In this document: positions 1 through 64,000 of the stretch, one piece after another | How positions within the stretch are numbered: position 1 is the first letter of the stretch | How the letters are laid out: each line of letters opens with the position of its first letter | Origin: an uncultured Fibrobacter sp. | GTDB lineage: Bacteria > Fibrobacterota > Fibrobacteria > Fibrobacterales > Fibrobacteraceae | Length of the DNA: 64,000 bases | Assembly: GCA_946414075.1 (NCBI GenBank) | Contig: CAMKNA010000009.1 | Location: 1 to 64,000, forward strand | Direction: 5' to 3' | Position numbers and translations under genes: made by a program | Notes under the pieces: model-generated | What the model was told of the DNA's origin: nothing | The model's database searches: none | What the model saw: the letters and a program-made list of their open reading frames with translations, nothing else

Positions 1-352
1 AGTTCACGTCAAAAGAAAGCACTCCCGTCGAAAGCCCAAGCCGCGATGCCAAATGCGGGGCTGTCGCAGGCTGACGGTAATCAGGAGTTTGGCTTAAAAA
101 GATAAGGGCATCGATTTCTTTCGGATCAACCTTGTTGTCTTCAAACAGCTTCAATGCAGCCTTATAGCACAAATCCGAAGCGCAGACGTCCGGTTCGGCA
201 TATCGCTTTTCTTCTATACCGACAAATTCAATAACCTTCTGCAATTCTTCTGCATTCAGGAATCCGGCTAGATCCCTGTTTTTCATCACCTTCGGGGGAA
301 CGCACGCGGCGATAGCAGAAATACCGATATCTTTATAATCCAGAATAGCCAT
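1..352 (-). CDS. 3-oxoacyl-ACP synthase III-like (FabH family), 5' part only
   Basis: The first 117 residues of a thiolase-fold ketoacyl synthase III are visible; the rest lies beyond the left edge. They begin with MAILDYKDIGISAIAACVPP, followed by the family pattern of a short helix with VGIEEKR, then DALIFLSQTPDY and APHLASRLGL. The window ends just before the expected active-site cysteine (near residue 112-120), so catalysis cannot be confirmed. FabH-type enzymes condense an acyl-CoA with malonyl-ACP. The start lies 3 bases after the stop of the acyl carrier protein gene, so the two are probably co-transcribed. The neighbouring ACP and N-acetyltransferase suggest a dedicated acyl pathway for a secondary product or surface glycan rather than bulk fatty acid synthesis (inference). 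Confidence 0.85.
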   Translation of the reverse strand, partial: MAILDYKDIGISAIAACVPPKVMKNRDLAGFLNAEELQKVIEFVGIEEKRYAEPDVCASDLCYKAALKLFEDNKVDPKEIDALIFLSQTPDYRQPATAPHLASRLGLSTGVLSFDVN

Positions 353-355
353 AAA

Positions 356-598
356 CTAGCCGTTCTTTTCCTTGTTCCGTTGGACAGCGTTGAACAAATC
401 TTGAATGGTTACGGCGTCTCGAATTTCTTCGCTAGGCACAGTGACACCGTAATTTTCTTCCATCATGGCTATTTCCATCAAAGCCGTCATCGAAGACCAC
501 CCGTTCAATTCATGGAACTTGGTTTCTGGAGAAAAAACGGTCTCATTCGGATCCATAAATTGATCAGCAAATTGCGCGACAAATTCCGTAATATCCAT
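356..598 (-). CDS. acyl carrier protein
   Basis: An 80-residue acidic, helical protein of normal ACP length. The likely phosphopantetheine serine is Ser36 in the sequence GWSSMTALMEIAM. Here SSM stands where canonical ACPs have DSL, so the Asp before the modified Ser is replaced. The protein would carry acyl chains as a thioester for the adjacent FabH-like synthase. It starts 8 bases after the stop of the GNAT gene with an AGGTG-type ribosome site, and its stop is 3 bases from the synthase start. This gives the operon order GNAT-ACP-KAS III. The divergent motif and position suggest a specialised ACP, not the housekeeping AcpP. Confidence 0.88.
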   Translation of the reverse strand: MDITEFVAQFADQFMDPNETVFSPETKFHELNGWSSMTALMEIAMMEENYGVTVPSEEIRDAVTIQDLFNAVQRNKEKNG

Positions 599-605
599 AA
601 AACAC

Positions 606-1130
606 CTACTTCAAAAGCTTTGCAAAGCGATTACGCTGTTTCAAGTAATCTTCTTTTGTTAAAATATAGACCATCTTACCCGATTCGGGGCTTGACTCGT
701 CTTTTTTATACCCTAATACGCGGTTAAAATCAATCGCACGCTTGTTGTCGCTCATAATATGGGCAATCATTTTTTCAAGATGCAGTTCGTCAAAGCAGAA
801 ATCGTTCAATGCAAAAATCACGCGAAACGGAATATCCGAATTCAAGAAGGAATCGTCGTATATGAAAATTCCGCCTTCACCCGTTTTGGCACCATAATCA
901 ATATCCTTGACATTGGTCAAGCCGATTTCTTTGCCCTTGTACTCTATGATGAAATAGTAATTCTGGTCGTTATTGATCTTGGCAAACCACTTGGCCTGCA
1001 TTTCAGGGGTGATATAATCCCTAAACTCCATATACTGCGAAATTTTAGGATCATTACGCCAATTGCGGACAAGTTCTATCTTATCCACAGTAAGTCGTTT
1101 GAGTGTGACGCCGTATTTTTCAATAGTCAT
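606..1130 (-). CDS. GNAT N-acetyltransferase (RimJ/PseH-like)
   Basis: A 174-residue protein with a GNAT fold. It has an early NWRNDP segment and later KMIAHIMSDNKRAIDFNRVLGY, typical of RimJ/RimL and PseH-type acetyltransferases that modify an amino group using acetyl-CoA. I chose the ATG at 1128-1130 because the open frame upstream codes an unlikely AT-rich, hydrophobic extension and has no better start. It is the first gene of the minus-strand run GNAT-ACP-FabH. A role in acylating an amino sugar or amino acid of a surface polymer is plausible from its PseH-like look and neighbours, but the substrate is not visible. Confidence 0.75.
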   Translation of the reverse strand: MTIEKYGVTLKRLTVDKIELVRNWRNDPKISQYMEFRDYITPEMQAKWFAKINNDQNYYFIIEYKGKEIGLTNVKDIDYGAKTGEGGIFIYDDSFLNSDIPFRVIFALNDFCFDELHLEKMIAHIMSDNKRAIDFNRVLGYKKDESSPESGKMVYILTKEDYLKQRNRFAKLLK

Positions 1131-1344
1131 ATTTGTTTCTTTTAATAGTTTTTTTCTAAGGACTTCTGTCTGATTGACCTGGTTGAAAGGTGCTTTGTTG
1201 GTACTCTGGGTATAAGATAATATTATGAAAATAGCTTTTTGGGGGTATGAATGAAAAATATCGTAAAAAAGACTGATGTTTGGGTTTAAAGGTGAAAAAA
1301 TGTATATATTAATGCAGTAGATACTTATGTTTTTTTGAGGATAG

Positions 1345-2478
1345 GTGAACATCGAAATAGATTACAAAATAACTTCGGGTGAGACGCAAATTATTAAAGC
1401 TATTGCCATTTTGATGATGCTTGTTCATCACCTGTTCTTGGGTCGTCCTGAATATGGGACAACTATTGTGAATTTGGCCTTGGCTTGTAAAGTTTGCGTT
1501 GCTATGTTTGTTTTTCTTTCGGGTTATGGAATGACTGTAACTTTCCCAAAGGTAACAGAAAGTAGAATAAAAGTGAACCTTTTTTTCCTATGTAAAAGGT
1601 ATGCTAAATTCTTTTTGAATTATTGGTTTGTCTTTTTTATTATGGTTCCGCTGGGTGTTTTTGTATTTGGGCGCCCTTTGGAAGCGGCTTATGTGAATAC
1701 TGAAAATATTTTTGAATCTTTTGAGGCTACTTCTGTGGACAAAGCGAGAATAATAAAGTATTTAATCAGTGATCTCCTTGGACAACAAGGTCTGGATTCT
1801 TATAACATTACTTGGTGGTTTAATGCGATTGTTTTAATGCTTTGGCTCTTTTTCCCCATTTTTTATTGGATGATGAAAACAAAAGTTTTGTCCATTTGCT
1901 TTATTGCGTTTGTATTGATAAATCCGGGGAATGTTTTGAATGTTTTGCATTATGTTGTTGCTTTAGGTTTCCCTACGTATATAGTTCCGTTTGTTATGGG
2001 GATTCTTGTTGCTTTGCGTATAGATGTCATCAATAGATTGTTAAATAAATCTCACCCATATTTCATTTTGGGGCTTTCTACTACAATAAGTGTATTGCTG
2101 TTGTGTTTGCGAGGAGTACTCTCGCCCTACTGGGGATTCAAAGTGGAGCCTTTTGCTTGTGTTTTCTTGGTTTTGTCGACAGTGAGTTTTTGTCGATTGA
2201 CTAAGCTAAAGCTTAGATGGCTTCAGTGTGTTGGAAAGCATTCTATGAATATGTATTTAACACACACTTTTATTTTTAGTTATTTCTTTTCGGGTTTTAT
2301 TTATGGATTTAAGATGCCTATACTCATTTTTCTCGCTCTATTTTTTACATCGTTTCTTTTGTCGGTATGCTTAGAATTTGTAAAGAAGAAGATAGGATTT
2401 TACAAATTACAGAACAAAGTTGTTGATATAATTATCCGAATAGGCGGATTAACCCCCAAGGGCTTGAACCCAAGTTAG
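1345..2478 (+). CDS. membrane acyltransferase, acyltransferase 3 family
   Basis: A 377-residue polytopic membrane protein with about ten hydrophobic segments. The first segment, AIAILMMLVHHLFLGR, carries the His typical of acyltransferase-3 (OafA/NodX-like) proteins. These transfer acetyl or other acyl groups from a cytoplasmic donor to extracellular sugars. The start is a GTG at 1345 with a good GAGG ribosome site at 1337-1340. The coding sequence is strongly AT-rich (a sample line has about one third G+C, against about 62% in the alarmone genes near 12.8 kb), which suggests acquisition by transfer, as is common for O-antigen or exopolysaccharide modification genes. It is divergent from the GNAT/ACP/KAS cluster across a 214-base AT-rich gap that must hold both promoters; I see no other gene there. 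Confidence 0.85.
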   Translation: MNIEIDYKITSGETQIIKAIAILMMLVHHLFLGRPEYGTTIVNLALACKVCVAMFVFLSGYGMTVTFPKVTESRIKVNLFFLCKRYAKFFLNYWFVFFIMVPLGVFVFGRPLEAAYVNTENIFESFEATSVDKARIIKYLISDLLGQQGLDSYNITWWFNAIVLMLWLFFPIFYWMMKTKVLSICFIAFVLINPGNVLNVLHYVVALGFPTYIVPFVMGILVALRIDVINRLLNKSHPYFILGLSTTISVLLLCLRGVLSPYWGFKVEPFACVFLVLSTVSFCRLTKLKLRWLQCVGKHSMNMYLTHTFIFSYFFSGFIYGFKMPILIFLALFFTSFLLSVCLEFVKKKIGFYKLQNKVVDIIIRIGGLTPKGLNPS

Positions 2479-2487
2479 GTAAGATGC

Positions 2488-3249
2488 TTATTCCTTTGAG
2501 TGAATGTTAAGAACAGCCACAGGCACCCAATGAGACTTGTAGGAATTCCTAGTTTCTGCTCCGCATAGCACGGGTCTGTGAGTTCCTTGAATTACAAATC
2601 GAATGTCGGGGTGTTTTTTTGCCAAATTTGCGATTTTTTGCATTGCTTGCTGTATTTTCCCATGGTTTCCTGTAGGCGAGATTTCTGCTGTCCAAGCGAT
2701 AAATGAGGGTGATTGGGTTAATAGGGAATCAATTTTTTGAATAGCGGAGTCAGTATCATTTCTATCAAGGGAAACGATGCAGCTAAAACCCAATGAATGG
2801 ATGTATTCAGAGCGTTTATACAGGGTTGAATCACTTGTTGTAATAAGTACGCTGTTCTCGTACTTGTTTTTAAATTCAACCCTTTCTGCGTGTTGTGTGT
2901 TGTTGGAGAGGCGGCGGTGCAGGGCGAACTGGTGGGGTAAGCTCTCAAGGGGCTTTAGGTCATCTTTTAGTATGGCTTCTTGCGTGGGAACACCCCAGGC
3001 GTTAAGCATAATAAAGACATTGGTGCGGGAACTGTCAAAATAAACATGGCGTAGGGGTACCTTATCCAACAACTGGTATTGGTCCTTGTATAGCTGCGAA
3101 AGGGAATCCTCGTGTACCGAGGGCTGCATATGCCAAGGCTTTCCAAATGGATTGGTTATGTTTATCGACCCGAGAAAATAGACGAAGAGAATGCAGGTGG
3201 TAATCACCCCGAGAAACAAGAATAGATTGACTTTTTGCCACATCTTCAT
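2488..3249 (-). CDS. membrane-anchored protein with degenerate alkaline-phosphatase-like fold (copy 1)
   Basis: A 253-residue protein with one N-terminal membrane anchor (about residues 7-28) and a periplasmic domain. NVFIMLNAWGVP near residue 77 resembles the first strand of alkaline phosphatase/sulfatase enzymes (usually I-x-D-G/S-W-G). RFVIQGTHRP...HWVPVAVLN near the end resembles the SDHG...VP closing strands. The metal-binding Asp of the first motif is Asn here, and the DHG is GTH, so it may be catalytically dead. It is clearly paralogous to the protein at 6976-7728. Its ATG overlaps the upstream stop as ATGA, so translation is probably coupled to the large membrane protein at 3246-4934. 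The function is unknown; the fold assignment is inference from motifs. Confidence 0.6.
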   Translation of the reverse strand: MKMWQKVNLFLFLGVITTCILFVYFLGSINITNPFGKPWHMQPSVHEDSLSQLYKDQYQLLDKVPLRHVYFDSSRTNVFIMLNAWGVPTQEAILKDDLKPLESLPHQFALHRRLSNNTQHAERVEFKNKYENSVLITTSDSTLYKRSEYIHSLGFSCIVSLDRNDTDSAIQKIDSLLTQSPSFIAWTAEISPTGNHGKIQQAMQKIANLAKKHPDIRFVIQGTHRPVLCGAETRNSYKSHWVPVAVLNIHSKE

Positions 3250-4934
3250 AACTTATTCTCTTCTATGCGTGGAGTGGCGGTTGAATGGTATTTCAGCAGC
3301 ATCAGCTTTCCAAAGATCTCTACAGTATCTACCCATAGGGAGTCGTGGTAGTGTTTTTGGTAAAAATCTCGCAAAGATGGCTTGTTGTCGTCTTCTATGG
3401 TGTATACATTGTCATGAATGATGTCCCGAATCGGATTGGTGATGTCTCTCTTTGAAAGTTCGTACTTCATTGCCGGCAGGTAGATGTTCCAATACCCCCA
3501 TGAGAAAATGTTTTGCCAACTTTGGGGTGTGATGGCTTTGTAAGGTGGATTCCTGTAGGTCCCAAGGTCCTTGTATTTCTCGAACGAAAGCAAGAAAACA
3601 TCATTCTTATTTTTTTCTGCGTAGTCCATAAATTCCCGCCATTCTGTAGGCGTATCGGTGTGCTCTATGATGTGCCATTGTTTTTTTAGAGAACTTTGCC
3701 CAGATATGCCAAGGAATGCAAAAAGAATGGACAAAACGATCGGTAGGGTTAAAATAAGTCTGCGCCTTTTGCCTGCTAACCCGGATTCTTCTAGAAAATC
3801 CTTTTGCGTAAAGGGAATAGAACATACGATGGAATAAAGCCAAATCCCTGACACCACATGGTATGCTAGACGGTTCACTAACAATAGGTACCCAATAGAA
3901 AGGGCGATGATTCCCAAGGACAGCCATGGATAGAAATTAGATTCCTTTGATTTTGAAAATAGCAGGAATAGACAGAATAGCACCCAACACCAACCGATAC
4001 CAGATGTCAATGTCCCTGATAGGGCTAAGAAGAACGCCACTATTGTTCTTCCTGGATTAAGGGCGTATCGGTTGTTGTCGGCGATGTCAATAATGGGGCG
4101 TAAGCTGTCGACGGAAAAGACTTCGGTATCATAGAACACCCATTTTTTCAACATCCACAAATCGGCTCCGTTGAAACCCCGTTCTTGTAGTTCGTCAAAG
4201 GTGGATTCCTTGTCGTAGTAAGCTCCGTCTCCAAAGAATGAACGGGGGCCTTGGTAGGCGGCATACTGCTTGTACTCGCCTTGGGTATACAAGTCTCTGT
4301 CAAGGGTGTGAATGGTGTAGATGGCTGTAATACATAGGAAAATAGCTACGAATTCTTTTTTTTGAATATTTTTTTTAAAGAATACGGATATGGCAAGGAA
4401 TACTGCTAGATAAGGCATTCCTAGCAAAAAGCCATCCCACCGCATGATACTCCCTGCAATCAGGAACAGACTGCCGAGAACAAATAATCCTTTTTTTCCT
4501 TGGGCAGAGAAGAAGGTTAGTATCCCTGCAGCCGTATAAATGGTGGCACATTGGGTAAAGCTCAGTTGAAAGTAGAAATCTGGTGTGAGCGCTGCTAGTA
4601 GTAGAGCAGAAAGGGCTAAACCCATCTTGGCTCCCATTCGCTGTATTAAAAAATAAGTAAAGGTTGTGAAGGCTGCAAAAGTTCCGGCAAGTTCAAAAAT
4701 GAAATACCAGCCTACTCTGGGGAAAAGTGCGTAAAACGGCTTCAAAAAATACCCGTAGGCGGCGTTGACAAAGTACATGTGTACATCGTATCCGCCTCCA
4801 TACGCTCCCGTCAGCACACTGGACATAAAGTAGTCGTCCAGCGAGCCATGCCGTACTATGCCAAAGGCAAAGTACAAGGCTAAAAAGAACAGGTTTAGCA
4901 ATAGTGCTAAAAATAGGGGAGAGCGGTGGAGCAT
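3246..4934 (-). CDS. polytopic membrane protein, possible GT-C glycosyltransferase (copy 1)
   Basis: A large multi-spanning membrane protein of about 562 residues with a short soluble tail. After the first hydrophobic segment comes SLDDYFMSSVLTGAYGG, and an acidic pair in this first outer loop is a hallmark of GT-C glycosyltransferases that use lipid-linked sugars. A second conserved block, AAYQGPRSFFGDGAYYDKES, and a C-terminal soluble part are shared with the paralogue at 7706-9397. I use the ATG at 4932-4934, which matches the paralogue in length; a GTG at 4967 overlapping the previous stop is an alternative. It is followed by the coupled phosphatase-like protein. It is probably involved in building or decorating a surface glycan (inference). 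Confidence 0.65.
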   Translation of the reverse strand: MLHRSPLFLALLLNLFFLALYFAFGIVRHGSLDDYFMSSVLTGAYGGGYDVHMYFVNAAYGYFLKPFYALFPRVGWYFIFELAGTFAAFTTFTYFLIQRMGAKMGLALSALLLAALTPDFYFQLSFTQCATIYTAAGILTFFSAQGKKGLFVLGSLFLIAGSIMRWDGFLLGMPYLAVFLAISVFFKKNIQKKEFVAIFLCITAIYTIHTLDRDLYTQGEYKQYAAYQGPRSFFGDGAYYDKESTFDELQERGFNGADLWMLKKWVFYDTEVFSVDSLRPIIDIADNNRYALNPGRTIVAFFLALSGTLTSGIGWCWVLFCLFLLFSKSKESNFYPWLSLGIIALSIGYLLLVNRLAYHVVSGIWLYSIVCSIPFTQKDFLEESGLAGKRRRLILTLPIVLSILFAFLGISGQSSLKKQWHIIEHTDTPTEWREFMDYAEKNKNDVFLLSFEKYKDLGTYRNPPYKAITPQSWQNIFSWGYWNIYLPAMKYELSKRDITNPIRDIIHDNVYTIEDDNKPSLRDFYQKHYHDSLWVDTVEIFGKLMLLKYHSTATPRIEENKL

Positions 4935-4956
4935 AAGAGAAAGGTAGCAAAAAAGG

Positions 4957-6963
4957 TCATTTCTCACATTTGTATAGCCACATATATTTCTGCTTTACAT
5001 TCAAGAACAGGGAATCTTGAAGCGGAAGGGGCATGTTCCTATAATCTGTGGCGAAATGCGTTATTTCTCCTAGTCTGCACAAAAATTGAACTCTGGCAAG
5101 AAGGGTGTCAGGGTTGTCGTAGACATTTGCAATTCTATAGGATAATCCACTTAGATTACTTGTGGTGGTGTCTCCCCAAAGTAGAGCGTTTTGACGGTGT
5201 ATGGCCTCTGAATGATGCTCTTTATAAAATAGTGACCCGATGTGAATTGTCGCATCGGCGTAGGTTCCTGTCAAGAATTTGAACCGGGATTGCAAGGGTG
5301 ATTCGTTGTCTTCTACAAATAGAATCCTGCCGCGATCTTTTATCTGTGGGAAGATTGGACTTTCAAAGAATGTGTCCATTTGTCTTTCATCCAAAATGCA
5401 CACATCACTTCGCGCATCCCAGTTGAATGCATTCCAAATAAATAAACTTGCGACCATAATCAGCAAAGGAGTTTTCAAATGCTCCTGCCGAGTAGTTTTG
5501 CTCACGAAAATAACCCACAGTACCAAAATAAATATAACGACAAGAAAAATGGAGCTTTGTATGCCGGATTCTAAAAATGGTGAAACGGGTAATATTGACA
5601 GGTATTCTGCAAATGTGAAAACGAGGGTAAAGGCGAGTAATGTTTTTCTCAACACCCCCTTTACCGAAGGGAAAAGAAGAAAAAAACAGGTGACTATGGG
5701 AAGAATGGTGAAAAAACCGTTGAGCATTGAAAACCCAAAGGCGATTGCAGGCCAATGTCTATGTTCGGCAAGACAGATAAGGACCAAGGCTCCCAAAATA
5801 ATTTTGCGAAGCGAATGTAAATCTAGCGGTAGGTTCGCAAAGAAAAAGAAACTTTTCATACTCCCGATGCCTTGCTCCAATGATAACTTGATAAAATTGT
5901 CAAGGACTCCCGACAGTACAAGGAAAATAAGGGCGAAGACGAATACTCCGCGAACAAATCTCGGCTTTGACTCAAACCATAAAGAAAGGGGAGTAGGTTT
6001 GTGAAAAAAATCTCGCAGGCATAGGGCGGCTATGGGGAACATTGGAATAAAGCCTATCCATAACACACGATATGGTTGCGCTTGTACCAGCAATTCATGG
6101 CGCGAAATGATGCCTGCATACTGCCAAAAGACACCTGCTAGGGTAAGCCAGAAAAACACAGAAGCAAGCCTAGATACCGCAAGGTTTCTGCAGAATTTCC
6201 ATGCAACCCACCAAAAAACAAGAATCTCAGCGTACACCAAAGCGTCCTTGCCTGTAGGGGTAAAGGGTAGGGTGGTACTGTACCAATCGCTTGGGAAAAA
6301 ATCAAACCGCCCAACATGCAGAAATCCTGTTAAGGGGGCTATCAATACTGCAACGGTAAGGGGTATTCGGAGTTTAGGGTAATGGTACAGGAGCCATAGG
6401 GGAAGTCCCCACCCGCCTATTAGTGGGTGTATGGCGAGGGCGCCTATAAATATCACTAGGGAGATATAGCGATTTTTGGACCATAAAAATGCTAATCCAC
6501 AAAGGACAAGGGCTTGGGCGGCAAACCTGGCTACTAAAAGGAGGTCAAATATCCCGAAATAGTCTCCGCTTCCATACCCTCTGTTTGTGAGCGTTACAAG
6601 GCATGCGATAAAGGCGGGCAATGCCCAGGCTGGGTAACCCCATTGCCTGGTCCAGCGAATGAACAGGGTAATTGCGGAAAGCCCCCATAAAATTTCTATC
6701 AGCAAATATGCGGCAATCCCCCCATGGTTGACACCGAAGATCTTGAAAAAGAATGCTAAAAAAGGGGAAAAAATAGTGAAATTATCCTGGTTTCCAAACA
6801 TGAAGGAAACGTCATTGATAAACCTTTCCGGGTATAAAAAGTGGATTGCCTGTAATAAATAGCGCCCCGCGTCTTCGTAATAGCCGTAGTACCTAAAAAG
6901 GACAAAGAAAAAGGCCAGACCCGCTGTATAGACAAACCATTTTTTTTCAAGCAACGGAAACAT
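4957..6963 (-). CDS. large polytopic membrane protein, unknown function
   Basis: A 668-residue protein with roughly 14 or more hydrophobic segments and a C-terminal soluble region of about 130 residues containing VCILDERQMDTFFESPIF. An early loop has YYEDAGRYLLQAIHFLYP, again with acidic residues soon after the first membrane span, as in GT-C enzymes, but it is not obviously related to the two paralogues on either side. It lies between two copies of a repeated gene pair and closely follows the phosphatase-like gene at 6976 (12-base gap), so it belongs to the same transcript. No specific family is recognised; membrane glycosyltransferase or polymer transporter are the reasonable guesses. Confidence 0.6.
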   Translation of the reverse strand: MFPLLEKKWFVYTAGLAFFFVLFRYYGYYEDAGRYLLQAIHFLYPERFINDVSFMFGNQDNFTIFSPFLAFFFKIFGVNHGGIAAYLLIEILWGLSAITLFIRWTRQWGYPAWALPAFIACLVTLTNRGYGSGDYFGIFDLLLVARFAAQALVLCGLAFLWSKNRYISLVIFIGALAIHPLIGGWGLPLWLLYHYPKLRIPLTVAVLIAPLTGFLHVGRFDFFPSDWYSTTLPFTPTGKDALVYAEILVFWWVAWKFCRNLAVSRLASVFFWLTLAGVFWQYAGIISRHELLVQAQPYRVLWIGFIPMFPIAALCLRDFFHKPTPLSLWFESKPRFVRGVFVFALIFLVLSGVLDNFIKLSLEQGIGSMKSFFFFANLPLDLHSLRKIILGALVLICLAEHRHWPAIAFGFSMLNGFFTILPIVTCFFLLFPSVKGVLRKTLLAFTLVFTFAEYLSILPVSPFLESGIQSSIFLVVIFILVLWVIFVSKTTRQEHLKTPLLIMVASLFIWNAFNWDARSDVCILDERQMDTFFESPIFPQIKDRGRILFVEDNESPLQSRFKFLTGTYADATIHIGSLFYKEHHSEAIHRQNALLWGDTTTSNLSGLSYRIANVYDNPDTLLARVQFLCRLGEITHFATDYRNMPLPLQDSLFLNVKQKYMWLYKCEK

Positions 6964-6975
6964 AAATTGTCTAAC

Positions 6976-7728
6976 CTATCTTTCTCCATTCACGAACACC
7001 GCAGGTACCCAAGGTGCTAAATATTTCCGCCGTGTTTCTGGGGGGCCAAGAATGGGTCTATGTGTCCCCTGGATGATAAACTGGTAATCAGGGTGTTTTT
7101 TAGCGATTTCTGCAAGTTCCCGCAAGCACAAGTGTAGGGAATCCTTATTCCCTTCGCGAGTTTGAGATGTCGTCCATGCAATCTTATTCCAGGAATGCTC
7201 TAGGATTAGAGAATCCAGAACAGAAATCATTTTCCCATCTCCGCAATTTACGCAGCATTCGATACGCGCAAAATATCGCTTGAGCGACCCCTGTTTTTTC
7301 TCACAAGTGGACGAGTCACCGCCAAAAATAAATATTCCATCCGAAAAGCCTTTAGACAATTCTTTTTTTTCTGCAAGAGCAGTGATGTCAAACATCCTTT
7401 TGTGAATAGCATATTGGGTTGCGTTATCAACAAAAAAATCAAAATCCATAGAGAGAGCACTTTCATCATAGGGAACACCCCAACCATCTATCATGATAGT
7501 GACCGTGGGTTTTGCAGAGTCTGTCAAAAGAGCGAGAAGAGGGCCCTCTTCTATGATGTTGTAGTGTTCCTTGTAAAAGTCAGAAAGGGAATCTGCTCCA
7601 AAAGGTAACAACTGCCAAGGTCTCTGTGCGTTTGAAAGGAACCGATCCATGAACAACATCGGCAAGGCGACTAGAAAAGCAAGAAGCAGGGAGAACAGCA
7701 ATAGATTAATCTTTTTCGCTTTCATCAT
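6976..7728 (-). CDS. membrane-anchored protein with degenerate alkaline-phosphatase-like fold (copy 2)
   Basis: A 250-residue protein with an N-terminal anchor (about residues 7-27), paralogous over its whole length to the protein at 2488-3249. This copy keeps TVTIMIDGWGVP, including an Asp at the position expected for a metal ligand, while the C-terminal motif is again FIIQGTHRP...APWVPAVFVN rather than SDHG. A strong GGAGG ribosome site lies just before two consecutive ATG codons (7726-7728 and 7723-7725); the second has the better spacing. It overlaps the end of the upstream membrane gene by 23 bases. The pair of copies differ at the Asp/Asn position, which may separate an active from an inactive member (inference). 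Confidence 0.62.
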   Translation of the reverse strand: MMKAKKINLLLFSLLLAFLVALPMLFMDRFLSNAQRPWQLLPFGADSLSDFYKEHYNIIEEGPLLALLTDSAKPTVTIMIDGWGVPYDESALSMDFDFFVDNATQYAIHKRMFDITALAEKKELSKGFSDGIFIFGGDSSTCEKKQGSLKRYFARIECCVNCGDGKMISVLDSLILEHSWNKIAWTTSQTREGNKDSLHLCLRELAEIAKKHPDYQFIIQGTHRPILGPPETRRKYLAPWVPAVFVNGER

Positions 7729-9397
7729 GGTCCTCCGCTAGGTGGTATTTCAGCATCCTCATAGTTCCGAAGGTGCGCAGGGTATCAACTTCTAGCTTCT
7801 CGTGATAATGTTGGTTATAATAGGGAACAAAGGAAAGGGAGACGACATCGTCCAATACATATACATTTTCGTTCTTGATGTCCCTGAAAATGTTGGAGAC
7901 GCCCCTTTTTTCAAGTTCGCGATTCATGGCAGGCAGGTGGATGTTCCAATAACCTGTTGAATAGATGTTGTCCAAACTTCTTGGAGAAATTGCCTCGTAA
8001 ATGTTTCCGCGGTAAGTTGCCAGCGCCTGATATCGGTCGAAAGAAAGCAGAAATACATCGTCATTCCGCTTCTCTGCATATTGTAAGAAAGCGTTCCAAT
8101 CCGTACCGTCCTGCTTATCGGCCCTTGCGTTTTTAAGGCTGCCTCCTAATGCAATCCGGCACCCCACGAGCAAAATGCTGGCGACACAAACAAGTGCGAT
8201 TACCTGGAGATAGGTCTTCGCTTTTGAACTTTCAGGAATGTCTTCTTTTCGCAAAAACGAAAGTACGAAAACGACGGCGTACGCCCACACGCCGGATTCT
8301 ACGTGATCTACTACCCTGTTGACCAGGAGCAGGTAGGTGTAGGGAATGCATAAAAGAAATACAGATGCCCAAGGGACCCACGAGTTCTTTCTATTCGAGA
8401 AGAATATCAGCGAAAGGCAAAGCAATGCCCAGCACCAGACACTTCCGCGCATCAGGGTGTTGGATATGGCCCGCAAAACAGCGAAGGGCATCTTGGCGTA
8501 ATTCGGTTCGAAACGATATCGTTCGGCGAACTTTATCAAATTATTCAGGCTGTCTCGCGAGAAAACATTGTTGTCGAAAAAATACCATGCGTTCATGTAT
8601 CGGAGGTCCCGACTACTTATGCCGCGTTCTTCCAGTTCCGAGGCGAGTCCCTCCTGGTCGTAAAAAGCCCCATCGCCGAAATACGCTCGGACTCCTTGGT
8701 ATGCCGCGTAATAGTCGTAGCCGGCGTCCTTGTACAAGCTAGAATCAATGGCCTTGACACTTCCAAGCGCTCCTGTCAGGGCCACTAGGACAAAAAATGA
8801 AGAGTGCCATATTTTTCTTTCGCGGATAATATTATAGACAATGATAATGCCGAGTGTGGGCAAACCCAATTGGAACATATTTATTCGGAATACGAAGCCG
8901 GCTATCAGGAACGGGCAGGCAAGAACCAGATAGCGAAGATTCCTTTCAAAGCGACCTACGGCAAAGAGTAAAATGCCGGCTGCGGTCGCAATGGCTGCGC
9001 ATTGGGTAAAAGCCACATGAAGGTAAAAATCGGGAGAAACGCAGGCGATTACCAGCAGGGATAGCCATTTGCCAACCCTGCTCTCAAATCGCCGTAGGAC
9101 AACAAATGATATGACGACAAAGGAACAGAAAACAGTAGCAATCTCAAATATCGAATACCAGCCTATTGTAGGGAAAAGAGCATAGAATGGCTTTAGAAAA
9201 TAGCCGTAGACCGCATTGACAAAGTATAGGTGAACATTGTATTCCCCGCCATATGCACCCGTCAAAACGGAATGCATGAAATAGTCATCTAAGGATTCAT
9301 ATTTGCTGCCGTTGAGAATAAGGCTTATGCCTAGAGCGACCATGTTTGCAAATAGTGCGATGCTCAGCGAATGGTTTTGAAAGGAGGCAAATTTCAT
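7706..9397 (-). CDS. polytopic membrane protein, possible GT-C glycosyltransferase (copy 2)
   Basis: A protein of about 563 residues, paralogous to 3246-4934. Shared landmarks are SLDDYFMHSVLTGAYGG after the first span, then NAVYGYFLKPFYALFP, and AAYQGVRAYFGDGAFYDQEG. The same N-terminal acidic loop suggests a GT-C-type active site facing the periplasm. I chose ATG 9395-9397 because a longer upstream start would lie inside the terminator of the pilin gene, and because a TATACT -10 element ends 6 bases before this ATG. It is the first gene of a five-gene minus-strand operon 9397-2488 made of [GT-C-like + phosphatase-like], a third membrane protein, and the same pair again. Confidence 0.65.
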   Translation of the reverse strand: MKFASFQNHSLSIALFANMVALGISLILNGSKYESLDDYFMHSVLTGAYGGEYNVHLYFVNAVYGYFLKPFYALFPTIGWYSIFEIATVFCSFVVISFVVLRRFESRVGKWLSLLVIACVSPDFYLHVAFTQCAAIATAAGILLFAVGRFERNLRYLVLACPFLIAGFVFRINMFQLGLPTLGIIIVYNIIRERKIWHSSFFVLVALTGALGSVKAIDSSLYKDAGYDYYAAYQGVRAYFGDGAFYDQEGLASELEERGISSRDLRYMNAWYFFDNNVFSRDSLNNLIKFAERYRFEPNYAKMPFAVLRAISNTLMRGSVWCWALLCLSLIFFSNRKNSWVPWASVFLLCIPYTYLLLVNRVVDHVESGVWAYAVVFVLSFLRKEDIPESSKAKTYLQVIALVCVASILLVGCRIALGGSLKNARADKQDGTDWNAFLQYAEKRNDDVFLLSFDRYQALATYRGNIYEAISPRSLDNIYSTGYWNIHLPAMNRELEKRGVSNIFRDIKNENVYVLDDVVSLSFVPYYNQHYHEKLEVDTLRTFGTMRMLKYHLAEDHDESEKD

Positions 9398-9403
9398 AAC
9401 TGA

Positions 9404-9409
9404 AGTATA
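9404..9409 (-). promoter_or_regulatory. -10 element 6 bases before a start codon
   Basis: On the minus strand TATACT is followed by 6 bases and the ATG at 9397. A transcript starting about 7 bases after this box would begin at the start codon itself. No Shine-Dalgarno sequence is present. No good -35 box is seen at 17 bases, where the pilin terminator stem lies. Confidence 0.45.
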
Positions 9410-9417
9410 GAAATAGT

Positions 9418-9446
9418 AAAAAAAAACCACCTGTAAAAACAGGTGG
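9418..9446 (-). terminator. Rho-independent terminator of the pilin gene
   Basis: On the minus strand an 8-bp perfect stem (9439-9446 with 9427-9434) with a TTTT loop is followed directly by nine T residues (9426-9418). It lies about 30 bases after the pilin stop and insulates the following membrane-protein operon. Confidence 0.9.
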
Positions 9447-9476
9447 CCTTTAAATCATACCAGATTCTGAGCAATC

Positions 9477-9974
9477 TTAGAAGGCGACGGCCTTTGAGGT
9501 TTCACGGCCGGATGCAAGCTTGCTGAAGGACGGCGTTAACTCAACGCACTTCGAATTGCTTGCGCCCGTATTGTACACGGCATTGGACTGGCCATCAGCT
9601 TCACTACCGCTAATGTCTACCATGATGCCCCACTTGTCACCCTTGGCGCAGTCATTCAGTTTCTGAAGGGCCTGAGCCTGCCATTGACATTTGCCATCTG
9701 CGCCTTCAAAATAATAGAAGACGCCGGTTGCAGAACCCTTTGCAGAACTGTTGCCAGCGCCGGTATAGCCGACCTTGGACCATGTACCGAGAGCGTTGGC
9801 TTCAACCACATAGGCGTCCTGGAGGTTCACGTAGGTTCCTGCGGCGGTCGGGACTTCAGAGGCCTTGGACTTGGCGATCATGCCGAACAGTTTCGGCACT
9901 GCAACGGCGGCCAGGATGCCCATGATCACGATCACGACCATCAATTCAATAAGGGTAAAACCTTGCTTTTTCAT
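9477..9974 (-). CDS. type IV pilin-like / type II pseudopilin major subunit
   Basis: A 165-residue prepilin. The short leader MKKQG is followed by FTLIELMVVIVIMGILAAVA, the class III prepilin-peptidase site with cleavage before Phe and the conserved Glu5. The hydrophobic N-terminal helix is the assembly domain. The globular part is Gly/Ser/Ala-rich with two or more cysteines (GKCQW, NDCAKG, SKCVEL), probably forming disulfides. The ATG at 9974 has a good AAGGAG ribosome site. The gene is monocistronic, with a near-consensus promoter at 10038-10066, a repeat array just upstream and a strong terminator. That arrangement fits an abundant, separately regulated fibre subunit. No pilus assembly genes are nearby. 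Confidence 0.93.
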   Translation of the reverse strand: MKKQGFTLIELMVVIVIMGILAAVAVPKLFGMIAKSKASEVPTAAGTYVNLQDAYVVEANALGTWSKVGYTGAGNSSAKGSATGVFYYFEGADGKCQWQAQALQKLNDCAKGDKWGIMVDISGSEADGQSNAVYNTGASNSKCVELTPSFSKLASGRETSKAVAF

Positions 9975-10037
9975 GTGTGTACTCCTTGTTGTTTGTGACA
10001 CATTCTTTTGGGCGGGATTGCCCGGTTTACGTTCTGT

Positions 10038-10066
10038 AATATACAATCTTTTTCACAGAAAAGCAA
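10038..10066 (-). promoter_or_regulatory. sigma70-type promoter of the pilin gene
   Basis: On the minus strand TTGCTT (10066-10061) and TATATT (10043-10038) are separated by exactly 17 bases. The -10 box lies 63 bases upstream of the pilin ATG, leaving a leader with a clear ribosome site. Confidence 0.75.
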
Positions 10067-10072
10067 TAGTTT

Positions 10073-10101
10073 TGTCAAACTTTTGTCACATTTGTGTCAC
10101 A
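10073..10101 (-). promoter_or_regulatory. three direct repeats with 11-base phasing, upstream of the pilin promoter
   Basis: On the plus strand TGTCAAA starts at 10073 and TGTCACA at 10084 and again at 10095, an exact 11-base period. Read on the minus strand they are TGTGACA, TGTGACA and TTTGACA, ending 7 bases before the -35 box. Same-face spacing directly upstream of a promoter is what a cooperative activator site looks like. The regulator is unknown. Confidence 0.5.
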
Positions 10102-10196
10102 GCAGCAAGGAAATTTGACAAAAACGCCGTTTTTCGCGAAAAATCGCCATATCGCAGACGCTTTCGATGGGAATAAACATAGATTTTTTTTTACAG

Positions 10197-10238
10197 AAAG
10201 GGGACTTTTCCCCGAAATCCATAGTCCAAGTTGGAATA
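10197..10238. repeat. 42-base perfect direct repeat, copy A
   Basis: This stretch is identical to 11622-11663. It contains two small dyads, GGGGA...TCCCC and TCCAA-c-TTGGA. It begins 2 bases after the 3' end of the AbiEii coding sequence. On the minus strand it could act as a weak terminator. Confidence 0.9.
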
Positions 10239-10239
10239 A

Positions 10240-10965
10240 TTATTGTTGGTTCAACATTTCGCATATGGCCGATATGGAGGCCTTTAGCCGGAATGTAAGC
10301 CCCGCAAGTTCATCGTTGCTCAAGATGGGGCGGAGTTCTGCAAGCCTGTTCTCGTCAAGGTTGTCCGCTTGATCCTTCATCTTGCCGATGAGACCGTCTA
10401 GGTCCCGCGCGGCGACAATGTTTGCGTAGGAACGGGCTTTCGCTAGGCGTGCTTTCAGAATGTCCATTTGCGGCTTGGCGCGCAGGATGCTTTCGTATTG
10501 GTACATGTCGTAGAGGTCCCGCATCAGTTCGCGTTCGTTCCATGCGGCAATTTTGTGGGCGAACGAAATGCTCGGTTCCATGATGCGCAGAATGCGGGTA
10601 GGACGTCCGTGACTCTTGCTGAGCAGGGCGGAAGACATGGGTATTGATGGGCAGCCTTTTTCGACATTGATCTCTATTTGTGCGCTTTGTCCACCGTATG
10701 TCAGCAGAATTCTCAGTGCCTTGGAGTTCATCGTTGATTCGTAATGGAGACCATCGACCTGTGACAAAGCTCTTTCGACAATGTCTTTGACATCTTTTTT
10801 TGAATCGAAAGGTACGAATATGTAATCAACATCATTAGTGTATCTGGGACTGTGCATCAGTCGTAGAGCCATGCCACCCTTGAGTATGGCGGAGTTGCCA
10901 AAGTTGGTCGAGAAAAAATCGACAATCCATGCGAGCAGTGCTTCTGTGGTCTCAAACTTTTCCAT
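10240..10965 (-). CDS. AbiEii-type nucleotidyltransferase toxin
   Basis: A 241-residue member of the AbiEii/AbiGii toxin family (DUF1814 nucleotidyltransferase). Visible signature parts are ILKGGMALRL near residue 29, the metal-binding NDVDYIFV shortly after, and RDLYDMYQ in the C-terminal half, matching the family pattern of a GG motif, DxD and a late D-x-x-D helix. Family members transfer nucleotides to tRNA or other targets and arrest growth during phage infection. The ATG at 10965 follows an AAGGAAC ribosome site (a TTG three bases upstream is possible) and overlaps the antitoxin gene by 14 bases, indicating coupled translation. The gene ends directly next to a 42-base repeat. Confidence 0.88.
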   Translation of the reverse strand: MEKFETTEALLAWIVDFFSTNFGNSAILKGGMALRLMHSPRYTNDVDYIFVPFDSKKDVKDIVERALSQVDGLHYESTMNSKALRILLTYGGQSAQIEINVEKGCPSIPMSSALLSKSHGRPTRILRIMEPSISFAHKIAAWNERELMRDLYDMYQYESILRAKPQMDILKARLAKARSYANIVAARDLDGLIGKMKDQADNLDENRLAELRPILSNDELAGLTFRLKASISAICEMLNQQ

Positions 10966-11557
10966 CAATCGTGTTCCTTACGAAGGTCTGAAATTTCGGG
11001 TTCTTGTATTGTTCCAGGTAGGCGTCCAGTTTTTTCCGGGACAAAGTAGCAAAATCGATATCCTGAAATATATTGAAATAGAAAGTTTTTTTATGCTGGT
11101 AAAAGTAGAGCGTGTCCAGCACGGCTTTTTCCGCGTCGGCCATCTTGACTCCGTTCTGCAGGGTCTCGAATCCAAAGAACAGGTCCTTGGAAATCCTTGC
11201 GTAGGACAGGTTTATGTCGCCGGAATATTCCGCCGCTCTTGCCGGAGTGACGCAGGTGACGAGTCGCGGGCTTTCGGTACCGATTAGCCTGCGGTATGCA
11301 AGTGCCGAGCCGAAGGAAATGTATGAATCCGTGCGAACCTTTGCAGAGAGGATTTGGGAATCGAATTCCCGTGCGACATATATTCCCCGGCAGTAGCGGC
11401 TGAGGAGACCGGCCGTCTCGAATTGCCTGACGGCAATCCACAGTGTTTGTTGGTTTGCGATGTCGAAGAGGGAACTCAGTTCCGACAGGGAGAATACCCC
11501 TCCGACCTCGGGGGCAAATCGCAATAGCAGGTTGGTTTTGTCCAATGGATTTTTCAT
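10952..11557 (-). CDS. AbiEi-type antitoxin / transcriptional repressor
   Basis: A 201-residue protein with an N-terminal winged-helix region (FSLSELSSLFDI...GLLSRYCRGIYVA), then an AbiEi-like C-terminal domain with DSYISFGSALAYRRLIG, LVTCVTPARAAEY and ADAEKAVLDTLYFY. AbiEi antitoxins neutralise AbiEii and repress their own promoter. The ATG at 11557 is the first good start: a consensus TTGACA-17-TATATT promoter (11596-11568) ends 10 bases before it, so the mRNA would have almost no leader. It is the first gene of the two-gene operon. Together with the toxin it is likely an abortive-infection defence unit. Confidence 0.85.
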   Translation of the reverse strand: MKNPLDKTNLLLRFAPEVGGVFSLSELSSLFDIANQQTLWIAVRQFETAGLLSRYCRGIYVAREFDSQILSAKVRTDSYISFGSALAYRRLIGTESPRLVTCVTPARAAEYSGDINLSYARISKDLFFGFETLQNGVKMADAEKAVLDTLYFYQHKKTFYFNIFQDIDFATLSRKKLDAYLEQYKNPKFQTFVRNTIDGKV

Positions 11558-11567
11558 ATTTACATAT

Positions 11568-11596
11568 AATATACAATTACTTGTATTTTGTGTCAA
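11568..11596 (-). promoter_or_regulatory. consensus promoter of the abiE operon
   Basis: On the minus strand TTGACA (11596-11591), 17 bases, then TATATT (11573-11568). The predicted transcription start is 2-4 bases before the antitoxin ATG at 11557, so there is no room for a ribosome site. Self-repression by AbiEi would be expected here. Confidence 0.8.
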
Positions 11597-11621
11597 TATG
11601 AAATGTTAAAATGCCGCGAAA

Positions 11622-11663
11622 AAAGGGGACTTTTCCCCGAAATCCATAGTCCAAGTTGGAATA
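11622..11663. repeat. 42-base perfect direct repeat, copy B
   Basis: Identical to 10197-10238. It lies 71 bases downstream of the GNAT-toxin stop and 26 bases upstream of the abiE -35 box. Copies A and B, 1,425 bases apart, therefore bracket the complete abiE operon with its promoter. The rest of the 11558-11734 gap holds only a G-rich run and no gene. Confidence 0.9.
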
Positions 11664-11734
11664 TTGGGGGGGGCGGCTGACGGCCGCAAAAAATTCCCCG
11701 GATTTGATTGTCCAGGGGCGGGTAAGGGTGGGGG

Positions 11735-12334
11735 CTATCTGTGGCGCAGGGATTCTGCGTAAAGGAACAGGTCGCAGCACATTGTACGACTATGCAGGAG
11801 TTGCCCGTCTTGTAATTGTAGGCTTGCTCGTTCTTCTTTTTCGGACCTGAATACGAAGGAGAATTCGTTGTTCTCATAGAACTTTAAAACGGAGTGCATG
11901 TTGTAGGCGTCAACGGCAAGGAATCTGCACCCAGTCTTGTTGTGCGAGTCGGAAAACCATATTTTTAGAAAATCCAAAATTTCAGACCCGATTCCCTTTC
12001 CTTGAAATTTTTCGCTTACCGCGAGACGGCCGATTAATACAGAAGGGTAGTTGTGAATCAACCTCTTAGGGTACGGAACATTTTCGCGGAGCTTCCGTCG
12101 CATCTGTTTGGCCTGGATGCCTCCGTTAGAAATTGTAAACATCGATGTGATGTTGCTGCTTTTTTTATCAATGAATGCGTATGTTTTCCCGAAGAGTGCG
12201 TGTTCATACGCTGCGGCGTCGCATTGAAAGAATTCATCGAGATCTTTGTCGCCACAGGAAAAAAAAGACAGGTTTGATTGAACCTGTATATCCTGCAAAC
12301 TTGTCAACCTGCAGTTGGATTGAAGATAACTCAT
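11735..12334 (-). CDS. GNAT acetyltransferase, probable TacT/AtaT-like toxin
   Basis: A 199-residue GNAT protein. Near the N-terminus it has FFSCGDKDLDEFFQCDA, the cysteine-containing motif typical of toxin-type GNATs that acetylate aminoacyl-tRNA. The acetyl-CoA loop is visible as LAVSEKFQGKGIGSEIL, and KFYENNEFSFVF near the end supplies the usual catalytic tyrosine region. The start ATG is only 3 bases after the stop of a 51-residue partner at 12338-12493, as in toxin-antitoxin pairs. Its role as a toxin is inferred from family and context. An ordinary metabolite acetyltransferase is the alternative. Confidence 0.72.
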   Translation of the reverse strand: MSYLQSNCRLTSLQDIQVQSNLSFFSCGDKDLDEFFQCDAAAYEHALFGKTYAFIDKKSSNITSMFTISNGGIQAKQMRRKLRENVPYPKRLIHNYPSVLIGRLAVSEKFQGKGIGSEILDFLKIWFSDSHNKTGCRFLAVDAYNMHSVLKFYENNEFSFVFRSEKEERASLQLQDGQLLHSRTMCCDLFLYAESLRHR

Positions 12335-12337
12335 GGA

Positions 12338-12493
12338 CTATATCTTTGCATTTTTGAGAATAAAGGCTGTGGCTTTGACTTTTTTGCTTAAGTCAAGTTT
12401 CTTTTTCGCTTTCAGCATTCGGTTTGCTTTTCTTATAAACCTGTCTGCTGCAGCGCCTTCTAGGACTGGTAATGGACGTATTGCTAATGCCAT
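12338..12493 (-). CDS. small basic protein, candidate antitoxin of the GNAT toxin
   Basis: A 51-codon gene that is easily missed. It begins MALAIRPLPVLEG and ends with a lysine-rich region (RMLKAKKKLDLSKKVKA). The stop TAG at 12338-12340 is 3 bases from the GNAT start. Its own TTGTCT-17-TATATT promoter lies directly upstream, with only 6 bases between the -10 box and ATG. It has no ribbon-helix-helix pattern that I can recognise, so it does not look like the usual DUF1778 partner of TacT toxins. Size, order, spacing and promoter support an antitoxin; no direct evidence for neutralisation. Confidence 0.6.
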   Translation of the reverse strand: MALAIRPLPVLEGAAADRFIRKANRMLKAKKKLDLSKKVKATAFILKNAKI

Positions 12494-12499
12494 GCCCTA

Positions 12500-12528
12500 A
12501 ATATAGATTAATTTTATTTTCAAGACAA
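12500..12528 (-). promoter_or_regulatory. promoter of the GNAT toxin-antitoxin pair
   Basis: On the minus strand TTGTCT (12528-12523), a 17-base spacer, then TATATT (12505-12500), 6 bases before the ATG at 12493. The predicted transcript begins at or within one base of the start codon. Confidence 0.65.
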
Positions 12529-12652
12529 GCAAAGCGGTGCTTAACCCGTGAAAAAGGATTTTACAAATTTTTTAGGCTTGTTTTGCGGTAAAATGAAGTC
12601 ATATATATAGTGGCTTGTTCCCCGTCTCGTGAAAAAAGGTATATTACCACAC

Positions 12653-13225
12653 ATGGATACTTCGTTGTTGGACAGGGCGGTTGTTTTTGCGGTCAAGGCC
12701 CACAAGGGCGCCGAGCGCAAGGGTAAGGGGTTCCCCTACATAGTTCACCCCATGGAAGCGGTCTCCATCGCCGCCACCATGACAAACGACCAGGAGCTGC
12801 TGGCCGCGGCCGTGCTCCACGATACGGTGGAGGACACGGACATAACGCTCAAGGATATCGAGCGCGAGTTCGGCCCCCGCGTGGCCAGCCTTGTAGATGC
12901 GGAATCGGATATCGTGTTCGAGGGCAAGAGCCGCGAAGAGAGCTGGCGGCTGCGCAAGGAAGAAGCGATTGCGCGGCTTTCGACAGCTACGAACGATGTG
13001 AAGATCGTGGCCCTTTCCGACAAGCTGAGCAACATCCGCGCCATCTACCGCGACTACCAGGCCATCGGCGACAAGGTGTGGAACCTGTTCTGCGTCAAGG
13101 ACGCCGCCGCCCACGAGTGGCATTTCCGCGGGCTGGCCCAGGCCCTTGCCAGCCTGAAGGGGACCTTCGCCTACGCGGAATTCGAGGAACTGATCGAGAA
13201 ACTTTTTTCGTCCAAGGCGGAGTGA
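12653..13225 (+). CDS. single-domain (p)ppGpp hydrolase (HD domain, SAH type)
   Basis: A 190-residue HD-domain protein matching the hydrolase half of RelA/SpoT enzymes. It has AHKGAERKGKGFPYIVHPMEA, then AAAVLHDTVEDTDIT with the metal-binding His-Asp pair, and LSDKLSNIRAIYRDY, the counterpart of the usual ADR/K-L-x-N-x-R motif. The reaction would be ppGpp to GDP plus pyrophosphate with Mn2+. I start at ATG 12653 because TATATT at 12640-12645 lies 7 bases upstream; a GTG further up would precede the predicted transcript start. The synthetase domain is encoded by the next gene, 4 bases on, so the two halves of a RelA/SpoT protein appear as separate polypeptides. Confidence 0.82.
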   Translation: MDTSLLDRAVVFAVKAHKGAERKGKGFPYIVHPMEAVSIAATMTNDQELLAAAVLHDTVEDTDITLKDIEREFGPRVASLVDAESDIVFEGKSREESWRLRKEEAIARLSTATNDVKIVALSDKLSNIRAIYRDYQAIGDKVWNLFCVKDAAAHEWHFRGLAQALASLKGTFAYAEFEELIEKLFSSKAE

Positions 13226-13229
13226 ATGT

Positions 13230-14342
13230 ATGAGTGAGAAACCTGTAGGGAGCTATGGTCTGGACGCCCACGGCAACGCCATCCTGGAGGAGTTCCGCGA
13301 AAGGCGCCCGGTATTTGCGAGGATGCTCTCCATTGTCCGCGACACGCTGCGCAAGAGCATCATGGACAACCACATCTACATCAACGCGGTAGAGGCTAGG
13401 ATCAAGGAAGAAGGCAGCCTTGCGGGCAAGCTGGACCGCAAGGGCGAAAAGTACAGGAGTCTGGACGACATCACGGATATTCTGGGCGTGCGGGTCATTA
13501 CCTTCTATAACGACGAGGTGGACAAGATTGCGGCCCTGGCCGAACAGCTTTTCGAAGTGGACTGGGTGAACAGCATTGACAAGCGCAAGGTCCACGAGCT
13601 CCACAGCTTCGGCTACAATTCCCTGCATTACATCTGCAGGTTGCCCGAAAAGCTTTACAAGGACCCGGAATGCCCCCAGCTGAACCAGTTCCGTTTTGAG
13701 CTCCAGATGCGTAGCGCCCTGCAGCACGTGTGGGCCACCCTGGACCACGACACGGGTTACAAGACCGGCGTAGAAGTTCCCCGTGAATACCTGCGTAACC
13801 TGAACCGCCTGGCGGGAATGCTGGAACTTGTGGACGAGCAGTTCTGCCAAATTCGCACGGGCATCAACAACTACCGCCGTCGCGTGCAGGCACTGGTGCA
13901 TTCCGGCAATTTCGAGGAAGTATCGCTGGACGGCGACTCCTTCAGCAACTACTTGCAGCTGAGACCTTTCGACCACCTGAACAAGCGCATCGCCTCCATC
14001 AACCAGGCGGAGATTCACGAGTCGTCGCTACAGCACTACCTGAAGGTCTTCAAGTTCCTGGGCTTTGAATCTTTGGGCGATATCCAGAAGCTGATTCGGG
14101 ACTACAGCGAGGACGCCTTCCAGCTGGCGGTTTCGCAGCTGGGCAATACGGACATCGACATCATCAGCTCGACGGTAGCGCCCCAGAACTTGGTGGTGGT
14201 GTACATCCTAAAGCAGGGCGGCGGTGAGATTGGTCTCAAGAAGTTCTTTGAACTTTTGTACGGCGCGCAGCCCAAGAACGAGGCTCACGCCCACCGCCTG
14301 ATGCAGCGTGCCAAGCAGCTGCCGTTCATGCAAGACCTTTAG
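13230..14342 (+). CDS. RelA/SpoT-type (p)ppGpp synthetase domain protein
   Basis: A 370-residue protein whose first ~230 residues carry the alarmone synthetase domain. RIKEEGSLAGKLDRKGEKY is the ATP-binding region, ITDILGVRVITFY follows, HSFGYNSLHYI is the GTP-binding tyrosine loop, and FELQMRSALQHVWATLDHD holds the catalytic Glu. The C-terminal ~130 residues look alpha-helical and are not a TGS or ACT domain. The enzyme would transfer pyrophosphate from ATP to GDP/GTP. The upstream gene encodes the matching hydrolase, making a bicistronic make-and-break pair. The 3' end overlaps the convergent glmM gene by 4 bases. Confidence 0.85.
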   Translation: MSEKPVGSYGLDAHGNAILEEFRERRPVFARMLSIVRDTLRKSIMDNHIYINAVEARIKEEGSLAGKLDRKGEKYRSLDDITDILGVRVITFYNDEVDKIAALAEQLFEVDWVNSIDKRKVHELHSFGYNSLHYICRLPEKLYKDPECPQLNQFRFELQMRSALQHVWATLDHDTGYKTGVEVPREYLRNLNRLAGMLELVDEQFCQIRTGINNYRRRVQALVHSGNFEEVSLDGDSFSNYLQLRPFDHLNKRIASINQAEIHESSLQHYLKVFKFLGFESLGDIQKLIRDYSEDAFQLAVSQLGNTDIDIISSTVAPQNLVVVYILKQGGGEIGLKKFFELLYGAQPKNEAHAHRLMQRAKQLPFMQDL

Positions 14343-15679
14343 ATCATCCCTTCGACTTTAGAACAAAGGGCTTCCGCTTCTTCGGCGGTGGGGGCTTCGG
14401 CGATCACGCGGATCACCGGCTCCGTGTTGCTGGCCCGCACATGCACCCAGGACTTTCCCTTGCCAAGCCACAGGCCGTCGCGCTCGTCGCTTTTCCAGTC
14501 GGCAAAAGCCTGCTTGACCTTGGGCAGAATATCGGCCACCTTCTTGTCACCCAGCTCGAACTTTTTCTTGGGCATCACATAGGCCGGGTTCTCGGCCACG
14601 AACTTTTCAGGGCCGCCGTTGTGGTGGGCCATCCAGCTGAGGACCAGCGCCGCGGCTACCAGGGAATCGCGACCGTAGTGGAGCGCCGGGAGGATCACGC
14701 CTCCGTTGCCTTCGCCGCCAATGATGCAATTGTTCTCGATCATCTGCAGGCTCACATTGATTTCGCCAACCTTGGCGCGGCTGCACTCGCAACCATACTT
14801 TTCGGCAACATCTTCGTTCATACGGCTGGTGGAAAGGTTCACGCAGGTGCTGCCCTTCTTTTGGCTGAGTACCTCTTCGGTAGCGATGGCGAGGGTGTAT
14901 TCTTCGCCGATACTTTGTCCTAAACCGTCTACCAGGGCGCAGCGGTCGGCGTCAGGGTCAACGGCAAAGCCCAGGGCGCAGCCGTTCTGCTTGACGGCGT
15001 TGCGCAGGTCGCCCAGGTTCTCGGGAATGGGCTCGGCCCCGCGGGGGAAGGTGCCGTCGGGTTCGCAGTGCACGCGCACCACCTGGCAGCCCAGCTCTTC
15101 TAGCAGGCGGGGCACTATATAGCTGCCCGCGCCGTTCACGGCGTCCACCGCCACCTTGAACTTGCACTTGCGGATTGCGTCTACATCGACGAAAGGAATG
15201 CCAAGGGTTCCCTGGATGTGGATGCCGTCGGCGTCGGGGGCCACCTCGTAGGTTCCCATGGTTCTGTAGTCGGGATAGTCGAACCGGTCCTGGTCTGCCA
15301 GTTCGAACAGTTTTTTCACATCGTCCGGCCCAAGGAATAACCCTTTGCTGTTCAAGAACTTAAGGGCGTTCCACTCCAGCGGGTTGTGGCTCGCGGTAAT
15401 GATGATGCCTGCGTCGGCCTTGAAGTGGGTCGTAAGAATTTCAACAGAAGGCGTAGTGGAAAGGCCCACATCGATGACGTTCACGCCGGAGAGCCTGCAG
15501 ATGCCCGCCACGAACTGGGAGATGGCCTGCCCAGTGGGGCGGCTGTCGCGGCCGATGACCACCCGCTTGGCCTTGGTAATCTGGAGGAAGGCCTTCACAT
15601 GGGAGGAAAGGACCTGGGGGGTAAGAGTGTCCCCGACGATACCGCGGATACCCGAAATGGAACGCATGAGCTTGGACAT
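14339..15679 (-). CDS. glmM: phosphoglucosamine mutase / phosphomannomutase family
   Basis: A 446-residue alpha-D-phosphohexomutase. The active-site serine loop is GIIITASHNPLEW near residue 95, the Mg2+ loop is FAVDPDADRCALVD, the sugar loop is IGGEGNGGVI and the phosphate-binding loop is VHVRASNTEPVIRVIAEA. Length fits GlmM, which makes glucosamine-1-phosphate for peptidoglycan and lipid A; the family also contains phosphomannomutases, so substrate is not certain. The ATG has a CAGGAG ribosome site. A terminator for the upstream gene sits only 16-49 bases before the start, so expression must come from read-through or from a promoter within the upstream gene. Confidence 0.85.
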   Translation of the reverse strand: MSKLMRSISGIRGIVGDTLTPQVLSSHVKAFLQITKAKRVVIGRDSRPTGQAISQFVAGICRLSGVNVIDVGLSTTPSVEILTTHFKADAGIIITASHNPLEWNALKFLNSKGLFLGPDDVKKLFELADQDRFDYPDYRTMGTYEVAPDADGIHIQGTLGIPFVDVDAIRKCKFKVAVDAVNGAGSYIVPRLLEELGCQVVRVHCEPDGTFPRGAEPIPENLGDLRNAVKQNGCALGFAVDPDADRCALVDGLGQSIGEEYTLAIATEEVLSQKKGSTCVNLSTSRMNEDVAEKYGCECSRAKVGEINVSLQMIENNCIIGGEGNGGVILPALHYGRDSLVAAALVLSWMAHHNGGPEKFVAENPAYVMPKKKFELGDKKVADILPKVKQAFADWKSDERDGLWLGKGKSWVHVRASNTEPVIRVIAEAPTAEEAEALCSKVEGMI

Positions 15680-15694
15680 AGAAACTCCTGATAC

Positions 15695-15728
15695 GAAAAA
15701 AAGAAAGAGCCCCGCATAGGCGAGGCTC
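15695..15728 (-). terminator. terminator between the 15741 gene and glmM
   Basis: On the minus strand 15728-15720 pairs with 15715-15707 (9 bp, one G-T pair) with a 4-base loop, followed by a T-rich run. It ends 16 bases before the glmM start. Confidence 0.75.
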
Positions 15729-15740
15729 CAGAAAAACTTG

Positions 15741-16316
15741 CTAGAAGACAGGCGCGCTGGCGGCCTTTTCCTTGGCCTTCGCCTTCTTGCTCTGTTCCTT
15801 GGCTAGGGCCCTGTGCTCCACCACTCCCATCACGAAGAAGCGGTTGTTGTTCTTGACCACGGAGGTGTAGGCGTTTAGGGCCTTGACGGAGAACCACTCC
15901 TGGTAGATGTTCCTGCCGTTCTTGATGTTGGTCTCGTCGATGGTGGCAGGTTCTACCGGCTTGCCGTACTTAAGCGTGAACTGCTCGGACATGTAGATGG
16001 CGGCTTCGATGGCCTTGCTCTTGCGGGATTCTTCTACACGGCCCGTGCGGATCTCGAAGGCGTAGAACTTGTCGTTCTGGTTGAAGATAAAGTCCACCTG
16101 CACAGGCAGTTCGCCGAACTTGAACACGGGGATGACCACTCGTTCGCCCTCGCCGCTCTGGCCATAGGGCTCGTAGCCCATCTTCATGACTTCTTCGATG
16201 ACGGTCTGGCGGTCGGAGCCGAAGGGGATTCCTGCAAAATCTTCAGAACGCTGAGCAAAGGCACTCATGGAAAATGAGAACACAAATAGCGTAACGATAA
16301 GCAGCAGTCTCTGCAT
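15741..16316 (-). CDS. secreted/periplasmic protein of unknown function
   Basis: A 191-residue protein with a clear signal peptide (MQRLLLIVTLFVFSFSMSAFA, cleavage near residue 21) and a mature part beginning QRSEDFAGIPFGSDRQTVIEEV. The tail is rich in lysine and alanine. The phrase 'IPFGSDR..V' resembles small periplasmic proteins that use a short G-x-P/S-F-G-S repeat, but no named family can be assigned with confidence. The ATG at 16316 has a good AGGAG site; a further upstream ATG at 16334 has none. A TATATT box in the divergent region to aroC gives it a short leader. It is followed by a terminator. Confidence 0.7.
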   Translation of the reverse strand: MQRLLLIVTLFVFSFSMSAFAQRSEDFAGIPFGSDRQTVIEEVMKMGYEPYGQSGEGERVVIPVFKFGELPVQVDFIFNQNDKFYAFEIRTGRVEESRKSKAIEAAIYMSEQFTLKYGKPVEPATIDETNIKNGRNIYQEWFSVKALNAYTSVVKNNNRFFVMGVVEHRALAKEQSKKAKAKEKAASAPVF

Positions 16317-16397
16317 TGCAACTCCTAGAAGCATTGTAAAATATAGTAAACTCTTTTAAAAAATAGGCAAAAATGGGGAAAATAGGCGCTCTTTATC

Positions 16398-16403
16398 TAT
16401 ATT
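16398..16403 (+). promoter_or_regulatory. -10 element 6 bases before aroC
   Basis: TATATT is followed by TTGGGC and the aroC ATG at 16410. No ribosome site and no clear -35 box is visible, so the transcript is probably leaderless. Confidence 0.5.
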
Positions 16404-16409
16404 TTGGGC

Positions 16410-17492
16410 ATGTCTAGCACATTTGGTAAGATTTTTTCTGTCACGACCTGGGGCGAATCCCATGGTCCGGCCGTTGGCGCCGTCTTGGACGGCTGTCCTG
16501 CCGGAATACCCCTTTCCGAGGCCGATGTCCAGGCATTTCTGGACCGCAGACGCCCGGGGCAGGGCAGGCTGACTACCGCCAGGGACGAAAAGGACCAGGT
16601 GAAGATTCTGAGCGGGGTGTTCGAGGGCAAGACCACCGGCACGCCTATCTCCTTCGTGGTCTTTAACGAGGACCAGCGGAGCGGTGACTACTCCGACATC
16701 GCTAAATGGTTCAGGCCTGGCCATGCGGACCTGTGCTACGACATCAAGTATGGCTTTAGGGATTATCGCGGTGGCGGACGCAGTTCTGCCCGCGAGACCA
16801 TCGGTCGTGTGGCCGCTGGCGTGGTGGCCCGGAAGTTCCTGCAGCAGGTTGCGGGTACGGAATTTGTGTCATGGGTTCAAAGTGTTGGTGAAGTAGAGTG
16901 CCCCTCTATAGATCTTGATAAGCTGGACCACGACATGGTAGAAGCTTCGCCGGTGCGCTGTCCCGATGCGGCAGCCAGTGCCAAGATGGAGAATGAAATT
17001 CTTGAGGCCAAGAAGAACGGCGACAGCGTTGGCGGAACTGTGGGGCTTGTGGTGCGCCATGTGCCCGCAGGGCTTGGTGAGCCCGTGTTCGACCGTCTGG
17101 ACGCTTTGCTTGCCCAGGCTATGCTTTCGATTCCCGCCTGCAAGGGCTTTGAGATCGGGAGCGGATTCAAGGCGGCCCGCATGCACGGCAGCGAGCACAA
17201 CGACGAAATTTACTTTGACGGTAAGCGTTACAGGACCCGCACCAACAACGCGGGCGGCTCCCTGGGCGGAATCAGCAACGGCGAGAACATTGTATGCCGC
17301 ATGGCCTTCAAGCCCACGGCCACGATTTCGCTTGAGCAGAAGACCGCCGGGCGTGGTGGCGAAAATGGCAGCCTCGCTGCCAAGGGTCGTCACGACCCTT
17401 GCGTGGCCGTGCGGGCGCCGGTTATCGTGGAGAGCATGGCGGCCCTGGTGCTGGCAGATCTGTTTTTGCTGCAGAAGAGAAACGAGGCCTAA
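16410..17492 (+). CDS. aroC: chorismate synthase
   Basis: A 360-residue protein with the complete chorismate synthase pattern: GKIFSVTTWGESHGPAVG at the N-terminus (first conserved His region), then RRPGQGRLTTARDEKDQV, DYRGGGRSSARETIGRVAAG and NNAGGSLGGISNG. It uses reduced FMN to eliminate phosphate from EPSP, the last step of the shikimate pathway. The start at 16410 aligns with the family start; the -10 box 6 bases upstream excludes longer forms. It is the first gene of a plus-strand run aroC-lpxK-RavA-like, although a 74-base spacer with heptad repeats separates aroC from lpxK. Confidence 0.97.
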   Translation: MSSTFGKIFSVTTWGESHGPAVGAVLDGCPAGIPLSEADVQAFLDRRRPGQGRLTTARDEKDQVKILSGVFEGKTTGTPISFVVFNEDQRSGDYSDIAKWFRPGHADLCYDIKYGFRDYRGGGRSSARETIGRVAAGVVARKFLQQVAGTEFVSWVQSVGEVECPSIDLDKLDHDMVEASPVRCPDAAASAKMENEILEAKKNGDSVGGTVGLVVRHVPAGLGEPVFDRLDALLAQAMLSIPACKGFEIGSGFKAARMHGSEHNDEIYFDGKRYRTRTNNAGGSLGGISNGENIVCRMAFKPTATISLEQKTAGRGGENGSLAAKGRHDPCVAVRAPVIVESMAALVLADLFLLQKRNEA

Positions 17493-17496
17493 CGGC

Positions 17497-17559
17497 GATG
17501 TGTAATGTGTGATGTGTAATGAGTAATCTCGCATCCCACACTCCACACCTCACACTAGA
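17497..17559. repeat. nine-unit degenerate heptamer repeat in the aroC-lpxK spacer
   Basis: From 17497 the spacer falls into 7-base units: GATGTGT, AATGTGT, GATGTGT, AATGAGT, AATCTCG, CATCCCA, CACTCCA, CACCTCA, CACTAGA. The last units are close to the reverse complement of the first, so it could also fold back as RNA. The array fills nearly the whole intergenic space up to lpxK. Confidence 0.75.
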
Positions 17560-17566
17560 CCTGCGT

Positions 17567-18397
17567 ATGTTGCTTTCGTTAATCTACAGGGTTCTTTATA
17601 AAATCCACCACTGGCTTTTCCTACGGCCGGGCAAGCCACTGGTCCATGCCAAGTTGATTGTGGTGGGGAGCTTTTTGGCGGGTGGCGCCGGAAAGACCCC
17701 CTTTGTCATTTGGCTTGCTAATCATATTGTTAGTTTGTACAAAACCAAGAAGGTGGCGGTGCTTTGCCATGCAAAGGCCTGGGACGAATTTGAACTTTTG
17801 AAGATGAAATTGCCCTGGGCCACGGTGGTGGCCACATCCAATCGCTACCGCGCGGCTCGGGAACTGGACGGCCAGTTCGACTACATCATCTGTGACGATG
17901 GTTTCGAAGATTCCCGGCTGCGGCCTGCGTTTGCCGTGCGGCTGGACTGGGGGGAGTCTCCTTGCAGGTTGCGGGACCTGTGGCCCGCCGGTCCGAACCG
18001 TAGCCTTGTACAGGACCATCCGGAGCCGGATTTGGTCTTAAGGTGCGACGGTGAAAATCCAGATGTGAAGTTTTCTATTTCAGAAATCGTGAACGGGGCG
18101 GGGGAGACCCTGGATGTGGCGAGTTCCGGCCTGTGGGCCGTTTGCGGTATCGGGAATCCCGGGCGGTTTTTCAGGGACCTGGAAATTTTCGGTGTGAAGG
18201 TGGAACGGACCGTTGTGCGTCCAGATCATGAGTGGCGTTATGATAAGGCCCTAAAAAAAATCCTGAAGTCCGCTCCCGCGGTCCTGGTGACGGAAAAGGA
18301 CTATATGAGGCTGGGGCCAGAGTTGCGGAATAGCCCTAGGGTGTACCGGTGCACGCAGGATTTACTACTATTATCCCTAGAAGAGGTGAAAATATGA
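17567..18397 (+). CDS. lpxK: tetraacyldisaccharide 4'-kinase (lipid A kinase)
   Basis: A 276-residue protein, shorter than the ~330 residues of E. coli LpxK but with its landmarks. It has a membrane-associated N-terminus (MLLSLIYRVLYKIHHWLFLR), Walker A as FLAGGAGKTPFV, the acidic DYIICDDGFEDSRL (usually DDGFQH), VCGIGNPGRFF, RPDHEWRY and LVTEKDYMRL. It phosphorylates the 4' position of the lipid A disaccharide. The deviation DDGFED replaces the usual Gln-His. I chose the ATG at 17567; an upstream ATG would translate through the heptad repeats. Its stop overlaps the next start (ATGA). Confidence 0.88.
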   Translation: MLLSLIYRVLYKIHHWLFLRPGKPLVHAKLIVVGSFLAGGAGKTPFVIWLANHIVSLYKTKKVAVLCHAKAWDEFELLKMKLPWATVVATSNRYRAARELDGQFDYIICDDGFEDSRLRPAFAVRLDWGESPCRLRDLWPAGPNRSLVQDHPEPDLVLRCDGENPDVKFSISEIVNGAGETLDVASSGLWAVCGIGNPGRFFRDLEIFGVKVERTVVRPDHEWRYDKALKKILKSAPAVLVTEKDYMRLGPELRNSPRVYRCTQDLLLLSLEEVKI

Positions 18398-19860
18398 CTT
18401 TGACGAAAAGAATTTCGGAATTGATGACGGCCCTGGTGGCTGGTATCCCGGAGAGGGAGTTCCAGATACAGCTGGGTTTTTTGGCCGCTTTGCTGGGGGA
18501 GCCCTTTTATCTATATGGCCGGTCCGGTTCGGGAAAGGGCCTGATTCTGGAGAGGTGGATTGCCGCATTCAAGAACGCGAAAGCTCTGAAGATCGGGTCC
18601 CGCGAGCAGGATATGCCGGACAACCTGTCTAGCTACGACTTTATACAGTTCCTTGCTTATGATCCCAGGAACGAGAAGATTAAAGATAACGCCGCTATCG
18701 CCCTGGAAGACCATGGTAAGGCCTCATTGATTTTTTCTGGGGATATGCGTCCCGAGGATGCTCTGTGTCGTGGCGAAATTATCGACAGCATTCCCCTGAC
18801 GGTCGTGCTGCCCGAAAATATTTCTTCTGATGCCCTTTGTGATCTTCTGAAAACCCAAGGCGACGTAACCAGTACCCGCGTGTCTCCGGGGCTGGTCGTT
18901 ACTGCCGAGGAGAGGTCCCAATGGAACGAAGAAATCAAGAAGGTTACCCTTTCTGAAGATTCCCTGAAGGTCATCGCGGAAGTGGTGGATGTCTGCGACG
19001 AGAACAAGATTTATGTATCGGTGCGCAAGTGGATTGCTCTTGCAAACATCATGAAGGCCATGGCCTTCTTTAACGGGCGCACGGAAACCCGCTTGGAGGA
19101 CACCTTCTTCTTGGGTCTGCCCATCTGGTCTAGGTCGGTGTCCAACAAGATCATTATGGAAAAGTATCGGCATATCGTGCTGAAACAGCTCCTCAAGGAT
19201 GTGCCCGAAATTCTGGAAAAGCCCTACGATGCAGAGAATCTGATGAGCCGTATCCAGAAGTTGTTGAGAAGCAGCAACAACCAGTACGAAACCAAGATGT
19301 TCAACGAGGAGCCGTGCCTATTCTACCGCATTACCATTGCCGGTGAGACGGTGCCCCTGTACGCGCCCCTCCGCTATATCGAAACCGAAGGGGACTTTTT
19401 CCCGTACAACGAACTGAAGCATGTGGAAAAGCGGGTGCGCTGCAATTACCACGGCACCTCCAACTGCACCATCTCGGTGGCGTCTTCGGTAAAATCAACG
19501 GGAATCCGCACCATGGTGGCGAGGAACAACACTATTTCGCCTAACGAAAAGTACGAAGATTACGGCGTGCTGCCCACCCACATTCTCAAGGAAAATGACC
19601 CGGAGATTGCGGAAAGGAAAAAGGCGGAATTGGCCGAGATCCGTCAGGAAATCCAGACCGTGGCGGAGAAAGAAACTAAGGCTTTGCAGTCCCTCAAGGC
19701 TGTCTTTACAGACATCAAGAATTCTAAGGAAGACCTGTTCTGCAACAAGGAATTCCTTACGGAATTGCAAGACCAGGTTACCGCCCTGTTCGATTCCACC
19801 AAGGTGGTTCTGGGCAAGGTGAAGGAAGCCCACGACCTGCTGGCCAGCCAGGGTGCGTAA
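18394..19860 (+). CDS. RavA-like AAA+ ATPase of the MoxR class
   Basis: A 488-residue protein. Residues ~1-300 resemble the RavA AAA+ module: GIPEREFQIQLGFLAALLGEPFYLYGRSGSGKG near the N-terminus, then YDFIQFLAYDPRNEK and later VRKWIALANIMKAMAFFNGR. The C-terminal third is beta-rich followed by a coiled-coil region (EIAERKKAELAEIRQEI onward). The P-loop reads GRSGSGKG, with Gly where Ser/Thr normally binds Mg2+. No clear acidic Walker B is seen (the equivalent strand is LIFSGDM), so ATPase activity is doubtful. It overlaps lpxK by ATGA and has a GAGGTG ribosome site. No VWA-domain partner, normal for RavA (ViaA), is adjacent. Confidence 0.7.
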   Translation: MTLTKRISELMTALVAGIPEREFQIQLGFLAALLGEPFYLYGRSGSGKGLILERWIAAFKNAKALKIGSREQDMPDNLSSYDFIQFLAYDPRNEKIKDNAAIALEDHGKASLIFSGDMRPEDALCRGEIIDSIPLTVVLPENISSDALCDLLKTQGDVTSTRVSPGLVVTAEERSQWNEEIKKVTLSEDSLKVIAEVVDVCDENKIYVSVRKWIALANIMKAMAFFNGRTETRLEDTFFLGLPIWSRSVSNKIIMEKYRHIVLKQLLKDVPEILEKPYDAENLMSRIQKLLRSSNNQYETKMFNEEPCLFYRITIAGETVPLYAPLRYIETEGDFFPYNELKHVEKRVRCNYHGTSNCTISVASSVKSTGIRTMVARNNTISPNEKYEDYGVLPTHILKENDPEIAERKKAELAEIRQEIQTVAEKETKALQSLKAVFTDIKNSKEDLFCNKEFLTELQDQVTALFDSTKVVLGKVKEAHDLLASQGA

Positions 19861-19876
19861 GCTGTAGCGCTCCTAG

Positions 19877-20260
19877 TTACAGTTTGTCGACGCTGTCGGG
19901 AATTTCGTTTCGTAGCACCAGAAGTATGGCGTTCTGGTTCACCACGATGTATCGCTCGTTGTTGATTTCCAGCTCGTAGCCTCCGGCGTGGAGGTACAGG
20001 GCCTCGTCCCCTTCCTTGACCTGGAGGGGTACATAGCTGATGGGGTCTGAAGATTCATTCTTGAAAATTTCGTCGGGGTCCTTGGAGGCGGGAATGGGGT
20101 AGCCCGGACCCACCTTGACCACAAGCCCTGTGTGCACGGCATCCCGCTCCTTGACGCTGGGGGGCAGGTAGAGCCCGCTGCCGGTCTTGTTGGAGGCTTC
20201 CAGGGGCTTTATGAGAATACGGTCCCCGATGATTACGATATTATCCAGTGAATTCAGCAT
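19877..20260 (-). CDS. GroES-like co-chaperonin family protein
   Basis: A 127-residue Cpn10-fold protein. It starts with NIVIIGDRILIKPLEASNKTGSGLYLP, close to the GroES opening (I..L.DRVLVK...). It continues HTGLVVKVGPGYPIP, an insertion of about 25 residues, then EGDEALYLHAGGYELEINNERYIVVNQNAILLVL. It is about 30 residues longer than GroES and has no groEL beside it, so it is likely a divergent second copy rather than the housekeeping co-chaperonin. It is divergently transcribed from 20291 across 30 bases and convergent with the RavA-like gene. Confidence 0.82.
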   Translation of the reverse strand: MLNSLDNIVIIGDRILIKPLEASNKTGSGLYLPPSVKERDAVHTGLVVKVGPGYPIPASKDPDEIFKNESSDPISYVPLQVKEGDEALYLHAGGYELEINNERYIVVNQNAILLVLRNEIPDSVDKL

Positions 20261-20277
20261 GGCTCCAAATTAGAAAT

Positions 20278-20283
20278 TATATT
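20278..20283 (+). promoter_or_regulatory. -10 element 7 bases before a GTG start
   Basis: TATATT is followed by GGATAGC and GTG at 20291, giving a probable leaderless transcript. It sits in a 30-base divergent gap. Confidence 0.45.
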
Positions 20284-20290
20284 GGATAGC

Positions 20291-21190
20291 GTGGCGCTGT
20301 TGGTTATAGCGATTATTTGGATTGCCGTTTCGGTTTTTTTGCTGCTGTTCTTGGGACGGACCCCGAAGGGCAGGGCCTGGGCCGGACTGGTTTGGCACAG
20401 CCGCAAGGTGCGCTGGGCGTTGCTGGCCTTTGTCTTTTTTTTGGCGCTGATCGTGGCGGGCTATGCGCTGTACCCTGGCGGTGTGGCGGGTGAATCCCAG
20501 GATTCCAGGCGGGTGTTCAGGGACTACTCCAGGAGCATGGTGGAAAATCTTGTGGCGGGGAATTTTATATCCAGGGATTCTTCCTGTGACCTGGCAAGCC
20601 CCATGCCGGAGTTGGCGTACAGGTTGACGGCGTTATTGGAAATCTACAACGAAGAGGTGCAGCGCCCCACGACGCCTAGGCTTGTCCGCCTGGACGATAC
20701 CCTATGGCTTTCTTTTGATGGTTACAAGCAGTTCAAGAACCGCAGCATCCGTATCGTGAAGAAGGTACAGCAGCGGCTGGGGGCCCGCTACCTGGTGAAG
20801 ATGGAGTCCCGGGGAGAGAATCATAGGCTGGAACTGGTATACAGGGGCGCTCCCTGGAGCACAGAGCAGCTATGTGGGCTGCCTGTGATGGAAGCTTCCA
20901 TCAAGGAGGATGTGGACCCGGCCCTTTTGATGGCGATTATCCGCCACACTTCGAATTTCAATCTGGATTCTGGCGACGGACTTTCGCAAGTGTATGCGGG
21001 AGCGGCGCAGCTGGCGGCCACCCTGGCGCAGGAGAAGACGGTGGAAGATGCCGTGGCCCAGATGTACCCGGCTAAGGAACGGGGGAGCCTCCATGAGGAA
21101 TGGCGGAACAACCCCCTGAAGCAGGCCTGGATCGAGGAAGTGCTGAAGGACGTGCCGTACTACAGAGATAACGGGTTAGTAAGGGATTAA
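20291..21190 (+). CDS. two-TM protein with degenerate lytic-transglycosylase-like domain
   Basis: A 299-residue protein with two N-terminal membrane segments (about residues 1-23 and 42-62), followed by a periplasmic or cytoplasmic region. Near residue 210 it reads EASIKEDVDPALLMAIIRHTSNFN and then AGAAQLAATLAQ. This follows the SLT pattern of 'GVDPALLLAIIRQESxFN...GAxGLMQ', but the catalytic Glu of the QES motif is Thr. Thus the fold may be that of a transglycosylase without lytic activity. The start is GTG 20291, chosen because of the TATATT 7 bases upstream; a TTG nine bases earlier overlaps that box. Confidence 0.6.
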   Translation: MALLVIAIIWIAVSVFLLLFLGRTPKGRAWAGLVWHSRKVRWALLAFVFFLALIVAGYALYPGGVAGESQDSRRVFRDYSRSMVENLVAGNFISRDSSCDLASPMPELAYRLTALLEIYNEEVQRPTTPRLVRLDDTLWLSFDGYKQFKNRSIRIVKKVQQRLGARYLVKMESRGENHRLELVYRGAPWSTEQLCGLPVMEASIKEDVDPALLMAIIRHTSNFNLDSGDGLSQVYAGAAQLAATLAQEKTVEDAVAQMYPAKERGSLHEEWRNNPLKQAWIEEVLKDVPYYRDNGLVRD

Positions 21191-21208
21191 AAAGTCGCGA
21201 GCCGTCAC

Positions 21209-22990
21209 CTAAACCCTTCCAAAACGGCGGGTTTTGCGGAAAGGCTTGTCGCCGTAGGATTCTCGGAACGGTTTTTCCTTGCCCTTGGGCTTCTTGCCCT
21301 TCCCGAAATCCTTTTTACCCTTGAAACTTTTCCGGTCTTTCGGCGGCGGGGCGTCGTCGGTCATGAGCCTGAACTTGGCGTCGTTACCCCGGATGGTCAT
21401 TTCAGAGAGGATGTCCAGCACGCTTTGGTCGGTGTTGTCCGGAAGTTCCACGGTGCTGAACTTGTCAAAGAGCTTGATTCGCCCGATGATGGCGCTGCTG
21501 ATGTCCGCTTCGCCGGCGATGGCGCCTACGATGTCCCGGGGGGAGACATGGTCCCTGCGGCCTACGGCCAGGTAGTAGCGGAGGTAGCCTTCTTCCACGC
21601 CGTTGGCGCCTTCCTTGCGCTCCTTGCGGTCGCCCTTGTCGCCTTGCTCGCGGACCTTGGGGGCGGAGAGTTGCTCCATCTTGGGGAAGATGGGTTCGCG
21701 CTCTTGTGCCAGGCATAGGGCCGCGGCGGCCACTTCTTCTATGTCGGAGCCCAGTTCCACCGTCATCTTCATGAAAATCTCGCGGAACTTGGAAAGGTCG
21801 GCGTTTGTTAGTTTGTCTTGAATCTTCTTCTGGAAATTGGCGATACGCTTGGCGCTGATCTGTTCGGCGCTGGGCAGCGACATGGCCTCGATGGGCTGGC
21901 GGGTGGCTTTTTCGATGGTCTTGAGCAGGCGCCGTTCCCTGGGCGTGATAAACAGGATGGCGTTTCCGCTACGGCCGGCGCGACCCGTGCGTCCGATGCG
22001 GTGTACATAGGATTCCGTGTCGTAGGGAATGTCGTAGTTCACCACATGGGTGATGCGGTCCACATCGATTCCGCGGGCGGCCACATCGGTTGCCACGACG
22101 ATATCCAGCTTGCCCATTTTCAGGCGGTTGATGGTTCGTTCCCTTAGGGTCTGTGCCAGATCGCCGCTCAGGGGCGCCACATTGAACCCGCGGGCTTCCA
22201 GGCGTTCCGAGACTTCGGAGGTGGCCTGCTTGGTACGCACGAATATGAGCATGCCGTCAAAGTCTTCGCCTTCGATGACCCGGGCAAGGGCTTCCATCTT
22301 GTCGTGGCTCTTGACCAGCAAAAAGCGCTGGCGGATGTTTTCTACTGTAGTGGTCTTGCCCTCGATGCGGGCTTCGCTGTATTCGCCCAGGTGCTCGTCG
22401 ATGATTTCCAGGACTTCCTTGGGCATGGTGGCGCTGAAAAGGGCCCGCTGGGCGTTCTCGGGAATCTTGCTCAGGATGGTCTCCACATCCTCCATGAATC
22501 CCATGTCCAGCATTTCGTCGGCTTCGTCCAGAACGACGGCCTGGACCTTGTCTAGGCTGATGGAACCCCGCTTGAGATGGTCGATAAGCCTACCCGGCGT
22601 GGCCACGATGACATTGGCGCTGCGCTTTAGGGCCTTGAACTGTACGGAAATGTCTTGCCCGCCGTAGACGGGAACCACATGGACCTTCGGGAGCTTCATG
22701 GCGTACTGCTGGATAGCTTCGGCCACCTGAATGGAAAGTTCCCTTGTGGGGGTCAGCACCAGGAGCGATGTTTCACGGGCGTTGAATTCTATACGGGAAA
22801 GGAGCGGCAGGGCAAAGGCCGCCGTCTTGCCGGTACCTGTCTGTGCCGTGCCCAGGAGGTTCTTGCCTTGGAGGAGGGCAGGAATGGCCTTTGCCTGGAT
22901 GGGGGAGGGTGTCTCGTAGCCGGCGGCCTTGACCGCATCGAGGATTTCCGGGGCAAGACCCAGTTCTTCGAAGGTAATTTCCTGGTCCAT
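21209..22990 (-). CDS. DEAD-box ATP-dependent RNA helicase (DeaD/CsdA type)
   Basis: A 593-residue helicase with all family motifs: Q motif with PSPIQAKAIP, motif I AQTGTGKT, Ia PTRELS, Ib TPGRLIDHL, motif II LDEADEML, motif III SAT, and V/VI as ARGIDVDRITHVVNYD and YVHRIGRTGRAG. After the core come a helical region, a DbpA-like RNA-binding domain (YLRYYLAVGRRDHVSPRDIVGAIAGEA) and a basic tail (KSFKGKKDFGKGKKPKGKEK). This is the DeaD/CsdA layout used in ribosome assembly and cold adaptation. The leader is short: TATATT ends about 19 bases before the ATG, with an AAGAGA ribosome site. Confidence 0.93.
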   Translation of the reverse strand: MDQEITFEELGLAPEILDAVKAAGYETPSPIQAKAIPALLQGKNLLGTAQTGTGKTAAFALPLLSRIEFNARETSLLVLTPTRELSIQVAEAIQQYAMKLPKVHVVPVYGGQDISVQFKALKRSANVIVATPGRLIDHLKRGSISLDKVQAVVLDEADEMLDMGFMEDVETILSKIPENAQRALFSATMPKEVLEIIDEHLGEYSEARIEGKTTTVENIRQRFLLVKSHDKMEALARVIEGEDFDGMLIFVRTKQATSEVSERLEARGFNVAPLSGDLAQTLRERTINRLKMGKLDIVVATDVAARGIDVDRITHVVNYDIPYDTESYVHRIGRTGRAGRSGNAILFITPRERRLLKTIEKATRQPIEAMSLPSAEQISAKRIANFQKKIQDKLTNADLSKFREIFMKMTVELGSDIEEVAAAALCLAQEREPIFPKMEQLSAPKVREQGDKGDRKERKEGANGVEEGYLRYYLAVGRRDHVSPRDIVGAIAGEADISSAIIGRIKLFDKFSTVELPDNTDQSVLDILSEMTIRGNDAKFRLMTDDAPPPKDRKSFKGKKDFGKGKKPKGKEKPFRESYGDKPFRKTRRFGRV

Positions 22991-23108
22991 AAATTCTCTT
23001 TTTTCCCAAAATATAGAATTTGGGGTCTTTAAAACAAAGGGTGTTTTCTAGCTTTGTTTTTGTGAGCTACGAATGCAAGCACTTGCGGAATACCTTTTGC
23101 GACAAGCG

Positions 23109-23142
23109 AAAAAAGGAATGCGACCCGGGAGCGCCCGGTTGC
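23109..23142 (-). other. strong hairpin in the tsaD-deaD gap
   Basis: Bases 23120-23129 can pair with 23134-23142 (one bulge) around an AGCG loop. On the minus strand it is followed five bases later by six T residues, so it may be a terminator for an unrecognised short minus-strand RNA or a second terminator after tsaD. The rest of the 256-base gap 22991-23246 holds no gene that I can support. Confidence 0.4.
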
Positions 23143-23204
23143 GTGTTGTTTGGCAAGTTTAAGTTCCCGCTGAAAAGTGAAGAAAAAAAGATGCCGGGCG
23201 TGAC

Positions 23205-23234
23205 AAAAAGCGCGAGCGTGACAAAGGCTCGCGG
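23205..23234 (-). terminator. terminator of the YbbR-tsaD transcript
   Basis: On the minus strand GCGAGC (23232-23227) pairs with GCTCGC (23217-23212) across a 9-base loop and is followed closely by TTTTT (23209-23205). It begins 13 bases after the tsaD stop. Confidence 0.7.
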
Positions 23235-23246
23235 GCAAAATAAACG

Positions 23247-24254
23247 CTAGATAGCCAGCGGCATCCAGGGCTTTACGGTATCGATGGATTTGAGCATGCC
23301 CTGCTTTTGCCTACGGATGGCGGCGGCGGCAATCATGGCGCCGTTGTCGGTACTGAGACTGCGGTCCGGAATGCAGAAGCGTATGCCGTGCTTGTCACAG
23401 TAATCCTGCAATCTTGTGCGGAGCCAGGCGTTGGCACTTACCCCGCCGCCCATGACCAGGGTCTTCATCTTTGTTTTCTTGAGGGCGTTGATGGTCTTGG
23501 TGACAAGGCTGTCCACGATGGCGTCTTCAAGGGAAGCGCAGATGTCGCCCAGGTTCTTCTGGATGTATTCCAGGTCGTGGGTTTCGGTGTAGCGCAACAC
23601 GGCGGTCTTGAGCCCGCTGAAAGAGAACTCGCAGTTGCCGTGGGTGTTCAGCGCCCGCGGGAATTCGATGAATTTTCGGTTGCCATCTTTTCCGAGTTTG
23701 CTGATGGTGGCCCCCGCAGGGTATTTCAGGCCTATGAGCTTCCCGCACTTGTCAAAGGCTTCTCCGGCGGCGTCGTCACGGGTGCGGCCGATGCTGGTGT
23801 ACTTGAAGCCGGGCTCTTCCAGCACCAGTTCCGTATGGCCACCCGAGACGGTCAGCGTCAAAAAGGGGGGCTCGATGTCGGGATTGGAAAGCCATGCCGC
23901 CGCCAGGTGCCCTTCCAGGTGGTTCATGCCGTAGGCGGGAATCTGCAAGTCCCGGGCCAGGCCCTTGGCAAAACTCGCTCCTACAAGCAAAGGCCCCATG
24001 AGCCCCGGTCCCGTAGTGTAGGCGATGGCGCCAATGTCGGTGAGCTTGATGCCGGCTTCCTTGACGGCGGCCTCGGCGATGGGGGCTATCTTTTGCAGGT
24101 GTGCCCGTGCGGCAATCTCTGGAACTACGCCCCCGTAGAGGGCGTGTTCGTCGATCTGGCTGTAGAGCGGGTTGGAAAGAACCTTCAGGGGTTCGTCTTG
24201 CAGTATGGCGCAGGCGGTCTCATCGCAGCTGGATTCGATGCCGAGCCAGAGCAT
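23247..24254 (-). CDS. tsaD: tRNA N6-adenosine threonylcarbamoyltransferase
   Basis: A 335-residue Kae1/TsaD/Qri7 family ATPase-fold enzyme. It begins MLWLGIESSCDETACAI, has the metal-binding MNHLEGHLAAAW (HxxxH), TVSGGHTELVL, the phosphate-binding DDAAGEAFDKCGK, and FSFSGLKTAVL and VMGGGVSANAWLR toward the end. It attaches threonylcarbamoyl-AMP-derived groups to A37 of tRNAs reading ANN codons, with TsaB/TsaE as partners. The start codon overlaps the stop of the YbbR-like gene, so the two are translated from the same message. Confidence 0.97.
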   Translation of the reverse strand: MLWLGIESSCDETACAILQDEPLKVLSNPLYSQIDEHALYGGVVPEIAARAHLQKIAPIAEAAVKEAGIKLTDIGAIAYTTGPGLMGPLLVGASFAKGLARDLQIPAYGMNHLEGHLAAAWLSNPDIEPPFLTLTVSGGHTELVLEEPGFKYTSIGRTRDDAAGEAFDKCGKLIGLKYPAGATISKLGKDGNRKFIEFPRALNTHGNCEFSFSGLKTAVLRYTETHDLEYIQKNLGDICASLEDAIVDSLVTKTINALKKTKMKTLVMGGGVSANAWLRTRLQDYCDKHGIRFCIPDRSLSTDNGAMIAAAAIRRQKQGMLKSIDTVKPWMPLAI

Positions 24255-25255
24255 TATTCCTCTTCTCCCAGAGAATCGGCAGGAGCTGGGGCGACTTCCG
24301 TCTTGATAAGCTTCACCTTGTCGGGAACCAGTTCGTAGCCCTTGATGGACATCTCCCGGTTCACGGAAGAAGGCAGGTCCATCTTGACGGTGGGAGCGAG
24401 GCTGTCCACATCTTCGATGGCGAACCGGTTGATTTCTACAAAGATCTGCAGGTTCTCGGGGGCTATGGAATCCAGGACATTCTGGCCGCCAGTAATCTTG
24501 ACGGAAACGGTGTCGGGGGAGAGCCTGGCTTGGTCCCTGTTGTACTGCCCGATAAGCTGGACCGGAACCTTTTGGAAGGTCTTGCTTTCCAGTTTCTGGA
24601 TGTCGATACTCATGATGACGCTGGAATCGCTGGGCGTCACATAGGCGGGGAAGGCTTCCAGGTTCAGCTTGACCTTGAAATTGTCGTTGGCGGTAAGGCT
24701 GTCGAACTGCACGGAATCCGTCGGGATTTCGAAGATGCGGGTCAGGGCGTCCCTGGCGCCAGAGACGCGGATTTGTTCGGGTGAAATCTTCGGGACATTC
24801 GTCATGATGTAGCCGGGTGCCGGGTCGAAGGTCACATTGGACTTGACGGGAATGTTTCGCTCGATGCGGGTGTCCAGCTCCAGGTCCAGGAATAGAAGCT
24901 GGTTAGACGGCTCCACGAACTTTACATTGGGAAAGCTTGGCGCCGAGAAATTCTTGGCATCCAGGTGCTTGCGGGTGGCCCCAAGTTCGGCTCCCTGCAG
25001 GTCGATGATGATGGAGACGGCGTTGGAGTCCTTGTTCATGTAGTTCCAGCGCATGCGAATAAGGTCGAAGGCCGGGCCCCTGACGGTAATGGGCAGGGTG
25101 TGTGGTGGCTTGGAGGCGACTGCCAGCAGTTCCGGCAACCTGACCAGCTTGACGGGAACATCCATGGTGATTTGAAAATCCTGGGTGGACATGACAAAAA
25201 ACCATAGGGCGATTCCGAACAGGAAGGCCATTATCTTCAATCCGATGTTATTCAT
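24254..25255 (-). CDS. YbbR/CdaR-like repeat protein
   Basis: A 333-residue protein with one N-terminal membrane anchor (LKIMAFLFGIALWFFVMSTQ), followed by YbbR-type beta repeats, visible as recurring 'V.G....L..I' segments (VRGPAFDLIRMRW, RVSGARDALTRIFEIPTDS, KITGGQNVLDSIAPENLQ). In Firmicutes such a protein (CdaR) controls the cyclic-di-AMP cyclase CdaA; no cyclase gene is next to this one, so that role is unproved here. It is the first gene of the minus-strand pair with tsaD and is divergent from ftsX, with both promoters packed in about 45 bases. Confidence 0.78.
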   Translation of the reverse strand: MNNIGLKIMAFLFGIALWFFVMSTQDFQITMDVPVKLVRLPELLAVASKPPHTLPITVRGPAFDLIRMRWNYMNKDSNAVSIIIDLQGAELGATRKHLDAKNFSAPSFPNVKFVEPSNQLLFLDLELDTRIERNIPVKSNVTFDPAPGYIMTNVPKISPEQIRVSGARDALTRIFEIPTDSVQFDSLTANDNFKVKLNLEAFPAYVTPSDSSVIMSIDIQKLESKTFQKVPVQLIGQYNRDQARLSPDTVSVKITGGQNVLDSIAPENLQIFVEINRFAIEDVDSLAPTVKMDLPSSVNREMSIKGYELVPDKVKLIKTEVAPAPADSLGEEE

Positions 25256-25297
25256 AGCATTACCGTGGTAAACACTAGCAAATTTAATTATATTCCA

Positions 25298-26188
25298 ATG
25301 GTGCTAGGACAATTAGGCTACTTAATATCTGAATCTTTTCGGGGGCTGAAGCAGCACCGTACCGTGGTTCTCCCGTCCCTGGTGACCATCTTTCTTTGTT
25401 CTGTCCTGCTGGCGGGCTCGTTAACCGCCTTCGGGGGCGTGGTGAAGCTCCTTTCGGCGGAGAAGTCCCTCTATACGGTGGAGGCGTTCCTGCCCAAGGT
25501 GGTGGCGCCCGACTCCATCAAGGCCATTTCCCAAAATCTGCTCCATACCAAGCGGGTCGCTTCCGTGGAGTATGTGAGTGCCGATTCTGCCCTGGCTGAT
25601 TTCCGCAGGCACTTTTCAGGAGAAATGCTGGACCTGGTAGAAGGAAACCCGCTTCCGCCCTTCTTCAGGATTAAGGTGAAGGAAGAAGCCTGCAATCCCG
25701 TGGACCTGGTGGAACTCCGCAGGGAAATTTTCCGCAAGGGCTATTTCGAAGAGGTCCAGGCCCCTATCGAGTGGGCGGAGCGCATTGCCAAGTGGAAGTT
25801 CAAGATGGTGTTCTGGCCCCTTTGCCTTAGCGTCCTCCTGCTGGCCACCCTTGCCCTGATCATCTGCAACTCTGTGCGGCTTTCCCTGTTCTCCAGGCAG
25901 CTGCTGGTGGAGAACATGAAGTACACCGGTGGCAGTCCCTTCTTTATCGAATTTCCCTTTGTGCTGGAAGGCCTGATTCTTGGGTTTGTGGGGAGCGGGC
26001 TTGCGGTCTCCCTTATGGCCATTTTTGTGAATGCGGTAGGGAATGCGGTTCCCATCGTGGCCAGTAACAGGGGTGGTCTCGGGCTTATGCTTGCGGGAGT
26101 GGTCTTGCTGGTGACGCTCCTTTCGGCCTATTTCAGTTACAGGACTGTTCGCAGGTTTCTGACGGTAAAGAATTTCGAGCAGGAGTAG
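25298..26188 (+). CDS. ftsX: cell division protein FtsX
   Basis: A 296-residue permease-like protein. It has a cytoplasmic N-terminus and a first membrane span (VLPSLVTIFLCSVLLAGSL), then a periplasmic loop of about 120 residues containing VEAFLPKVVAPDSIKAISQ and VEYVSADSALADFRRHFSG (the usual FtsX ECD pattern). Three C-terminal spans follow. FtsX normally pairs with the ATPase FtsE and transmits a signal to EnvC or PcsB. No ftsE is adjacent; ftsX opens the operon instead, and envC follows 1 base later. Start: ATG 25298. The GTG at 25301 is 6 bases from a TATATT box and is an equally good choice. Confidence 0.88.
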   Translation: MVLGQLGYLISESFRGLKQHRTVVLPSLVTIFLCSVLLAGSLTAFGGVVKLLSAEKSLYTVEAFLPKVVAPDSIKAISQNLLHTKRVASVEYVSADSALADFRRHFSGEMLDLVEGNPLPPFFRIKVKEEACNPVDLVELRREIFRKGYFEEVQAPIEWAERIAKWKFKMVFWPLCLSVLLLATLALIICNSVRLSLFSRQLLVENMKYTGGSPFFIEFPFVLEGLILGFVGSGLAVSLMAIFVNAVGNAVPIVASNRGGLGLMLAGVVLLVTLLSAYFSYRTVRRFLTVKNFEQE

Positions 26189-26189
26189 G

Positions 26190-27425
26190 ATGCGGATTCT
26201 TTCCATCATCTTGTGTCTTCTGGTGGGGCTCTCCTTCGGGGCGCCGAAAAAAACGGATGCCCAGATTAAGGAACAGCGGACCGCTCTCAAGAAACTGGAA
26301 ACGGATCTGGCCAAGAAGCGTAAGGAACTGGCCCTCTTGGAAACCGAAGAGAAGGGCGTGCTCAATACCATCTCCCTTTTGGACCAGAACCTGAACCAGA
26401 CCAGGACCTACATCCAGGAGCTCTCCAAAAGCGAAATCCTGGTCCAGGGCGCGGTGCGCCAGCTTTCCAAGGACCTGGATTCCCTGGATAGGCAAATCAG
26501 GGAACGCAAGGAAGTCATGCGCAAGCGCATCCGCACGCTGTACGAGAAGGGCCGCAGCAGCGAAGCGGAGATCCTATACGGCTTGCTGACGCAGAAGGGA
26601 AATCCCGAGCGTCAGGTGTTTTGGGTACACCACCTGCTTTATCAGGACCAGGAACAGGTGAACACCTTACTTAGGCTCATGCGGGAGCGTGACGAAAAGA
26701 AGAAGCAGGAGGTGGAGCACCTGCAGGAACTGTCCCAGCTGCGCCACAAGAAGAGCGCCGAAGAGAAGGGCCTGGTGACCCAGATGAGCGGGCAAGAAAA
26801 AATGCTTGTATCTCTGAAGCACGACAAGGCCATGCAGAAGCGGGCCCTGGAAGAGTTCGAACGGAACCAGAAGACCATGCTGGCCTTGATCAAGAAGCTG
26901 GAAGAAAAGCGCAAGAAGGAAATTGCGGCGGCCAAGAAGGCCGAGGCGGAACGCAAGGCCAAGAAGGCCAAGGAAAAGAAGAAAAAGGAGAAGGTGGTGG
27001 AGAAGCCGAAGCCCACGGTGACGGCAAGTCTCAAGGGGCCCAAGTGCATGCCGCTGGAAGGGGAAGTTATCAGCCGCTACGGCTTGCAGGAACACCCGGT
27101 GCTCCATATCACGACCCGGAACCTGGGTATCGAAATCCGGGGCAAGCGTGGCAAGATGGTGAAGGCTGCCGCTCCCGGCACTGTGGTGATGGTATCTGAA
27201 ATTGACGGCCGTGGACCTTCCGTGATTATCGAGCACGAGGGCGGCACCTATTCTGTTTACGGGCACCTTCGTTCTATCCGCGTCCAGGAAGGCAAAGAGG
27301 TGCAGAAATGCGAAGAAATCGGTGAAGTGGGTGATATCGCGTCTCTAAATGGAATTAAATTGTATTTCCAAGTTAGCGAAGGGACCCAGACCGTGGATCC
27401 CCTAGAGTGGTTGAAGCAGAAATGA
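26190..27425 (+). CDS. envC: EnvC-like murein hydrolase activator (coiled coil + degenerate LytM)
   Basis: A 411-residue protein with a signal peptide (MRILSIILCLLVGLSFG), a long coiled coil (residues ~25-280, very rich in Lys/Glu) and a C-terminal M23/LytM domain. The LytM zinc ligands are missing: the usual HxGxD site reads NLGIEI, and the HxH site near the end reads LYFQV. This is exactly how E. coli EnvC differs from active M23 peptidases; EnvC activates amidases and is controlled by FtsX. The immediately preceding ftsX gene strongly supports that assignment. The stop overlaps the holB start (ATGA). Confidence 0.88.
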   Translation: MRILSIILCLLVGLSFGAPKKTDAQIKEQRTALKKLETDLAKKRKELALLETEEKGVLNTISLLDQNLNQTRTYIQELSKSEILVQGAVRQLSKDLDSLDRQIRERKEVMRKRIRTLYEKGRSSEAEILYGLLTQKGNPERQVFWVHHLLYQDQEQVNTLLRLMRERDEKKKQEVEHLQELSQLRHKKSAEEKGLVTQMSGQEKMLVSLKHDKAMQKRALEEFERNQKTMLALIKKLEEKRKKEIAAAKKAEAERKAKKAKEKKKKEKVVEKPKPTVTASLKGPKCMPLEGEVISRYGLQEHPVLHITTRNLGIEIRGKRGKMVKAAAPGTVVMVSEIDGRGPSVIIEHEGGTYSVYGHLRSIRVQEGKEVQKCEEIGEVGDIASLNGIKLYFQVSEGTQTVDPLEWLKQK

Positions 27426-28546
27426 TAGAGTACAGGCTAAAAGGTCCAGTCTCCCAGGAACGCCAGCGGATCCGGCTCATGTCGGCTCTGCGGGAGAACC
27501 GTTTCCCTCAGGCAATCCTGATTGACGGTCCTGCGGGAATTGGCAAGAAGGCCCTGGCCATGGAACTTTCAAAGGCCCTGCAGTGCGAGAACAAGGAGAT
27601 GCGCCCCTGCGGAAAGTGCTTCGGCTGTAAGCTGGCCATGGATGCGGGAGTCACCGACGGCTGGGTGGTGCCTATGGAATCCAAGGAGGCCCACGCCCGC
27701 AGTGCCGCCGATGTTTCTGCCGGCAGTACGGCCAAGACGGTGCAGGATTACAAGCTGGCCTACATCTCCGAGATTTTCAAGAACCCCTACCGTATAGACA
27801 TTTTCAATGCCGCCGCCGAAATCTCGGTGGAGCTGATCCGCTCTATGACGGGGGCCTTCGCCTTGAAGGGGGATAGGGTCCGCGTAATTATCGTGGCCGA
27901 AGCGGACCGCATGAACGATTCAGCTTCCAACGCCTTTTTGAAGACCTTGGAAGAGGTTCCGCCAGATACCTATTTCATCTTGACTACCAGTTCCCGCGAA
28001 AAGCTTTTGCAGACCATCCGTTCCCGCTGCCTAGCCCTGCATCTGCTACCGCTCAGCGACAAGGAAGTTCGCGAAGAGACTCTCCGTATGCTTGGAGAAG
28101 ATGCCGATGAAGAAGGCGTTTCCGACGATGTAGTGGGGCTTGCGGTGGGCTCTCCCGGCAAGGCCCTCTACTATGTGGAGCATGGTGAACGCTGGTGTGC
28201 CATGGCGGTGGATTTTCTTTTGATGAGCCTTCGGGCCGATTACGGAGAGCTTTTTGCTGCCCTGAAGGAGGCGGATTTCGAGGACCCCCTGGAGGCGAAC
28301 CGTTTCCTGGATGTACTGGGTTTCTTGATTTCGGACCTGCTGCGCGAAAAGTCGGGAGCGCCCCTGCGGATTCCCGACACCACGGGCCGCGTCCATCTGG
28401 AGAACTTCCCCCGGGTGAATGTGAATGCCCTGGAACAGGCCCTGAAGGATGTGCAGGAAACCATGTCCCGCATCGCTACCCGCAGGTCTTCGGATATTAT
28501 GTGCCTGCAGGCTTTGGCCATCAAGCTGTTTGAAGGATACAAGTGA
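27422..28546 (+). CDS. holB: DNA polymerase III delta' subunit (clamp loader)
   Basis: A 374-residue AAA+ clamp-loader protein. It has ILIDGPAGIGKKALAMELSKALQC (P-loop), a four-cysteine zinc site (PCGKCFGCKLA plus an upstream Cys in ALQC), RVIIVAEADRMNDSASNAFLKTLEEVP and the SRC arginine-finger motif TTSSREKLLQTIRSRCLALHL. The P-loop GIGKK lacks the Ser/Thr after Lys, as expected for the non-hydrolysing delta' subunit. An insertion between zinc site and motif II contains EAHARSAADVSAGST. Start ATG 27422 overlaps the envC stop and the stop overlaps recJ. Confidence 0.9.
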   Translation: MIEYRLKGPVSQERQRIRLMSALRENRFPQAILIDGPAGIGKKALAMELSKALQCENKEMRPCGKCFGCKLAMDAGVTDGWVVPMESKEAHARSAADVSAGSTAKTVQDYKLAYISEIFKNPYRIDIFNAAAEISVELIRSMTGAFALKGDRVRVIIVAEADRMNDSASNAFLKTLEEVPPDTYFILTTSSREKLLQTIRSRCLALHLLPLSDKEVREETLRMLGEDADEEGVSDDVVGLAVGSPGKALYYVEHGERWCAMAVDFLLMSLRADYGELFAALKEADFEDPLEANRFLDVLGFLISDLLREKSGAPLRIPDTTGRVHLENFPRVNVNALEQALKDVQETMSRIATRRSSDIMCLQALAIKLFEGYK

Positions 28547-30240
28547 TGGAAGACCTGGTGGCATCGACACTTTCCATGGAACTGGGGATCCCGCATCTGG
28601 TGGCGCGGTTCCTGGTGTCCCGGGGAATCAGGTCTGTAGGCGAAGTGCAGAAGCTCATGGCCGGAAGTGTAGACGATGTGCTTTCGCCGTCGTTGATGTT
28701 AGGCATGGACCGGGCACTCCAATGGATTCTAGGTGTCCGCGACCGTGGGGAAAAGGTTTTCATTTTTGGTGACTACGACCTGGACGGCATGACTTCGGTG
28801 ACGCTTCTGACAAGGGGTTTGCAAGAAGCGGGTATCGAGTCCGAATGGCGGCTCCCCAGCCGTTTCGGAGATGGCTACGGCCTTTCCATGTCGGCAGTAG
28901 ACGAGATGTTTGAGGCTGGGGCCAGGAATGTGATTACGGTGGACACGGGCATCACCGCCAACGCCGAGATTGCCCACGCCAAGGAACTTGGCATGGCGTT
29001 GATGGTGATAGACCATCATCAGCCTTCTGGAGATGGGCTGCCCCCCTGCGATGTACTGCTGGACCCCCATCAGGAAGGTGATACCTACCCCAACCCGGAA
29101 CTGTGCGGCGTAGGGGTCTCCTACAAGTTCATCTGCGCGCTATATGAAAAGTTGGGTAAGCCCGTTCCCGAGAAATTCCTGGACCTGGTTGCGCTTGGTA
29201 CGCTGGCGGACCTTGTGGGAATGACTCCCGAGAACAGGGCCTTTACCAAGGCAGGCCTTAAGCGCTTGCAGAACAGCGAATGGCCCGGACTCCAGGCCCT
29301 GTACAATTCCCTCCAGAAGCCGGGAAGCCTTGTGGGCGGCATCGATGTGATGTACAAGTTTGCGCCCCTGCTGAATGCGCCTGGTCGTATGGAGAAGCCG
29401 GACCCGGCGCTGAAGCTTTTGCTGTGCGAGAACAAGGACGACGCTCCGACGCTCCTTTCGGAACTGAAGGACTGGAATGCCCGCCGCAAGCAGAAGGAGG
29501 CGGAAATTACCGACATGGCCATGGAGCAGGTCCAGAACATCTATGGCGAGAACATCCCGCCGGTGCTTCTGGTGGCCGGAGAAAACTGGCATGTGGGCGT
29601 CATCGGGATTGTGTCTGCAAAGCTGGCCCAGGAATTCAACCGCCCCACGGCGGTGCTTTCCGTGATGGAAGGCATGGCCCACGCCAGCGCCCGTGCGGTA
29701 CCAGGCTTCAACTGGCACAAGGCCCTTTTTGAATCTCGGGACCTGTTCGACCGCTGGGGTGGCCATGCCAACGCCGCCGGGTTCTCTCTGCCTGCAGGGA
29801 AAATCCAGGAACTGCAGGGCCGGATTCTGCTGTCGGCAAAGGAGCAGGGCTATACGGGTAAGGAGCCTCGCGATACGGGTGCCCAGAATTACGACATCCA
29901 GGTGGCCCTGGGCGAACTCCTGGTGGACCCCACCAAGAAGAATGGCCCTACCGTGCTGGACTTTTTCGACAAGATGGAACCTTTCAGCGGGAACTTCCCG
30001 TATCCGGTGTTCCGTGCCGAAAATGTGAAGGTCCATCGGGTGCGGGAACTGCGCGGTGGACACCTGCAGATGGAAGTTTCCCAGGCGGGGAGCCCCACTT
30101 TCTCGGCCATTGGCTTTGGGCTTCGCAAGTGCAGGGCCCTGATTGGCAAGACCCACCGCGTATCCATCGTTTTTGAACCGACATGGAACTACTATAACGG
30201 CAGGCGTTCCTTACAGCTTTGCATCAAGTCTATCGAATAG
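28546..30240 (+). CDS. recJ: single-stranded-DNA exonuclease RecJ
   Basis: A 564-residue DHH-family nuclease. The metal-binding motifs are VFIFGDYDLDGMTSVTLL (motif I), NVITVDTGITANAEI, LMVIDHHQPSGDGLPPCDVLLDPH (DHH) and LVALGTLADLVGMTPENR. The DHHA1 domain follows (GGHANAAGFSLPAGKIQELQ), then the C-terminal OB-like domain. The role is 5'-3' degradation of ssDNA in recombination and repair. The start is the ATG overlapping the holB stop (TGATG); a GTG three bases upstream is possible. It lies in the ftsX-envC-holB-recJ run. Confidence 0.96.
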   Translation: MEDLVASTLSMELGIPHLVARFLVSRGIRSVGEVQKLMAGSVDDVLSPSLMLGMDRALQWILGVRDRGEKVFIFGDYDLDGMTSVTLLTRGLQEAGIESEWRLPSRFGDGYGLSMSAVDEMFEAGARNVITVDTGITANAEIAHAKELGMALMVIDHHQPSGDGLPPCDVLLDPHQEGDTYPNPELCGVGVSYKFICALYEKLGKPVPEKFLDLVALGTLADLVGMTPENRAFTKAGLKRLQNSEWPGLQALYNSLQKPGSLVGGIDVMYKFAPLLNAPGRMEKPDPALKLLLCENKDDAPTLLSELKDWNARRKQKEAEITDMAMEQVQNIYGENIPPVLLVAGENWHVGVIGIVSAKLAQEFNRPTAVLSVMEGMAHASARAVPGFNWHKALFESRDLFDRWGGHANAAGFSLPAGKIQELQGRILLSAKEQGYTGKEPRDTGAQNYDIQVALGELLVDPTKKNGPTVLDFFDKMEPFSGNFPYPVFRAENVKVHRVRELRGGHLQMEVSQAGSPTFSAIGFGLRKCRALIGKTHRVSIVFEPTWNYYNGRRSLQLCIKSIE

Positions 30241-30246
30241 GCGGTC

Positions 30247-30750
30247 ATGATGAGACAGAATTTTCCTCTGATCGTCCTCTTTCTCGTGTTCCTGGGCTTG
30301 TTGAATTTTATTTGGCAGGTTCAGCCCTACAAGGCCCCGCTATCCCATGAACCCGAGCCGACTGCCATAGGGCAGGAAAAGTCCAAGCCCTTCAAGGGCC
30401 GCATGGACATGCCAAGCCTGGACGACATCTATGTGCTGGACAATTCTGCCGGCCGGGATGTGGAAGCCCTTGAAAAGTACATCCAGGGCCGTGCCGCGGG
30501 CCTGCACTGGCTCGGTCAGGAGCATTTCAAGAAAAAGGGCGCCGACGATATCCGCCTGGGGTTGCATCTGGTGGTAGATTCCCTCGGAATCTTTACCTGC
30601 AAGGAGATTCTCTTTTCCGACGCAGACGACGAAGCCTTCGAGCAGAAACTCAAGGACCACATCGAATATTTCTGGCGCTACAAGAAAAGCGAAAGCGGGG
30701 TGACCGATTTCTGGATACCCCTGCGCTGGAAAGCGAAATACACTAAGTAA
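30247..30750 (+). CDS. single-TM protein with TonB/AgmX-like C-terminal domain
   Basis: A 167-residue protein with one N-terminal membrane span (FPLIVLFLVFLGLLNFIW), a Pro-rich linker, and a C-terminal domain with LHLVVDSLGIFTCKEILFSDADDEAF...FWIPLRWKA. That pattern (L.F.V..dG.v....v..S...d..f...l...i..W.F) is the TonB C-terminal/AgmX-PglI type domain. It probably links an inner-membrane process to the cell wall or outer membrane, but it has no ExbB/ExbD genes beside it. Last gene of the ftsX run, 6 bases after recJ. Assignment is by pattern and moderate in strength. Confidence 0.6.
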   Translation: MMRQNFPLIVLFLVFLGLLNFIWQVQPYKAPLSHEPEPTAIGQEKSKPFKGRMDMPSLDDIYVLDNSAGRDVEALEKYIQGRAAGLHWLGQEHFKKKGADDIRLGLHLVVDSLGIFTCKEILFSDADDEAFEQKLKDHIEYFWRYKKSESGVTDFWIPLRWKAKYTK

Positions 30751-30767
30751 GGCGCGAATTACGCCTT
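30749..30767. terminator. hairpin between convergent genes, possible weak bidirectional terminator
   Basis: AAGGCG (30749-30754) and CGCCTT (30762-30767) flank a 7-base loop right at the facing stop codons of the genes ending at 30750 and 30759. There is no T-run, so it is weak as a terminator. Confidence 0.3.
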
Positions 30768-31184
30768 CAGAATGGCCAGCAGCAGGTCGGATTTCTTCTC
30801 GATGAGGACGAAGGCTTCGAACATGCGGGCTTCGCGCCACTTGGTAAGGTACTTGCCCCACCATTCGGTGGCAATCTCGTCCGGAGATTTTTTGTCTTTT
30901 TCGTTCTGGTACCAGATTTCCTTGGAGACTTCCCTGATGACGGCGGCCATGTCGGCGGCAGGCTGCAAAGACCCCTTGCACAGGAGCAGGGCCCGCAGGT
31001 TGTCCAGCAATATCTCGTCGGTGGGGGAGTCGGAATCGTCACGGGCGCAGTCCCAGATTTCGTTGCGGTGGCGTTCCGTCCAAGAAAGCAGGTGCTTCTC
31101 GGTTTCTTTCAGTTCGCCCTTGGCGAGTTTTTCCTCTACCGCCTCGCGGGGGTAATAGATGCTGTTGGGGTAAAATTCAATCAT
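30759..31184 (-). CDS. conserved-looking protein of unknown function
   Basis: A 141-residue soluble protein, mostly alpha-helical and charged ([20 protein letters not shown] at the start). It has tryptophan-containing helices ([40 protein letters not shown]) and no signal peptide. I do not recognise a family. It starts 22 bases after the 3' end of tRNA-Leu with a TTAGGA ribosome site, so it is probably expressed from the tRNA transcript or its promoter. Codon use matches the housekeeping neighbours. Confidence 0.6.
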
Positions 31185-31206
31185 AGGCGTCCTAAAAAGC
31201 CATTAG

Positions 31207-31289
<83 letters not shown>

Positions 31290-31322
31290 CGTTGGCGTGG
31301 CTCAAATATATAAAATTCCCGA

Positions 31323-32261
31323 CTACGACCGGCGCGAAGGAGTGTAGTTCGCGAGGTAATCCTTTATTTCCTGGATGTAGGTCTGGCAGATGGGGGATGT
31401 GTTGAAGTTCTTCTTGACAATATAGCCGATTTCCATGGTGCGGTCGTCCTTGCCCTTGCTGTCCTTGAAGGGCACCGCCACATAGTCGGAGCCGTTTATT
31501 TCTTCGCTGATGATTCCCGAACACAGGGTGTAGCCGTTCAGGCCCACCATCAGGTTCAACATGGTGGCTCGGTCATTGGCCTTGATGGTGCGGTGGTACT
31601 CGTTTGTACTCAGAATTTCTTCGGCAAAGTAGTAGGTGCCGCTTTCGCTCTGCTCAAAGGAGAGACAGGGGTAGTCCGAAAGGTCGTTCAGGTTCACATG
31701 CTTGCGGCTTGCCAGGGGGTGGTTCTTCCACATGTAGGCGTAGGCCTTGCAGTCGATCAGGTGGTGGAATTCCAAGTCCTTTTCCTTGAACAGGTAGTTG
31801 ATGTACTTGCGGTTGAAATCGCTCAGGTACAAAATGCCTATTTCGCTCTTGAGAGACGCCACGTCGTCGATGACTTCCTTGGTCTTGGTTTCGCGGAGGG
31901 CGAATTCGTACTCGTCGGAGTCGGACTTCTTGACCATCTCCACAAAGGCCTTGACGGCAAAGGAATAGTGCTGTGTGGAAATGGCGAACTTCCTCTTTTG
32001 GCGCACGCCGTCGCTGTAGTGTTCCAGAACCGTTTCGTAGTGGTGGTACAGCTGGCTTGCCTGGGCGATAAACTCTTCGCCTTCTACCGTGAGGGAAACT
32101 CCACGGCTGGTGCGGTTAAAGATGACGATGCCGATTTCGTCTTCCAGGTCGTGGATGGCCGCCGTAAGGGAAGGTTGAGAAATAAAAAGGTTCTCGGCGG
32201 CCTTGTTGAAGGAGCCGACCTTTGCGATGCCGATGGCGTAACGAAGTTGCTGGAGAGTCAT
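31323..32261 (-). CDS. LysR-family transcriptional regulator
   Basis: A 312-residue LTTR. The N-terminal winged helix is typical: [40 protein letters not shown], then [21 protein letters not shown]. The effector-binding domain follows from about residue 90. It resembles the CysB/CbbR class in general but has no effector-specific motif I can name. It lies downstream of the radical SAM/pdxY/cytX operon on the same strand, though a 134-base gap with heptad repeats separates them. No divergent partner gene is adjacent, so its target is not obvious. Confidence 0.88.
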
Positions 32262-32266
32262 GATTG

Positions 32267-32301
32267 TAGTTGTTAGTTAATAGTTACTAGTTACTAGTGG
32301 A
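32267..32301. repeat. five-unit heptamer repeat immediately upstream of the LysR gene
   Basis: TAG recurs at 32267, 32274, 32281, 32288 and 32295, giving units TAGTTGT, TAGTTAA, TAGTTAC, TAGTTAC and TAGTGGA. The array begins 6 bases before the regulator's start codon on the minus strand, so it would be in its leader or promoter. The remaining part of the gap (to 32395) is AT-rich without a gene. Confidence 0.75.
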
Positions 32302-32395
32302 ACTGATGGTGAAGTATTTCCTATTCTTTTAGTAGGAATAGAATATAGGAAAAATCTATAACTTCGGCAAGAGCTTGTTCGTAAAAAAGCGGAAA

Positions 32396-33055
32396 TTAGT
32401 CTTCGAAGGGTCGGACCCTCAGGGTGACACCCAGATTTTCGCAGGTCTTGCGGCAGATTTCGATTTTTTCTTCGGACATGACCTTCTCCACCACGGTCAG
32501 CACCACATTGGGCACGAACCGCTTCGCTTTCACGGCAAAGTCCTTCAGGGCCTCGTAAGACTGGATGCCGAACTTGGACCGGGTAAGGGCCAAAAATTCT
32601 TCGGCGTCCGGCGCGTTCAATGAGATGGAGACCGTGTCGAAACGGCCCTTCAGTTCGGGCGTTATGTCTTTCCCGTGAATCAGGTTTGCAAGTCCGTTGG
32701 TGTTTACGCGGACCTTCAGGTTCGGGTATTTCGCCTTCAGCTGGTCAATGATTTTGCACACATCGCCTAGGCGCTCCAAAGGCTCACCGAAACCGCAAAA
32801 AATCAACTCGTGAATGGCGGAAAGGTCAAAGGCGTCGAATTCTTCCATCACGGTCTCTAAGCTGGGCTCGCCACCCTTGAGCCAGAGGGAGTTCCCTTCC
32901 ATCATCTTCTTGGTCTGGCGCAGGCAAAAGACGCAGCTACAGGGGCAGCGGTTGGTGATGTTCACATAGACATTCTTTCCGGTCAAGTCACCGCTGTCCT
33001 TGAGATTCAGGTAGCCTGCCTGGCCTGCTTTTCCGGTAACCGTATATAAAATCAT
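32396..33055 (-). CDS. small radical SAM protein (TatD-associated type)
   Basis: A 219-residue radical SAM enzyme. NITNRCPCSCVFCLRQ supplies the CxxxCxxC [4Fe-4S] site (with an extra Cys within). ELIFCGFGEPLER is the GGE-like SAM motif and VRVNTNGLANL follows. The short length and motif order fit the TIGR04038-type 'TatD family-associated' radical SAM proteins, whose substrate is unknown. The start overlaps the pdxY stop by 4 bases, so it is the last gene of the cytX-pdxY-radical SAM operon. A cofactor-related role is suggested by the neighbours (inference). Confidence 0.8.
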   Translation of the reverse strand: MILYTVTGKAGQAGYLNLKDSGDLTGKNVYVNITNRCPCSCVFCLRQTKKMMEGNSLWLKGGEPSLETVMEEFDAFDLSAIHELIFCGFGEPLERLGDVCKIIDQLKAKYPNLKVRVNTNGLANLIHGKDITPELKGRFDTVSISLNAPDAEEFLALTRSKFGIQSYEALKDFAVKAKRFVPNVVLTVVEKVMSEEKIEICRKTCENLGVTLRVRPFED

Positions 33056-33885
33056 TTTTCCTCCTCCGTCAAATCGCGAAGGTACATCTCGACGCTAAGC
33101 CCCCAATGGGTAGGAACCTTGTTTTCTTCGCAATAGGTAATGCACTTGGAGGCGAATTCGGTGGCCCGTTTCACGGAGTCGTAGAAACCATGCCCGTTCA
33201 GGTACATGCCTGCAATCACGGCGCTAATCACGTCGCCGGTTCCGCTCCGGTCTCCTCCGATGCGGTCCACCATGATGGTCTTGGGCGTTTCGCCACGGCT
33301 GAAAACAAAGTTCATGATTTGTTTGCCGTGGTGGATTCCCGTAACCACGATGTGCTTGGGCCCCTGGAAACTCAGTTGCTGGCACATGGCTTCCAGTTCG
33401 GCAGGCGAAAAGTCGCCATCCCGATAGTCCATATCCATCAGGGAGCAGAGCTCCGTCAGGTTGGGCGTCAAGATATCTGCATGGCGGATCAGGTCCTTCA
33501 TCTTGTTGCAGAGGGCCGGCGTGTAGGTCTTGTAAAGCCGTCCGTAGTCGCCCATCACCGGGTCCACCAGGGTGAATACGCCCTCTTTCTTGAAGGTCTT
33601 GATAAAATCGACGACGATGTCCACCTGCTCTTCGGAACCTAAAAATCCCGTGGCGATGGCGTCGAAGGACATGTCCAGATCCTTGTAGGTCTGGATATAG
33701 TCGCGCATCTTTGGAGTGTAATCGTCGAAGAAATACTTGGGAAACTGGGTGTGAGTTGAAAGGATTGCAGTAGGCACGGCTACGGCCTGAATTTTCATGG
33801 CCGAAACCACGGGCGCCATGACGGCAACGGAGCATCTCCCGAAGCCCGTAATGTCGTTGATGAGCGCAATCTTTTTCTGTGGCAT
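33052..33885 (-). CDS. pyridoxal/pyridoxamine kinase (PdxY/PdxK-like)
   Basis: A 277-residue ribokinase-superfamily enzyme. It has KKIALINDITGFGRCSVAVMAPV at the N-terminus, FTLVDPVMGDYGRLYKTY, ADILTPNLTELCSLM and the anion-hole motif DRIGGDRSGTGDVISAVIAGM with the catalytic Asp. It phosphorylates pyridoxal-type vitamers. ThiD-like HMP kinases share this fold, and the operon partner here is a CytX-type HMP transporter, so dual or HMP kinase activity is possible. It starts 2 bases after the cytX stop and overlaps the radical SAM gene. Confidence 0.85.
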   Translation of the reverse strand: MPQKKIALINDITGFGRCSVAVMAPVVSAMKIQAVAVPTAILSTHTQFPKYFFDDYTPKMRDYIQTYKDLDMSFDAIATGFLGSEEQVDIVVDFIKTFKKEGVFTLVDPVMGDYGRLYKTYTPALCNKMKDLIRHADILTPNLTELCSLMDMDYRDGDFSPAELEAMCQQLSFQGPKHIVVTGIHHGKQIMNFVFSRGETPKTIMVDRIGGDRSGTGDVISAVIAGMYLNGHGFYDSVKRATEFASKCITYCEENKVPTHWGLSVEMYLRDLTEEEK

Positions 33886-33887
33886 GG

Positions 33888-35093
33888 TTATGTCGACTTA
33901 GCCTTGTTTTTCAAAACCCAAATATAGGAAATTGCGGCGGAGACAAGTACCGATACCAGCGTGGGGCCCAAAAAGATGGAGTCCAGACGGACCGTTACCT
34001 GGTACACGACAAAGCCTGCAAGCCAGGCGAAGAGGTTCCAGAGCCAGAACGCCTTGCCGGTTCGCCCTTGTTTGTCCAAAAAGAACGACACCAGAAGAAC
34101 GGCGGCCATGGGCGCAAAGACGGAAGCGATGAGGTAGAGGAAACTGATGTAGTGGTCCATGATTCCGGAGATGGCAAGAACGGCGCTGATGGCGCTTACC
34201 ACAACGCCTGTGATTTTCGGATTGAGCTTGTGGACGATAGCCTTTGCCGATTCACCTGCGGAATTTGCCGCAAGGAAGTTGGTGGTGACCGTCGAAAGCA
34301 CCACGATGATGATTCCGGGGATTCCAAGGCCCGCCAGGAGAATGGCCTGGGCGATATCGTTCCCGACGCCGGCGCTTGCAATTTCAAGCCCGATAAAGTA
34401 CATCCAGAAGCTGGCGACGGTGTAGGCGATGGCGGAAACGGCAGTGGCGCGCAGGGGCTTTTCTACATCTTTCGTGTAGTCCGAAATTACGGGCAACCAG
34501 GAAAGAGGCAGAGCCATGGAGATTTCAAAGATGCTCCAGAAACCGAGGCTATGGCCTGCGGCACTGTTTACTCCGGAGGCAGAGACGTTTGCAAGAGAGC
34601 TGCCGACGCCGAACAATTTAACAGTCAGGGCCACCAGCAAAACGGTCAGGATAGCCATCACGACGGTAGTGACCTTCGCAAAGCGGCGCAGGCCCACGAA
34701 AACCCAAAGAGCGATGAGAACCGCCAGCACCACGCAGGTCAGCGGAAACGAAATGGGCAAGTGCAGCCCGGCCAGCACGGTAGCGCCTTGGGCGTTCAGC
34801 ACGGCAATCCAGGCCACTAGCTGGAACAGGTTCAAGGAGGCGAAAAACTTTGAACCGTAGGACCCATAGACAGAAGCCGTAGTTTCCATGGCGTTCAGGC
34901 GAATGCGGGCGCCGATAAGGCCTACAAAGAAAAGGAAGATGCCGCCGATGACATGCCCAAGAACCAGAGGCAACCATAAGGAACCTGGAGCGGCCTCCGC
35001 ACCGATTTCAATGCCCGCTTCTATTTCGGAAACGGAAACGGCCACGCCGAACCAGATGATGGCATTGGTGAATAGACCTGTGCGTTTTTCCAT
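33888..35093 (-). CDS. CytX-like hydroxymethylpyrimidine transporter (NCS1 family)
   Basis: A 401-residue polytopic transporter with about 12 spans. Its N-terminus FTNAIIWFGVAVSVSEIEAG matches the CytX branch of the cytosine/purine/thiamine (NCS1) permeases, which are thought to import the thiamine precursor HMP. Start ATG 35093 has a CAGGAG ribosome site; longer upstream frames run into the divergent phosphatase promoter. CytX genes are usually under a TPP riboswitch, but the short leader here (under 100 bases) shows no THI box. The next gene encodes a pyridoxal-kinase-like enzyme. Confidence 0.78.
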   Translation of the reverse strand: MEKRTGLFTNAIIWFGVAVSVSEIEAGIEIGAEAAPGSLWLPLVLGHVIGGIFLFFVGLIGARIRLNAMETTASVYGSYGSKFFASLNLFQLVAWIAVLNAQGATVLAGLHLPISFPLTCVVLAVLIALWVFVGLRRFAKVTTVVMAILTVLLVALTVKLFGVGSSLANVSASGVNSAAGHSLGFWSIFEISMALPLSWLPVISDYTKDVEKPLRATAVSAIAYTVASFWMYFIGLEIASAGVGNDIAQAILLAGLGIPGIIIVVLSTVTTNFLAANSAGESAKAIVHKLNPKITGVVVSAISAVLAISGIMDHYISFLYLIASVFAPMAAVLLVSFFLDKQGRTGKAFWLWNLFAWLAGFVVYQVTVRLDSIFLGPTLVSVLVSAAISYIWVLKNKAKST

Positions 35094-35183
35094 TTGGAAT
35101 CTCCTGAAATTTTGGCGTAAATATAGAAGAAACGAAGGTGACCGTCCAATACATATTCCTAATAGCGGGTTATCTGGAAAAAC

Positions 35184-35189
35184 TATATT
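35184..35189 (+). promoter_or_regulatory. -10 element 6 bases before a phosphatase gene
   Basis: TATATT, then TGTGGT, then ATG at 35196. No Shine-Dalgarno and no -35 match, fitting the leaderless pattern seen elsewhere in this window. Confidence 0.5.
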
Positions 35190-35195
35190 TGTGGT

Positions 35196-35702
35196 ATGGA
35201 AAAGGTTAGAATTCTGTTCATTTGTCATGGAAATATTTGCCGGAGCCCTATGGCTGAATTTGTCATGAAGGACAAACTAATGAAGGCGGGTGTCGACGAT
35301 ACCGGAACGAAATTTGCAGACCGATTCGAGGTGGCAAGCGCCGCCACCAGCACCGAAGAAATTGGGAACCCGGTGTACCCGCCGGCACGGCGTATGCTGA
35401 ACTCTCACGGCATAGACTGTAGCGGCAAGCATGCCCGACAGATGACGGCCCGGGATTACGACTACTACGATTACATCGTCTTGATGGACCGGAACAACCT
35501 GCGGAATTTGCGGTGGATTCTGCCGGCCGACATTTATGAAAGGGAAACATCGAAGCCCTGCAAGGTTTCTCTGCTTATGGAATGGGCGGGAGTGTTTCGC
35601 GATGTGGCGGATCCGTGGTATACCGGAGACTTTCAGGCTACCTGGGATGACGTGAATGTTGGCTGTGACGCCATGCTGGATAAGCTGACGGCGCAATCCT
35701 AG
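35196..35702 (+). CDS. low-molecular-weight protein-tyrosine phosphatase
   Basis: A 168-residue LMW-PTP. The P-loop is FICHGNICRSPMAEF near residue 10 (Cx5RS) and the general-acid loop is DPWYTGDFQ at the C-terminal end. Such enzymes act on arginine or tyrosine phosphate; in bacteria they often control exopolysaccharide export kinases, but no such kinase is nearby. It is convergent with bioB, with a 2-base gap, and divergent from cytX. Confidence 0.93.
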   Translation: MEKVRILFICHGNICRSPMAEFVMKDKLMKAGVDDTGTKFADRFEVASAATSTEEIGNPVYPPARRMLNSHGIDCSGKHARQMTARDYDYYDYIVLMDRNNLRNLRWILPADIYERETSKPCKVSLLMEWAGVFRDVADPWYTGDFQATWDDVNVGCDAMLDKLTAQS

Positions 35703-35704
35703 AA

Positions 35705-36676
35705 TTACAGAAATCCGTGGGGCTTGAACCCGAGCCCTTTCACCAGCTCGAAATCCTTGCAATTGTTGACGCCGGCGGTAGTGAGCATGTCGTCGGTGAT
35801 GGCCGCGTTGGCGCCACTTTTGAAGGCGCGTTTGCCGTCGTCGCCCAAGACGCCGCGACCACCCGCCAGGCGGATAAATGCCTTCGGGTTGATAAAGCGG
35901 TAGATGGCCACGATGCGGCAGAACTCGTCGTTCGTGAGCTTCGGGAGGTTCTCGTAAGGTGTGCCCGGGATGGCGTTCAGCACATTCACCGGCGTGGACT
36001 TGACGCCAAGAGCGCGCAGGTCCAGACACATGTCGATGCGGTCCTCCATGGTCTCACCCAGACCCATGATGCCACCGCTGCAGATTTCCAGGCCTGCGGC
36101 CAGGGCGTTCTGCAGAGCTGCAATCTTGTCGTCGTAGGTGTGGGTGGTGCACACATCGGGAAAGTGCCTGCGGTAGGTTTCCAGGTTGTTGTGGAAGCGG
36201 GTGAGGCCGGCTTCCTTAAGCTTGTCGAACTGCTCCCTGTTCAGGAGACCTGCCGAAAGGCATACGGAAAGCTTGGTCTCTTTTTTGAGCCTGCGGATGG
36301 CTTCGCAAATCTGCTCCACATCGCGGTTCGAAAGGGTGCGGCCCGAAGTGACGATGGAATAGCGGGGGATGCCCGCGGCTTCCTTTTTCTTGGCGTCGGC
36401 CACGATTTCGTCGGCAGATAGCAGCTTGTATTCGGGGGCGCCGGTGTGGTAGTAGCTGCTCTGGGCGCAGTACTTGCAGTTCTCGGAGCAGCGGCCACTG
36501 CGGGCGTTCACGATAGAGCAGAAGTCGAAATCGTTGCCGTGGAATTTCTCGCGAATTTCGTTGGCGGCATCGCAGAGTTCCTTGAGGTTTTCGCTCAAAA
36601 GGCGGATGGCGTCATCGCGGGTGATCTCGTAGCCGCTTTCAATAATTTTGTTTTTTAGTTCTTGTACGAAGGACAT
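35705..36676 (-). CDS. bioB: biotin synthase
   Basis: A 323-residue radical SAM enzyme with GRCSENCKYCAQSSYY (CxxxCxxC), YSIVTSGRTLSNRDVEQI, RFHNNLETYRRHFPDVCTTH, ICSGGIMGLGE and ARG-containing IRLAGGRG, all diagnostic of BioB. It inserts sulfur into dethiobiotin using an auxiliary [2Fe-2S] cluster. It stands alone; other biotin genes are not in the window. The ATG at 36676 has no obvious ribosome site. Confidence 0.97.
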   Translation of the reverse strand: MSFVQELKNKIIESGYEITRDDAIRLLSENLKELCDAANEIREKFHGNDFDFCSIVNARSGRCSENCKYCAQSSYYHTGAPEYKLLSADEIVADAKKKEAAGIPRYSIVTSGRTLSNRDVEQICEAIRRLKKETKLSVCLSAGLLNREQFDKLKEAGLTRFHNNLETYRRHFPDVCTTHTYDDKIAALQNALAAGLEICSGGIMGLGETMEDRIDMCLDLRALGVKSTPVNVLNAIPGTPYENLPKLTNDEFCRIVAIYRFINPKAFIRLAGGRGVLGDDGKRAFKSGANAAITDDMLTTAGVNNCKDFELVKGLGFKPHGFL

Positions 36677-36696
36677 GATAATTGGTTAGAAGACTA

Positions 36697-36720
36697 GATG
36701 CTCGCCTGCGCGAGCATGAC
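36697..36720. repeat. palindromic intergenic repeat (GATGCxCGC...GCGxGCATGAC type)
   Basis: ATGCTCGC (36698-36705) and GCGAGCAT (36710-36717) form a perfect 8-bp stem with a 4-base loop, flanked by G and GAC. It shares the flanking pattern with 37963-38009. It sits in the 178-base gap between bioB and argF, where nothing else but AT-rich sequence is seen. Confidence 0.65.
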
Positions 36721-36854
36721 AAGAAACAATTTTTTTCTGAGAAGAGAAAAACAAAAACTGCATTTTGCTTAAGAAACGAGTAGGGCAAGGCGTGAGCCCC
36801 CGTAGTGTACAAAGCGTACATGAGGGGGCGAACAACGCAGCAATGCGAAGTTTA

Positions 36855-37811
36855 TTAAGCAAAAGGCTCCATGACTTGCCAGAGCACTGCCTTGTGGGCG
36901 TGCAACCTGTTCTCCGCCTCTTCGAAGCTCATGTTCACATCCAGGTTGTCCATGACGGCGTCGGTGATTTCTTCGCCGCGGTGGGCGGGCAGGCAGTGGC
37001 TCACCTTGCAGTGGGCCGGAGCCAGCTTCAAAAGCTCGTCGTTGATCTGGAACGGCAAGAAATGGCTCTGCTTTTCGGCCTTCTCGCCTTCTTGACCCAT
37101 AGAGACCCACACATCGCTGTACAGGATGTCGGCGTCTTTCACGGCCTCCTTCGGGTCGTTGAAAACGCGGTACTGGCAGCCGTGCTTCTTGAGGCCAGCC
37201 TGGGCTTCTTCTACCACCTTGGTGGGCTGCTCAAAACCCTTGGGGCAGGCCAGCGTGAAGTTCATGCCCACCTTGGAGGCCAGGGCCAGGAAAGAATTGG
37301 CCACATTGTTGCCGTCGCCAATGAAGGCGACCGTCTTGGGCTTGCCATCGGCATTCTTGAAACCGCCCAGGTTCTCGCAAATCATCTGGGCAAAGGCGAT
37401 GGCCTGACAGGGGTGGTAGTCGTCGGTAAGGGCGTTCACCACAGGCACGCTACCGAATTCGGCCAGTTCTTCTACCAGCTGCTGCTTGAAACAGCGGACC
37501 ACGATGGCGTTTACCCAGCGGGAAAGACAGCGGGCCACATCCTTGACGCTTTCGCGCTTGCCAAGGCCGATGGAATCAGGGGCCAGCAATACGGCGTGAC
37601 CGCCCAGCTGGTTCATGCCCACCTGGAAGGTGGTGATGGTGCGCAACGAAGGCTTTTCGAAGAACATGGCGATGTTCTGGCCGTGCAGGCGTTCGGACAT
37701 CTTGCCCGCATGGACTTCTTTCTTGAGACGGGAGGCAATCTCCACGGTTTCGAGAATCTTTTCCTCGCTCCAGTCGGCGAGACGAAGGAAATGCTTGTTG
37801 CGATCGATCAT
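36855..37811 (-). CDS. argF: ornithine carbamoyltransferase
   Basis: A 318-residue transcarbamylase. FEKPSLRTITTFQVGMNQLGG is the carbamoyl-phosphate loop, FAQMICENLGGF and VAFIGDGNNVANSF follow. The ornithine-specific HCLPAHRGEEITDAVMD separates it from the acetylornithine enzymes of Bacteroidetes. The reaction makes citrulline in arginine synthesis. The start has a GAGGG ribosome site. No other arginine genes are adjacent. Confidence 0.95.
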   Translation of the reverse strand: MIDRNKHFLRLADWSEEKILETVEIASRLKKEVHAGKMSERLHGQNIAMFFEKPSLRTITTFQVGMNQLGGHAVLLAPDSIGLGKRESVKDVARCLSRWVNAIVVRCFKQQLVEELAEFGSVPVVNALTDDYHPCQAIAFAQMICENLGGFKNADGKPKTVAFIGDGNNVANSFLALASKVGMNFTLACPKGFEQPTKVVEEAQAGLKKHGCQYRVFNDPKEAVKDADILYSDVWVSMGQEGEKAEKQSHFLPFQINDELLKLAPAHCKVSHCLPAHRGEEITDAVMDNLDVNMSFEEAENRLHAHKAVLWQVMEPFA

Positions 37812-37962
37812 CTTTTATCCCTCGGGCACGGGACCCAATCAAAAAAAAGAAAACGGCTGCCCTTTTGTGAACGGCCGGTTTATCAAACGAAAGTCTAAAT
37901 ATATATAAAAATTCGGGAAAAAGGCGTATTGTAACGAATATTTACGATTTTTACCTAAAGAA

Positions 37963-38009
37963 GATGCCCGCTGGAGTTTACCCCGCACTTGATGCGGGGC
38001 GGGCATGAC
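37963..38009. repeat. nested palindromic intergenic repeat
   Basis: An outer stem ATGCCCGC/GCGGGCAT (37964-37971 with 37999-38006) encloses an inner stem CCCCGCA/TGCGGGG (37981-37987 with 37993-37999) and a short single-stranded arm. The ends match the element at 36697 (GATGC...GCATGACA). It may also serve as terminator for cstA, since it starts 12 bases after its stop, but lacks a long T-run. Confidence 0.65.
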
Positions 38010-38020
38010 ATGTTGGTTTT

Positions 38021-39583
38021 CTAGAACTTGAGCTCTTCCGGTCCCTTGACGGGGTTGGAGTCCTGGTATTTCTTTTCCAGTACCGGGTCCCAAACATCGG
38101 CATCGAACCCTTCCATCTTGGAAAGGGTCTTGCCCCTGACACACAGCATGGTTCCAAGCACCAGTGCGTTCTGGATGGCAAGGACCAAGGCGGTCTTGTA
38201 GTCCAGGCCAAATCCCAGGGGGGCCCCCTTCAGGTTCTCGGGGCTAACCCACAGGATGTAGTCAAAGCAGATAAAGGACATGAATATGCAGGGGATAAGG
38301 GCGATAAAGAAGTTCTTGCCCTTGCTGCGGAGGTACACGGTAGCCACGCAAAGGCTGCATACCGCCATAAGCTGGTTGCTCCAGCTGAAGTAGTTCCACA
38401 AGATATTGAAGCCTTCGGGGTTCATGTTGCTCCAGAAGATGAGCAGGGCGCAGAGGGCGAACATGGGGACCGTCAAAAGCAGGCGGTTCTTGGCGGACTT
38501 CTGGTCGATGCCCGTGATTTCGGCGATGGTAAGGCGTAGGCTGCGCAAGCTGGTGTCGCCGCTGGTAATGGCAAGTATGATGACGCCCACGACCACCAGC
38601 ACAGAGATGGGTGCGAAGGGAATGACGGTGGAAACCAATACGCTCAGCACTTTCACGCCGCTGGCACCGGTCATCAGTTCGGGCATCTGGTGGTAGATGA
38701 ACATACCACCGGCAGCCCAGATCATGCCGATAAGGCCTTCGATAATCATCATGCCGTAGAAGGTCTGACGGCCGCGCTTCTCGGTGACTTCGGTACGGGC
38801 CACGATGGGGCTCTGGGTGCTGTGGAATCCGCTGATGATGCCGCAGGCGATGGTCACGAACAGCATGGGGATTATGGGTTGTCCCGCCGGATGCTGGTTG
38901 AAGTTGCTCCCGAAGTCAGAGAAGTTGAATTCAGTCAGAACATTCAGGTTGGGGGCGATGCCGATAAGGATTCCAAGAGAAGCGAGAATCAACAGCCCGC
39001 CAAAGATGGGGTAGATGCGGCCGATAATCTTGTCGATGGGGAAGAAGGTGCTGGCAAAGTAGTAGGCGAAAATGCAGGCCACCGCAATCCAGAACACGGT
39101 GGGGGACTTGGCAGAACCTACGATGATGGGGGTGTTGATGAGGGCGGCAGGCGTGTTGGTGAACACCGCGCCCACCAGGATCAGGGCCACGGAGATGAGG
39201 GCCATGACCAGTTTGGAAGGGCCCTTGCCCAGGAACTTACGGGCCAACGCCGGGACGTTGTAGCCGTTGTTGCGCATGCTAATCATGCCACTGAAGTAGT
39301 CGTGCACCGCTCCGCCCAGCACATTTCCGATGGGGAGCAGAATGAACACGATGGCGCCGAACTTGATGCCGAGAATCACGCCGATGACAGGGCCGATTCC
39401 CGCGATGTTCAGGAGCTGGATAAGCATGTTCTTCCAGTGGGGAAGCACCATGCGGTCCACGCCGTCGGGGTTTGCAAGGGCGGGGGTCTTGCGGTCGTCG
39501 GGCCCGAACACCCGTTCCACGAACTTCCCGTAAGTGAAGTAGCCGCCAATCAAGATGGCAATGCCGATAAGGAATGTAATCAT
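38021..39583 (-). CDS. cstA: CstA-family peptide/pyruvate transporter
   Basis: A 520-residue membrane protein with about 14 spans. The conserved CstA start is clear (GGYFTYGKFVERVFGPDDRKTPA...DGVDRMVLPHWKNMLIQLLNIAGIGPVIG), then HDYFSGMISMRNNGYNVP. It is shorter than E. coli CstA (about 700 residues), as in the compact bacterial variants. Family members import pyruvate or small peptides under carbon limitation. Start at 39583 has a GGTAGG ribosome site. Monocistronic by spacing. Confidence 0.9.
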   Translation of the reverse strand: MITFLIGIAILIGGYFTYGKFVERVFGPDDRKTPALANPDGVDRMVLPHWKNMLIQLLNIAGIGPVIGVILGIKFGAIVFILLPIGNVLGGAVHDYFSGMISMRNNGYNVPALARKFLGKGPSKLVMALISVALILVGAVFTNTPAALINTPIIVGSAKSPTVFWIAVACIFAYYFASTFFPIDKIIGRIYPIFGGLLILASLGILIGIAPNLNVLTEFNFSDFGSNFNQHPAGQPIIPMLFVTIACGIISGFHSTQSPIVARTEVTEKRGRQTFYGMMIIEGLIGMIWAAGGMFIYHQMPELMTGASGVKVLSVLVSTVIPFAPISVLVVVGVIILAITSGDTSLRSLRLTIAEITGIDQKSAKNRLLLTVPMFALCALLIFWSNMNPEGFNILWNYFSWSNQLMAVCSLCVATVYLRSKGKNFFIALIPCIFMSFICFDYILWVSPENLKGAPLGFGLDYKTALVLAIQNALVLGTMLCVRGKTLSKMEGFDADVWDPVLEKKYQDSNPVKGPEELKF

Positions 39584-39629
39584 CTTTTGCCTACCTTAGA
39601 AAATACCCGCCTCTGGGACGGGTTCTAGT

Positions 39630-40811
39630 TTAAAAATCATCAAATTCAGATTCATCTGACTCAGCACTTGCGGAGTCAGATGAATCTTCTTCTTCGGGTT
39701 CCTCTTCTACAATCTTCTTTTTCTTCTTGGCCTTTTTCTTAGCCTTCGGGGCTTCCTCGGCTTCTTCTTCGGCATCTACGCTTCCGCTCCGGGCATAGCC
39801 CTTCTCCTTGGCAATCTCGTCGGGAGTCTTATCCTTGCCGAACTGCTGCTTGAAATAGAGTACATTGGTGGTGAAGCTGGACTTGCCCGCGTAATCGTAG
39901 CCGAGAACCGGATGGAAGGAGGTGCCTATCTGGAAGGCCACCGCGATGCCGAACTTGAAACCGTCGTTTCCGTCGACGGTGATGTTCGGGTTAAGCTCTA
40001 GGTTGTTCCTCCCTTCGGCATGGGACACCAGGTGTCCGCTCGCTTCCATGCTCCCGCTCTGGTAACCAAGGGTCAGCAACACTTCCACCATTTCCACGGG
40101 CTTGTAGCCGATAACCACATCAAAGGTGAACGCCGAAATATCCAGATCAAGGGTGCCCTCGTAGTCTTCGGGCTGGTAGCTGATGCCGCTGGAGCTATAG
40201 CCCAGCACCAGGCTCACATCCAGGTCTTGTGCAGGTTTGGGAAGCATGTACTGGAAAAGATGGCCGAAACTGTACTGCAGGCCAATACCGATAAGGTTGA
40301 ACTTCTTGAGCTCGCTCACGGCTGGCAGCCACATGCCGCGGAGAGCCAGTCGTGCATGGTAGTACCCACCGGCCAGTTGCAGGTAGGGGTAGGTGAATAC
40401 GCCCAGATTGTGGAGCGTTTCGTTTCCGTAAACGGTAGGTTCGTAATTTGCCGGGTCGCCGTGGGTACCAAAAATGGTGGGAACGCTCGCTCCATTTTCC
40501 GAGAAAGTCTGATCGTCGTCACCGATGGGGATCAGGGCAAAGGGAAGTCCCGCTTCGAAAGTCATGCTTTCGGGAACATTGGCGCTCACATACCAGTTGC
40601 TGTTCAGTACGGGGCCAAGGTTCGTGATAATCGGTTTCACATAGCCCGGACGGTTGAAGATACGGGGGTCGTAATCAGGCTTGTCTGGGGATCTGTTTTC
40701 AAAAGCGGCAATGGATTCGTAGATGGAGGCGTAACCTTTGTCGTCCATGGCCGTTGCCACGGCTGCCAAGCAGAGTCCCGAGACCAGAAATAGCTTGAAA
40801 GGCATTTTCAT
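39630..40811 (-). CDS. outer-membrane-type protein with Lys/Glu-rich tail
   Basis: A 393-residue protein with a signal peptide (MKMPFKLFLVSGLCLAAVATA). It has a long beta-strand-rich body with alternating polar/hydrophobic residues typical of an outer-membrane barrel (LNLIG-type strands such as KKFNLIGIGLQYSFGHLFQYM). The C-terminal ~80 residues are low in complexity: basic (PKAKKKAKKKKK) then acidic (EEEPEEEDSSDSASAESDE). The family may be the DUF6588-like group, not certain. A TAAAAT box ends 7 bases before the ATG, so the mRNA may be leaderless. It follows another barrel gene. Confidence 0.65.
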   Translation of the reverse strand: MKMPFKLFLVSGLCLAAVATAMDDKGYASIYESIAAFENRSPDKPDYDPRIFNRPGYVKPIITNLGPVLNSNWYVSANVPESMTFEAGLPFALIPIGDDDQTFSENGASVPTIFGTHGDPANYEPTVYGNETLHNLGVFTYPYLQLAGGYYHARLALRGMWLPAVSELKKFNLIGIGLQYSFGHLFQYMLPKPAQDLDVSLVLGYSSSGISYQPEDYEGTLDLDISAFTFDVVIGYKPVEMVEVLLTLGYQSGSMEASGHLVSHAEGRNNLELNPNITVDGNDGFKFGIAVAFQIGTSFHPVLGYDYAGKSSFTTNVLYFKQQFGKDKTPDEIAKEKGYARSGSVDAEEEAEEAPKAKKKAKKKKKIVEEEPEEEDSSDSASAESDESEFDDF

Positions 40812-40849
40812 GGGCCCAATTTTAGAAATTTTAAGGCCCGCTGTTTAGC

Positions 40850-41515
40850 CTAGAACTGGAATTGTAGCGAGATTGACGCCGAAATGAAGGCCTGCCACAG
40901 GAAAGGATCCAAATCCCGGTTCTCGCTGTCGTCGGTGTAGACATTTTTGAACCAGTTTTCGTAGAATTTTATGGCAGGAATGATAGCGATTTCGTTGGTA
41001 AAATAGTACTGGACATTTGCCATGAGGCCGATGGCAGACCCCATGAACTCCGTGTCTCCCAGGTCTTCGCCGTGGATGGCGCTATTATGGGTTTTGACGC
41101 TGGTGTACGAGAAGCCGGCCCCCAGGCCTATCTGGAAGTAGTCGGGCCAGAAAAAGTTGTAGTAGAATTCAAAACCCAGGCGCCAGAAACGGGTGTCTTC
41201 TTCGGCGGAAATTTTCACCAGTTCTTCTTGCTGTTTCCAGTACTGGAATGCCACGGCCAGGGTGAATTCCCGGATGTTCACGCCCAGGAGGAATTCCGGG
41301 TCGCCCATGAGGCTCATGTCAGGCGGGTAGGTCTTGAACTTGTTGCCGCTGGTATCCTTGATGCTCAAAGGTCTTTCGTTAAGGTCGCCGGTGGTGGCGG
41401 TGATGCCCATGCCTGCTCGCACAAAGTAGGAACGGGGCCAGTAGTTCTCTTCGAAGGCGCTTGCCGTGGTGACGGCAAAAAGGAGAAGAAGCGTGAATAA
41501 GACGATATGTTTCAT
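40850..41515 (-). CDS. outer-membrane beta-barrel protein, unknown function
   Basis: A 221-residue protein with a signal peptide (MKHIVLFTLLLLFAVTTASA) and a mature part made of amphipathic strands ending in aromatic residues, including RLGFEFYYNFFWPDYFQIGLGAGFSY and a final strand ASISLQFQF with C-terminal Phe, the usual barrel-insertion signal. It resembles OmpW/OmpA-barrel-sized proteins but no specific family is recognised. It precedes the larger envelope protein at 39630 by 38 bases and the two may be expressed together. Confidence 0.68.
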   Translation of the reverse strand: MKHIVLFTLLLLFAVTTASAFEENYWPRSYFVRAGMGITATTGDLNERPLSIKDTSGNKFKTYPPDMSLMGDPEFLLGVNIREFTLAVAFQYWKQQEELVKISAEEDTRFWRLGFEFYYNFFWPDYFQIGLGAGFSYTSVKTHNSAIHGEDLGDTEFMGSAIGLMANVQYYFTNEIAIIPAIKFYENWFKNVYTDDSENRDLDPFLWQAFISASISLQFQF

Positions 41516-41538
41516 TTTAACTTTATGTTGTTATACGT

Positions 41539-41580
41539 CATTCTGGAGGTCCGTAGGACCGACGGAATCCATACATTTTA
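41539..41580. repeat. hairpin repeat CATTCTGGAG...GACGGAATCCAT, copy 1
   Basis: Conserved flanks surround a variable stem GGTCC-gta-GGACC (41548-41560). The outer ATTC/GAAT can also pair. The same flanks and the trailing TTTTAT recur at 51738-51777 with a different stem. Next to it, 41590-41640 holds another inverted element ending in GAGGATGAC. Together they fill the 131-base gap between nadA and the barrel gene. Confidence 0.75.
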
Positions 41581-41646
41581 TATAGGCTTGTATGAAAAGT
41601 ATGGGTCCCCTTCCTCGCGTTGCTCGGTCGAGGATGACGAATAGTG

Positions 41647-42663
41647 TTATTTACTTGCGTAATAGAACATGGCGTCGATGCACTTCTTGGCGGCCATGCG
41701 TACAGATTCATCTAGCTGCACATGCTTCGCCTTTTCGGGATGGCGGAGGGTCTCCAAAATGTTTTCCAGGGAGTTGCTCTTCATGTACTTGCACATGCTG
41801 CAGCTGCCCACGAATTCCTTGTCGGGGAACTCGTATTGCATGCGGGCGTTCAGACCGCATTCGGTAAGCAGCAGGAACTTGGTACCGTCGGGCTGGTTCT
41901 TGATGTAGTCCACCATCTGGCCGGTGCTGCCCACATAGTCGCTCAAAAGGGCCACGCCGGGGTGGCATTCGGGGTGGCTTACCACTTTCAGGCCCGGGTT
42001 CTGTTCGCGGAAGAAGGCAATCAGTTCGGAGTCGTAGGTCTCGTGGACATAGCAGCTGCCAGAGTAGAGCACGATTTCCTTGTCGATACCGCGCTTCTTG
42101 AGTTCTTCGGTAAGGTTCTTGCCCATCAGGCCATCGGGTACGAACGCGATCTTGTCGTTTTCCAGGCCGGACACGATTTTCATCACATTTCCACTGGTGA
42201 CGCAAACATCACAGGCCGCCTTCACATCGGCGGTGGTGTTGATGTAGCAGACGAAGGTGTGGTCGGGGTACTTTTTGCGGAGTTCCCGGACTTGGGCGCC
42301 GGTGATGGAGTCGGCCAGGCTACAGCCCGTAAGCGGCCCTGGAATCAGCACATCCTTTTCGGGGTTCAGGATCTTGGCGGTCTCGCCCATGAACTGCACG
42401 GCAGAAAACACGATGGTCTTGGCGCTGACCTGGGTGGCGTCCTGGCTCAACTTAAAACTGTCGCCGTTGTAGTCGGCTACGCCCAGCACGATTTCGGGGG
42501 CGCAGTAGCTGTGGGCGAGAATTACGGCATCCCGCTCTTTCTTGAGCTCGTTGATTTCGTTGATCAGGGGGAGCATCTGCTCGCACTTCTCGCGGGTGTA
42601 GGTGCAGAGCACTACGCCGGGCTTGATGGTGCTGAGACGGTTGTAAAGTTCGTCGACGGTCAT
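41647..42663 (-). CDS. nadA: quinolinate synthase A
   Basis: A 338-residue NadA. It has NELKKERDAVILAHSYCAPEI, AQFMGETAKIL-type VQFMGETAKILNP, YINTTADVKAACDVCVTSGN, the CHPECHPG-like VVSHPECHPGVA, LLTECGLN and CSMCKYMKSNSLE, giving the three conserved cysteines for the [4Fe-4S] cluster. It condenses iminoaspartate with dihydroxyacetone phosphate in NAD synthesis. A TATATT box 7 bases upstream of ATG suggests its own leaderless transcript within the 32-base gap after the phosphatase gene. Confidence 0.97.
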   Translation of the reverse strand: MTVDELYNRLSTIKPGVVLCTYTREKCEQMLPLINEINELKKERDAVILAHSYCAPEIVLGVADYNGDSFKLSQDATQVSAKTIVFSAVQFMGETAKILNPEKDVLIPGPLTGCSLADSITGAQVRELRKKYPDHTFVCYINTTADVKAACDVCVTSGNVMKIVSGLENDKIAFVPDGLMGKNLTEELKKRGIDKEIVLYSGSCYVHETYDSELIAFFREQNPGLKVVSHPECHPGVALLSDYVGSTGQMVDYIKNQPDGTKFLLLTECGLNARMQYEFPDKEFVGSCSMCKYMKSNSLENILETLRHPEKAKHVQLDESVRMAAKKCIDAMFYYASK

Positions 42664-42670
42664 AGTTTAA

Positions 42671-42676
42671 AATATA
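42671..42676 (-). promoter_or_regulatory. -10 element 7 bases before nadA
   Basis: On the minus strand TATATT, then TTAAACT, then the nadA ATG at 42663. No ribosome site is present in the gap. Confidence 0.5.
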
Positions 42677-42695
42677 GAAAATACAGCGCCGCCGC

Positions 42696-43523
42696 TCAGT
42701 ATCCTGCCCATTCGGCGCTTATGGAAGGGCTTGCCTTGCGGATGGCCTTATCCTCTTCGCTGTTGCGGGCGGGGGCTATTTCCCCCTGGGCTATTTTTTG
42801 CTTGATTTCGTCGAAGGTCTTGGGCGGTACGGCGTCGGGGCTGTTGTCGCCCAGCACCTTGCAGGGGGCGCCCTCGGATTCCTTGGCCTTGTCTTTTACG
42901 GGGGCGTATTCCCGGGCGGCAGGGACCTCGTAGAACTTGTCCTCTTCGGGACACCAGGCGGTAAGTTTTTTACCGTAGACACAACCGGAATCTAACCCGA
43001 TGAATCCTGGGCGGTGCACGAATCCCATCTTGGCCCAGTGCCCGAATACCACGGTCTTTGGCCAGCTCACCTGTTCGAACCAGGGACGGTCATTCCACTT
43101 ACGTATGGAAAGCAGAACTTCGGGACTCATGTCTTCCAGGCGGGTCTTTCCGGGTTCCAGGCCCGCGTGGACCAGCAGGGCGTGGGGCGTGTCCCGCCAA
43201 AGGGGCCAGTCCTTCACCGTGTCCCGGATGAATGTCCATTCTTCTAGGGAGAGCCTGGCAAAACGGTGGCGCTGCTTTTCGGTCCACTCCGTCTGTGGGG
43301 TATCCATCATGCGTATCAGGTGCTCCTCGTGGTTCCCGCGAACGGTGAGAATGCCCAAATCCAGTACTGTCTTCAGGGCCCGCATCATGTCGGGGCCCTT
43401 GTTGATGATGTCGCCGGTCTGGTACAGCGTATCCTTACCCCGCACGAACCCGAAGGCGTCGATAATCCGTTCCAGTTCGTCGGCGCAGCCGTGGATGTCA
43501 CCTATATATAATGTACGGTTCAT
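42696..43523 (-). CDS. PPP-family metallophosphatase (ApaH/PrpE-like)
   Basis: A 275-residue calcineurin-like enzyme with the metal motifs YIGDIHGCADE, YQTGDIINKGPD, TVRGNHEEHLI and HAGLEPGK, then VVFGHWAKMGF and IGLDSGCVYG. The first ~200 residues are the phosphatase; the remaining ~70 are charged and probably disordered. Relatives hydrolyse diadenosine tetraphosphate or phosphoproteins. The start overlaps the pseudouridine synthase stop by 4 bases; it is the last gene of the overlapping 45546-42696 operon. Confidence 0.88.
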   Translation of the reverse strand: MNRTLYIGDIHGCADELERIIDAFGFVRGKDTLYQTGDIINKGPDMMRALKTVLDLGILTVRGNHEEHLIRMMDTPQTEWTEKQRHRFARLSLEEWTFIRDTVKDWPLWRDTPHALLVHAGLEPGKTRLEDMSPEVLLSIRKWNDRPWFEQVSWPKTVVFGHWAKMGFVHRPGFIGLDSGCVYGKKLTAWCPEEDKFYEVPAAREYAPVKDKAKESEGAPCKVLGDNSPDAVPPKTFDEIKQKIAQGEIAPARNSEEDKAIRKASPSISAEWAGY

Positions 43524-44245
43524 AGTCCTACTGCTTGGCGGAGCTTGTTCATCTCGTCGGGGGTCAGTTCCCGGTACTCGCCAGCGGGCAGGTCCCCCAG
43601 CTTGATCTTGCAGTAGCTGATGCGTTTCAGGTCGCGAATCTCATAGCCCAGGGCCCGCATCATGCGGCGGATTTCCCGGTTCTTGCCCTCGATGAGGGTG
43701 AGTTCCGCATATCCCTTCTCCAGGTACACATCGGTGGCGAAGGCAATGTCTTCTTTGGAGTCCGGGTCTTCGGGGTCCCGGATGTCCACGCCGTCCACCA
43801 GCTTCTGGGCCGCACTTTCGCTTAAAGGCTTGGTGGTCCACACGTTGTAGGTGCGGGGGATCTCGTAGCTCGGGTGGGTGAGTCGGTGGAGCAGTTCCCC
43901 GTCGTCGGTAAAGAGCAAAAGTCCACGGCTCTGCAGGTCCAAGCGACCCACATATTTCAGCTGGTGGTATCCGGGGGGCAGGTAGTCGTACACAGTGCGG
44001 CGGCCCTGGGGGTCGTCCTTGGTGCACACGCATCCGGGCGGCTTGTGGAACAGGATGGTGGTGGTCTTGCGGGGGAGCTTTGCTGGCTTGCCATCTACCA
44101 AAACGGTGTCGGCGTTCTCGTCCACCTGGTGGCCAGGGTCAGCGATGGTCTCGCCGTTCACCTGCACGCGGCCTTCTTCGATCAAGGCTTCGGCGGCACG
44201 GCGGCTCGCGATTCCGCAGAGGGATATAAACTTATTGATTCTCAT
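43520..44245 (-). CDS. RsuA/RluB-family pseudouridine synthase
   Basis: A 241-residue protein with an N-terminal S4 RNA-binding domain (MRINKFISLCGIASRRAAEALIEEGRVQVNGE) and the catalytic region YVGRLDLQSRGLLLFTDDGEL with the active Asp, then PRTYNVWTT and LIEGKNREIRRMMRALGYEIRDLKRISYCKIKLGDLPAGEYREL. It modifies 16S or 23S rRNA; which uridine cannot be told. Start ATG 44245, overlapping the upstream gene by 14 bases. Confidence 0.93.
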   Translation of the reverse strand: MRINKFISLCGIASRRAAEALIEEGRVQVNGETIADPGHQVDENADTVLVDGKPAKLPRKTTTILFHKPPGCVCTKDDPQGRRTVYDYLPPGYHQLKYVGRLDLQSRGLLLFTDDGELLHRLTHPSYEIPRTYNVWTTKPLSESAAQKLVDGVDIRDPEDPDSKEDIAFATDVYLEKGYAELTLIEGKNREIRRMMRALGYEIRDLKRISYCKIKLGDLPAGEYRELTPDEMNKLRQAVGL

Positions 44246-45134
44246 ACAAAAGCCCAAACCTTAGGCCGGCGGTGCTGATACGGAAGGTTTCTACCCTAAG
44301 CTTTTCTAGCAGGGAGCGGAGCCAGAAAAGCCCGCATATAATGACGTCGCTCCGTCCGTTCTCCAGGCCCGGGAGCATGGCCCGGAGTTCCTTGGAAAGG
44401 TTGGATATGCGTGTGGTGACCGCTTCCAGGTCGGAAAGGCTCATTTCCAGACCTTCGATAGCCTTGTAGTCGAACTGGGCCAGGTTCTTGAATACCATGG
44501 CCAGAGCCGTTCCCGTTCCGCCGATAAGGTACACCGGCTTCTTGGTCATGCCCTTGAACGATACTTCCTTGAAGGTTTCCTTCACGAACTTCTTGTATTC
44601 GGGACCGGGGATGGGGCCCATGGCCTTGAACATCTTGAGGGCGCCCACCGGAATGGAAAATCCGGTTGCCCCGTTGGAAATTTCCGTAGAGCCGCCGCCG
44701 ATATCGATGGTCACGATGCCTTCGCCGTGCCATTCCTTCACGGAGCGGTAGGTCAGGGCGGCCTCTTCTTCTCCGGAGATGATTCTCGGGCGGAGCCATA
44801 GGGCTTTTTCCACCGCGTCCAGGACTTCTTCCTGGTTTTCGGCACGGCGCATGGCCTCTGTCATGGCGGCGGCCTTCAGTTCCACCCCCAGGGCGTGCAG
44901 GTCCATGCGGAACTTGGTCATGATTCGGCACAGGTCCTGGATTTTTTCTTCGGAGATGCGGCCGGAGTCGTAAATGTCTTCGCCCAGGCGGCAAATCTCC
45001 ACCTTCTGGAGCTTGGGAACCAGGACTTGATGCGGTTCGGTCTCGCCGTCGGCCTGCTTGGTCTCGAAGGCGGCGATGAGCAGAATGCAGCTGTGGCTGC
45101 CGATGTCGACGGTGGCGAGGAGCTTGTTAGCCAT
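44232..45134 (-). CDS. Ppx/GppA family phosphatase
   Basis: A 300-residue ASKHA-fold enzyme. The N-terminal phosphate loop is ATVDIGSHSCILLIA, then TEAMRRAENQEEVL, ISGEEEAALTYRSV and VTIDIGGGSTEISNG (phosphate 2), with a late GGTGTALAMVF. It has only the Ppx/GppA core (about 300 residues) and no HD domain. It would hydrolyse polyphosphate or pppGpp, which is of interest because this window also has an alarmone synthetase/hydrolase pair and a VTC protein. Start ATG 45134 has a GAGGTGG site; overlaps the upstream gene by 8 bases. Confidence 0.9.
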   Translation of the reverse strand: MANKLLATVDIGSHSCILLIAAFETKQADGETEPHQVLVPKLQKVEICRLGEDIYDSGRISEEKIQDLCRIMTKFRMDLHALGVELKAAAMTEAMRRAENQEEVLDAVEKALWLRPRIISGEEEAALTYRSVKEWHGEGIVTIDIGGGSTEISNGATGFSIPVGALKMFKAMGPIPGPEYKKFVKETFKEVSFKGMTKKPVYLIGGTGTALAMVFKNLAQFDYKAIEGLEMSLSDLEAVTTRISNLSKELRAMLPGLENGRSDVIICGLFWLRSLLEKLRVETFRISTAGLRFGLLYENQ

Positions 45135-45546
45135 TTTCCACCTCACCATCTAAACTTTCGGGGCGTTGCGGGGTGTCCCCGCTAGAAGGGGTAGCGGATG
45201 CCGCATCGTCGGCAGAAGCGAGGGGAACTCCTTCCCCTTTCCCCTTCAGTCCTTCCTTTATCTTCCCGGCGATCTTTGCCGGGTTCAGCATGAACTCCCT
45301 GGCGCTGGCGATGGCTTCTTCCACGATGGATTCGGGATACTTTCCGCTCCAGCTGGCCACCAAGTCTCCAGATTCGGAACCCAGAGGCTTCTTTTCCCGG
45401 ATTTCCTGACCCATCTTCAGGGCTAACAACAGCCCAAGCTCGAAGGCGCGGGGGCTTTCCTTGTCCTTCAGCAGGTTCTCGACGCGGGTAATCCGCTCTT
45501 CCAGGGGGATTTTTTCCAGTTCCGACAGGTCTTTTTCAGAAATCAT
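45127..45546 (-). CDS. small protein of unknown function heading the Ppx-RluB operon
   Basis: A 139-residue acidic, helical protein. The first part ([32 protein letters not shown]) could form a coiled coil; the middle has [32 protein letters not shown]; the end is low-complexity Ser/Ala/Asp-rich. No family recognised. It overlaps the ppx-like gene by 8 bases and its ATG lies 6 bases after a TATTAT box, so it probably begins a leaderless polycistronic message. Confidence 0.6.
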
Positions 45547-45552
45547 GTATAT

Positions 45553-45558
45553 ATAATA
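45553..45558 (-). promoter_or_regulatory. -10 element 6 bases before the operon start
   Basis: On the minus strand TATTAT, then ATATAC, then the ATG at 45546. It lies directly after the terminator of the histone-like gene. Confidence 0.4.
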
Positions 45559-45559
45559 G

Positions 45560-45592
45560 AAAAAAAGAACGGAGTCCCATGGGGAACTCCGT
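45560..45592 (-). terminator. terminator of the histone H1-like gene
   Basis: On the minus strand ACGGAGTTCCCC pairs with GGGACTCCGT (between 45592 and 45569) and is followed by a run of T residues (45567-45560). It lies just after the lysine-rich gene. Confidence 0.8.
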
Positions 45593-45614
45593 CCTGTAAA
45601 GGAGAGAAGAATAA

Positions 45615-45872
45615 TTACTTCTTGGCAGCCTTCTTAGCAGGAGCCTTCTTAGCAGCCGGCTTCTTGGCAGCGGGCTTCTTGGCGGCAACCTTCTTGGCAG
45701 CGGGCTTCTTAGCAGCCGGCTTCTTGGCAGCGGGCTTCTTAGCAGCGGGCTTCTTAGCGGCGGCCTTCTTGGCAGCGGGCTTCTTAGCAGCAGCCTTCTT
45801 GGCAGGAGCCTTCTTGGCAACAGCCTTCTTGGCAGCGGGTTTCTTAGCAGCGGTTTTCTTTGTAGTAGCCAT
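45615..45872 (-). CDS. histone H1-like lysine/alanine-rich DNA-binding protein
   Basis: An 85-residue protein made almost only of K, A and P in repeats of KKPAAKK/KKAPAKK type, starting [11 protein letters not shown]. The composition matches bacterial H1-like proteins (HctB/AlgP-type tails), which bind and compact DNA through charge. It has no folded domain. It has its own TTGATT-17-TATTTT promoter (45944-45916), an AAGGAA ribosome site and a strong terminator, so it is a separate, probably well expressed gene. Repeats of this type vary in length between strains. Confidence 0.88.
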
Positions 45873-45915
45873 TGTTTTTTTTCCTTTTTTTAGGGTTTAG
45901 TGATTTGATAGCTAT

Positions 45916-45944
45916 AAAATAACTCTTTTTTCACAAATAATCAA
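45916..45944 (-). promoter_or_regulatory. promoter of the histone H1-like gene
   Basis: On the minus strand TTGATT (45944-45939), 17-base spacer, TATTTT (45921-45916), in very AT-rich DNA, about 44 bases before the ATG. Confidence 0.5.
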
Positions 45945-45984
45945 CACTTTTTTGAAATTTTTTTCTTTTTTTTTCAAAAAGATA

Positions 45985-46013
45985 TTGACAAGGAAATTTT
46001 CTGACATTATACG
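45985..46013 (+). promoter_or_regulatory. plus-strand promoter with no gene after it
   Basis: TTGACA (45985-45990), 17 bases, TATACG (46008-46013; TTATAC at a 16-base spacing also fits). The next plus-strand coding gene is 2 kb away, but a terminator lies at about 46172-46206. Confidence 0.45.
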
Positions 46014-46014
46014 C

Positions 46015-46207
46015 GAGAACGATTTCTCGTCCTCTTCGGGATGAAAAATCATCCGATTTCTATTTCATAACTTAATGATAATCAAAGTTTTGATAGATGA
46101 TTTTGATTGAAAAAATTTTTAATGAGTCGTCAAAAAATTTTTTCGAAAAAATTTTTTGTGAATGAAAAAAATGCTCGATGAAAGACCTCATCGAGCAAAA
46201 TTTTTTC
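46015..46207 (+). ncRNA. candidate small RNA
   Basis: The stretch 45873-46220 (348 bases) has no coding gene. On the plus strand a TTGACA-type promoter is followed by possible hairpins (CGAGAA/TTCTCG near 46014-46029, GATGA/TCATC near 46042-46055), an A/T-rich middle, and a perfect 10-bp terminator stem with six T residues ending at 46206. This would give an RNA of about 190 bases. It is a hypothesis from promoter and terminator only; the same terminator also serves panB on the other strand. Confidence 0.35.
46165..46206. terminator. bidirectional terminator (panB on minus; possible sRNA on plus)
   Basis: TGCTCGATGA (46172-46181) and TCATCGAGCA (46188-46197) form a perfect 10-bp stem. Seven T residues follow on the minus strand (46171-46165) and six on the plus strand (46201-46206). 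Confidence 0.88.
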
Positions 46208-46220
46208 TTGTGATGAAACT

Positions 46221-46967
46221 TTACGAAGGATTTTTCACGCTGTCGATGTACTTCTTGAAACCTTCTACACCCAGTTCGAACATGTTCACGAACTTGGTGG
46301 CGAAGGGCGGGATCTTCTTCTGGTGCATGCCCAGGGCGTCGTGCATCACCAGCACCTGGCCGTCGGTGTAGCGCCCGCCGCCAATGCCGATGGTTGCTGC
46401 GTTCACCCCGCGTGTGATTTTTGTGCCCAGCTCTTCGGGAATGTGCTCCAACACCATCTCGAAACACCCGAGACTGTCCACATACTTGGCCGCCTTCTCG
46501 ATGGCCGCAGCCTCTTCGGCAGTCTTGCCCTTCTGCTTGAAGTTCTCCGCCGTCTGGGGTAAAAGTCCCAGGTGGGCGCATACGGGAATGTCCTTGCTCC
46601 TCAAAAACTCGATGACGCCTTCGGGTGTTCCTTCCAGCTTCACACTGGCGGCACCCAGGTCCATGAATCGGCGGGCGTTGTCGTATGCCGTCTGCGGATC
46701 CTTGTCACTTAGGTAGGGCATGTCGGCTACCACATGGGTGTTGGGGGCGCCCCTACATACCGCTCCCACGAAGATCAGCATCTCGGTCATGCCCACGTCG
46801 CGGGTGGTGCTGTAGCCCAGCATGGTGTTGGCGAGACTGTCTCCCACCAAGATTTGGTCGATGCCTGCGGCTTCCGCCATCTGTGCGAAGGCGAAATCGT
46901 AGCTGGTGACCATGGAAATCTTTTCGTTCTTGGCTTTCTTTTCGGTTATGTCTTTGGGGGTGAGCAT
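46221..46967 (-). CDS. panB: 3-methyl-2-oxobutanoate hydroxymethyltransferase
   Basis: A 248-residue PanB of normal length. It shows ISMVTSYDFAFAQMAEAAGIDQILVGDSLANTMLGY, PNTHVVADMPYLS, ASVKLEGTPEGV, IPVCAHLGLLPQTA and IGIGGGRYTDGQVLVMHDALGM with the metal and substrate residues. It makes ketopantoate for coenzyme A. I use ATG 46967, which aligns with the family; a GTG at 46991 would overlap recO by 46 bases. It is the last gene of the HIT-recO-panB run and ends in a strong terminator. Confidence 0.95.
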   Translation of the reverse strand: MLTPKDITEKKAKNEKISMVTSYDFAFAQMAEAAGIDQILVGDSLANTMLGYSTTRDVGMTEMLIFVGAVCRGAPNTHVVADMPYLSDKDPQTAYDNARRFMDLGAASVKLEGTPEGVIEFLRSKDIPVCAHLGLLPQTAENFKQKGKTAEEAAAIEKAAKYVDSLGCFEMVLEHIPEELGTKITRGVNAATIGIGGGRYTDGQVLVMHDALGMHQKKIPPFATKFVNMFELGVEGFKKYIDSVKNPS

Positions 46968-47686
46968 AATTTTCGGGTCTCCTGCAGCCACTTTAGGGAA
47001 TGAATCTCCTTCAAGAAGCCGATGTGGGTCCTAAGATAGGAAATTAAGGCGTTCTCGGTATATTGGGCATCTTGAATTGGCAAGTTCCGGTGGAGTGCCC
47101 AGAACCCTTCCAGAGTTTCCGCCCTTGCCCGGGGCGATGCCGTTCCGAGGCAGTTCTTGCACAGAAAGGTTCCCGATTCTGGCGAAAAGTCCGCCGCCGG
47201 TTCCTTAAGTTCGCTTTCGCAGCGTCCGCAGGTACCGATATCCAGGTGGTAGCCCCACATCTCGCAGGTGGAAAGGAGCCACCGCGCAAAGGCGGCGCTG
47301 TCGGCTTCCTTGTCGTCCAGTTCCTGCAGGGCGGCTTCCAGTCTCTGGAATTCCTCGTCCAGGGGGACCCCTTGGGGAGCGTAACGCAACAACATTTCCG
47401 CCATGACCTGGGCATGGGAAAGCTTCAGCAGGTCGTTCCGCATGGTTTCGTGCCAGCGGAGGAGGGTGGCCTCCTTGATGAACTGCAGATCGGCGCTGGG
47501 GTTGTGCTTGAACACCACTTCGGCGAGAGCAAGGGGGTCCAGGGCGCCCTTGAAAGGCGACTCCTTCTTCTTACCGCCCTTTACGATAAAGGACACGATC
47601 CCGCATTCCTCCGTCAGGGCCTTCACGATCCAGCTGGAATCGCTGTACGGATACCGGTGGAGGACTATGGAACGGGTCTTGATCAT
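46946..47686 (-). CDS. recO: DNA repair protein RecO
   Basis: A 246-residue RecO. It has an N-terminal OB fold (IKTRSIVLHRYPYSDSSWIVKALTEECGIVSFIVKGGKKK), a helical body and a four-Cys zinc site (GTCGRCESELK with FLCKNCLG). RecO loads RecA on SSB-coated DNA with RecR. It overlaps the HIT gene by 4 bases upstream and panB downstream, so the three genes form one message. Confidence 0.92.
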   Translation of the reverse strand: MIKTRSIVLHRYPYSDSSWIVKALTEECGIVSFIVKGGKKKESPFKGALDPLALAEVVFKHNPSADLQFIKEATLLRWHETMRNDLLKLSHAQVMAEMLLRYAPQGVPLDEEFQRLEAALQELDDKEADSAAFARWLLSTCEMWGYHLDIGTCGRCESELKEPAADFSPESGTFLCKNCLGTASPRARAETLEGFWALHRNLPIQDAQYTENALISYLRTHIGFLKEIHSLKWLQETRKLCSPPKT

Positions 47687-48039
47687 GCCTTGGGGAACGG
47701 GGGCCAGCCCAGCTTCTGTCCGCCAACCACGTGCAGGTGGATGTGGAAAACGGTCTGGCCTGCATCTTCCTTGCAGTTGAAGACGAAACGGGCGCCGGAC
47801 TCCTCGAGTCCCAGGTCCTTGGCGATTTGCTGCCCGCGGTAGAGCAGCTTGCCCACCAGCTCGCAGTCTTCGGGCTTCATGTCCATGAGGGAGGCGATAT
47901 GGCGCTTGGGGACCACCAGAAAGTGTACGGGGGCCTGGGGTGCCACATCGTAGAAGGCGAATACATCGTCATCTTCGTAGATTTTCTTGGAAGGGATTTC
48001 TCCCTTGATGATTTTACAGAAAAGGCAGTTTTCACTCAT
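47683..48039 (-). CDS. HIT-family nucleotide hydrolase (Hint-like)
   Basis: A 118-residue HIT protein: MSENCLFCKIIKGEIPSKKIYEDD at the N-terminus, HFLVVPKRHIASLMD, and the catalytic GQTVFHIHLHVVGGQKLGW (HxHxH). Hint enzymes cleave purine nucleoside phosphoramidates. The ATG at 48039 is right for the family; a longer upstream frame would overlap the divergent gene at 48108. TATATT ends 10 bases before the ATG. First gene of the HIT-recO-panB operon. Confidence 0.95.
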   Translation of the reverse strand: MSENCLFCKIIKGEIPSKKIYEDDDVFAFYDVAPQAPVHFLVVPKRHIASLMDMKPEDCELVGKLLYRGQQIAKDLGLEESGARFVFNCKEDAGQTVFHIHLHVVGGQKLGWPPFPKA

Positions 48040-48107
48040 AATGATTAATAATATAGTAAAGGTCCTAGAATTAGCACAGAACATCTCATTTTCTACATTT
48101 TGAATCC

Positions 48108-48878
48108 ATGGATTCCGCAATCTGGCAAAAAGTTCTCGACCTGTGCAACAGGCTCTCGGGCGTGACCTACGAGAACCTGACGAAAATCATCCGTCTGGAA
48201 CAGTCGGGGAGTGCCACCCGTGCGCGAAACCTGGATGACAGTTTCCAGAATGATGTGGATTCCTGGATGGGGGGTGGCACATGCTTCAGCATGACCTGGC
48301 ACCTTTACCAGTCCTTCAGGGACATGGGACTTTCGCCACGGTTGGTGATGGGCCACAAACGCAAGGAAAAAAACATCCACTGCGCCCTTGTTCTGCCCGA
48401 CGCACATTTCTCATCCAATCCAGAGTTTCTCTTCGACCCCGGTTACTTGATTTTTGATCCGCTTCCCTTGCCCTTGCCTGCACCGTTTGGTGCCGGCGAG
48501 GCCTTCTTTCCGCTGGTTCCCAACAGCGTGCGGCTGGTGCGACCTGCCCAAGATGCCCTGGAACTCTGGACTGGCGGGGCGGGCGGCCCCATGAAGCTTA
48601 GGTTCGAGTATCCGCTGGAAGGCGTCTCGGTGGAAGAATTCAAGCGGCACTGGTCCGAAAGTTTTTACCGGGAGATGATGACTTACCCTGTGCTGAACCG
48701 TTTAGATAGGGACCAAGGAATACAGTATTATTACCAGAAGGGAAACCTGGTCATCCGCGACAAGGACGGCTCCCGTATGGAACGCATCCCCGAGACGGAA
48801 CGGGTGGAAAAGCTCAGCGAAATCTTCCATATCGCCCCGGACCTGGTGGAACGCGCCCTGGGGATTCTGAAAAAATGA
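48108..48878 (+). CDS. arylamine N-acetyltransferase-like / transglutaminase-fold protein
   Basis: A 256-residue protein with an early helical domain (YENLTKIIRLEQSG) and the presumed catalytic Cys in WMGGGTCFSMTWHLYQSFRDMG, His in KEKNIHCALVLPDAHF and Asp in LFDPGYLIFDP. This Cys-His-Asp order is that of arylamine N-acetyltransferases (RGGxCxE..N..L). The acetyl-CoA-related C-terminus is not clear, so the substrate may differ. A TACATT box 8 bases before ATG suggests a leaderless mRNA. It is divergent from the HIT operon. Confidence 0.65.
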   Translation: MDSAIWQKVLDLCNRLSGVTYENLTKIIRLEQSGSATRARNLDDSFQNDVDSWMGGGTCFSMTWHLYQSFRDMGLSPRLVMGHKRKEKNIHCALVLPDAHFSSNPEFLFDPGYLIFDPLPLPLPAPFGAGEAFFPLVPNSVRLVRPAQDALELWTGGAGGPMKLRFEYPLEGVSVEEFKRHWSESFYREMMTYPVLNRLDRDQGIQYYYQKGNLVIRDKDGSRMERIPETERVEKLSEIFHIAPDLVERALGILKK

Positions 48879-48912
48879 ATTATATTTTCCAAGCAAAAAA
48901 GGAACACATCTT

Positions 48913-49398
48913 ATGAAAAAGCTTTTGATTCTCTTTGTGGCAGTGGTTTCTGGCGTTTTCGTGGCCTGCGGCCCCTCCAAGCAGGAAATATTGGAAATGT
49001 CGGACAGTCGTGACATCATCATTGAGGTCCGTCAGGTGTTGAACGACTCCATCAGCCTGATGATTGGCAACACCCTTTACCTGAACAGCAAGCAGGTGAT
49101 TGGCGACAACCTGTTCCCCCTGTTGGTGAGCACCCGCGACCCGCAAGAGATCGAGCGTCTGACGGCCACCGATGTGGTTGGTAGCCCCGAAGACCTGCTT
49201 AAGTACCTGCGCTTCTCTTCGCCGGACATGGTGAACTTCGGTATCGTTATCGGCGAGACCGCCTACAACGAAATCGGGTTTGACGAGAACCATGTGGTGG
49301 AAACCCTGAAGAACATCTTTATCAAGGTGGACGGCGGTTCCCTGATCCTTTTCCACGAAAAAGGCAGTGAACTCACCGACGCCAAGAAGCTATTTTAA
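48913..49398 (+). CDS. lipoprotein of unknown function
   Basis: A 161-residue protein with a lipoprotein signal peptide, MKKLLILFVAVVSGVFVACG, whose lipobox ends VFVAC (Cys19). The mature part is mostly helical and acidic. No family recognised. It has an AAGGA ribosome site and sits 34 bases after the NAT-like gene, with a TATATT box between, so it may be transcribed separately. It overlaps the convergent MATE gene by 9 bases at the 3' end. Confidence 0.72.
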   Translation: MKKLLILFVAVVSGVFVACGPSKQEILEMSDSRDIIIEVRQVLNDSISLMIGNTLYLNSKQVIGDNLFPLLVSTRDPQEIERLTATDVVGSPEDLLKYLRFSSPDMVNFGIVIGETAYNEIGFDENHVVETLKNIFIKVDGGSLILFHEKGSELTDAKKLF

Positions 49399-50775
49399 CT
49401 TCTTCAATTCATGCAGCAGCATGGCGAGCCCGATGAGGGCGGCGCCCACATCTGATATGGGCTGCGCAAGGAACACGCCCTTTAGCTCAAGGAAGCGGGG
49501 GAGTATCAGCAAGAAGGGTATCAGCAGGATCACCTGGCGGCACCCGTTCAGGAACATGGAACGCAGTGCCTTGCCCGTGCCCTGGAAAAAGCTCCCGGAC
49601 ACAAGTCCCAGGGGAATCATGAAGAATGCGGCCCCAAATAGTCTCATGGCCCAGGCGGCGGTCTCTTGCAGTTTCAGGTCGCCCGGTGCGAATGGCGCCA
49701 CCAGGGCTTCCGCCTGCCACATCATGATGGCCCAGGCCACAATCATGAAGCCGAAGGCGTAGATGAAGGTGAACTTCAGGGTCCCCTTGACTCGGGAATT
49801 CAGGCGGGCCCCGTAGTTGTAGCCGATAATGGGCTGGGTCCCATGGACAAATCCCAGCAGGGGCAGCAGCACGAAGGAGGCGATGCTGTTCACGATACCG
49901 AAGGCCGAAATCGCCATGTCGCCACCCGAAAGCACGCCCGTGTCGTGCAGGCTTATGTTTCCGTAAGTGGTGAGGCTCCATGCCAGGATGGCGTTCATCA
50001 GGCTGTTGCACAGCTGCATCAGTGAAGGGGGGATACCCAAGATGATAATCTTGCGCACATAGGCAAAGCGGAGCTTCATGTGGCGCCAGCGGATACGGAT
50101 GGGAGTGCCCTTCTTTACAAAGAACTGGGTGATGAGGGCGCTGGCGATAAGCTGGGAGCAGATGGTGGCCCAGGCGGCGCCTTCGATACCCCAGTGGAAC
50201 TTCATGATGAACAGCCAGTCCAGGATGATGTTGGAGACGGCGCCGATGACCTCGCGGAACATGGCCGTCTTGGGGTGGCCCATGGAGCGGATAAAGTGGT
50301 TCATGCCGGGGGCGATGGTCTGGAAAACCGCCCCGCAGAGCAAGATGCGCATGTAGCTAGACGCGACGGGCAGGGTCTGCTCGCTGGCCCCGAACAGCTT
50401 CAGCAGGGGCTCCATGAAGATCTCGCCCAGGGCGAAGGTGGTAAGGGCCATCAGGATCAGCAGCGAGAACGAGTTGTTCAGGATGATGCTAGCTTGTATG
50501 TACTTTTTCTGTCCGAGGCGGATGGCGAAGATGGTATTGCCGCCCACGCCGATCATCATGGACATGGCCATGATAAAGAGACAGATGGGGAAGCACAGGG
50601 TGATGCCCGCGATGCCGAGACTCCCCACACCCTGGCCCACGAAAAAACGGTCCACTATATTATATAGTGCATTCACCAGCATGCTGATAATGGCAGGCAC
50701 CGAAAACTGCAATACCAGTTTCGGGATGCTTGCGGTACCGAAGGAATTAAGGCGCTCGGAATTCAGTTTCGACAT
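49390..50775 (-). CDS. MATE-family multidrug/cation antiporter
   Basis: A 461-residue membrane protein with 12 spans. It starts with LNSFGTASIPKLVLQFSVPAIISMLVNALYNIVDRFFVGQGVG, the classic MATE opening, and repeats similar features in the second half (FGIVNSIASFVLLPLLGFVHGTQPIIGYNYGAR). It exports drugs or metabolites with Na+ or H+. Substrate not predictable. The -10 element TATATT ends 10 bases before the ATG. Divergent or independent of its neighbours. Confidence 0.92.
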   Translation of the reverse strand: MSKLNSERLNSFGTASIPKLVLQFSVPAIISMLVNALYNIVDRFFVGQGVGSLGIAGITLCFPICLFIMAMSMMIGVGGNTIFAIRLGQKKYIQASIILNNSFSLLILMALTTFALGEIFMEPLLKLFGASEQTLPVASSYMRILLCGAVFQTIAPGMNHFIRSMGHPKTAMFREVIGAVSNIILDWLFIMKFHWGIEGAAWATICSQLIASALITQFFVKKGTPIRIRWRHMKLRFAYVRKIIILGIPPSLMQLCNSLMNAILAWSLTTYGNISLHDTGVLSGGDMAISAFGIVNSIASFVLLPLLGFVHGTQPIIGYNYGARLNSRVKGTLKFTFIYAFGFMIVAWAIMMWQAEALVAPFAPGDLKLQETAAWAMRLFGAAFFMIPLGLVSGSFFQGTGKALRSMFLNGCRQVILLIPFLLILPRFLELKGVFLAQPISDVGAALIGLAMLLHELKKLK

Positions 50776-50803
50776 TTCGGCGCCAAATATAGCTTTTTAC
50801 AAC

Positions 50804-51685
50804 TTAAAAGGCCACCTGGTTCCGGCCGCCTTCCTTGGCGACATACAAAAGACGGTCGCATTCGGCGATAAGGTCCTCGATTTTCCCGATATTTTCACCC
50901 TGCTTGCTTGCAAGCCCAAGGGAGATGGTCACGGGAATGACCGTGTCCTTCCAGGAGAAACGGTGCCGTTCTACGGCCATGCGGAGCCGCTCTGCGCTCT
51001 TTTTGGCGTCCTCGATACCGATCCCGCTTAGGAGCAGCACGAATTCCTCGCCGCCATAACGGGCCAGCAGGTCGGATTCCCGCTTTTCCTCCTTGAGGAT
51101 GCGGGCGATTTCTTTCAGTACCATGTCGCCGCACTGGTGGCCCCAGGTGTCGTTCACACGCTTAAAGTGGTCGGCGTCCACCATGATGGCATGGATAAAG
51201 AAGTTGTTTCGGCGGGCAAGGGCCAGTTCCCCCAGGCTTCGGTCGAAGAAGTTCCTGCGGTTGGAAATCTTGGTAAGGGGGTCCATGGTGGCCGCCTCGT
51301 AGAGTTCCCTGTCAAAGGCCTCTTCGCTGGCGTCCTTGAAGTCGATTTTCAGCACATGCTTGCCCAGCTGGAGCCGGTTGTCGGAATCCAGAACCATCTT
51401 GGTAACCTGATTTCCGTCTACGAATGTGCCGTTGGTGCTTCCCAGGTCCTGGACGGTGACATTCTTGCCGTCAAAGGTCAGGCTGCAGTGCTTGCGGCTC
51501 ACCAGCTCGTCGTCTAGGCGGATATCGGCGTCCTGGCCCCGGCCTAGGATGACCGTGCCCTTTTCAAGGGCAATCTGCTTGAACTGGGTCTGGGGATACA
51601 GGATGATGAGATGCGGATGTAACTCCATGACCCTAAAGGGGATAGTGTTGCCCGGGGTGACGATGGTCTGGTCCAAATCCTGCAT
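50804..51685 (-). CDS. FHA-domain diguanylate cyclase
   Basis: A 293-residue cytosolic protein. Residues ~45-115 are an FHA phosphothreonine-binding domain (ILGRGQDADIRLDDELVSRKHCSL...DLGSTNGTFVDG). Residues ~130-293 are a GGDEF domain with active site ARYGGEEFVLLL. The RESD five residues upstream of GGEEF is a canonical inhibitory I-site (RxxD). It would make cyclic di-GMP when recruited to a phosphorylated partner. The gene has a GGAGC ribosome site. No response-regulator domain is present, so FHA is the input. Confidence 0.92.
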   Translation of the reverse strand: MQDLDQTIVTPGNTIPFRVMELHPHLIILYPQTQFKQIALEKGTVILGRGQDADIRLDDELVSRKHCSLTFDGKNVTVQDLGSTNGTFVDGNQVTKMVLDSDNRLQLGKHVLKIDFKDASEEAFDRELYEAATMDPLTKISNRRNFFDRSLGELALARRNNFFIHAIMVDADHFKRVNDTWGHQCGDMVLKEIARILKEEKRESDLLARYGGEEFVLLLSGIGIEDAKKSAERLRMAVERHRFSWKDTVIPVTISLGLASKQGENIGKIEDLIAECDRLLYVAKEGGRNQVAF

Positions 51686-51737
51686 AATTTTTGCTCCAAT
51701 TACGCCACTAATATAATAAAAAGTGGTTCTAAAACAT

Positions 51738-51777
51738 CATTCTGGAGTGCGGAGCACGACGGAATCCATTCGTTTTA
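51738..51777. repeat. hairpin repeat CATTCTGGAG...GACGGAATCCAT, copy 2
   Basis: It has the same flanks as 41539-41580, but the stem is GTGC-gga-GCAC (51747-51757) instead of GGTCC-gta-GGACC, so pairing is kept although the bases differ. It lies in the 235-base gap upstream of the giant gene. Confidence 0.75.
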
Positions 51778-51886
51778 TGTCTACGCTTTTGAAATAGCGA
51801 AAACTCAAAATGTGATTTTCGGCACTTTGTGACCTAAGTCGCAAAGCCGTTTCTGTCAATTATGTTATTTTTTATGCCAAAGGAGA

Positions 51887-51906
51887 GGGGGAGGACCGCC
51901 TTCCCC
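51887..51906 (+). promoter_or_regulatory. GC-rich hairpin in the leader of the giant secreted protein gene
   Basis: GGGGGAGG (51887-51894) pairs with CCTTCCCC (51899-51906) around ACCG. It ends just before the AGAGAGAGG ribosome site and 14 bases before the ATG at 51921. It could block or tune translation or stabilise the mRNA. Confidence 0.5.
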
Positions 51907-51920
51907 AGAGAGAGGTATTT

Positions 51921-54900
51921 ATGGAACGTAGATGGAACCTGGCTACCCTGATGGGGCTTGCCCTGCTATTTCTGGCATCTACAACTGCTGCTGCGGATAC
52001 GAACCCCGTGCAGGAACAGGAGACGATCCCCGGTGCCGTGCCCGGGAAAAAGTTCTGCTTCAGTTCGGTTGTGGATAACAATTGGATTGGACAGCTTGTG
52101 TTAAGCCAGCAGCCAAGTTCCTACGAGCCGCAGTTTTATACAGAGCCAGGGGATAGTTATGACATCCTTCATGAGGAGTACTGCTTTGACCTGTGGTACG
52201 ACAAATCGGGCGAAACCACTGATGTTTTGTCCTATTTGTCAAGCATAAACAATGGCGATGGATTGCAGAATATCTCGCTACAGTTGGGTACGGATATCGA
52301 CTTCGGTGGTGTCAATACGGATGGTAAATCCTGCTCGGCCTCCTTTATGCCCATTCCCTACCTGAGGTATGGCTCCTTCTTTGGAGATGGACACACCATC
52401 AAGAACCTGTGCTATATCGCCGATGAACCGAGTTCCGGTGTAGGTTTCTTTTCCGAAGCCATCGACGGAGCCTTCTATGATTTGAAATTTGAAAACGTCT
52501 ACTTCAAGGTGACCAGCGATGACCCGTCCTACAGTGTTCCGGTGGGCGTGGTCACGGGTAGTGTGGGATCTGCGGAATACGGATCCTCGTTTAGAAACAT
52601 CAATCTCAAGGATGTGAAGATAGTGGCTTCCCGGGCGGGTGGCCTTACGGGCCTTGCCGAAGGTGGGGCTCCACGCATTCGGAACATTTCAGGCGAGAAT
52701 ATCGAAATTGTCGCCACTACGGGTGTGATTCCCAATTCCGTGAGCTCAGGTGCATCCGTTACCGGTATGGGAATCTATTTGGGTGGCCTTGTGGGCATGG
52801 CGGATGCGGGTGTTTATGTCGAGAATGCTGGCATTACCGGACTGGATGTTCATTCGGACTTTGACTTCTACACAAAGGAGGAACCTCCTCCCTGTGCTTC
52901 TTCTATGGCTGCGGTAGAGGAACGGGTTGGCGGCTTGGTCGGTATTGCTCAAAATGGGCCTGTCGCTATCAGCAATACTTACACGGTCGGTAACATTTCA
53001 ATTCCTTCTGGGGCGTTGGACTCCGCCGGGAAAGGAAAAATCGGTTTCTTGGCCGGGTATGTGGCCCTTAATACTAATGGGGGCTATATTTTTGGAAACA
53101 ACTACCACTATGGTGAATCGGACTACCTGGCCAAGGACTTGCTGGGCTATATCTCCATAGATAACATAAGTTATGGTACCGATAGCTGGATAACGGTGTC
53201 GGTGAACTCGAGATTTAAACCAGGGGGACATAACTACCGCAATGCGATAAATAAGTATTTTTCACCCACGACAGATCTTGTCCCTCCCAATTACCAGCTA
53301 GCCATCCTTGACTATAGCAACTATGGTGGCTATTTGTCTGCCCAAAACATGAAGATAGATGACTTCGCCATCAATCTGAATAATCGAATAGAAATGTTGA
53401 AAGAGCACAACTTCTATGATTCGGAGACCTTCGTGCTCTGGTCTCGCAAGGATGGCGTAAACAATGGCCTTCCCGTGTTTGCCAACAAGAGTCTCAAGCC
53501 GTTCTACCTGATTTCCTTTATGGTTTCGGAAGAGGCCTACTCCAGCTTGTCCAGTACGGACAAGCAGAGCTGGGCAAAGGCCGGCGTGGAGGTGAATTCT
53601 GATGGTGCGTTTATCAGCATGTACACTGACTGCTCCGGCAAGATTACCAACAGTTCCTGGATGAAGGCTGCTACTGCGGTCATAGGGGATTCCCGCTATT
53701 GGAGCTACTATAACGAGGATGCTGGTAAGAATGTGCCGTTCGCCCTGAAGACATCGACCGTGTTCAACTCGAACATGGAACTGTCTCTCGCGTCGAGAAC
53801 CACAGTGGTGGTCCGTCACGGCTTCGTTGAATCGACCGACGAGGATACCTTCTATTCCCTAGACGAATATCCCACTTACATTGGTGAAGATGTCTACTTT
53901 ATGGGCACGCCGGCGAAAACGATTAGCAGCGATAGCGTCTGGACCAGGATTCCCTACCTTGCTACCTACAGCTATGGGGAGTACGGGTATTATGGATTCC
54001 GCCTTGCAAGGAAGTTGTGCTTTGACGATGTCTGCCGTTACGAAACCATACAGACGGATGGCACGGGCAAATTCTATGTCGACGCCCTTCCGCAACTCTC
54101 CAATGGGGATACGCTCTATGTAGTTTACGATGACAGCTATACGACTTATGACGAAGATACGGACCACAGTGCCCCCGGTGGATTCATGTTCGTGTCCGAC
54201 CTTCACGGTGGCATGTTTGACTCAGGTGTAGCCAATGTCCAGGCTTTTGGTGCGAATATCGATGGCGAAAGGGAACTTTATAGCGATTATATCGATTTGC
54301 TCATCGACACGCTGCCAACACCCCGCAGCCTGACCGAAATGCTTGGCTTGTTTAATGAACTGTCGGTACCGGTACCCTATTCGCCCTACTTGAAGGCGGA
54401 TTACCCGTCTACGACATGGGATAATGTGGACAACATCGTTGCTCTCGTGGTAGTGGGGTATATGAGCTCGTCGTCTGCCAAGGCCTGGATGAAAGAGGTG
54501 ATAAGTACATTGGCGAGTCCGTTTTACGACTATTCTTTCCCCACGGATACGCTTTCGGCCCTGGAGTCCCCTGCTACCATATTGGGTGAAATTAAGGCCA
54601 ATGACTCACAAACTCTTCGGTATGTCCGTTATGTGCGCTTGAATAAGAACGGCGAACTGGACCTGACTAACCTGATGGCTGCGTTGGAGTTTGCGAAGGA
54701 AAACTATCAGTACGAATACCCCATCTATGTGGGCTTCTTGCCAAAGATTTCGGATGTGGTTTACCGTGTCACATTTGATGCCAACTACAACCCGTACTAT
54801 AGGCCACCCTACATTGCTACGGAATGGAAAAACAAGAAAAAGCTAGAAGGCACCTACACCAAGGAAAATGCTAACGAGTCGTTCTTCAATGCGAACGAGT

Positions 54901-57716
54901 GGTATGTATTTAGGACGGATGCGTGCTATAACGGCTACTGGTCCAACGACAGTTACTTCTCAGATTTCGAAATTGCCAATTTCAACCAGTTGGAGGTGAT
55001 GGACTCCTCGTACTACACGGTGAATAAGGATGGCTCCAGGTCGATGACCCTTTATGCCGGTTGGGAAACGAATATAGACTATTGTGAAGAGATTGATGCT
55101 GGTTACCGAGTCACCTACGACGAACATGAAAATCGGATCTGGAACAACCGCATTATCAAGGACAACTCCGATTTGGGAAACATCGTGCTACAGCAAGTCT
55201 GGATGGGCGATACCTTGGAGCACAAGTCCGAGTCCCTGGACGAAGGGGTGACTGGGGTGTATGTTCCCTATGCCGACATGAACAGCTTCACATTCCAGGT
55301 CTATGCTGAAGGGTATCCGGGTTATGAGCTGGATGGCGACATCAAGTTCCGCTACATGGACTATAGCCGGCCCACGGGCGATAGCGATGGTAGCTTGACA
55401 ACCAGGAAGATTAAGGAAGGCGACACCTTGACCATCACTCCGGAAATGTACGAGGACATGGAGTTCTTTGCAGACTACACCTTCAAGAAGTTCAACATTG
55501 AATTCGTGACGCTCAAGAAGGATGTGCTCTATGGCGAGAACTCTTCCGCTACGGGTACCTATAGGCTCAAGTCCGAAGCCGATACCATTGATCTTCCCAA
55601 GTGGGTTTACACGGAAGAGCAGTGCGTGGTGGGCTGGACTGTACACCACGAATACATGGAACAGGATGAACCTATTTGGGAAGGTGGCGATGCCGACTGG
55701 AACCCCGATTGCATAGATGATCCTCACTGCGAATACAATAAACCTGACAATTGGGCTGTGTCTTTCGATGTCTTCGATTTTGCTCTGTCCGATGAATTGG
55801 ATAGGCAGGTCGGAAAGCGCGCGGAATGGTATCCCATGTATGCGTCATGGGTAGATGCACCGGTTTGCGTCAAGGAACTTGGCTACAAGCAGGCGAAGCT
55901 GGCTGTCGCCGAAAACGGCCTTGTGGAGTTCAAGGAACTGTTGCGCGATTCTACCGGCAAGGTGGTTGGCTCCCAGGTGCACAAGTTTGCCAAGGACAGC
56001 ACCATGCTCCTGCCTTCTGGCGTGAAGGGCTCGAACTTTGTTGTCCGTGGCGCTCCGTCGAAGGGCTATGTGCTGGATTCCCTGGTCATGATCCTGAATG
56101 GCAAGACTTCCGTGTATCACGAGGGCGATACCCTCAAGGGCAGCATCGCCGCGGCGACCTTCAAGGCGTACTTTATGCCGGAGAACCCCGTTCCCGCGAA
56201 GTTTGCCCAGGCCGACCTGCTTCAGTCCGGAAGTGCCGTACAGTTTAAGTATGCTACTAACGAGTTCGCGGCCAGCGGCGCCTCTGTCAAGATTGTCTTG
56301 GAAGACGACGACGGCAAGATTGTGGTCGATACGGTGATCAAGATTTCGAAGACGCCTTACGAGGGCTCCTGGGAACACTTCCCCCTGCGTGCCGGAACCT
56401 ACTTGCTGACGGCTACCGTCTCTAACAGCAGGTCTTCTGACTTGTTCGAGAAGGATTTCGAGGTGAAGTCCACCATCGCCTCCAAGAAGGATGGCTGGCA
56501 GATGCTCTCGCTATCCAATGTCATCATGGATTCCGTGACCTGGGATGACGACATCCGCTTCTACTGGTGGGATGATTCCAAGAACTATGGTACCTTCTGG
56601 CGTTACCAGAGGCTCATGGAAGAAGACGAAGTCGACTACCTGACGGGATACTGGTACAGTTCTCTGGAAGGCCGCCCGCTGGTAATGCGCAAGGATATGA
56701 AGCCGCCCAAATCTCCTGTAGAGTGGGACCTGGATAGCGTCTATACCGGCTGGAACATGGTGGCCAACCCCTACGGCTGGTATGTGGATCTCTATGGCGA
56801 GAACCAGGACAAGAAGGTTTCCGGTACCGAGAAGTCCGATGTGGAATTCTGGAGCTGGAACGACAGCCTGGGCGCCTACGAAGAAGTAGATGTGGTTGGT
56901 CCTTACGAGGCCGTATGGGCGAAGGTCAAGGGCCCCAGCAAGTGGAAACTGCCCTCTAAGCCTGAATTCGTAGCGAAGGTTGACGAGGATGGTAATGATT
57001 CCTTGATGCAGCCTCTGAAGAAGACGGTGAAGCTTGCTTCTAAGGGCAAGAACAGCTGGGCTATCCGGGCCATCCTGCGCGATGCCAAGGGCAAGCGCGA
57101 CGGCTGGAACATCATGGGCGTCTCCGAGTCGGGATGGTCTTCCGAAGAGCCTCCTTCCGGAATGGGCGACCATGTGAACCTGTCCATCAAGGACGGCAAC
57201 AGGCTTCTGGCCAAGTCCTTCAAGAAGGCCGCCGGAGACAGCTATGAATGGACCATCTCTCTGGACGCCTCCGGCGACCGTACGGGATACCTGCACTTCG
57301 AAGGCCTTGAAAATCTCAGGGCCGATGGACTCAAGGTGTTCGTGACGGTGGACGGAACCACCACCCAGATGGCGGAAAACGACACCCTGAAGGTCGCTAT
57401 CGGAAGTCTCGCCAAGACGGCGACAGTCCGCGTGGCGCCCACCGCCCGTACCGTCGTGGTTCAGAAGCTGAACGGGCTCCGTGCCTTCCAGTCGGGTAAC
57501 GCCCTCCAGGTGGGCTTCCAGGTCTCTGAAGGCCTGGCGGGTTCCCGCGCCTATGTGGAAATCCTCGACATGAATGGCAAGGTCCTGTCTTCTGTCTCTG
57601 GAACTGCGGTTTCTGGCTCTAACTCCATGACCCTGCAGGCGCCCAAGTCCGGCCTCTACATGGTCCGTGTCCGGGTGGGTAGCAAGCAGGCCGCCGGCTC
57701 CATTGCCGTGAAATAG
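51921..57716 (+). CDS. giant secreted protein with GLUG motifs, InlB-like repeats and T9SS-like C-terminal domain
   Basis: A 1,931-residue protein with a signal peptide (MERRWNLATLMGLALLFLAS..., cleavage about residue 25). Three GLUG-type motifs (GGLTGLAEGG, GGLVGMADAG, GGLVGIAQNG) lie around residues 235-355, as in adhesins. Around residues 950-1250 there are segments such as YRVTFDANYNPYY resembling Listeria-Bacteroides (InlB B) repeats. A beta-rich region near 1520-1750 contains many W/Y/D. The last ~75 residues (VEILDMNGKVLSSVSGTAVSG...GLYMVRVRVG) match the type A sorting domain used by type IX secretion. Likely a surface adhesin or substrate-binding protein; the gene has its own leader hairpin and terminator. 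Confidence 0.8.
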   Translation: MERRWNLATLMGLALLFLASTTAAADTNPVQEQETIPGAVPGKKFCFSSVVDNNWIGQLVLSQQPSSYEPQFYTEPGDSYDILHEEYCFDLWYDKSGETTDVLSYLSSINNGDGLQNISLQLGTDIDFGGVNTDGKSCSASFMPIPYLRYGSFFGDGHTIKNLCYIADEPSSGVGFFSEAIDGAFYDLKFENVYFKVTSDDPSYSVPVGVVTGSVGSAEYGSSFRNINLKDVKIVASRAGGLTGLAEGGAPRIRNISGENIEIVATTGVIPNSVSSGASVTGMGIYLGGLVGMADAGVYVENAGITGLDVHSDFDFYTKEEPPPCASSMAAVEERVGGLVGIAQNGPVAISNTYTVGNISIPSGALDSAGKGKIGFLAGYVALNTNGGYIFGNNYHYGESDYLAKDLLGYISIDNISYGTDSWITVSVNSRFKPGGHNYRNAINKYFSPTTDLVPPNYQLAILDYSNYGGYLSAQNMKIDDFAINLNNRIEMLKEHNFYDSETFVLWSRKDGVNNGLPVFANKSLKPFYLISFMVSEEAYSSLSSTDKQSWAKAGVEVNSDGAFISMYTDCSGKITNSSWMKAATAVIGDSRYWSYYNEDAGKNVPFALKTSTVFNSNMELSLASRTTVVVRHGFVESTDEDTFYSLDEYPTYIGEDVYFMGTPAKTISSDSVWTRIPYLATYSYGEYGYYGFRLARKLCFDDVCRYETIQTDGTGKFYVDALPQLSNGDTLYVVYDDSYTTYDEDTDHSAPGGFMFVSDLHGGMFDSGVANVQAFGANIDGERELYSDYIDLLIDTLPTPRSLTEMLGLFNELSVPVPYSPYLKADYPSTTWDNVDNIVALVVVGYMSSSSAKAWMKEVISTLASPFYDYSFPTDTLSALESPATILGEIKANDSQTLRYVRYVRLNKNGELDLTNLMAALEFAKENYQYEYPIYVGFLPKISDVVYRVTFDANYNPYYRPPYIATEWKNKKKLEGTYTKENANESFFNANEWYVFRTDACYNGYWSNDSYFSDFEIANFNQLEVMDSSYYTVNKDGSRSMTLYAGWETNIDYCEEIDAGYRVTYDEHENRIWNNRIIKDNSDLGNIVLQQVWMGDTLEHKSESLDEGVTGVYVPYADMNSFTFQVYAEGYPGYELDGDIKFRYMDYSRPTGDSDGSLTTRKIKEGDTLTITPEMYEDMEFFADYTFKKFNIEFVTLKKDVLYGENSSATGTYRLKSEADTIDLPKWVYTEEQCVVGWTVHHEYMEQDEPIWEGGDADWNPDCIDDPHCEYNKPDNWAVSFDVFDFALSDELDRQVGKRAEWYPMYASWVDAPVCVKELGYKQAKLAVAENGLVEFKELLRDSTGKVVGSQVHKFAKDSTMLLPSGVKGSNFVVRGAPSKGYVLDSLVMILNGKTSVYHEGDTLKGSIAAATFKAYFMPENPVPAKFAQADLLQSGSAVQFKYATNEFAASGASVKIVLEDDDGKIVVDTVIKISKTPYEGSWEHFPLRAGTYLLTATVSNSRSSDLFEKDFEVKSTIASKKDGWQMLSLSNVIMDSVTWDDDIRFYWWDDSKNYGTFWRYQRLMEEDEVDYLTGYWYSSLEGRPLVMRKDMKPPKSPVEWDLDSVYTGWNMVANPYGWYVDLYGENQDKKVSGTEKSDVEFWSWNDSLGAYEEVDVVGPYEAVWAKVKGPSKWKLPSKPEFVAKVDEDGNDSLMQPLKKTVKLASKGKNSWAIRAILRDAKGKRDGWNIMGVSESGWSSEEPPSGMGDHVNLSIKDGNRLLAKSFKKAAGDSYEWTISLDASGDRTGYLHFEGLENLRADGLKVFVTVDGTTTQMAENDTLKVAIGSLAKTATVRVAPTARTVVVQKLNGLRAFQSGNALQVGFQVSEGLAGSRAYVEILDMNGKVLSSVSGTAVSGSNSMTLQAPKSGLYMVRVRVGSKQAAGSIAVK

Positions 57717-57746
57717 GGCAATCGCTTACATTTGACTTACAAGTGA

Positions 57747-57773
57747 AGCTCCCGGTAAAATCGGGGGCTTTTT
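57747..57773 (+). terminator. terminator of the giant secreted protein gene
   Basis: AGCTCCCG (57747-57754) pairs with CGGGGGCT (57762-57769) around a 7-base loop and is followed by TTTTT. Confidence 0.88.
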
Positions 57774-57814
57774 CATTGCCATGAGCACCCATATTTTCTA
57801 CATTTGGGCCCACT

Positions 57815-59431
57815 ATGACAAAGGCTAAATTCATCAAGTTCATCATCGCGTCGGTGCTTGCCATCGTTGCCCTCTTCTTGCCCTACGAATCCCTCGGATT
57901 CGATGCCGCAAGCCCCATGGGAATCCTGAATCCGCTCGAAATTCGCGTTATTGGCGTTTTCGTGATGGCGGCCCTGTTCTGGATCCTGCAACCGTTCCCG
58001 ATCTGGTCGACCTCGGTGCTCGTCATCGTGCTCATGATCGTGACGATGTCTGACTCGTCCCTCTCTCCGTTCCGCGTGGACGGCGTGACCATGATCAGCC
58101 ATAAGTCCATTATGGCTACGTTTGCAAACCCGATCATCATGCTCTTCTTGGGCGGCTTCTTCCTTGCTGCTGCCGCTACCAAGTACAAGATGGACTTGAA
58201 CCTTGCCCGCGTGCTCCTGAAGCCCTTCGGCAAGAACCCGAAGTTCGTGCTCCTCGGCCTCATGCTCATCACCGCCGTGTTCTCCATGTTCATGAGCAAC
58301 ACCGCTACCGCCGCCATGATGCTTGCCATCTTGGCCCCGGTGCTCAAGCTCTTCGAACCTGATGACCGCGGTAAGGCTGCCTTTGCCCTTGCCATTCCCC
58401 TGGGCGCCAACATCGGCGGTATGGGAACCCCCATCGGTACGCCTCCCAACGCCATCGCCCTTGGCGCCCTGAACGACGCTGTTGCCCGTGGCGACCTGGT
58501 GGCCAATCCCGTGACCTTCGGTCAGTGGATGGCTTTTGGTATCCCCTATGTGATTATCCTTATGGTGGTGGCATGGCTCTTGCTCGTGAAGATTTACCCC
58601 ATCAAGATGAAGCAGATGGTCCTGAATATCGAAGGTGCTGGCAAGTTCGACACCAGCCCCAAGGCCATTATCGTCTACATCACCTTTATCCTGTGCGTGA
58701 TCTTGTGGGTGACCGGTAAGAATGTCCACGGTATCAACGACAACGCCATCGCCATGATCCCCATGGCCGTGTTTGCCCTGACCGGCGTGATTACCAAGAA
58801 AGACTTGAACGCCATGAGCTGGGATGTGCTCTGGCTGGTGGCCGGTGGCTTTGCCCTGGGCGTTGGCCTGAACGCTACGGGGCTTGCCGCTCACTTGATC
58901 AAGACGATTCCTTTTGCAAGCTGGTCTCCGATTGCTCTCATGATCGGCTGCGGTATCATCTGCCTGTTCATGGCCAACTTCATGAGCCACACTTCTACCG
59001 CTACCCTGCTGGTGCCGATTCTCTGCGCCGTGGGCATTGCCTGCCAGGACAACCTGATTGGCCTTGGTGGCGTGACCGCCCTACTGGTTTCTGTGGCCTT
59101 CGCAAGCTCTCTCGGCATGAGCCTCCCGATTTCTACGCCGCCTAACGCTCTTGCCCACGCTACGGGTTATACCGATACCCGTGGCATGGCCATTACCGGC
59201 GTGGTCATGGGGATTCTCGGCCTGATCGTGTCTTGGATCATGATGATCTTCCTTGCCAAGGTGAACTTCTTCGGTACGCCGGTTCCTAAGGCCGCTGAAG
59301 CTGCCCCCGCTGCCCCTGTTGCTGCCGCTACCGTCGATACTGCCGCTGCTGTGGCTGCCGACTCTACGGTCGCTGTGAGCGCTGACACCGCTGCTAAGGT
59401 AGAGGTGGTTGATTCTGCTGCAGCAAAGTAA
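57815..59431 (+). CDS. SLC13/DASS-family dicarboxylate or citrate:Na+ symporter
   Basis: A 538-residue transporter with about 12 spans. It carries the DASS/CitT pattern: FMSNTATAAMMLAILAPVL (SNT motif), GTPIGTPPNAIALGAL and a second FMSHTSTATLLVPIL with SISTPPNALAHATG-type MSLPISTPPNALAHATGY. It imports succinate, malate or citrate with Na+, or exports succinate. The C-terminus has an unusual ~45-residue Ala/Val/Asp-rich tail after the last span. A TACATT box ends 10 bases before the ATG. Its own terminator lies at 59471-59496. Confidence 0.9.
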   Translation: MTKAKFIKFIIASVLAIVALFLPYESLGFDAASPMGILNPLEIRVIGVFVMAALFWILQPFPIWSTSVLVIVLMIVTMSDSSLSPFRVDGVTMISHKSIMATFANPIIMLFLGGFFLAAAATKYKMDLNLARVLLKPFGKNPKFVLLGLMLITAVFSMFMSNTATAAMMLAILAPVLKLFEPDDRGKAAFALAIPLGANIGGMGTPIGTPPNAIALGALNDAVARGDLVANPVTFGQWMAFGIPYVIILMVVAWLLLVKIYPIKMKQMVLNIEGAGKFDTSPKAIIVYITFILCVILWVTGKNVHGINDNAIAMIPMAVFALTGVITKKDLNAMSWDVLWLVAGGFALGVGLNATGLAAHLIKTIPFASWSPIALMIGCGIICLFMANFMSHTSTATLLVPILCAVGIACQDNLIGLGGVTALLVSVAFASSLGMSLPISTPPNALAHATGYTDTRGMAITGVVMGILGLIVSWIMMIFLAKVNFFGTPVPKAAEAAPAAPVAAATVDTAAAVAADSTVAVSADTAAKVEVVDSAAAK

Positions 59432-59470
59432 AAAATCGGGCGGATAAGTTCCGCCATAGCGAAAGTTTAG

Positions 59471-59496
59471 GTCCCCAGCTGGTCTGGGGGCTTTTT
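59471..59496 (+). terminator. terminator of the SLC13 transporter gene
   Basis: GTCCCCAG (59471-59478) and CTGGGGGC (59484-59491) form the stem and TTTTT follows. A second small hairpin (GGCGGA/TCCGCC) lies between the stop codon and this one. Confidence 0.85.
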
Positions 59497-59545
59497 CTAT
59501 GTGGTGGTTTTTAAAATTTTACCCCATTTTTTTGTGAATGACTCG

Positions 59546-59568
59546 CCTAAAAAAGTATCTTTTATAGG
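59546..59568 (+). promoter_or_regulatory. 23-base dyad upstream of the DUF4956 operon
   Basis: CCTAAAAAAG (59546-59555) and CTTTTATAGG (59559-59568) are inverted repeats with one mismatch around TAT. The dyad ends 19 bases before the DUF4956 ATG, overlapping where a -10 region should be. It looks like a repressor or activator site or a leader hairpin. Confidence 0.45.
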
Positions 59569-59587
59569 TAAAAACAACGGAGTCTCT

Positions 59588-60271
59588 ATGCTTGATTTAT
59601 TGGCTGTCCAGTCCAGTACGGCAAACGCTACCATTATTACCCTGGCCTATACCCTGCTCTTGGCCTTTGTGCTTTCGTCCATCATCGGGTGGACCTACGA
59701 GCGGACCTTCCTTGGGCTTTCCTATTCCAGGAACTATGTGCAGGCCCTGGTGCTTTCGTCCGTGGTGGCCGCTACGGTGATGCAGGCCATCGGTGACAAT
59801 GTGGGCCGTGGTCTTGGTATGCTGGGCGCCCTTTCCATTGTCCGCTTCCGCACTAGCTTCAAGGATCCTCGGGATATCATGTTCATCTTTGCGGCTCTCG
59901 GTGCGGGTATCGGCTGCGGTGTGTATGCCTGGGGCGCTGCCGTGGGCGGAACCCTTGCCTTTTGTATCGTGGCCTTCTTGCTTTCCCGTACGGGTCTTGG
60001 CACCAAGCATTTCTTTGACGGTATGCTCCGCATGGCCCTGCCCAACACTTCTGAACCCCGTATGGCTGTAGAAAACATTATGCGCAAGAACCTGAAGACC
60101 TACATATTGATTACCATGCGGGAAGTGAATGGCGGCGAGCGCATAGATGTGGCCTACCAGATCAAGCTGAAGGCGTCTAAGCCTGCGGCGGATATCCTAG
60201 CGGAACTTGCCAAGGTAGAAGGGCTGTCCGACATCCAGTTCATGATGCAGGACGCCACCACGGACATGTAG
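59588..60271 (+). CDS. DUF4956 four-TM membrane protein
   Basis: A 227-residue protein. Four membrane segments lie in the first ~150 residues, with the conserved region RNYVQALVLSSVVAATVMQAIGDNVGRGLGMLGALSIVRFRTSFKDPRDIMFIFAALGAGIGCG; the last ~75 form a small cytosolic domain (VAYQIKLKASKPAADILAELAKVEGLSDI). This is DUF4956, which is found next to VTC-type polyphosphate polymerase and CotH-kinase genes in many bacteria, with unknown role. The ATG at 59588 has a CGGAG site. It is the first gene of the operon 59588-64000+. Confidence 0.9.
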   Translation: MLDLLAVQSSTANATIITLAYTLLLAFVLSSIIGWTYERTFLGLSYSRNYVQALVLSSVVAATVMQAIGDNVGRGLGMLGALSIVRFRTSFKDPRDIMFIFAALGAGIGCGVYAWGAAVGGTLAFCIVAFLLSRTGLGTKHFFDGMLRMALPNTSEPRMAVENIMRKNLKTYILITMREVNGGERIDVAYQIKLKASKPAADILAELAKVEGLSDIQFMMQDATTDM

Positions 60272-60284
60272 GGGAGGATAGAAA

Positions 60285-61379
60285 ATGGCTTTGAAAAACA
60301 CCTTCCTGATTTCTTCGGTCTACAAGCGCAAGCTTTCTATTGCCTGGATTCTGGCGGTGGCCGCCATCGTGGCACTTGGGTATTTCTACCAGGGCAATGT
60401 GGCCCTGTTCAAGGGAATCGCCGAAGCTTCTGAAACCATCATCAGCGTACCCAGCGCTACCGAGATTGTGAAGGTCCATGTGATGCCCGGTCAAGAGATT
60501 CAGGCGGGCGACACCATCGTGGAACTGAATCGCCCCGACCTGACCCTTCGCATTAACGAGGTGACCCGCGAGCTGGACGCCATCGAAGGTCGTAGCAGCC
60601 TGAACAAGGCGGAAATCGACCAACGCGTGGCTTCCGTGAAGGCGGACCTTGCCACCCGCAGTTCTGCCCTCCGGTTCGAAATCAACAGGCTGGAGACGGA
60701 ATACCAGAAGAACAAGGAAATTTCCTCCAAGCTCAAGAGCCTTTCGGCAAGCAACGCCAAGGCTGGCGGCAACGACGCCATGGCCATGCAGATCAAGAAC
60801 CTGAAGGATGAACTTGCCCTGGCGGAAAAAAACGCCAACGAGCAGATTGCCCTTTTGCAGGGCAGCCGAAGCCTCCAGCGCAAAAGTGGCGTCACCGAGG
60901 CCGCCACCCTGCACAAGGAACTGGAACAGCTGAAAAAGGAACAGGAAGACCTGGTGCAGATTGCCAAGGAAAGCTGGGTGGTGGGCAGCGTGAATGTCCG
61001 CGAAGGCGAAAAGGTGTCCAGCTTTACGCCCATCGTGACCCTTACCCACAAGTCGCCGTCCCTGATTCGCGGCTACATCAACGAGCAGGTCTACCAGCAC
61101 ATGAACCTGGGCAAGGATGTGAATGTGAAGCCCCTTGCCGGTGGCGAGAAGGCCATCAAGGGTGAAGTGGTCGGTCTTTCTAGCCGCATCGTGGTATTCC
61201 CGGAGCGCATGTGGAAAATGCCCGACATGCCCGTGTATGGCCGCGAGGTGACCATCCGGATTTCCGAGGACAATCCCTTCCTGTTGGGCGAGATGGTGAC
61301 CATCTCCGAAGAGGGCAAGATAAAGGACCTGGCCACCGAGATTATGGATGCTCTCTTTGGGAACAATGCCAATGAATAA
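60285..61379 (+). CDS. HlyD-like periplasmic adaptor (membrane fusion) protein
   Basis: A 364-residue protein. It has one N-terminal span (LSIAWILAVAAIVALGYF), a biotinyl/lipoyl half-motif (SVPSATEIVKVHVMPGQEIQAGDTIVELNRPD), a coiled coil of about 150 residues, and the second half (WVVGSVNVREGEKVSSFTPIVTL) followed by a beta-barrel region. This is the layout of HlyD/EmrA adaptors that link an inner-membrane partner to TolC. No ABC, RND or MFS pump lies in the cluster. It begins 13 bases after the DUF4956 stop with a GGGAGG ribosome site and overlaps the TolC-like gene by 8 bases. Confidence 0.88.
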   Translation: MALKNTFLISSVYKRKLSIAWILAVAAIVALGYFYQGNVALFKGIAEASETIISVPSATEIVKVHVMPGQEIQAGDTIVELNRPDLTLRINEVTRELDAIEGRSSLNKAEIDQRVASVKADLATRSSALRFEINRLETEYQKNKEISSKLKSLSASNAKAGGNDAMAMQIKNLKDELALAEKNANEQIALLQGSRSLQRKSGVTEAATLHKELEQLKKEQEDLVQIAKESWVVGSVNVREGEKVSSFTPIVTLTHKSPSLIRGYINEQVYQHMNLGKDVNVKPLAGGEKAIKGEVVGLSSRIVVFPERMWKMPDMPVYGREVTIRISEDNPFLLGEMVTISEEGKIKDLATEIMDALFGNNANE

Positions 61380-62766
61380 GTTTTCCCTGATACCCATGCT
61401 GGCGGGCGTCGCTGTACTTTCTACTTCCGCCGTAGCCGCCCCCTTGACTTGGGAGGCGCTGACAGAATCTGTGGACAAGGATCCCGTACTGCAGACTTCG
61501 CAGAAGCGTTCCGAGGCGGCAGCCCAGGACCCGGGAACCAAGCTTTGGGACAACCTGGAGTTTCGTTACCAGTTGGACGGATTCAGCTTTGCCAAGCATG
61601 ACTTTGAACTGCGCTTAAAGCCCAAGGCGTTCGGCCTCGGTTCTGCTGACAAGCGCCAGTACGAGACCCTGCGGGATTACCAGAAGGCCCGCCTGGCGGT
61701 GGACCGTTCGTACCTGCTTTACGACCGCTACGAGCGGGCGCTCCGCTATGTCATCCGCCGGAAGATTGCCGAGGTGGACCGCCAGCTTTATCAGGTGGAG
61801 CTGGACCGTATCGAGGTGCTGCACCTGAAGGCGGGCAGCGAGACTTTTAATTCCCAGGATCTGATTGCCGCCCTGGAGCAAAAGGCTGCCCGTCGGGCGG
61901 AACTGCTGGGCGACAGCACCGCTCTCCGAGATGCGGAACTGAAGCTCAAGTCTTGGGTGCCGGACTTTGATTCCGTAGGCCTGGACACTTCGTGGCTCCC
62001 TACCATGGATGAACTTGCCAAGGGCCTGCAGGACGGTATTACGCTGAATGATCAGTTCCCTGAAGTCCAAAAGGCTAAAGCCAAGATGGATTATGAACGA
62101 GCCAAGTCCAAGCGCGACCTTTCTAAGGGCAATGACTACATCTCCCACATTGGTGTAGGGTATTCCCTACGGATAGAATCATTGATGAAGCAGTACAAGG
62201 AGCTGGATAAGGCTGATGTTGCCGAGTCAGGAAAGTACTACGATTATCAAGACGAGTGGCTGGACAAAAATGGCTGTGAAAAGTGGGGCACATGCAACAA
62301 GACGGCGGAAATTTTGGTGCCCGATAAGGATGACCGCCAACTCAAGGACAAGTTCTTTGTGAACCTGGCGGTAAGGCTCCCGTTCTTTGACGACAACAAC
62401 GGGAATGCTCTTAGGAACCAGGTAGACGAATTGGATGCCGAAAGTGACTACCTGGATGCGGTGCGCACCTTGAACCAGAAGGTGTCGCGCCTGTCCGAAG
62501 AAATTGTGGCCCTGGTTTCGCAATGGAAGGTCCAGAAGGAATTCGTGGAGAAGGTGAATGCGGGTAACCTGTTCGAAGACTTTGCCCAGTCGGCAGGTGC
62601 CGACCCGCTGTTGCTCTTGCGTGCCCGGGAGAGCGCCCTGGAAAGCGACCTGAAGGCTTTACGCCTGGAATCTGAAATTTTCGAACGTTACATCATCCTG
62701 TTGCAGTATACGGGAATCTTCGCCAATCCCAGTGTCAAGAACCACCTGCGCGAGGGGCTTAAGTAA
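61372..62766 (+). CDS. TolC-like outer-membrane channel protein
   Basis: A 464-residue protein with a signal peptide (MNKFSLIPMLAGVAVLSTSAVA) and two similar halves rich in long helices, ending in segments such as LRARESALESDLKALRLESEIFERYIILLQYTG typical of outer-membrane efflux proteins. Length fits TolC/OEP subunits. There is a loop of about 60 residues with several Cys (NGCEKWGTCNK). It directly follows the adaptor gene (8-base overlap), so the two likely form an envelope-spanning conduit. I use ATG 61372; ATG 61366 two codons upstream is possible. Confidence 0.82.
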   Translation: MNKFSLIPMLAGVAVLSTSAVAAPLTWEALTESVDKDPVLQTSQKRSEAAAQDPGTKLWDNLEFRYQLDGFSFAKHDFELRLKPKAFGLGSADKRQYETLRDYQKARLAVDRSYLLYDRYERALRYVIRRKIAEVDRQLYQVELDRIEVLHLKAGSETFNSQDLIAALEQKAARRAELLGDSTALRDAELKLKSWVPDFDSVGLDTSWLPTMDELAKGLQDGITLNDQFPEVQKAKAKMDYERAKSKRDLSKGNDYISHIGVGYSLRIESLMKQYKELDKADVAESGKYYDYQDEWLDKNGCEKWGTCNKTAEILVPDKDDRQLKDKFFVNLAVRLPFFDDNNGNALRNQVDELDAESDYLDAVRTLNQKVSRLSEEIVALVSQWKVQKEFVEKVNAGNLFEDFAQSAGADPLLLLRARESALESDLKALRLESEIFERYIILLQYTGIFANPSVKNHLREGLK

Positions 62767-62767
62767 A

Positions 62768-63586
62768 ATGGCTGAAGCTCGCGGTTTTAGCTTGCTGGAG
62801 CGTTTCGAGCTCAAGTACCACATTCCCGTGGCGTGGGCGGACCGTATTGGCGAATTCATTTCGCCCTATTGCGAGGAAGACCATTATTCCCAGATTACAC
62901 CGGGGCATTTCTACTGGATTACCAACCTTTACCTGGATTCGGACCGTTGGACATTCCTGGGCTGGAAAAAGGCAAGGCTCCTGGACCGCTTCAACATGCG
63001 CATCCGCACTTACGGTGAGCATCCGGCACAGGATGGCACCTTCCATTTTGAAAGCAAGCGGAAAGTGAAGGAAATCTGCTACAAGAGCCGAGCCACCATC
63101 AAGGGGATCAGTCCCGGTGAAGTCTGGAAAATGAAGCCCGAAGATTGGCCCTGCAAGAGCGATACGGACCGCAAGTACCTGAAGGATTTTCTGTACAAGA
63201 CCCACCTGCACAACGCCCACCCCAGGCTCCTGACCCAGTACAAACGGCGAGCCTGGTTCGGCCTTCGCGAAGAATACTCTCGGGTGACCATCGATACGGG
63301 CATGCGGTTTAGGGAAGAGACCGGTTTTGACTATACCGTAGACCCCCATTATATGCATTCCACGGGGATTCCCCGGTTCTTTAAGCCGGGTTGCGATGCG
63401 GTACTGGAACTGAAGTGCCCCTGTTCCCAGGTGCCTTTCTGGATGATAGATTTGATTCGTTTTTTGAACCTGCGACAGGGCGGTTTTTCTAAATTCGGGA
63501 ATGCTGCTGCGGAATGGTCCAGGGTCTACGAACATCCCAAGGATTTCAAGGACCCGTACTGGACTAGGCTCGCGGGAAATTTTTAA
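62768..63586 (+). CDS. VTC-domain polyphosphate polymerase-fold protein
   Basis: A 272-residue soluble protein with the VTC tunnel-fold signature: LLERFELKYHIP (the E-x-K), NLYLDSDRW, RFNMRIRTYG (R-x-R), HFESKRKVKEICYKSRA, TQYKRRAWFG, RVTIDTGMRF and AVLELKCPC. These basic and acidic residues line the active tunnel that binds nucleotide and phosphate chains in yeast Vtc4. It has no membrane span, so it must act in the cytosol beside DUF4956. It starts 1 base after the TolC-like stop. A polyP role is inferred; other tunnel-fold polymer chemistry is possible. Confidence 0.9.
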   Translation: MAEARGFSLLERFELKYHIPVAWADRIGEFISPYCEEDHYSQITPGHFYWITNLYLDSDRWTFLGWKKARLLDRFNMRIRTYGEHPAQDGTFHFESKRKVKEICYKSRATIKGISPGEVWKMKPEDWPCKSDTDRKYLKDFLYKTHLHNAHPRLLTQYKRRAWFGLREEYSRVTIDTGMRFREETGFDYTVDPHYMHSTGIPRFFKPGCDAVLELKCPCSQVPFWMIDLIRFLNLRQGGFSKFGNAAAEWSRVYEHPKDFKDPYWTRLAGNF

Positions 63587-63617
63587 GGGCGGTGTATCCG
63601 CAAAAAGGGGAGGCTCC

Positions 63618-64000
63618 ATGCTTCTGAAAAAATGGTCTGTATTCTGTATGGCGGCGCTGCTCTCGGCGTTTCTTTGTTCCTGTTCCGACAGTTCCAGCGG
63701 ATCTGCTGATGACCCGGAAGAGAATGAGGAAGGTGGGGAAAACGGCAAGGACAATCCTTCGGATTCTACCGATGCCAACGGCGCCTATGTGATGATTACC
63801 GAAATCATGTACAACGCTCCTGAGAATTCTTCTCTGGAATGGGTGGAGCTGAAAATTGTCGGTGGTTCTGCCATGCAACACATGGACCAGTATGCACTTC
63901 GGCTGGATGGGGCTGTTTCTTACGAATTCCCCGATGAGCCTTTGGATACCAACGAGTATATCGTGGTGACCAACGATCCCGAATTGTTCCGCAAGACCTA
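63618..64000 (+). CDS. lipoprotein with lamin-tail domain, probably CotH-like, 5' part only
   Basis: The first 127 codons, open to the right edge. A signal peptide with lipobox (MLLKKWSVFCMAALLSAFLCSC, Cys about residue 20-22) precedes a Ser/Asp/Glu/Gly-rich linker of about 35 residues, then YVMITEIMYNAPENSSLEWVELKIVGG, the opening of a lamin-tail (LTD) domain. In this family an LTD domain is often followed by a CotH kinase domain; the VTC and DUF4956 neighbours make that likely, but it lies outside the window. The start has a GGGGAGG ribosome site 31 bases after the VTC stop. Confidence 0.78.
   Translation, partial: MLLKKWSVFCMAALLSAFLCSCSDSSSGSADDPEENEEGGENGKDNPSDSTDANGAYVMITEIMYNAPENSSLEWVELKIVGGSAMQHMDQYALRLDGAVSYEFPDEPLDTNEYIVVTNDPELFRKT

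What the first reader, a model, noticed from the sequence alone, without database searches (positions are those of the whole stretch)
59546..64000. DUF4956-adaptor-TolC-VTC-lamin-tail/CotH operon: possible pump-less envelope-spanning polymer system
Five plus-strand genes are packed with gaps or overlaps of -8 to 31 bases: DUF4956 (4 TM), HlyD-like adaptor, TolC-like channel, VTC-fold polymerase and a lamin-tail lipoprotein. DUF4956/VTC/CotH clusters are known but unexplained. Here they come with an adaptor and outer-membrane channel yet without an ABC, RND or MFS pump. A simple reading is that DUF4956 plus cytosolic VTC takes the pump's place and the adaptor/TolC pair carries a product (polyphosphate or another anionic chain) outward, where the lipoprotein or CotH kinase uses it. 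This is a hypothesis from gene order and folds.
Basis: partly seen in the sequence, partly recalled or inferred. Interest (0 to 1): 0.88.

Follow-up and report, generated by a model that had tools for sequence, protein, structure and literature searches.

The report
Pump-less polyphosphate-type export module
A four-gene set found in several bacterial phyla joins an enzyme of the yeast polyphosphate-making family to a membrane protein and a TolC-type duct with no known pump, so it may be the first dedicated bacterial machine that makes a phosphate chain and pushes it out of the cell; the function itself is untested.

Summary
Window 59588-63586 holds DUF4956, an EmrA/MacA-like adaptor, a TolC-fold channel and a VTC enzyme, spaced 13, -14 and 1 nt, then an LTD lipoprotein ending at contig position 65240. 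That protein has no CotH domain. The four-gene core recurs, complete, in about 70 of 80 loci fetched from Fibrobacterota, Desulfobacterota, Gammaproteobacteria, Nitrospirota, Calditrichota and others. No export pump family was seen with it outside Fibrobacter.

Evidence added here for polyphosphate: (1) the VTC profile matches yeast Vtc4, and the residues mutated to kill Vtc4 are invariant. (2) Phosphate importers sit inside the operon in four genomes: PiT three times, Pst-PhoU once. (3) PPK1 is absent from all 37 Fibrobacter genomes and from 16 of 21 other carriers.

Best reading: VTC makes polyphosphate from ATP at the inner face, DUF4956 passes it, and adaptor/TolC leads it out. Synthesis chemistry is well supported; transport through DUF4956 and the duct is inferred from gene order. 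Against: no canonical adaptor RLS motif, one locus without the channel gene, and CotH kinases beside only one of the two main clades. A Pel-accessory role does not fit, because PelG is absent.

The parts
59588..60271 (+). DUF4956 inner-membrane protein: 4 predicted TM helices plus cytosolic ACT/ferredoxin-like C-terminal domain (227 aa)
   Evidence: PF16316 50.1 bits; AF2 model pLDDT 73.5 with C-terminal domain matching ACT domains; hydropathy and invariant R86, R88
60285..61379 (+). HlyD/EmrA/MacA-like periplasmic adaptor with one N-terminal membrane anchor (364 aa)
   Evidence: HlyD_3 34.3 bits; family profile hits EmrA 4tko E 2.4e-7 and MacA
61366..62766 (+). TolC-fold outer-membrane channel with signal peptide (466 aa)
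   Evidence: AF2 pLDDT 82.2; Foldseek to TolC E 4.5e-13, TM 0.64
62768..63586 (+). VTC-type (CYTH/TTM) polyphosphate polymerase, no TM or signal peptide seen (272 aa)
   Evidence: PF09359 104.8 bits; profile hits Vtc4 3g3q E 1.5e-10; Vtc4 R264/R266/E426/K458 equivalents invariant in 30 sequences
63618..64000 (+). LTD lipoprotein, 540 aa, continues to contig position 65240 beyond the window; three LTD domains, no CotH
   Evidence: PF00932 84.4 bits, 3 stretches; next gene downstream is on the minus strand

Best explanation
A synthase-coupled export module for polyphosphate, or a closely related phosphate chain. SHOWN by sequence, fold or conservation: a cytosolic VTC enzyme with the Vtc4 active-site set; a 4-TM DUF4956 protein with an ACT-like domain; an inner-membrane-anchored EmrA/MacA-like adaptor; a TolC-fold outer-membrane channel; these four as one gene unit across many phyla, with no known pump beside them and in several lineages with a phosphate importer inside the operon. 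INFERRED: VTC polymerises the gamma-phosphate of ATP at the inner face of the membrane; an oligomer of DUF4956 with its invariant RFRT/KD cytosolic loop takes the place of the Vtc1-type membrane channel, and polymerisation itself drives the chain across; the adaptor seals DUF4956 to the TolC-like channel so that the chain leaves the cell; surface LTD/CotH or phytase-like proteins then bind, use or trim it. Chemistry (VTC makes a phosphate chain) about 0.7; export through the adaptor/TolC duct about 0.45 overall.
For: Core conserved as a unit in 70-71 of 80 loci, pairwise distance correlations 0.54-0.76, all p 0.001. DUF4956 in 47 and VTC in 48 of 61 relatives, close together. Vtc4 hit and invariance of R78, R80, E214, K242; Vtc4 R264A/R266A/E426N is the published inactive triple mutant (PMC9911596). 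PiT directly after VTC in L112, between channel and VTC in L125 and in the independently drawn L188; PstS-PhoU-PstC-PstA and two ABC ATPases directly after VTC in L122/L191, first gene overlapping VTC by 17 nt. Phytase-like PF13449 beside the module in L129, with similar proteins in L112 and L043. PPK1 absent from 37/37 Fibrobacter and 16/21 other carriers; PPK2 absent from 28/28 Fibrobacter searched. No RND or export-ABC family listed among about 100 neighbour ORFs. TolC fold. Coupled synthesis and translocation of polyP by VTC is established in yeast.
Against: No experiment. DUF4956 has no solved homologue found by sequence and its model is only moderately confident, so channel function is a guess. 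The classical TolC-docking RLS motif (from memory) is missing from the adaptors. L127 has DUF4956, adaptor and VTC but no channel gene between them. Related VTC-DUF4956 pairs exist without adaptor/channel in other diderms (L184-L186, L189). In S. intermedius the VTC deletion (SIR_1593) still aggregated and made Pel, whereas the DUF4956 and CotH deletions changed Pel (PMC12345266), so the three do not act as one simple pathway there. The PPK1 absence is confounded by relatedness in Fibrobacter, and no background rate was measured for the other phyla.
Confidence: 0.45

Rival explanations
1. DUF4956 is a sensor/regulator of the MgtC-ACT type and VTC stores polyP inside the cell or periplasm; the adaptor/TolC pair exports something else (for example excess phosphate, a metal or a glycan) and is co-regulated by phosphate status.
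For: DUF4956 has an ACT-like regulatory domain and weak MgtC similarity; S. intermedius deletion data link DUF4956 to the amount of Pel, not to its presence; VTC-DUF4956 pairs occur without adaptor/channel.
Against: No pump for the adaptor was found nearby in other phyla; adaptor and channel genes stay with VTC and DUF4956 in nearly all complete type-A loci, lying between them in most.
Confidence: 0.25
2. DUF4956 is an unrecognised secondary (ion-driven) pump for a small or polymeric cargo and VTC phosphorylates or caps that cargo, so the module exports a phosphorylated glycan or lipid rather than free polyP.
For: The pump position in the module is filled only by DUF4956; DUF4956/VTC/CotH genes flank Pel exopolysaccharide clusters in Gram-positives.
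Against: No glycosyltransferase or other cargo-making gene recurs beside the module in the family lists; the recurring partners are phosphate importers and CotH/LTD proteins; the Vtc4 active site is intact.
Confidence: 0.15
3. In Fibrobacter the adaptor/TolC pair borrows the ABC-2 permeases encoded just downstream, so it is an ordinary ABC export system split over two operons.
For: In many Fibrobacter genomes a TolC + HlyD + two ABC-2 permease cluster follows directly on the same strand.
Against: That cluster has its own TolC and HlyD; it was not seen in module loci of other families and phyla; in the window's genome a minus-strand gene separates the two.
Confidence: 0.07
4. The genes are accessory factors of a Pel-type polysaccharide system, as DUF4956/VTC/CotH are in Gram-positive bacteria.
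For: Described accessory genes of pel clusters in streptococci, clostridia and bifidobacteria (PMC7112168).
Against: PelG is absent above cut-off from every VTC-carrying Fibrobacterota genome searched; it occurs above cut-off only in three VTC-negative ones.
Confidence: 0.04

Closest known systems
Eukaryotic VTC complex (Vtc1/Vtc3/Vtc4), vacuolar polyP polymerase-translocase
   Same: CYTH/TTM polymerase of the Vtc4 type on the cytosolic side, genetically tied to a small multi-TM membrane protein; synthesis probably coupled to translocation
   Different: Membrane part is DUF4956 (4 TM + ACT-like domain), not the 3-TM VTC1-type domain; no SPX domain; a periplasmic adaptor and TolC-fold channel are added
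DUF4956-polyP polymerase-CotH accessory genes of Gram-positive Pel clusters
   Same: Same DUF4956 and VTC families, often CotH
   Different: No adaptor or outer-membrane channel, and a pel operon beside them; here no Pel genes, and CotH is missing from the window operon
Tripartite adaptor-TolC systems (EmrAB-TolC, MacAB-TolC, HlyBD-TolC)
   Same: EmrA/MacA-like adaptor plus TolC-fold channel encoded together
   Different: No MFS, ABC or RND pump; a polymerase and DUF4956 stand in that place; RLS docking motif not found
Synthase-dependent exopolysaccharide secretion (cellulose Bcs, alginate, Pel)
   Same: Works alike if the reading is right: a cytosolic polymerase drives its own chain through inner membrane and envelope
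   Different: Phosphate-chain polymerase instead of a glycan synthase; TolC/adaptor duct instead of beta-barrel/TPR porin

Membership tests
VTC-type polyphosphate polymerase (Vtc4 catalytic domain) | VTC/TTM domain | tested here: met
   PF09359 104.8 bits, cut-off 23; profile to Vtc4 3g3q E 1.5e-10
VTC-type polyphosphate polymerase (Vtc4 catalytic domain) | Catalytic R264, R266, E426, K458 (Vtc4 numbering) | tested here: met
   Map to invariant R78, R80, E214, K242 of the window VTC in 30 sequences; Vtc4 K455 is not matched
VTC-type polyphosphate polymerase (Vtc4 catalytic domain) | Makes polyP from ATP | not testable with these tools
   Needs purified protein
Eukaryotic VTC complex | VTC1-type 3-TM domain and SPX domain | tested here: not met
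   No such domain in any of the five proteins; filed as 'works like', not 'is a'
Tripartite adaptor-TolC exporter | Periplasmic adaptor of HlyD/EmrA/MacA fold | tested here: met
Tripartite adaptor-TolC exporter | TolC-fold outer-membrane channel | tested here: met
Tripartite adaptor-TolC exporter | ABC, RND or MFS inner-membrane pump in the locus | tested here: not met
   None in the operon; no RND, MacB or export ABC among listed families of about 100 neighbour ORFs in other phyla; the two ABC ATPases of the Nitrospirales locus lie with Pst genes; one MFS_1 ORF not traced
Tripartite adaptor-TolC exporter | RLS motif (R-x3-L-x6-S) at the adaptor hairpin tip | tested here: not met
   No pattern match in the window adaptor; only four stray matches at differing positions among 31 adaptors; motif definition from memory
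Pel-associated DUF4956/VTC/CotH set | pel genes in the genome | tested here: not met
   PelG PF16933 absent from G000 and above cut-off from all VTC-carrying Fibrobacterota searched (a sub-threshold 4e-4 hit in G027)
Pel-associated DUF4956/VTC/CotH set | CotH in the operon | tested here: not met
   Window LTD protein lacks CotH; present beside the core in at least 15 relatives

The most novel reading that the evidence does not exclude
A fourth class of tripartite envelope system, in which no pump exists: the polymerisation of polyphosphate by VTC is the motor, DUF4956 is the inner-membrane pore, and an adaptor plus TolC-type channel carry the chain out of the cell. It would be the dedicated polyP synthase of bacteria without PPK1, and in CotH-bearing lineages the exported chain could serve as phosphate donor for extracellular kinases that have no ATP.
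Probability: 0.35. Interest if true: 0.93.

Novelty: new variant of a known kind. Interest (0 to 1): 0.85.

Why it matters
Extracellular polyphosphate of bacteria has no agreed export route that I know of, and DUF4956/VTC/CotH clusters have no agreed function. A compact four-gene module that recurs across phyla, sits with phosphate importers and often occurs where PPK1 is missing makes both questions directly testable in one operon. If right, it adds a class of tripartite system without a pump, and extends the yeast idea of coupled polyP synthesis and translocation to the diderm envelope.

Tried and rejected
(1) CotH at the end of the window operon: sequence past 64000 shows LTD domains only. 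(2) An invariant periplasmic loop of DUF4956 (GLSYS, residues 43-47) as the adaptor contact: looked type-A specific against distant DUF4956, but GLSYS is also present in adaptor-less relatives L184, L186 and L189, so it proves nothing. (3) Downstream ABC-2 cluster as the missing pump: own TolC and HlyD, not conserved outside Fibrobacter. (4) Pel-accessory role: PelG absent. (5) Adaptor RLS motif: not found. (6) PhoB/PhoR as regulators beside the module: the three two-component neighbours scanned resemble copper/metal, NarL-type and BaeS families better. (7) Sequence search of PDB with the single VTC, and with the channel or DUF4956 profiles: no meaningful hit. (8) First choice of L044 adaptor coordinates was wrong (it cut out the fused C-terminal propeller); corrected afterwards, so the L044 row of alignment A5 should be ignored.
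Full report
OBSERVATION. With the best starts they are DUF4956 59588-60271, adaptor 60285-61379, channel 61366-62766, VTC 62768-63586 and an LTD lipoprotein from 63618; gaps are 13, -14, 1 and 31 nt. The window is G000:C9:1-64000 of a Fibrobacter-like genome of 2.31 Mb in 65 contigs, and C9 runs on to 76954. The LTD gene ends at 65240 and holds three LTD domains; there is no CotH, and the next gene is on the other strand.

THE PARTS. VTC: PF09359 at 104.8 bits. A profile of 30 relatives finds yeast Vtc4 (3g3q, E 1.5e-10) ahead of the Vtc2/Vtc3 subunits. Vtc4 R264, R266, E279, K281, K294, R296, R361, R373, E426, K428 and K458 fall on invariant columns (R78, R80, E95, K97, K106, R108, R160, R172, E214, K216, K242 of the window protein); R264A/R266A/E426N is the published inactive triple mutant (PMC9911596). 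Channel: sequence match to OEP is below cut-off, but the AF2 model (pLDDT 82) has the TolC layout and matches TolC at Foldseek E 4.5e-13. Adaptor: EmrA and MacA are the nearest solved relatives, but the RLS docking motif is not found. DUF4956: four hydrophobic helices, then a beta-alpha domain resembling ACT domains; moderate confidence only (pLDDT 73.5); R86 and R88 are invariant even in distant DUF4956.

HOW WIDESPREAD. In 61 relatives, VTC occurs in 48 and DUF4956 in 47. In the genus the two hits lie about 2.6-2.7 kb apart in the genomes compared, the room taken by adaptor and channel; seven genus loci read in full show all five genes in order. The five-gene order also occurs in two other families of the class (L042, L044), and L043 has the four-gene core with CotH upstream. 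Other Fibrobacterota families have a shorter VTC-DUF4956 form without adaptor or channel. A scan of 84,980 species genomes with the type-A DUF4956 gave 235 relatives, 80 kept. By record titles these include Desulfobacterota (Desulfamplus, Desulfonema, Desulfatirhabdium), Gammaproteobacteria (Crenothrix, Methylococcales, Thiotrichaceae, Woeseia), Nitrospirales, Calditrichaeota, Delongbacteria, and single MAGs labelled Alphaproteobacteria and Planctomycetota; MAG labels were not checked. All four core genes are present in 70-71 of the 80. The rest are cut by contig ends, except L127, which lacks the channel gene; L101 has VTC split in two reading frames. Two orders occur: D-A-O-V, and A-O-V-D in Desulfonema, Desulfatirhabdium, the Calditrichaeota MAG and others. 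Divergence of the four proteins is correlated over 26 non-redundant loci (r 0.54-0.76, permutation p 0.001 each). Outside Fibrobacter the module is rare in even samples: clear type-A hits in 3 of 274 genomes of the Crenothrix class, 3 of 297 of the Desulfonema phylum and 2 of 296 of the Nitrospirales phylum, query-bearing genomes included. Patchiness suggests horizontal spread (inference).

WHAT TRAVELS WITH IT. (a) No pump: about 100 neighbour ORFs from the non-Fibrobacter loci gave no RND or export-ABC family among those listed. One ABC ATPase and two BPD permeases were counted; the permeases are the Pst genes of L122; one MFS_1 ORF was not traced, and only the top 25 families per list are shown. 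(b) Phosphate importers: PiT directly after VTC in L112 and between channel and VTC in L125; the same D-A-O-PiT-V order in L188, a genome met by sampling rather than by the first scan; PstS, PhoU, PstC, PstA and two ABC ATPases directly after VTC in L122/L191. With a rough expectation of 0.16-0.5 such neighbours by chance, three or more has p of about 0.0006-0.014 (the expectation is my estimate). (c) CotH next to the core in at least 15 loci, often fused to LTD. The CotH loci placed in the tree are all in the Fibrobacterota/Desulfobacterota/Calditrichota part, and the placed phosphate-importer loci in the gamma/alpha/Nitrospirota part (L188 and L122 are placed only by relatedness to L125 and L118). 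(d) A propeller-like domain fused to the adaptor in 22 of the searched ORFs and a separate gene in L096, L097 and L102; weak DUF3616/phytase-like matches. The window adaptor and the other short Fibrobacter adaptors lack it.

PPK. PPK1 is absent from all 37 Fibrobacter genomes, and PPK2 from the 28 searched, while VTC is in 36 of 37. Across the 61 relatives, VTC and PPK1 tend to exclude one another (Fisher p 4e-5), but one genus dominates that table. Of 21 carrier genomes of other groups, 16 lack PPK1, including the complete Desulfonema magnum genome. VTC may thus be the only polyP synthase of many carriers (inference).

MECHANISM. The simplest reading is polyP synthesis by VTC on the cytosolic face, threading through DUF4956, and passage through adaptor and channel, with synthesis as the driving force, as proposed for yeast VTC from its structure. 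The enzyme step is well supported by residues and neighbours. The export step rests on gene order and on the absence of any other pump, and could be wrong: DUF4956 could be a regulator, and L127 and the adaptor-less pairs show that the halves can part. In S. intermedius, deletion of the DUF4956 gene raised and of CotH lowered Pel, and the VTC deletion still aggregated (PMC12345266), which fits a modulating role in that organism.

KNOWN AND NEW. DUF4956, VTC and CotH were noted beside Gram-positive pel operons (PMC7112168). I found no paper in the held library that joins VTC with TolC and HlyD. The Pel link does not hold here. What is new is the cross-phylum four-gene core with a complete duct and no pump, its phosphate-import partners, and its occurrence in genomes without PPK1. 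I rate it a new variant of a known kind; if the pump-less mechanism is shown, it would be a new class.

Noticed in passing
L002 6330-9152 (contig C9 65330-68152), minus strand: 940-aa protein with acetyl-CoA hydrolase/transferase domains behind an N-terminal half that holds an 'FHGLTDG' stretch resembling the HHxxxDG motif of condensation/acyltransferase domains; an unusual fusion.
   Followed up: no
L002 9369-14506 (contig C9 68369-73506): TolC + HlyD + two ABC-2 permeases with no ATPase gene beside them; the same cluster follows the five-gene operon directly in most other Fibrobacter loci.
   Followed up: partly
57815-59431: DASS-type anion symporter (TIGR00785) 156 nt upstream of DUF4956 on the same strand; the Fibrobacter loci compared have other upstream genes.
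   Followed up: partly
51921-57716: 1931-aa protein with a signal peptide-like start, immediately upstream of the symporter.
   Followed up: no
L096 9792-10748; L105 3524-5719 (C-terminal half): Propeller-like periplasmic domain fused to the adaptor in 22 ORFs and a separate gene in Chitinispirillaceae; weak DUF3616/phytase-like similarity.
   Followed up: partly
L136 2060-4003 and L093 5801-7891: Proteins with a PPDK_N (PEP-synthase ATP-binding) domain directly upstream of the module in two distant loci.
   Followed up: no
L101 12290-13110: VTC gene of Desulfamplus magnetovallimortis is split into two reading frames, by sequencing error or decay.
   Followed up: no
L184, L186, L189: A third DUF4956 subtype, closer to type A and keeping the GLSYS loop, paired with VTC but without adaptor or channel; CotH or CotH-like proteins adjoin it in L184 and L186.
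   Followed up: partly
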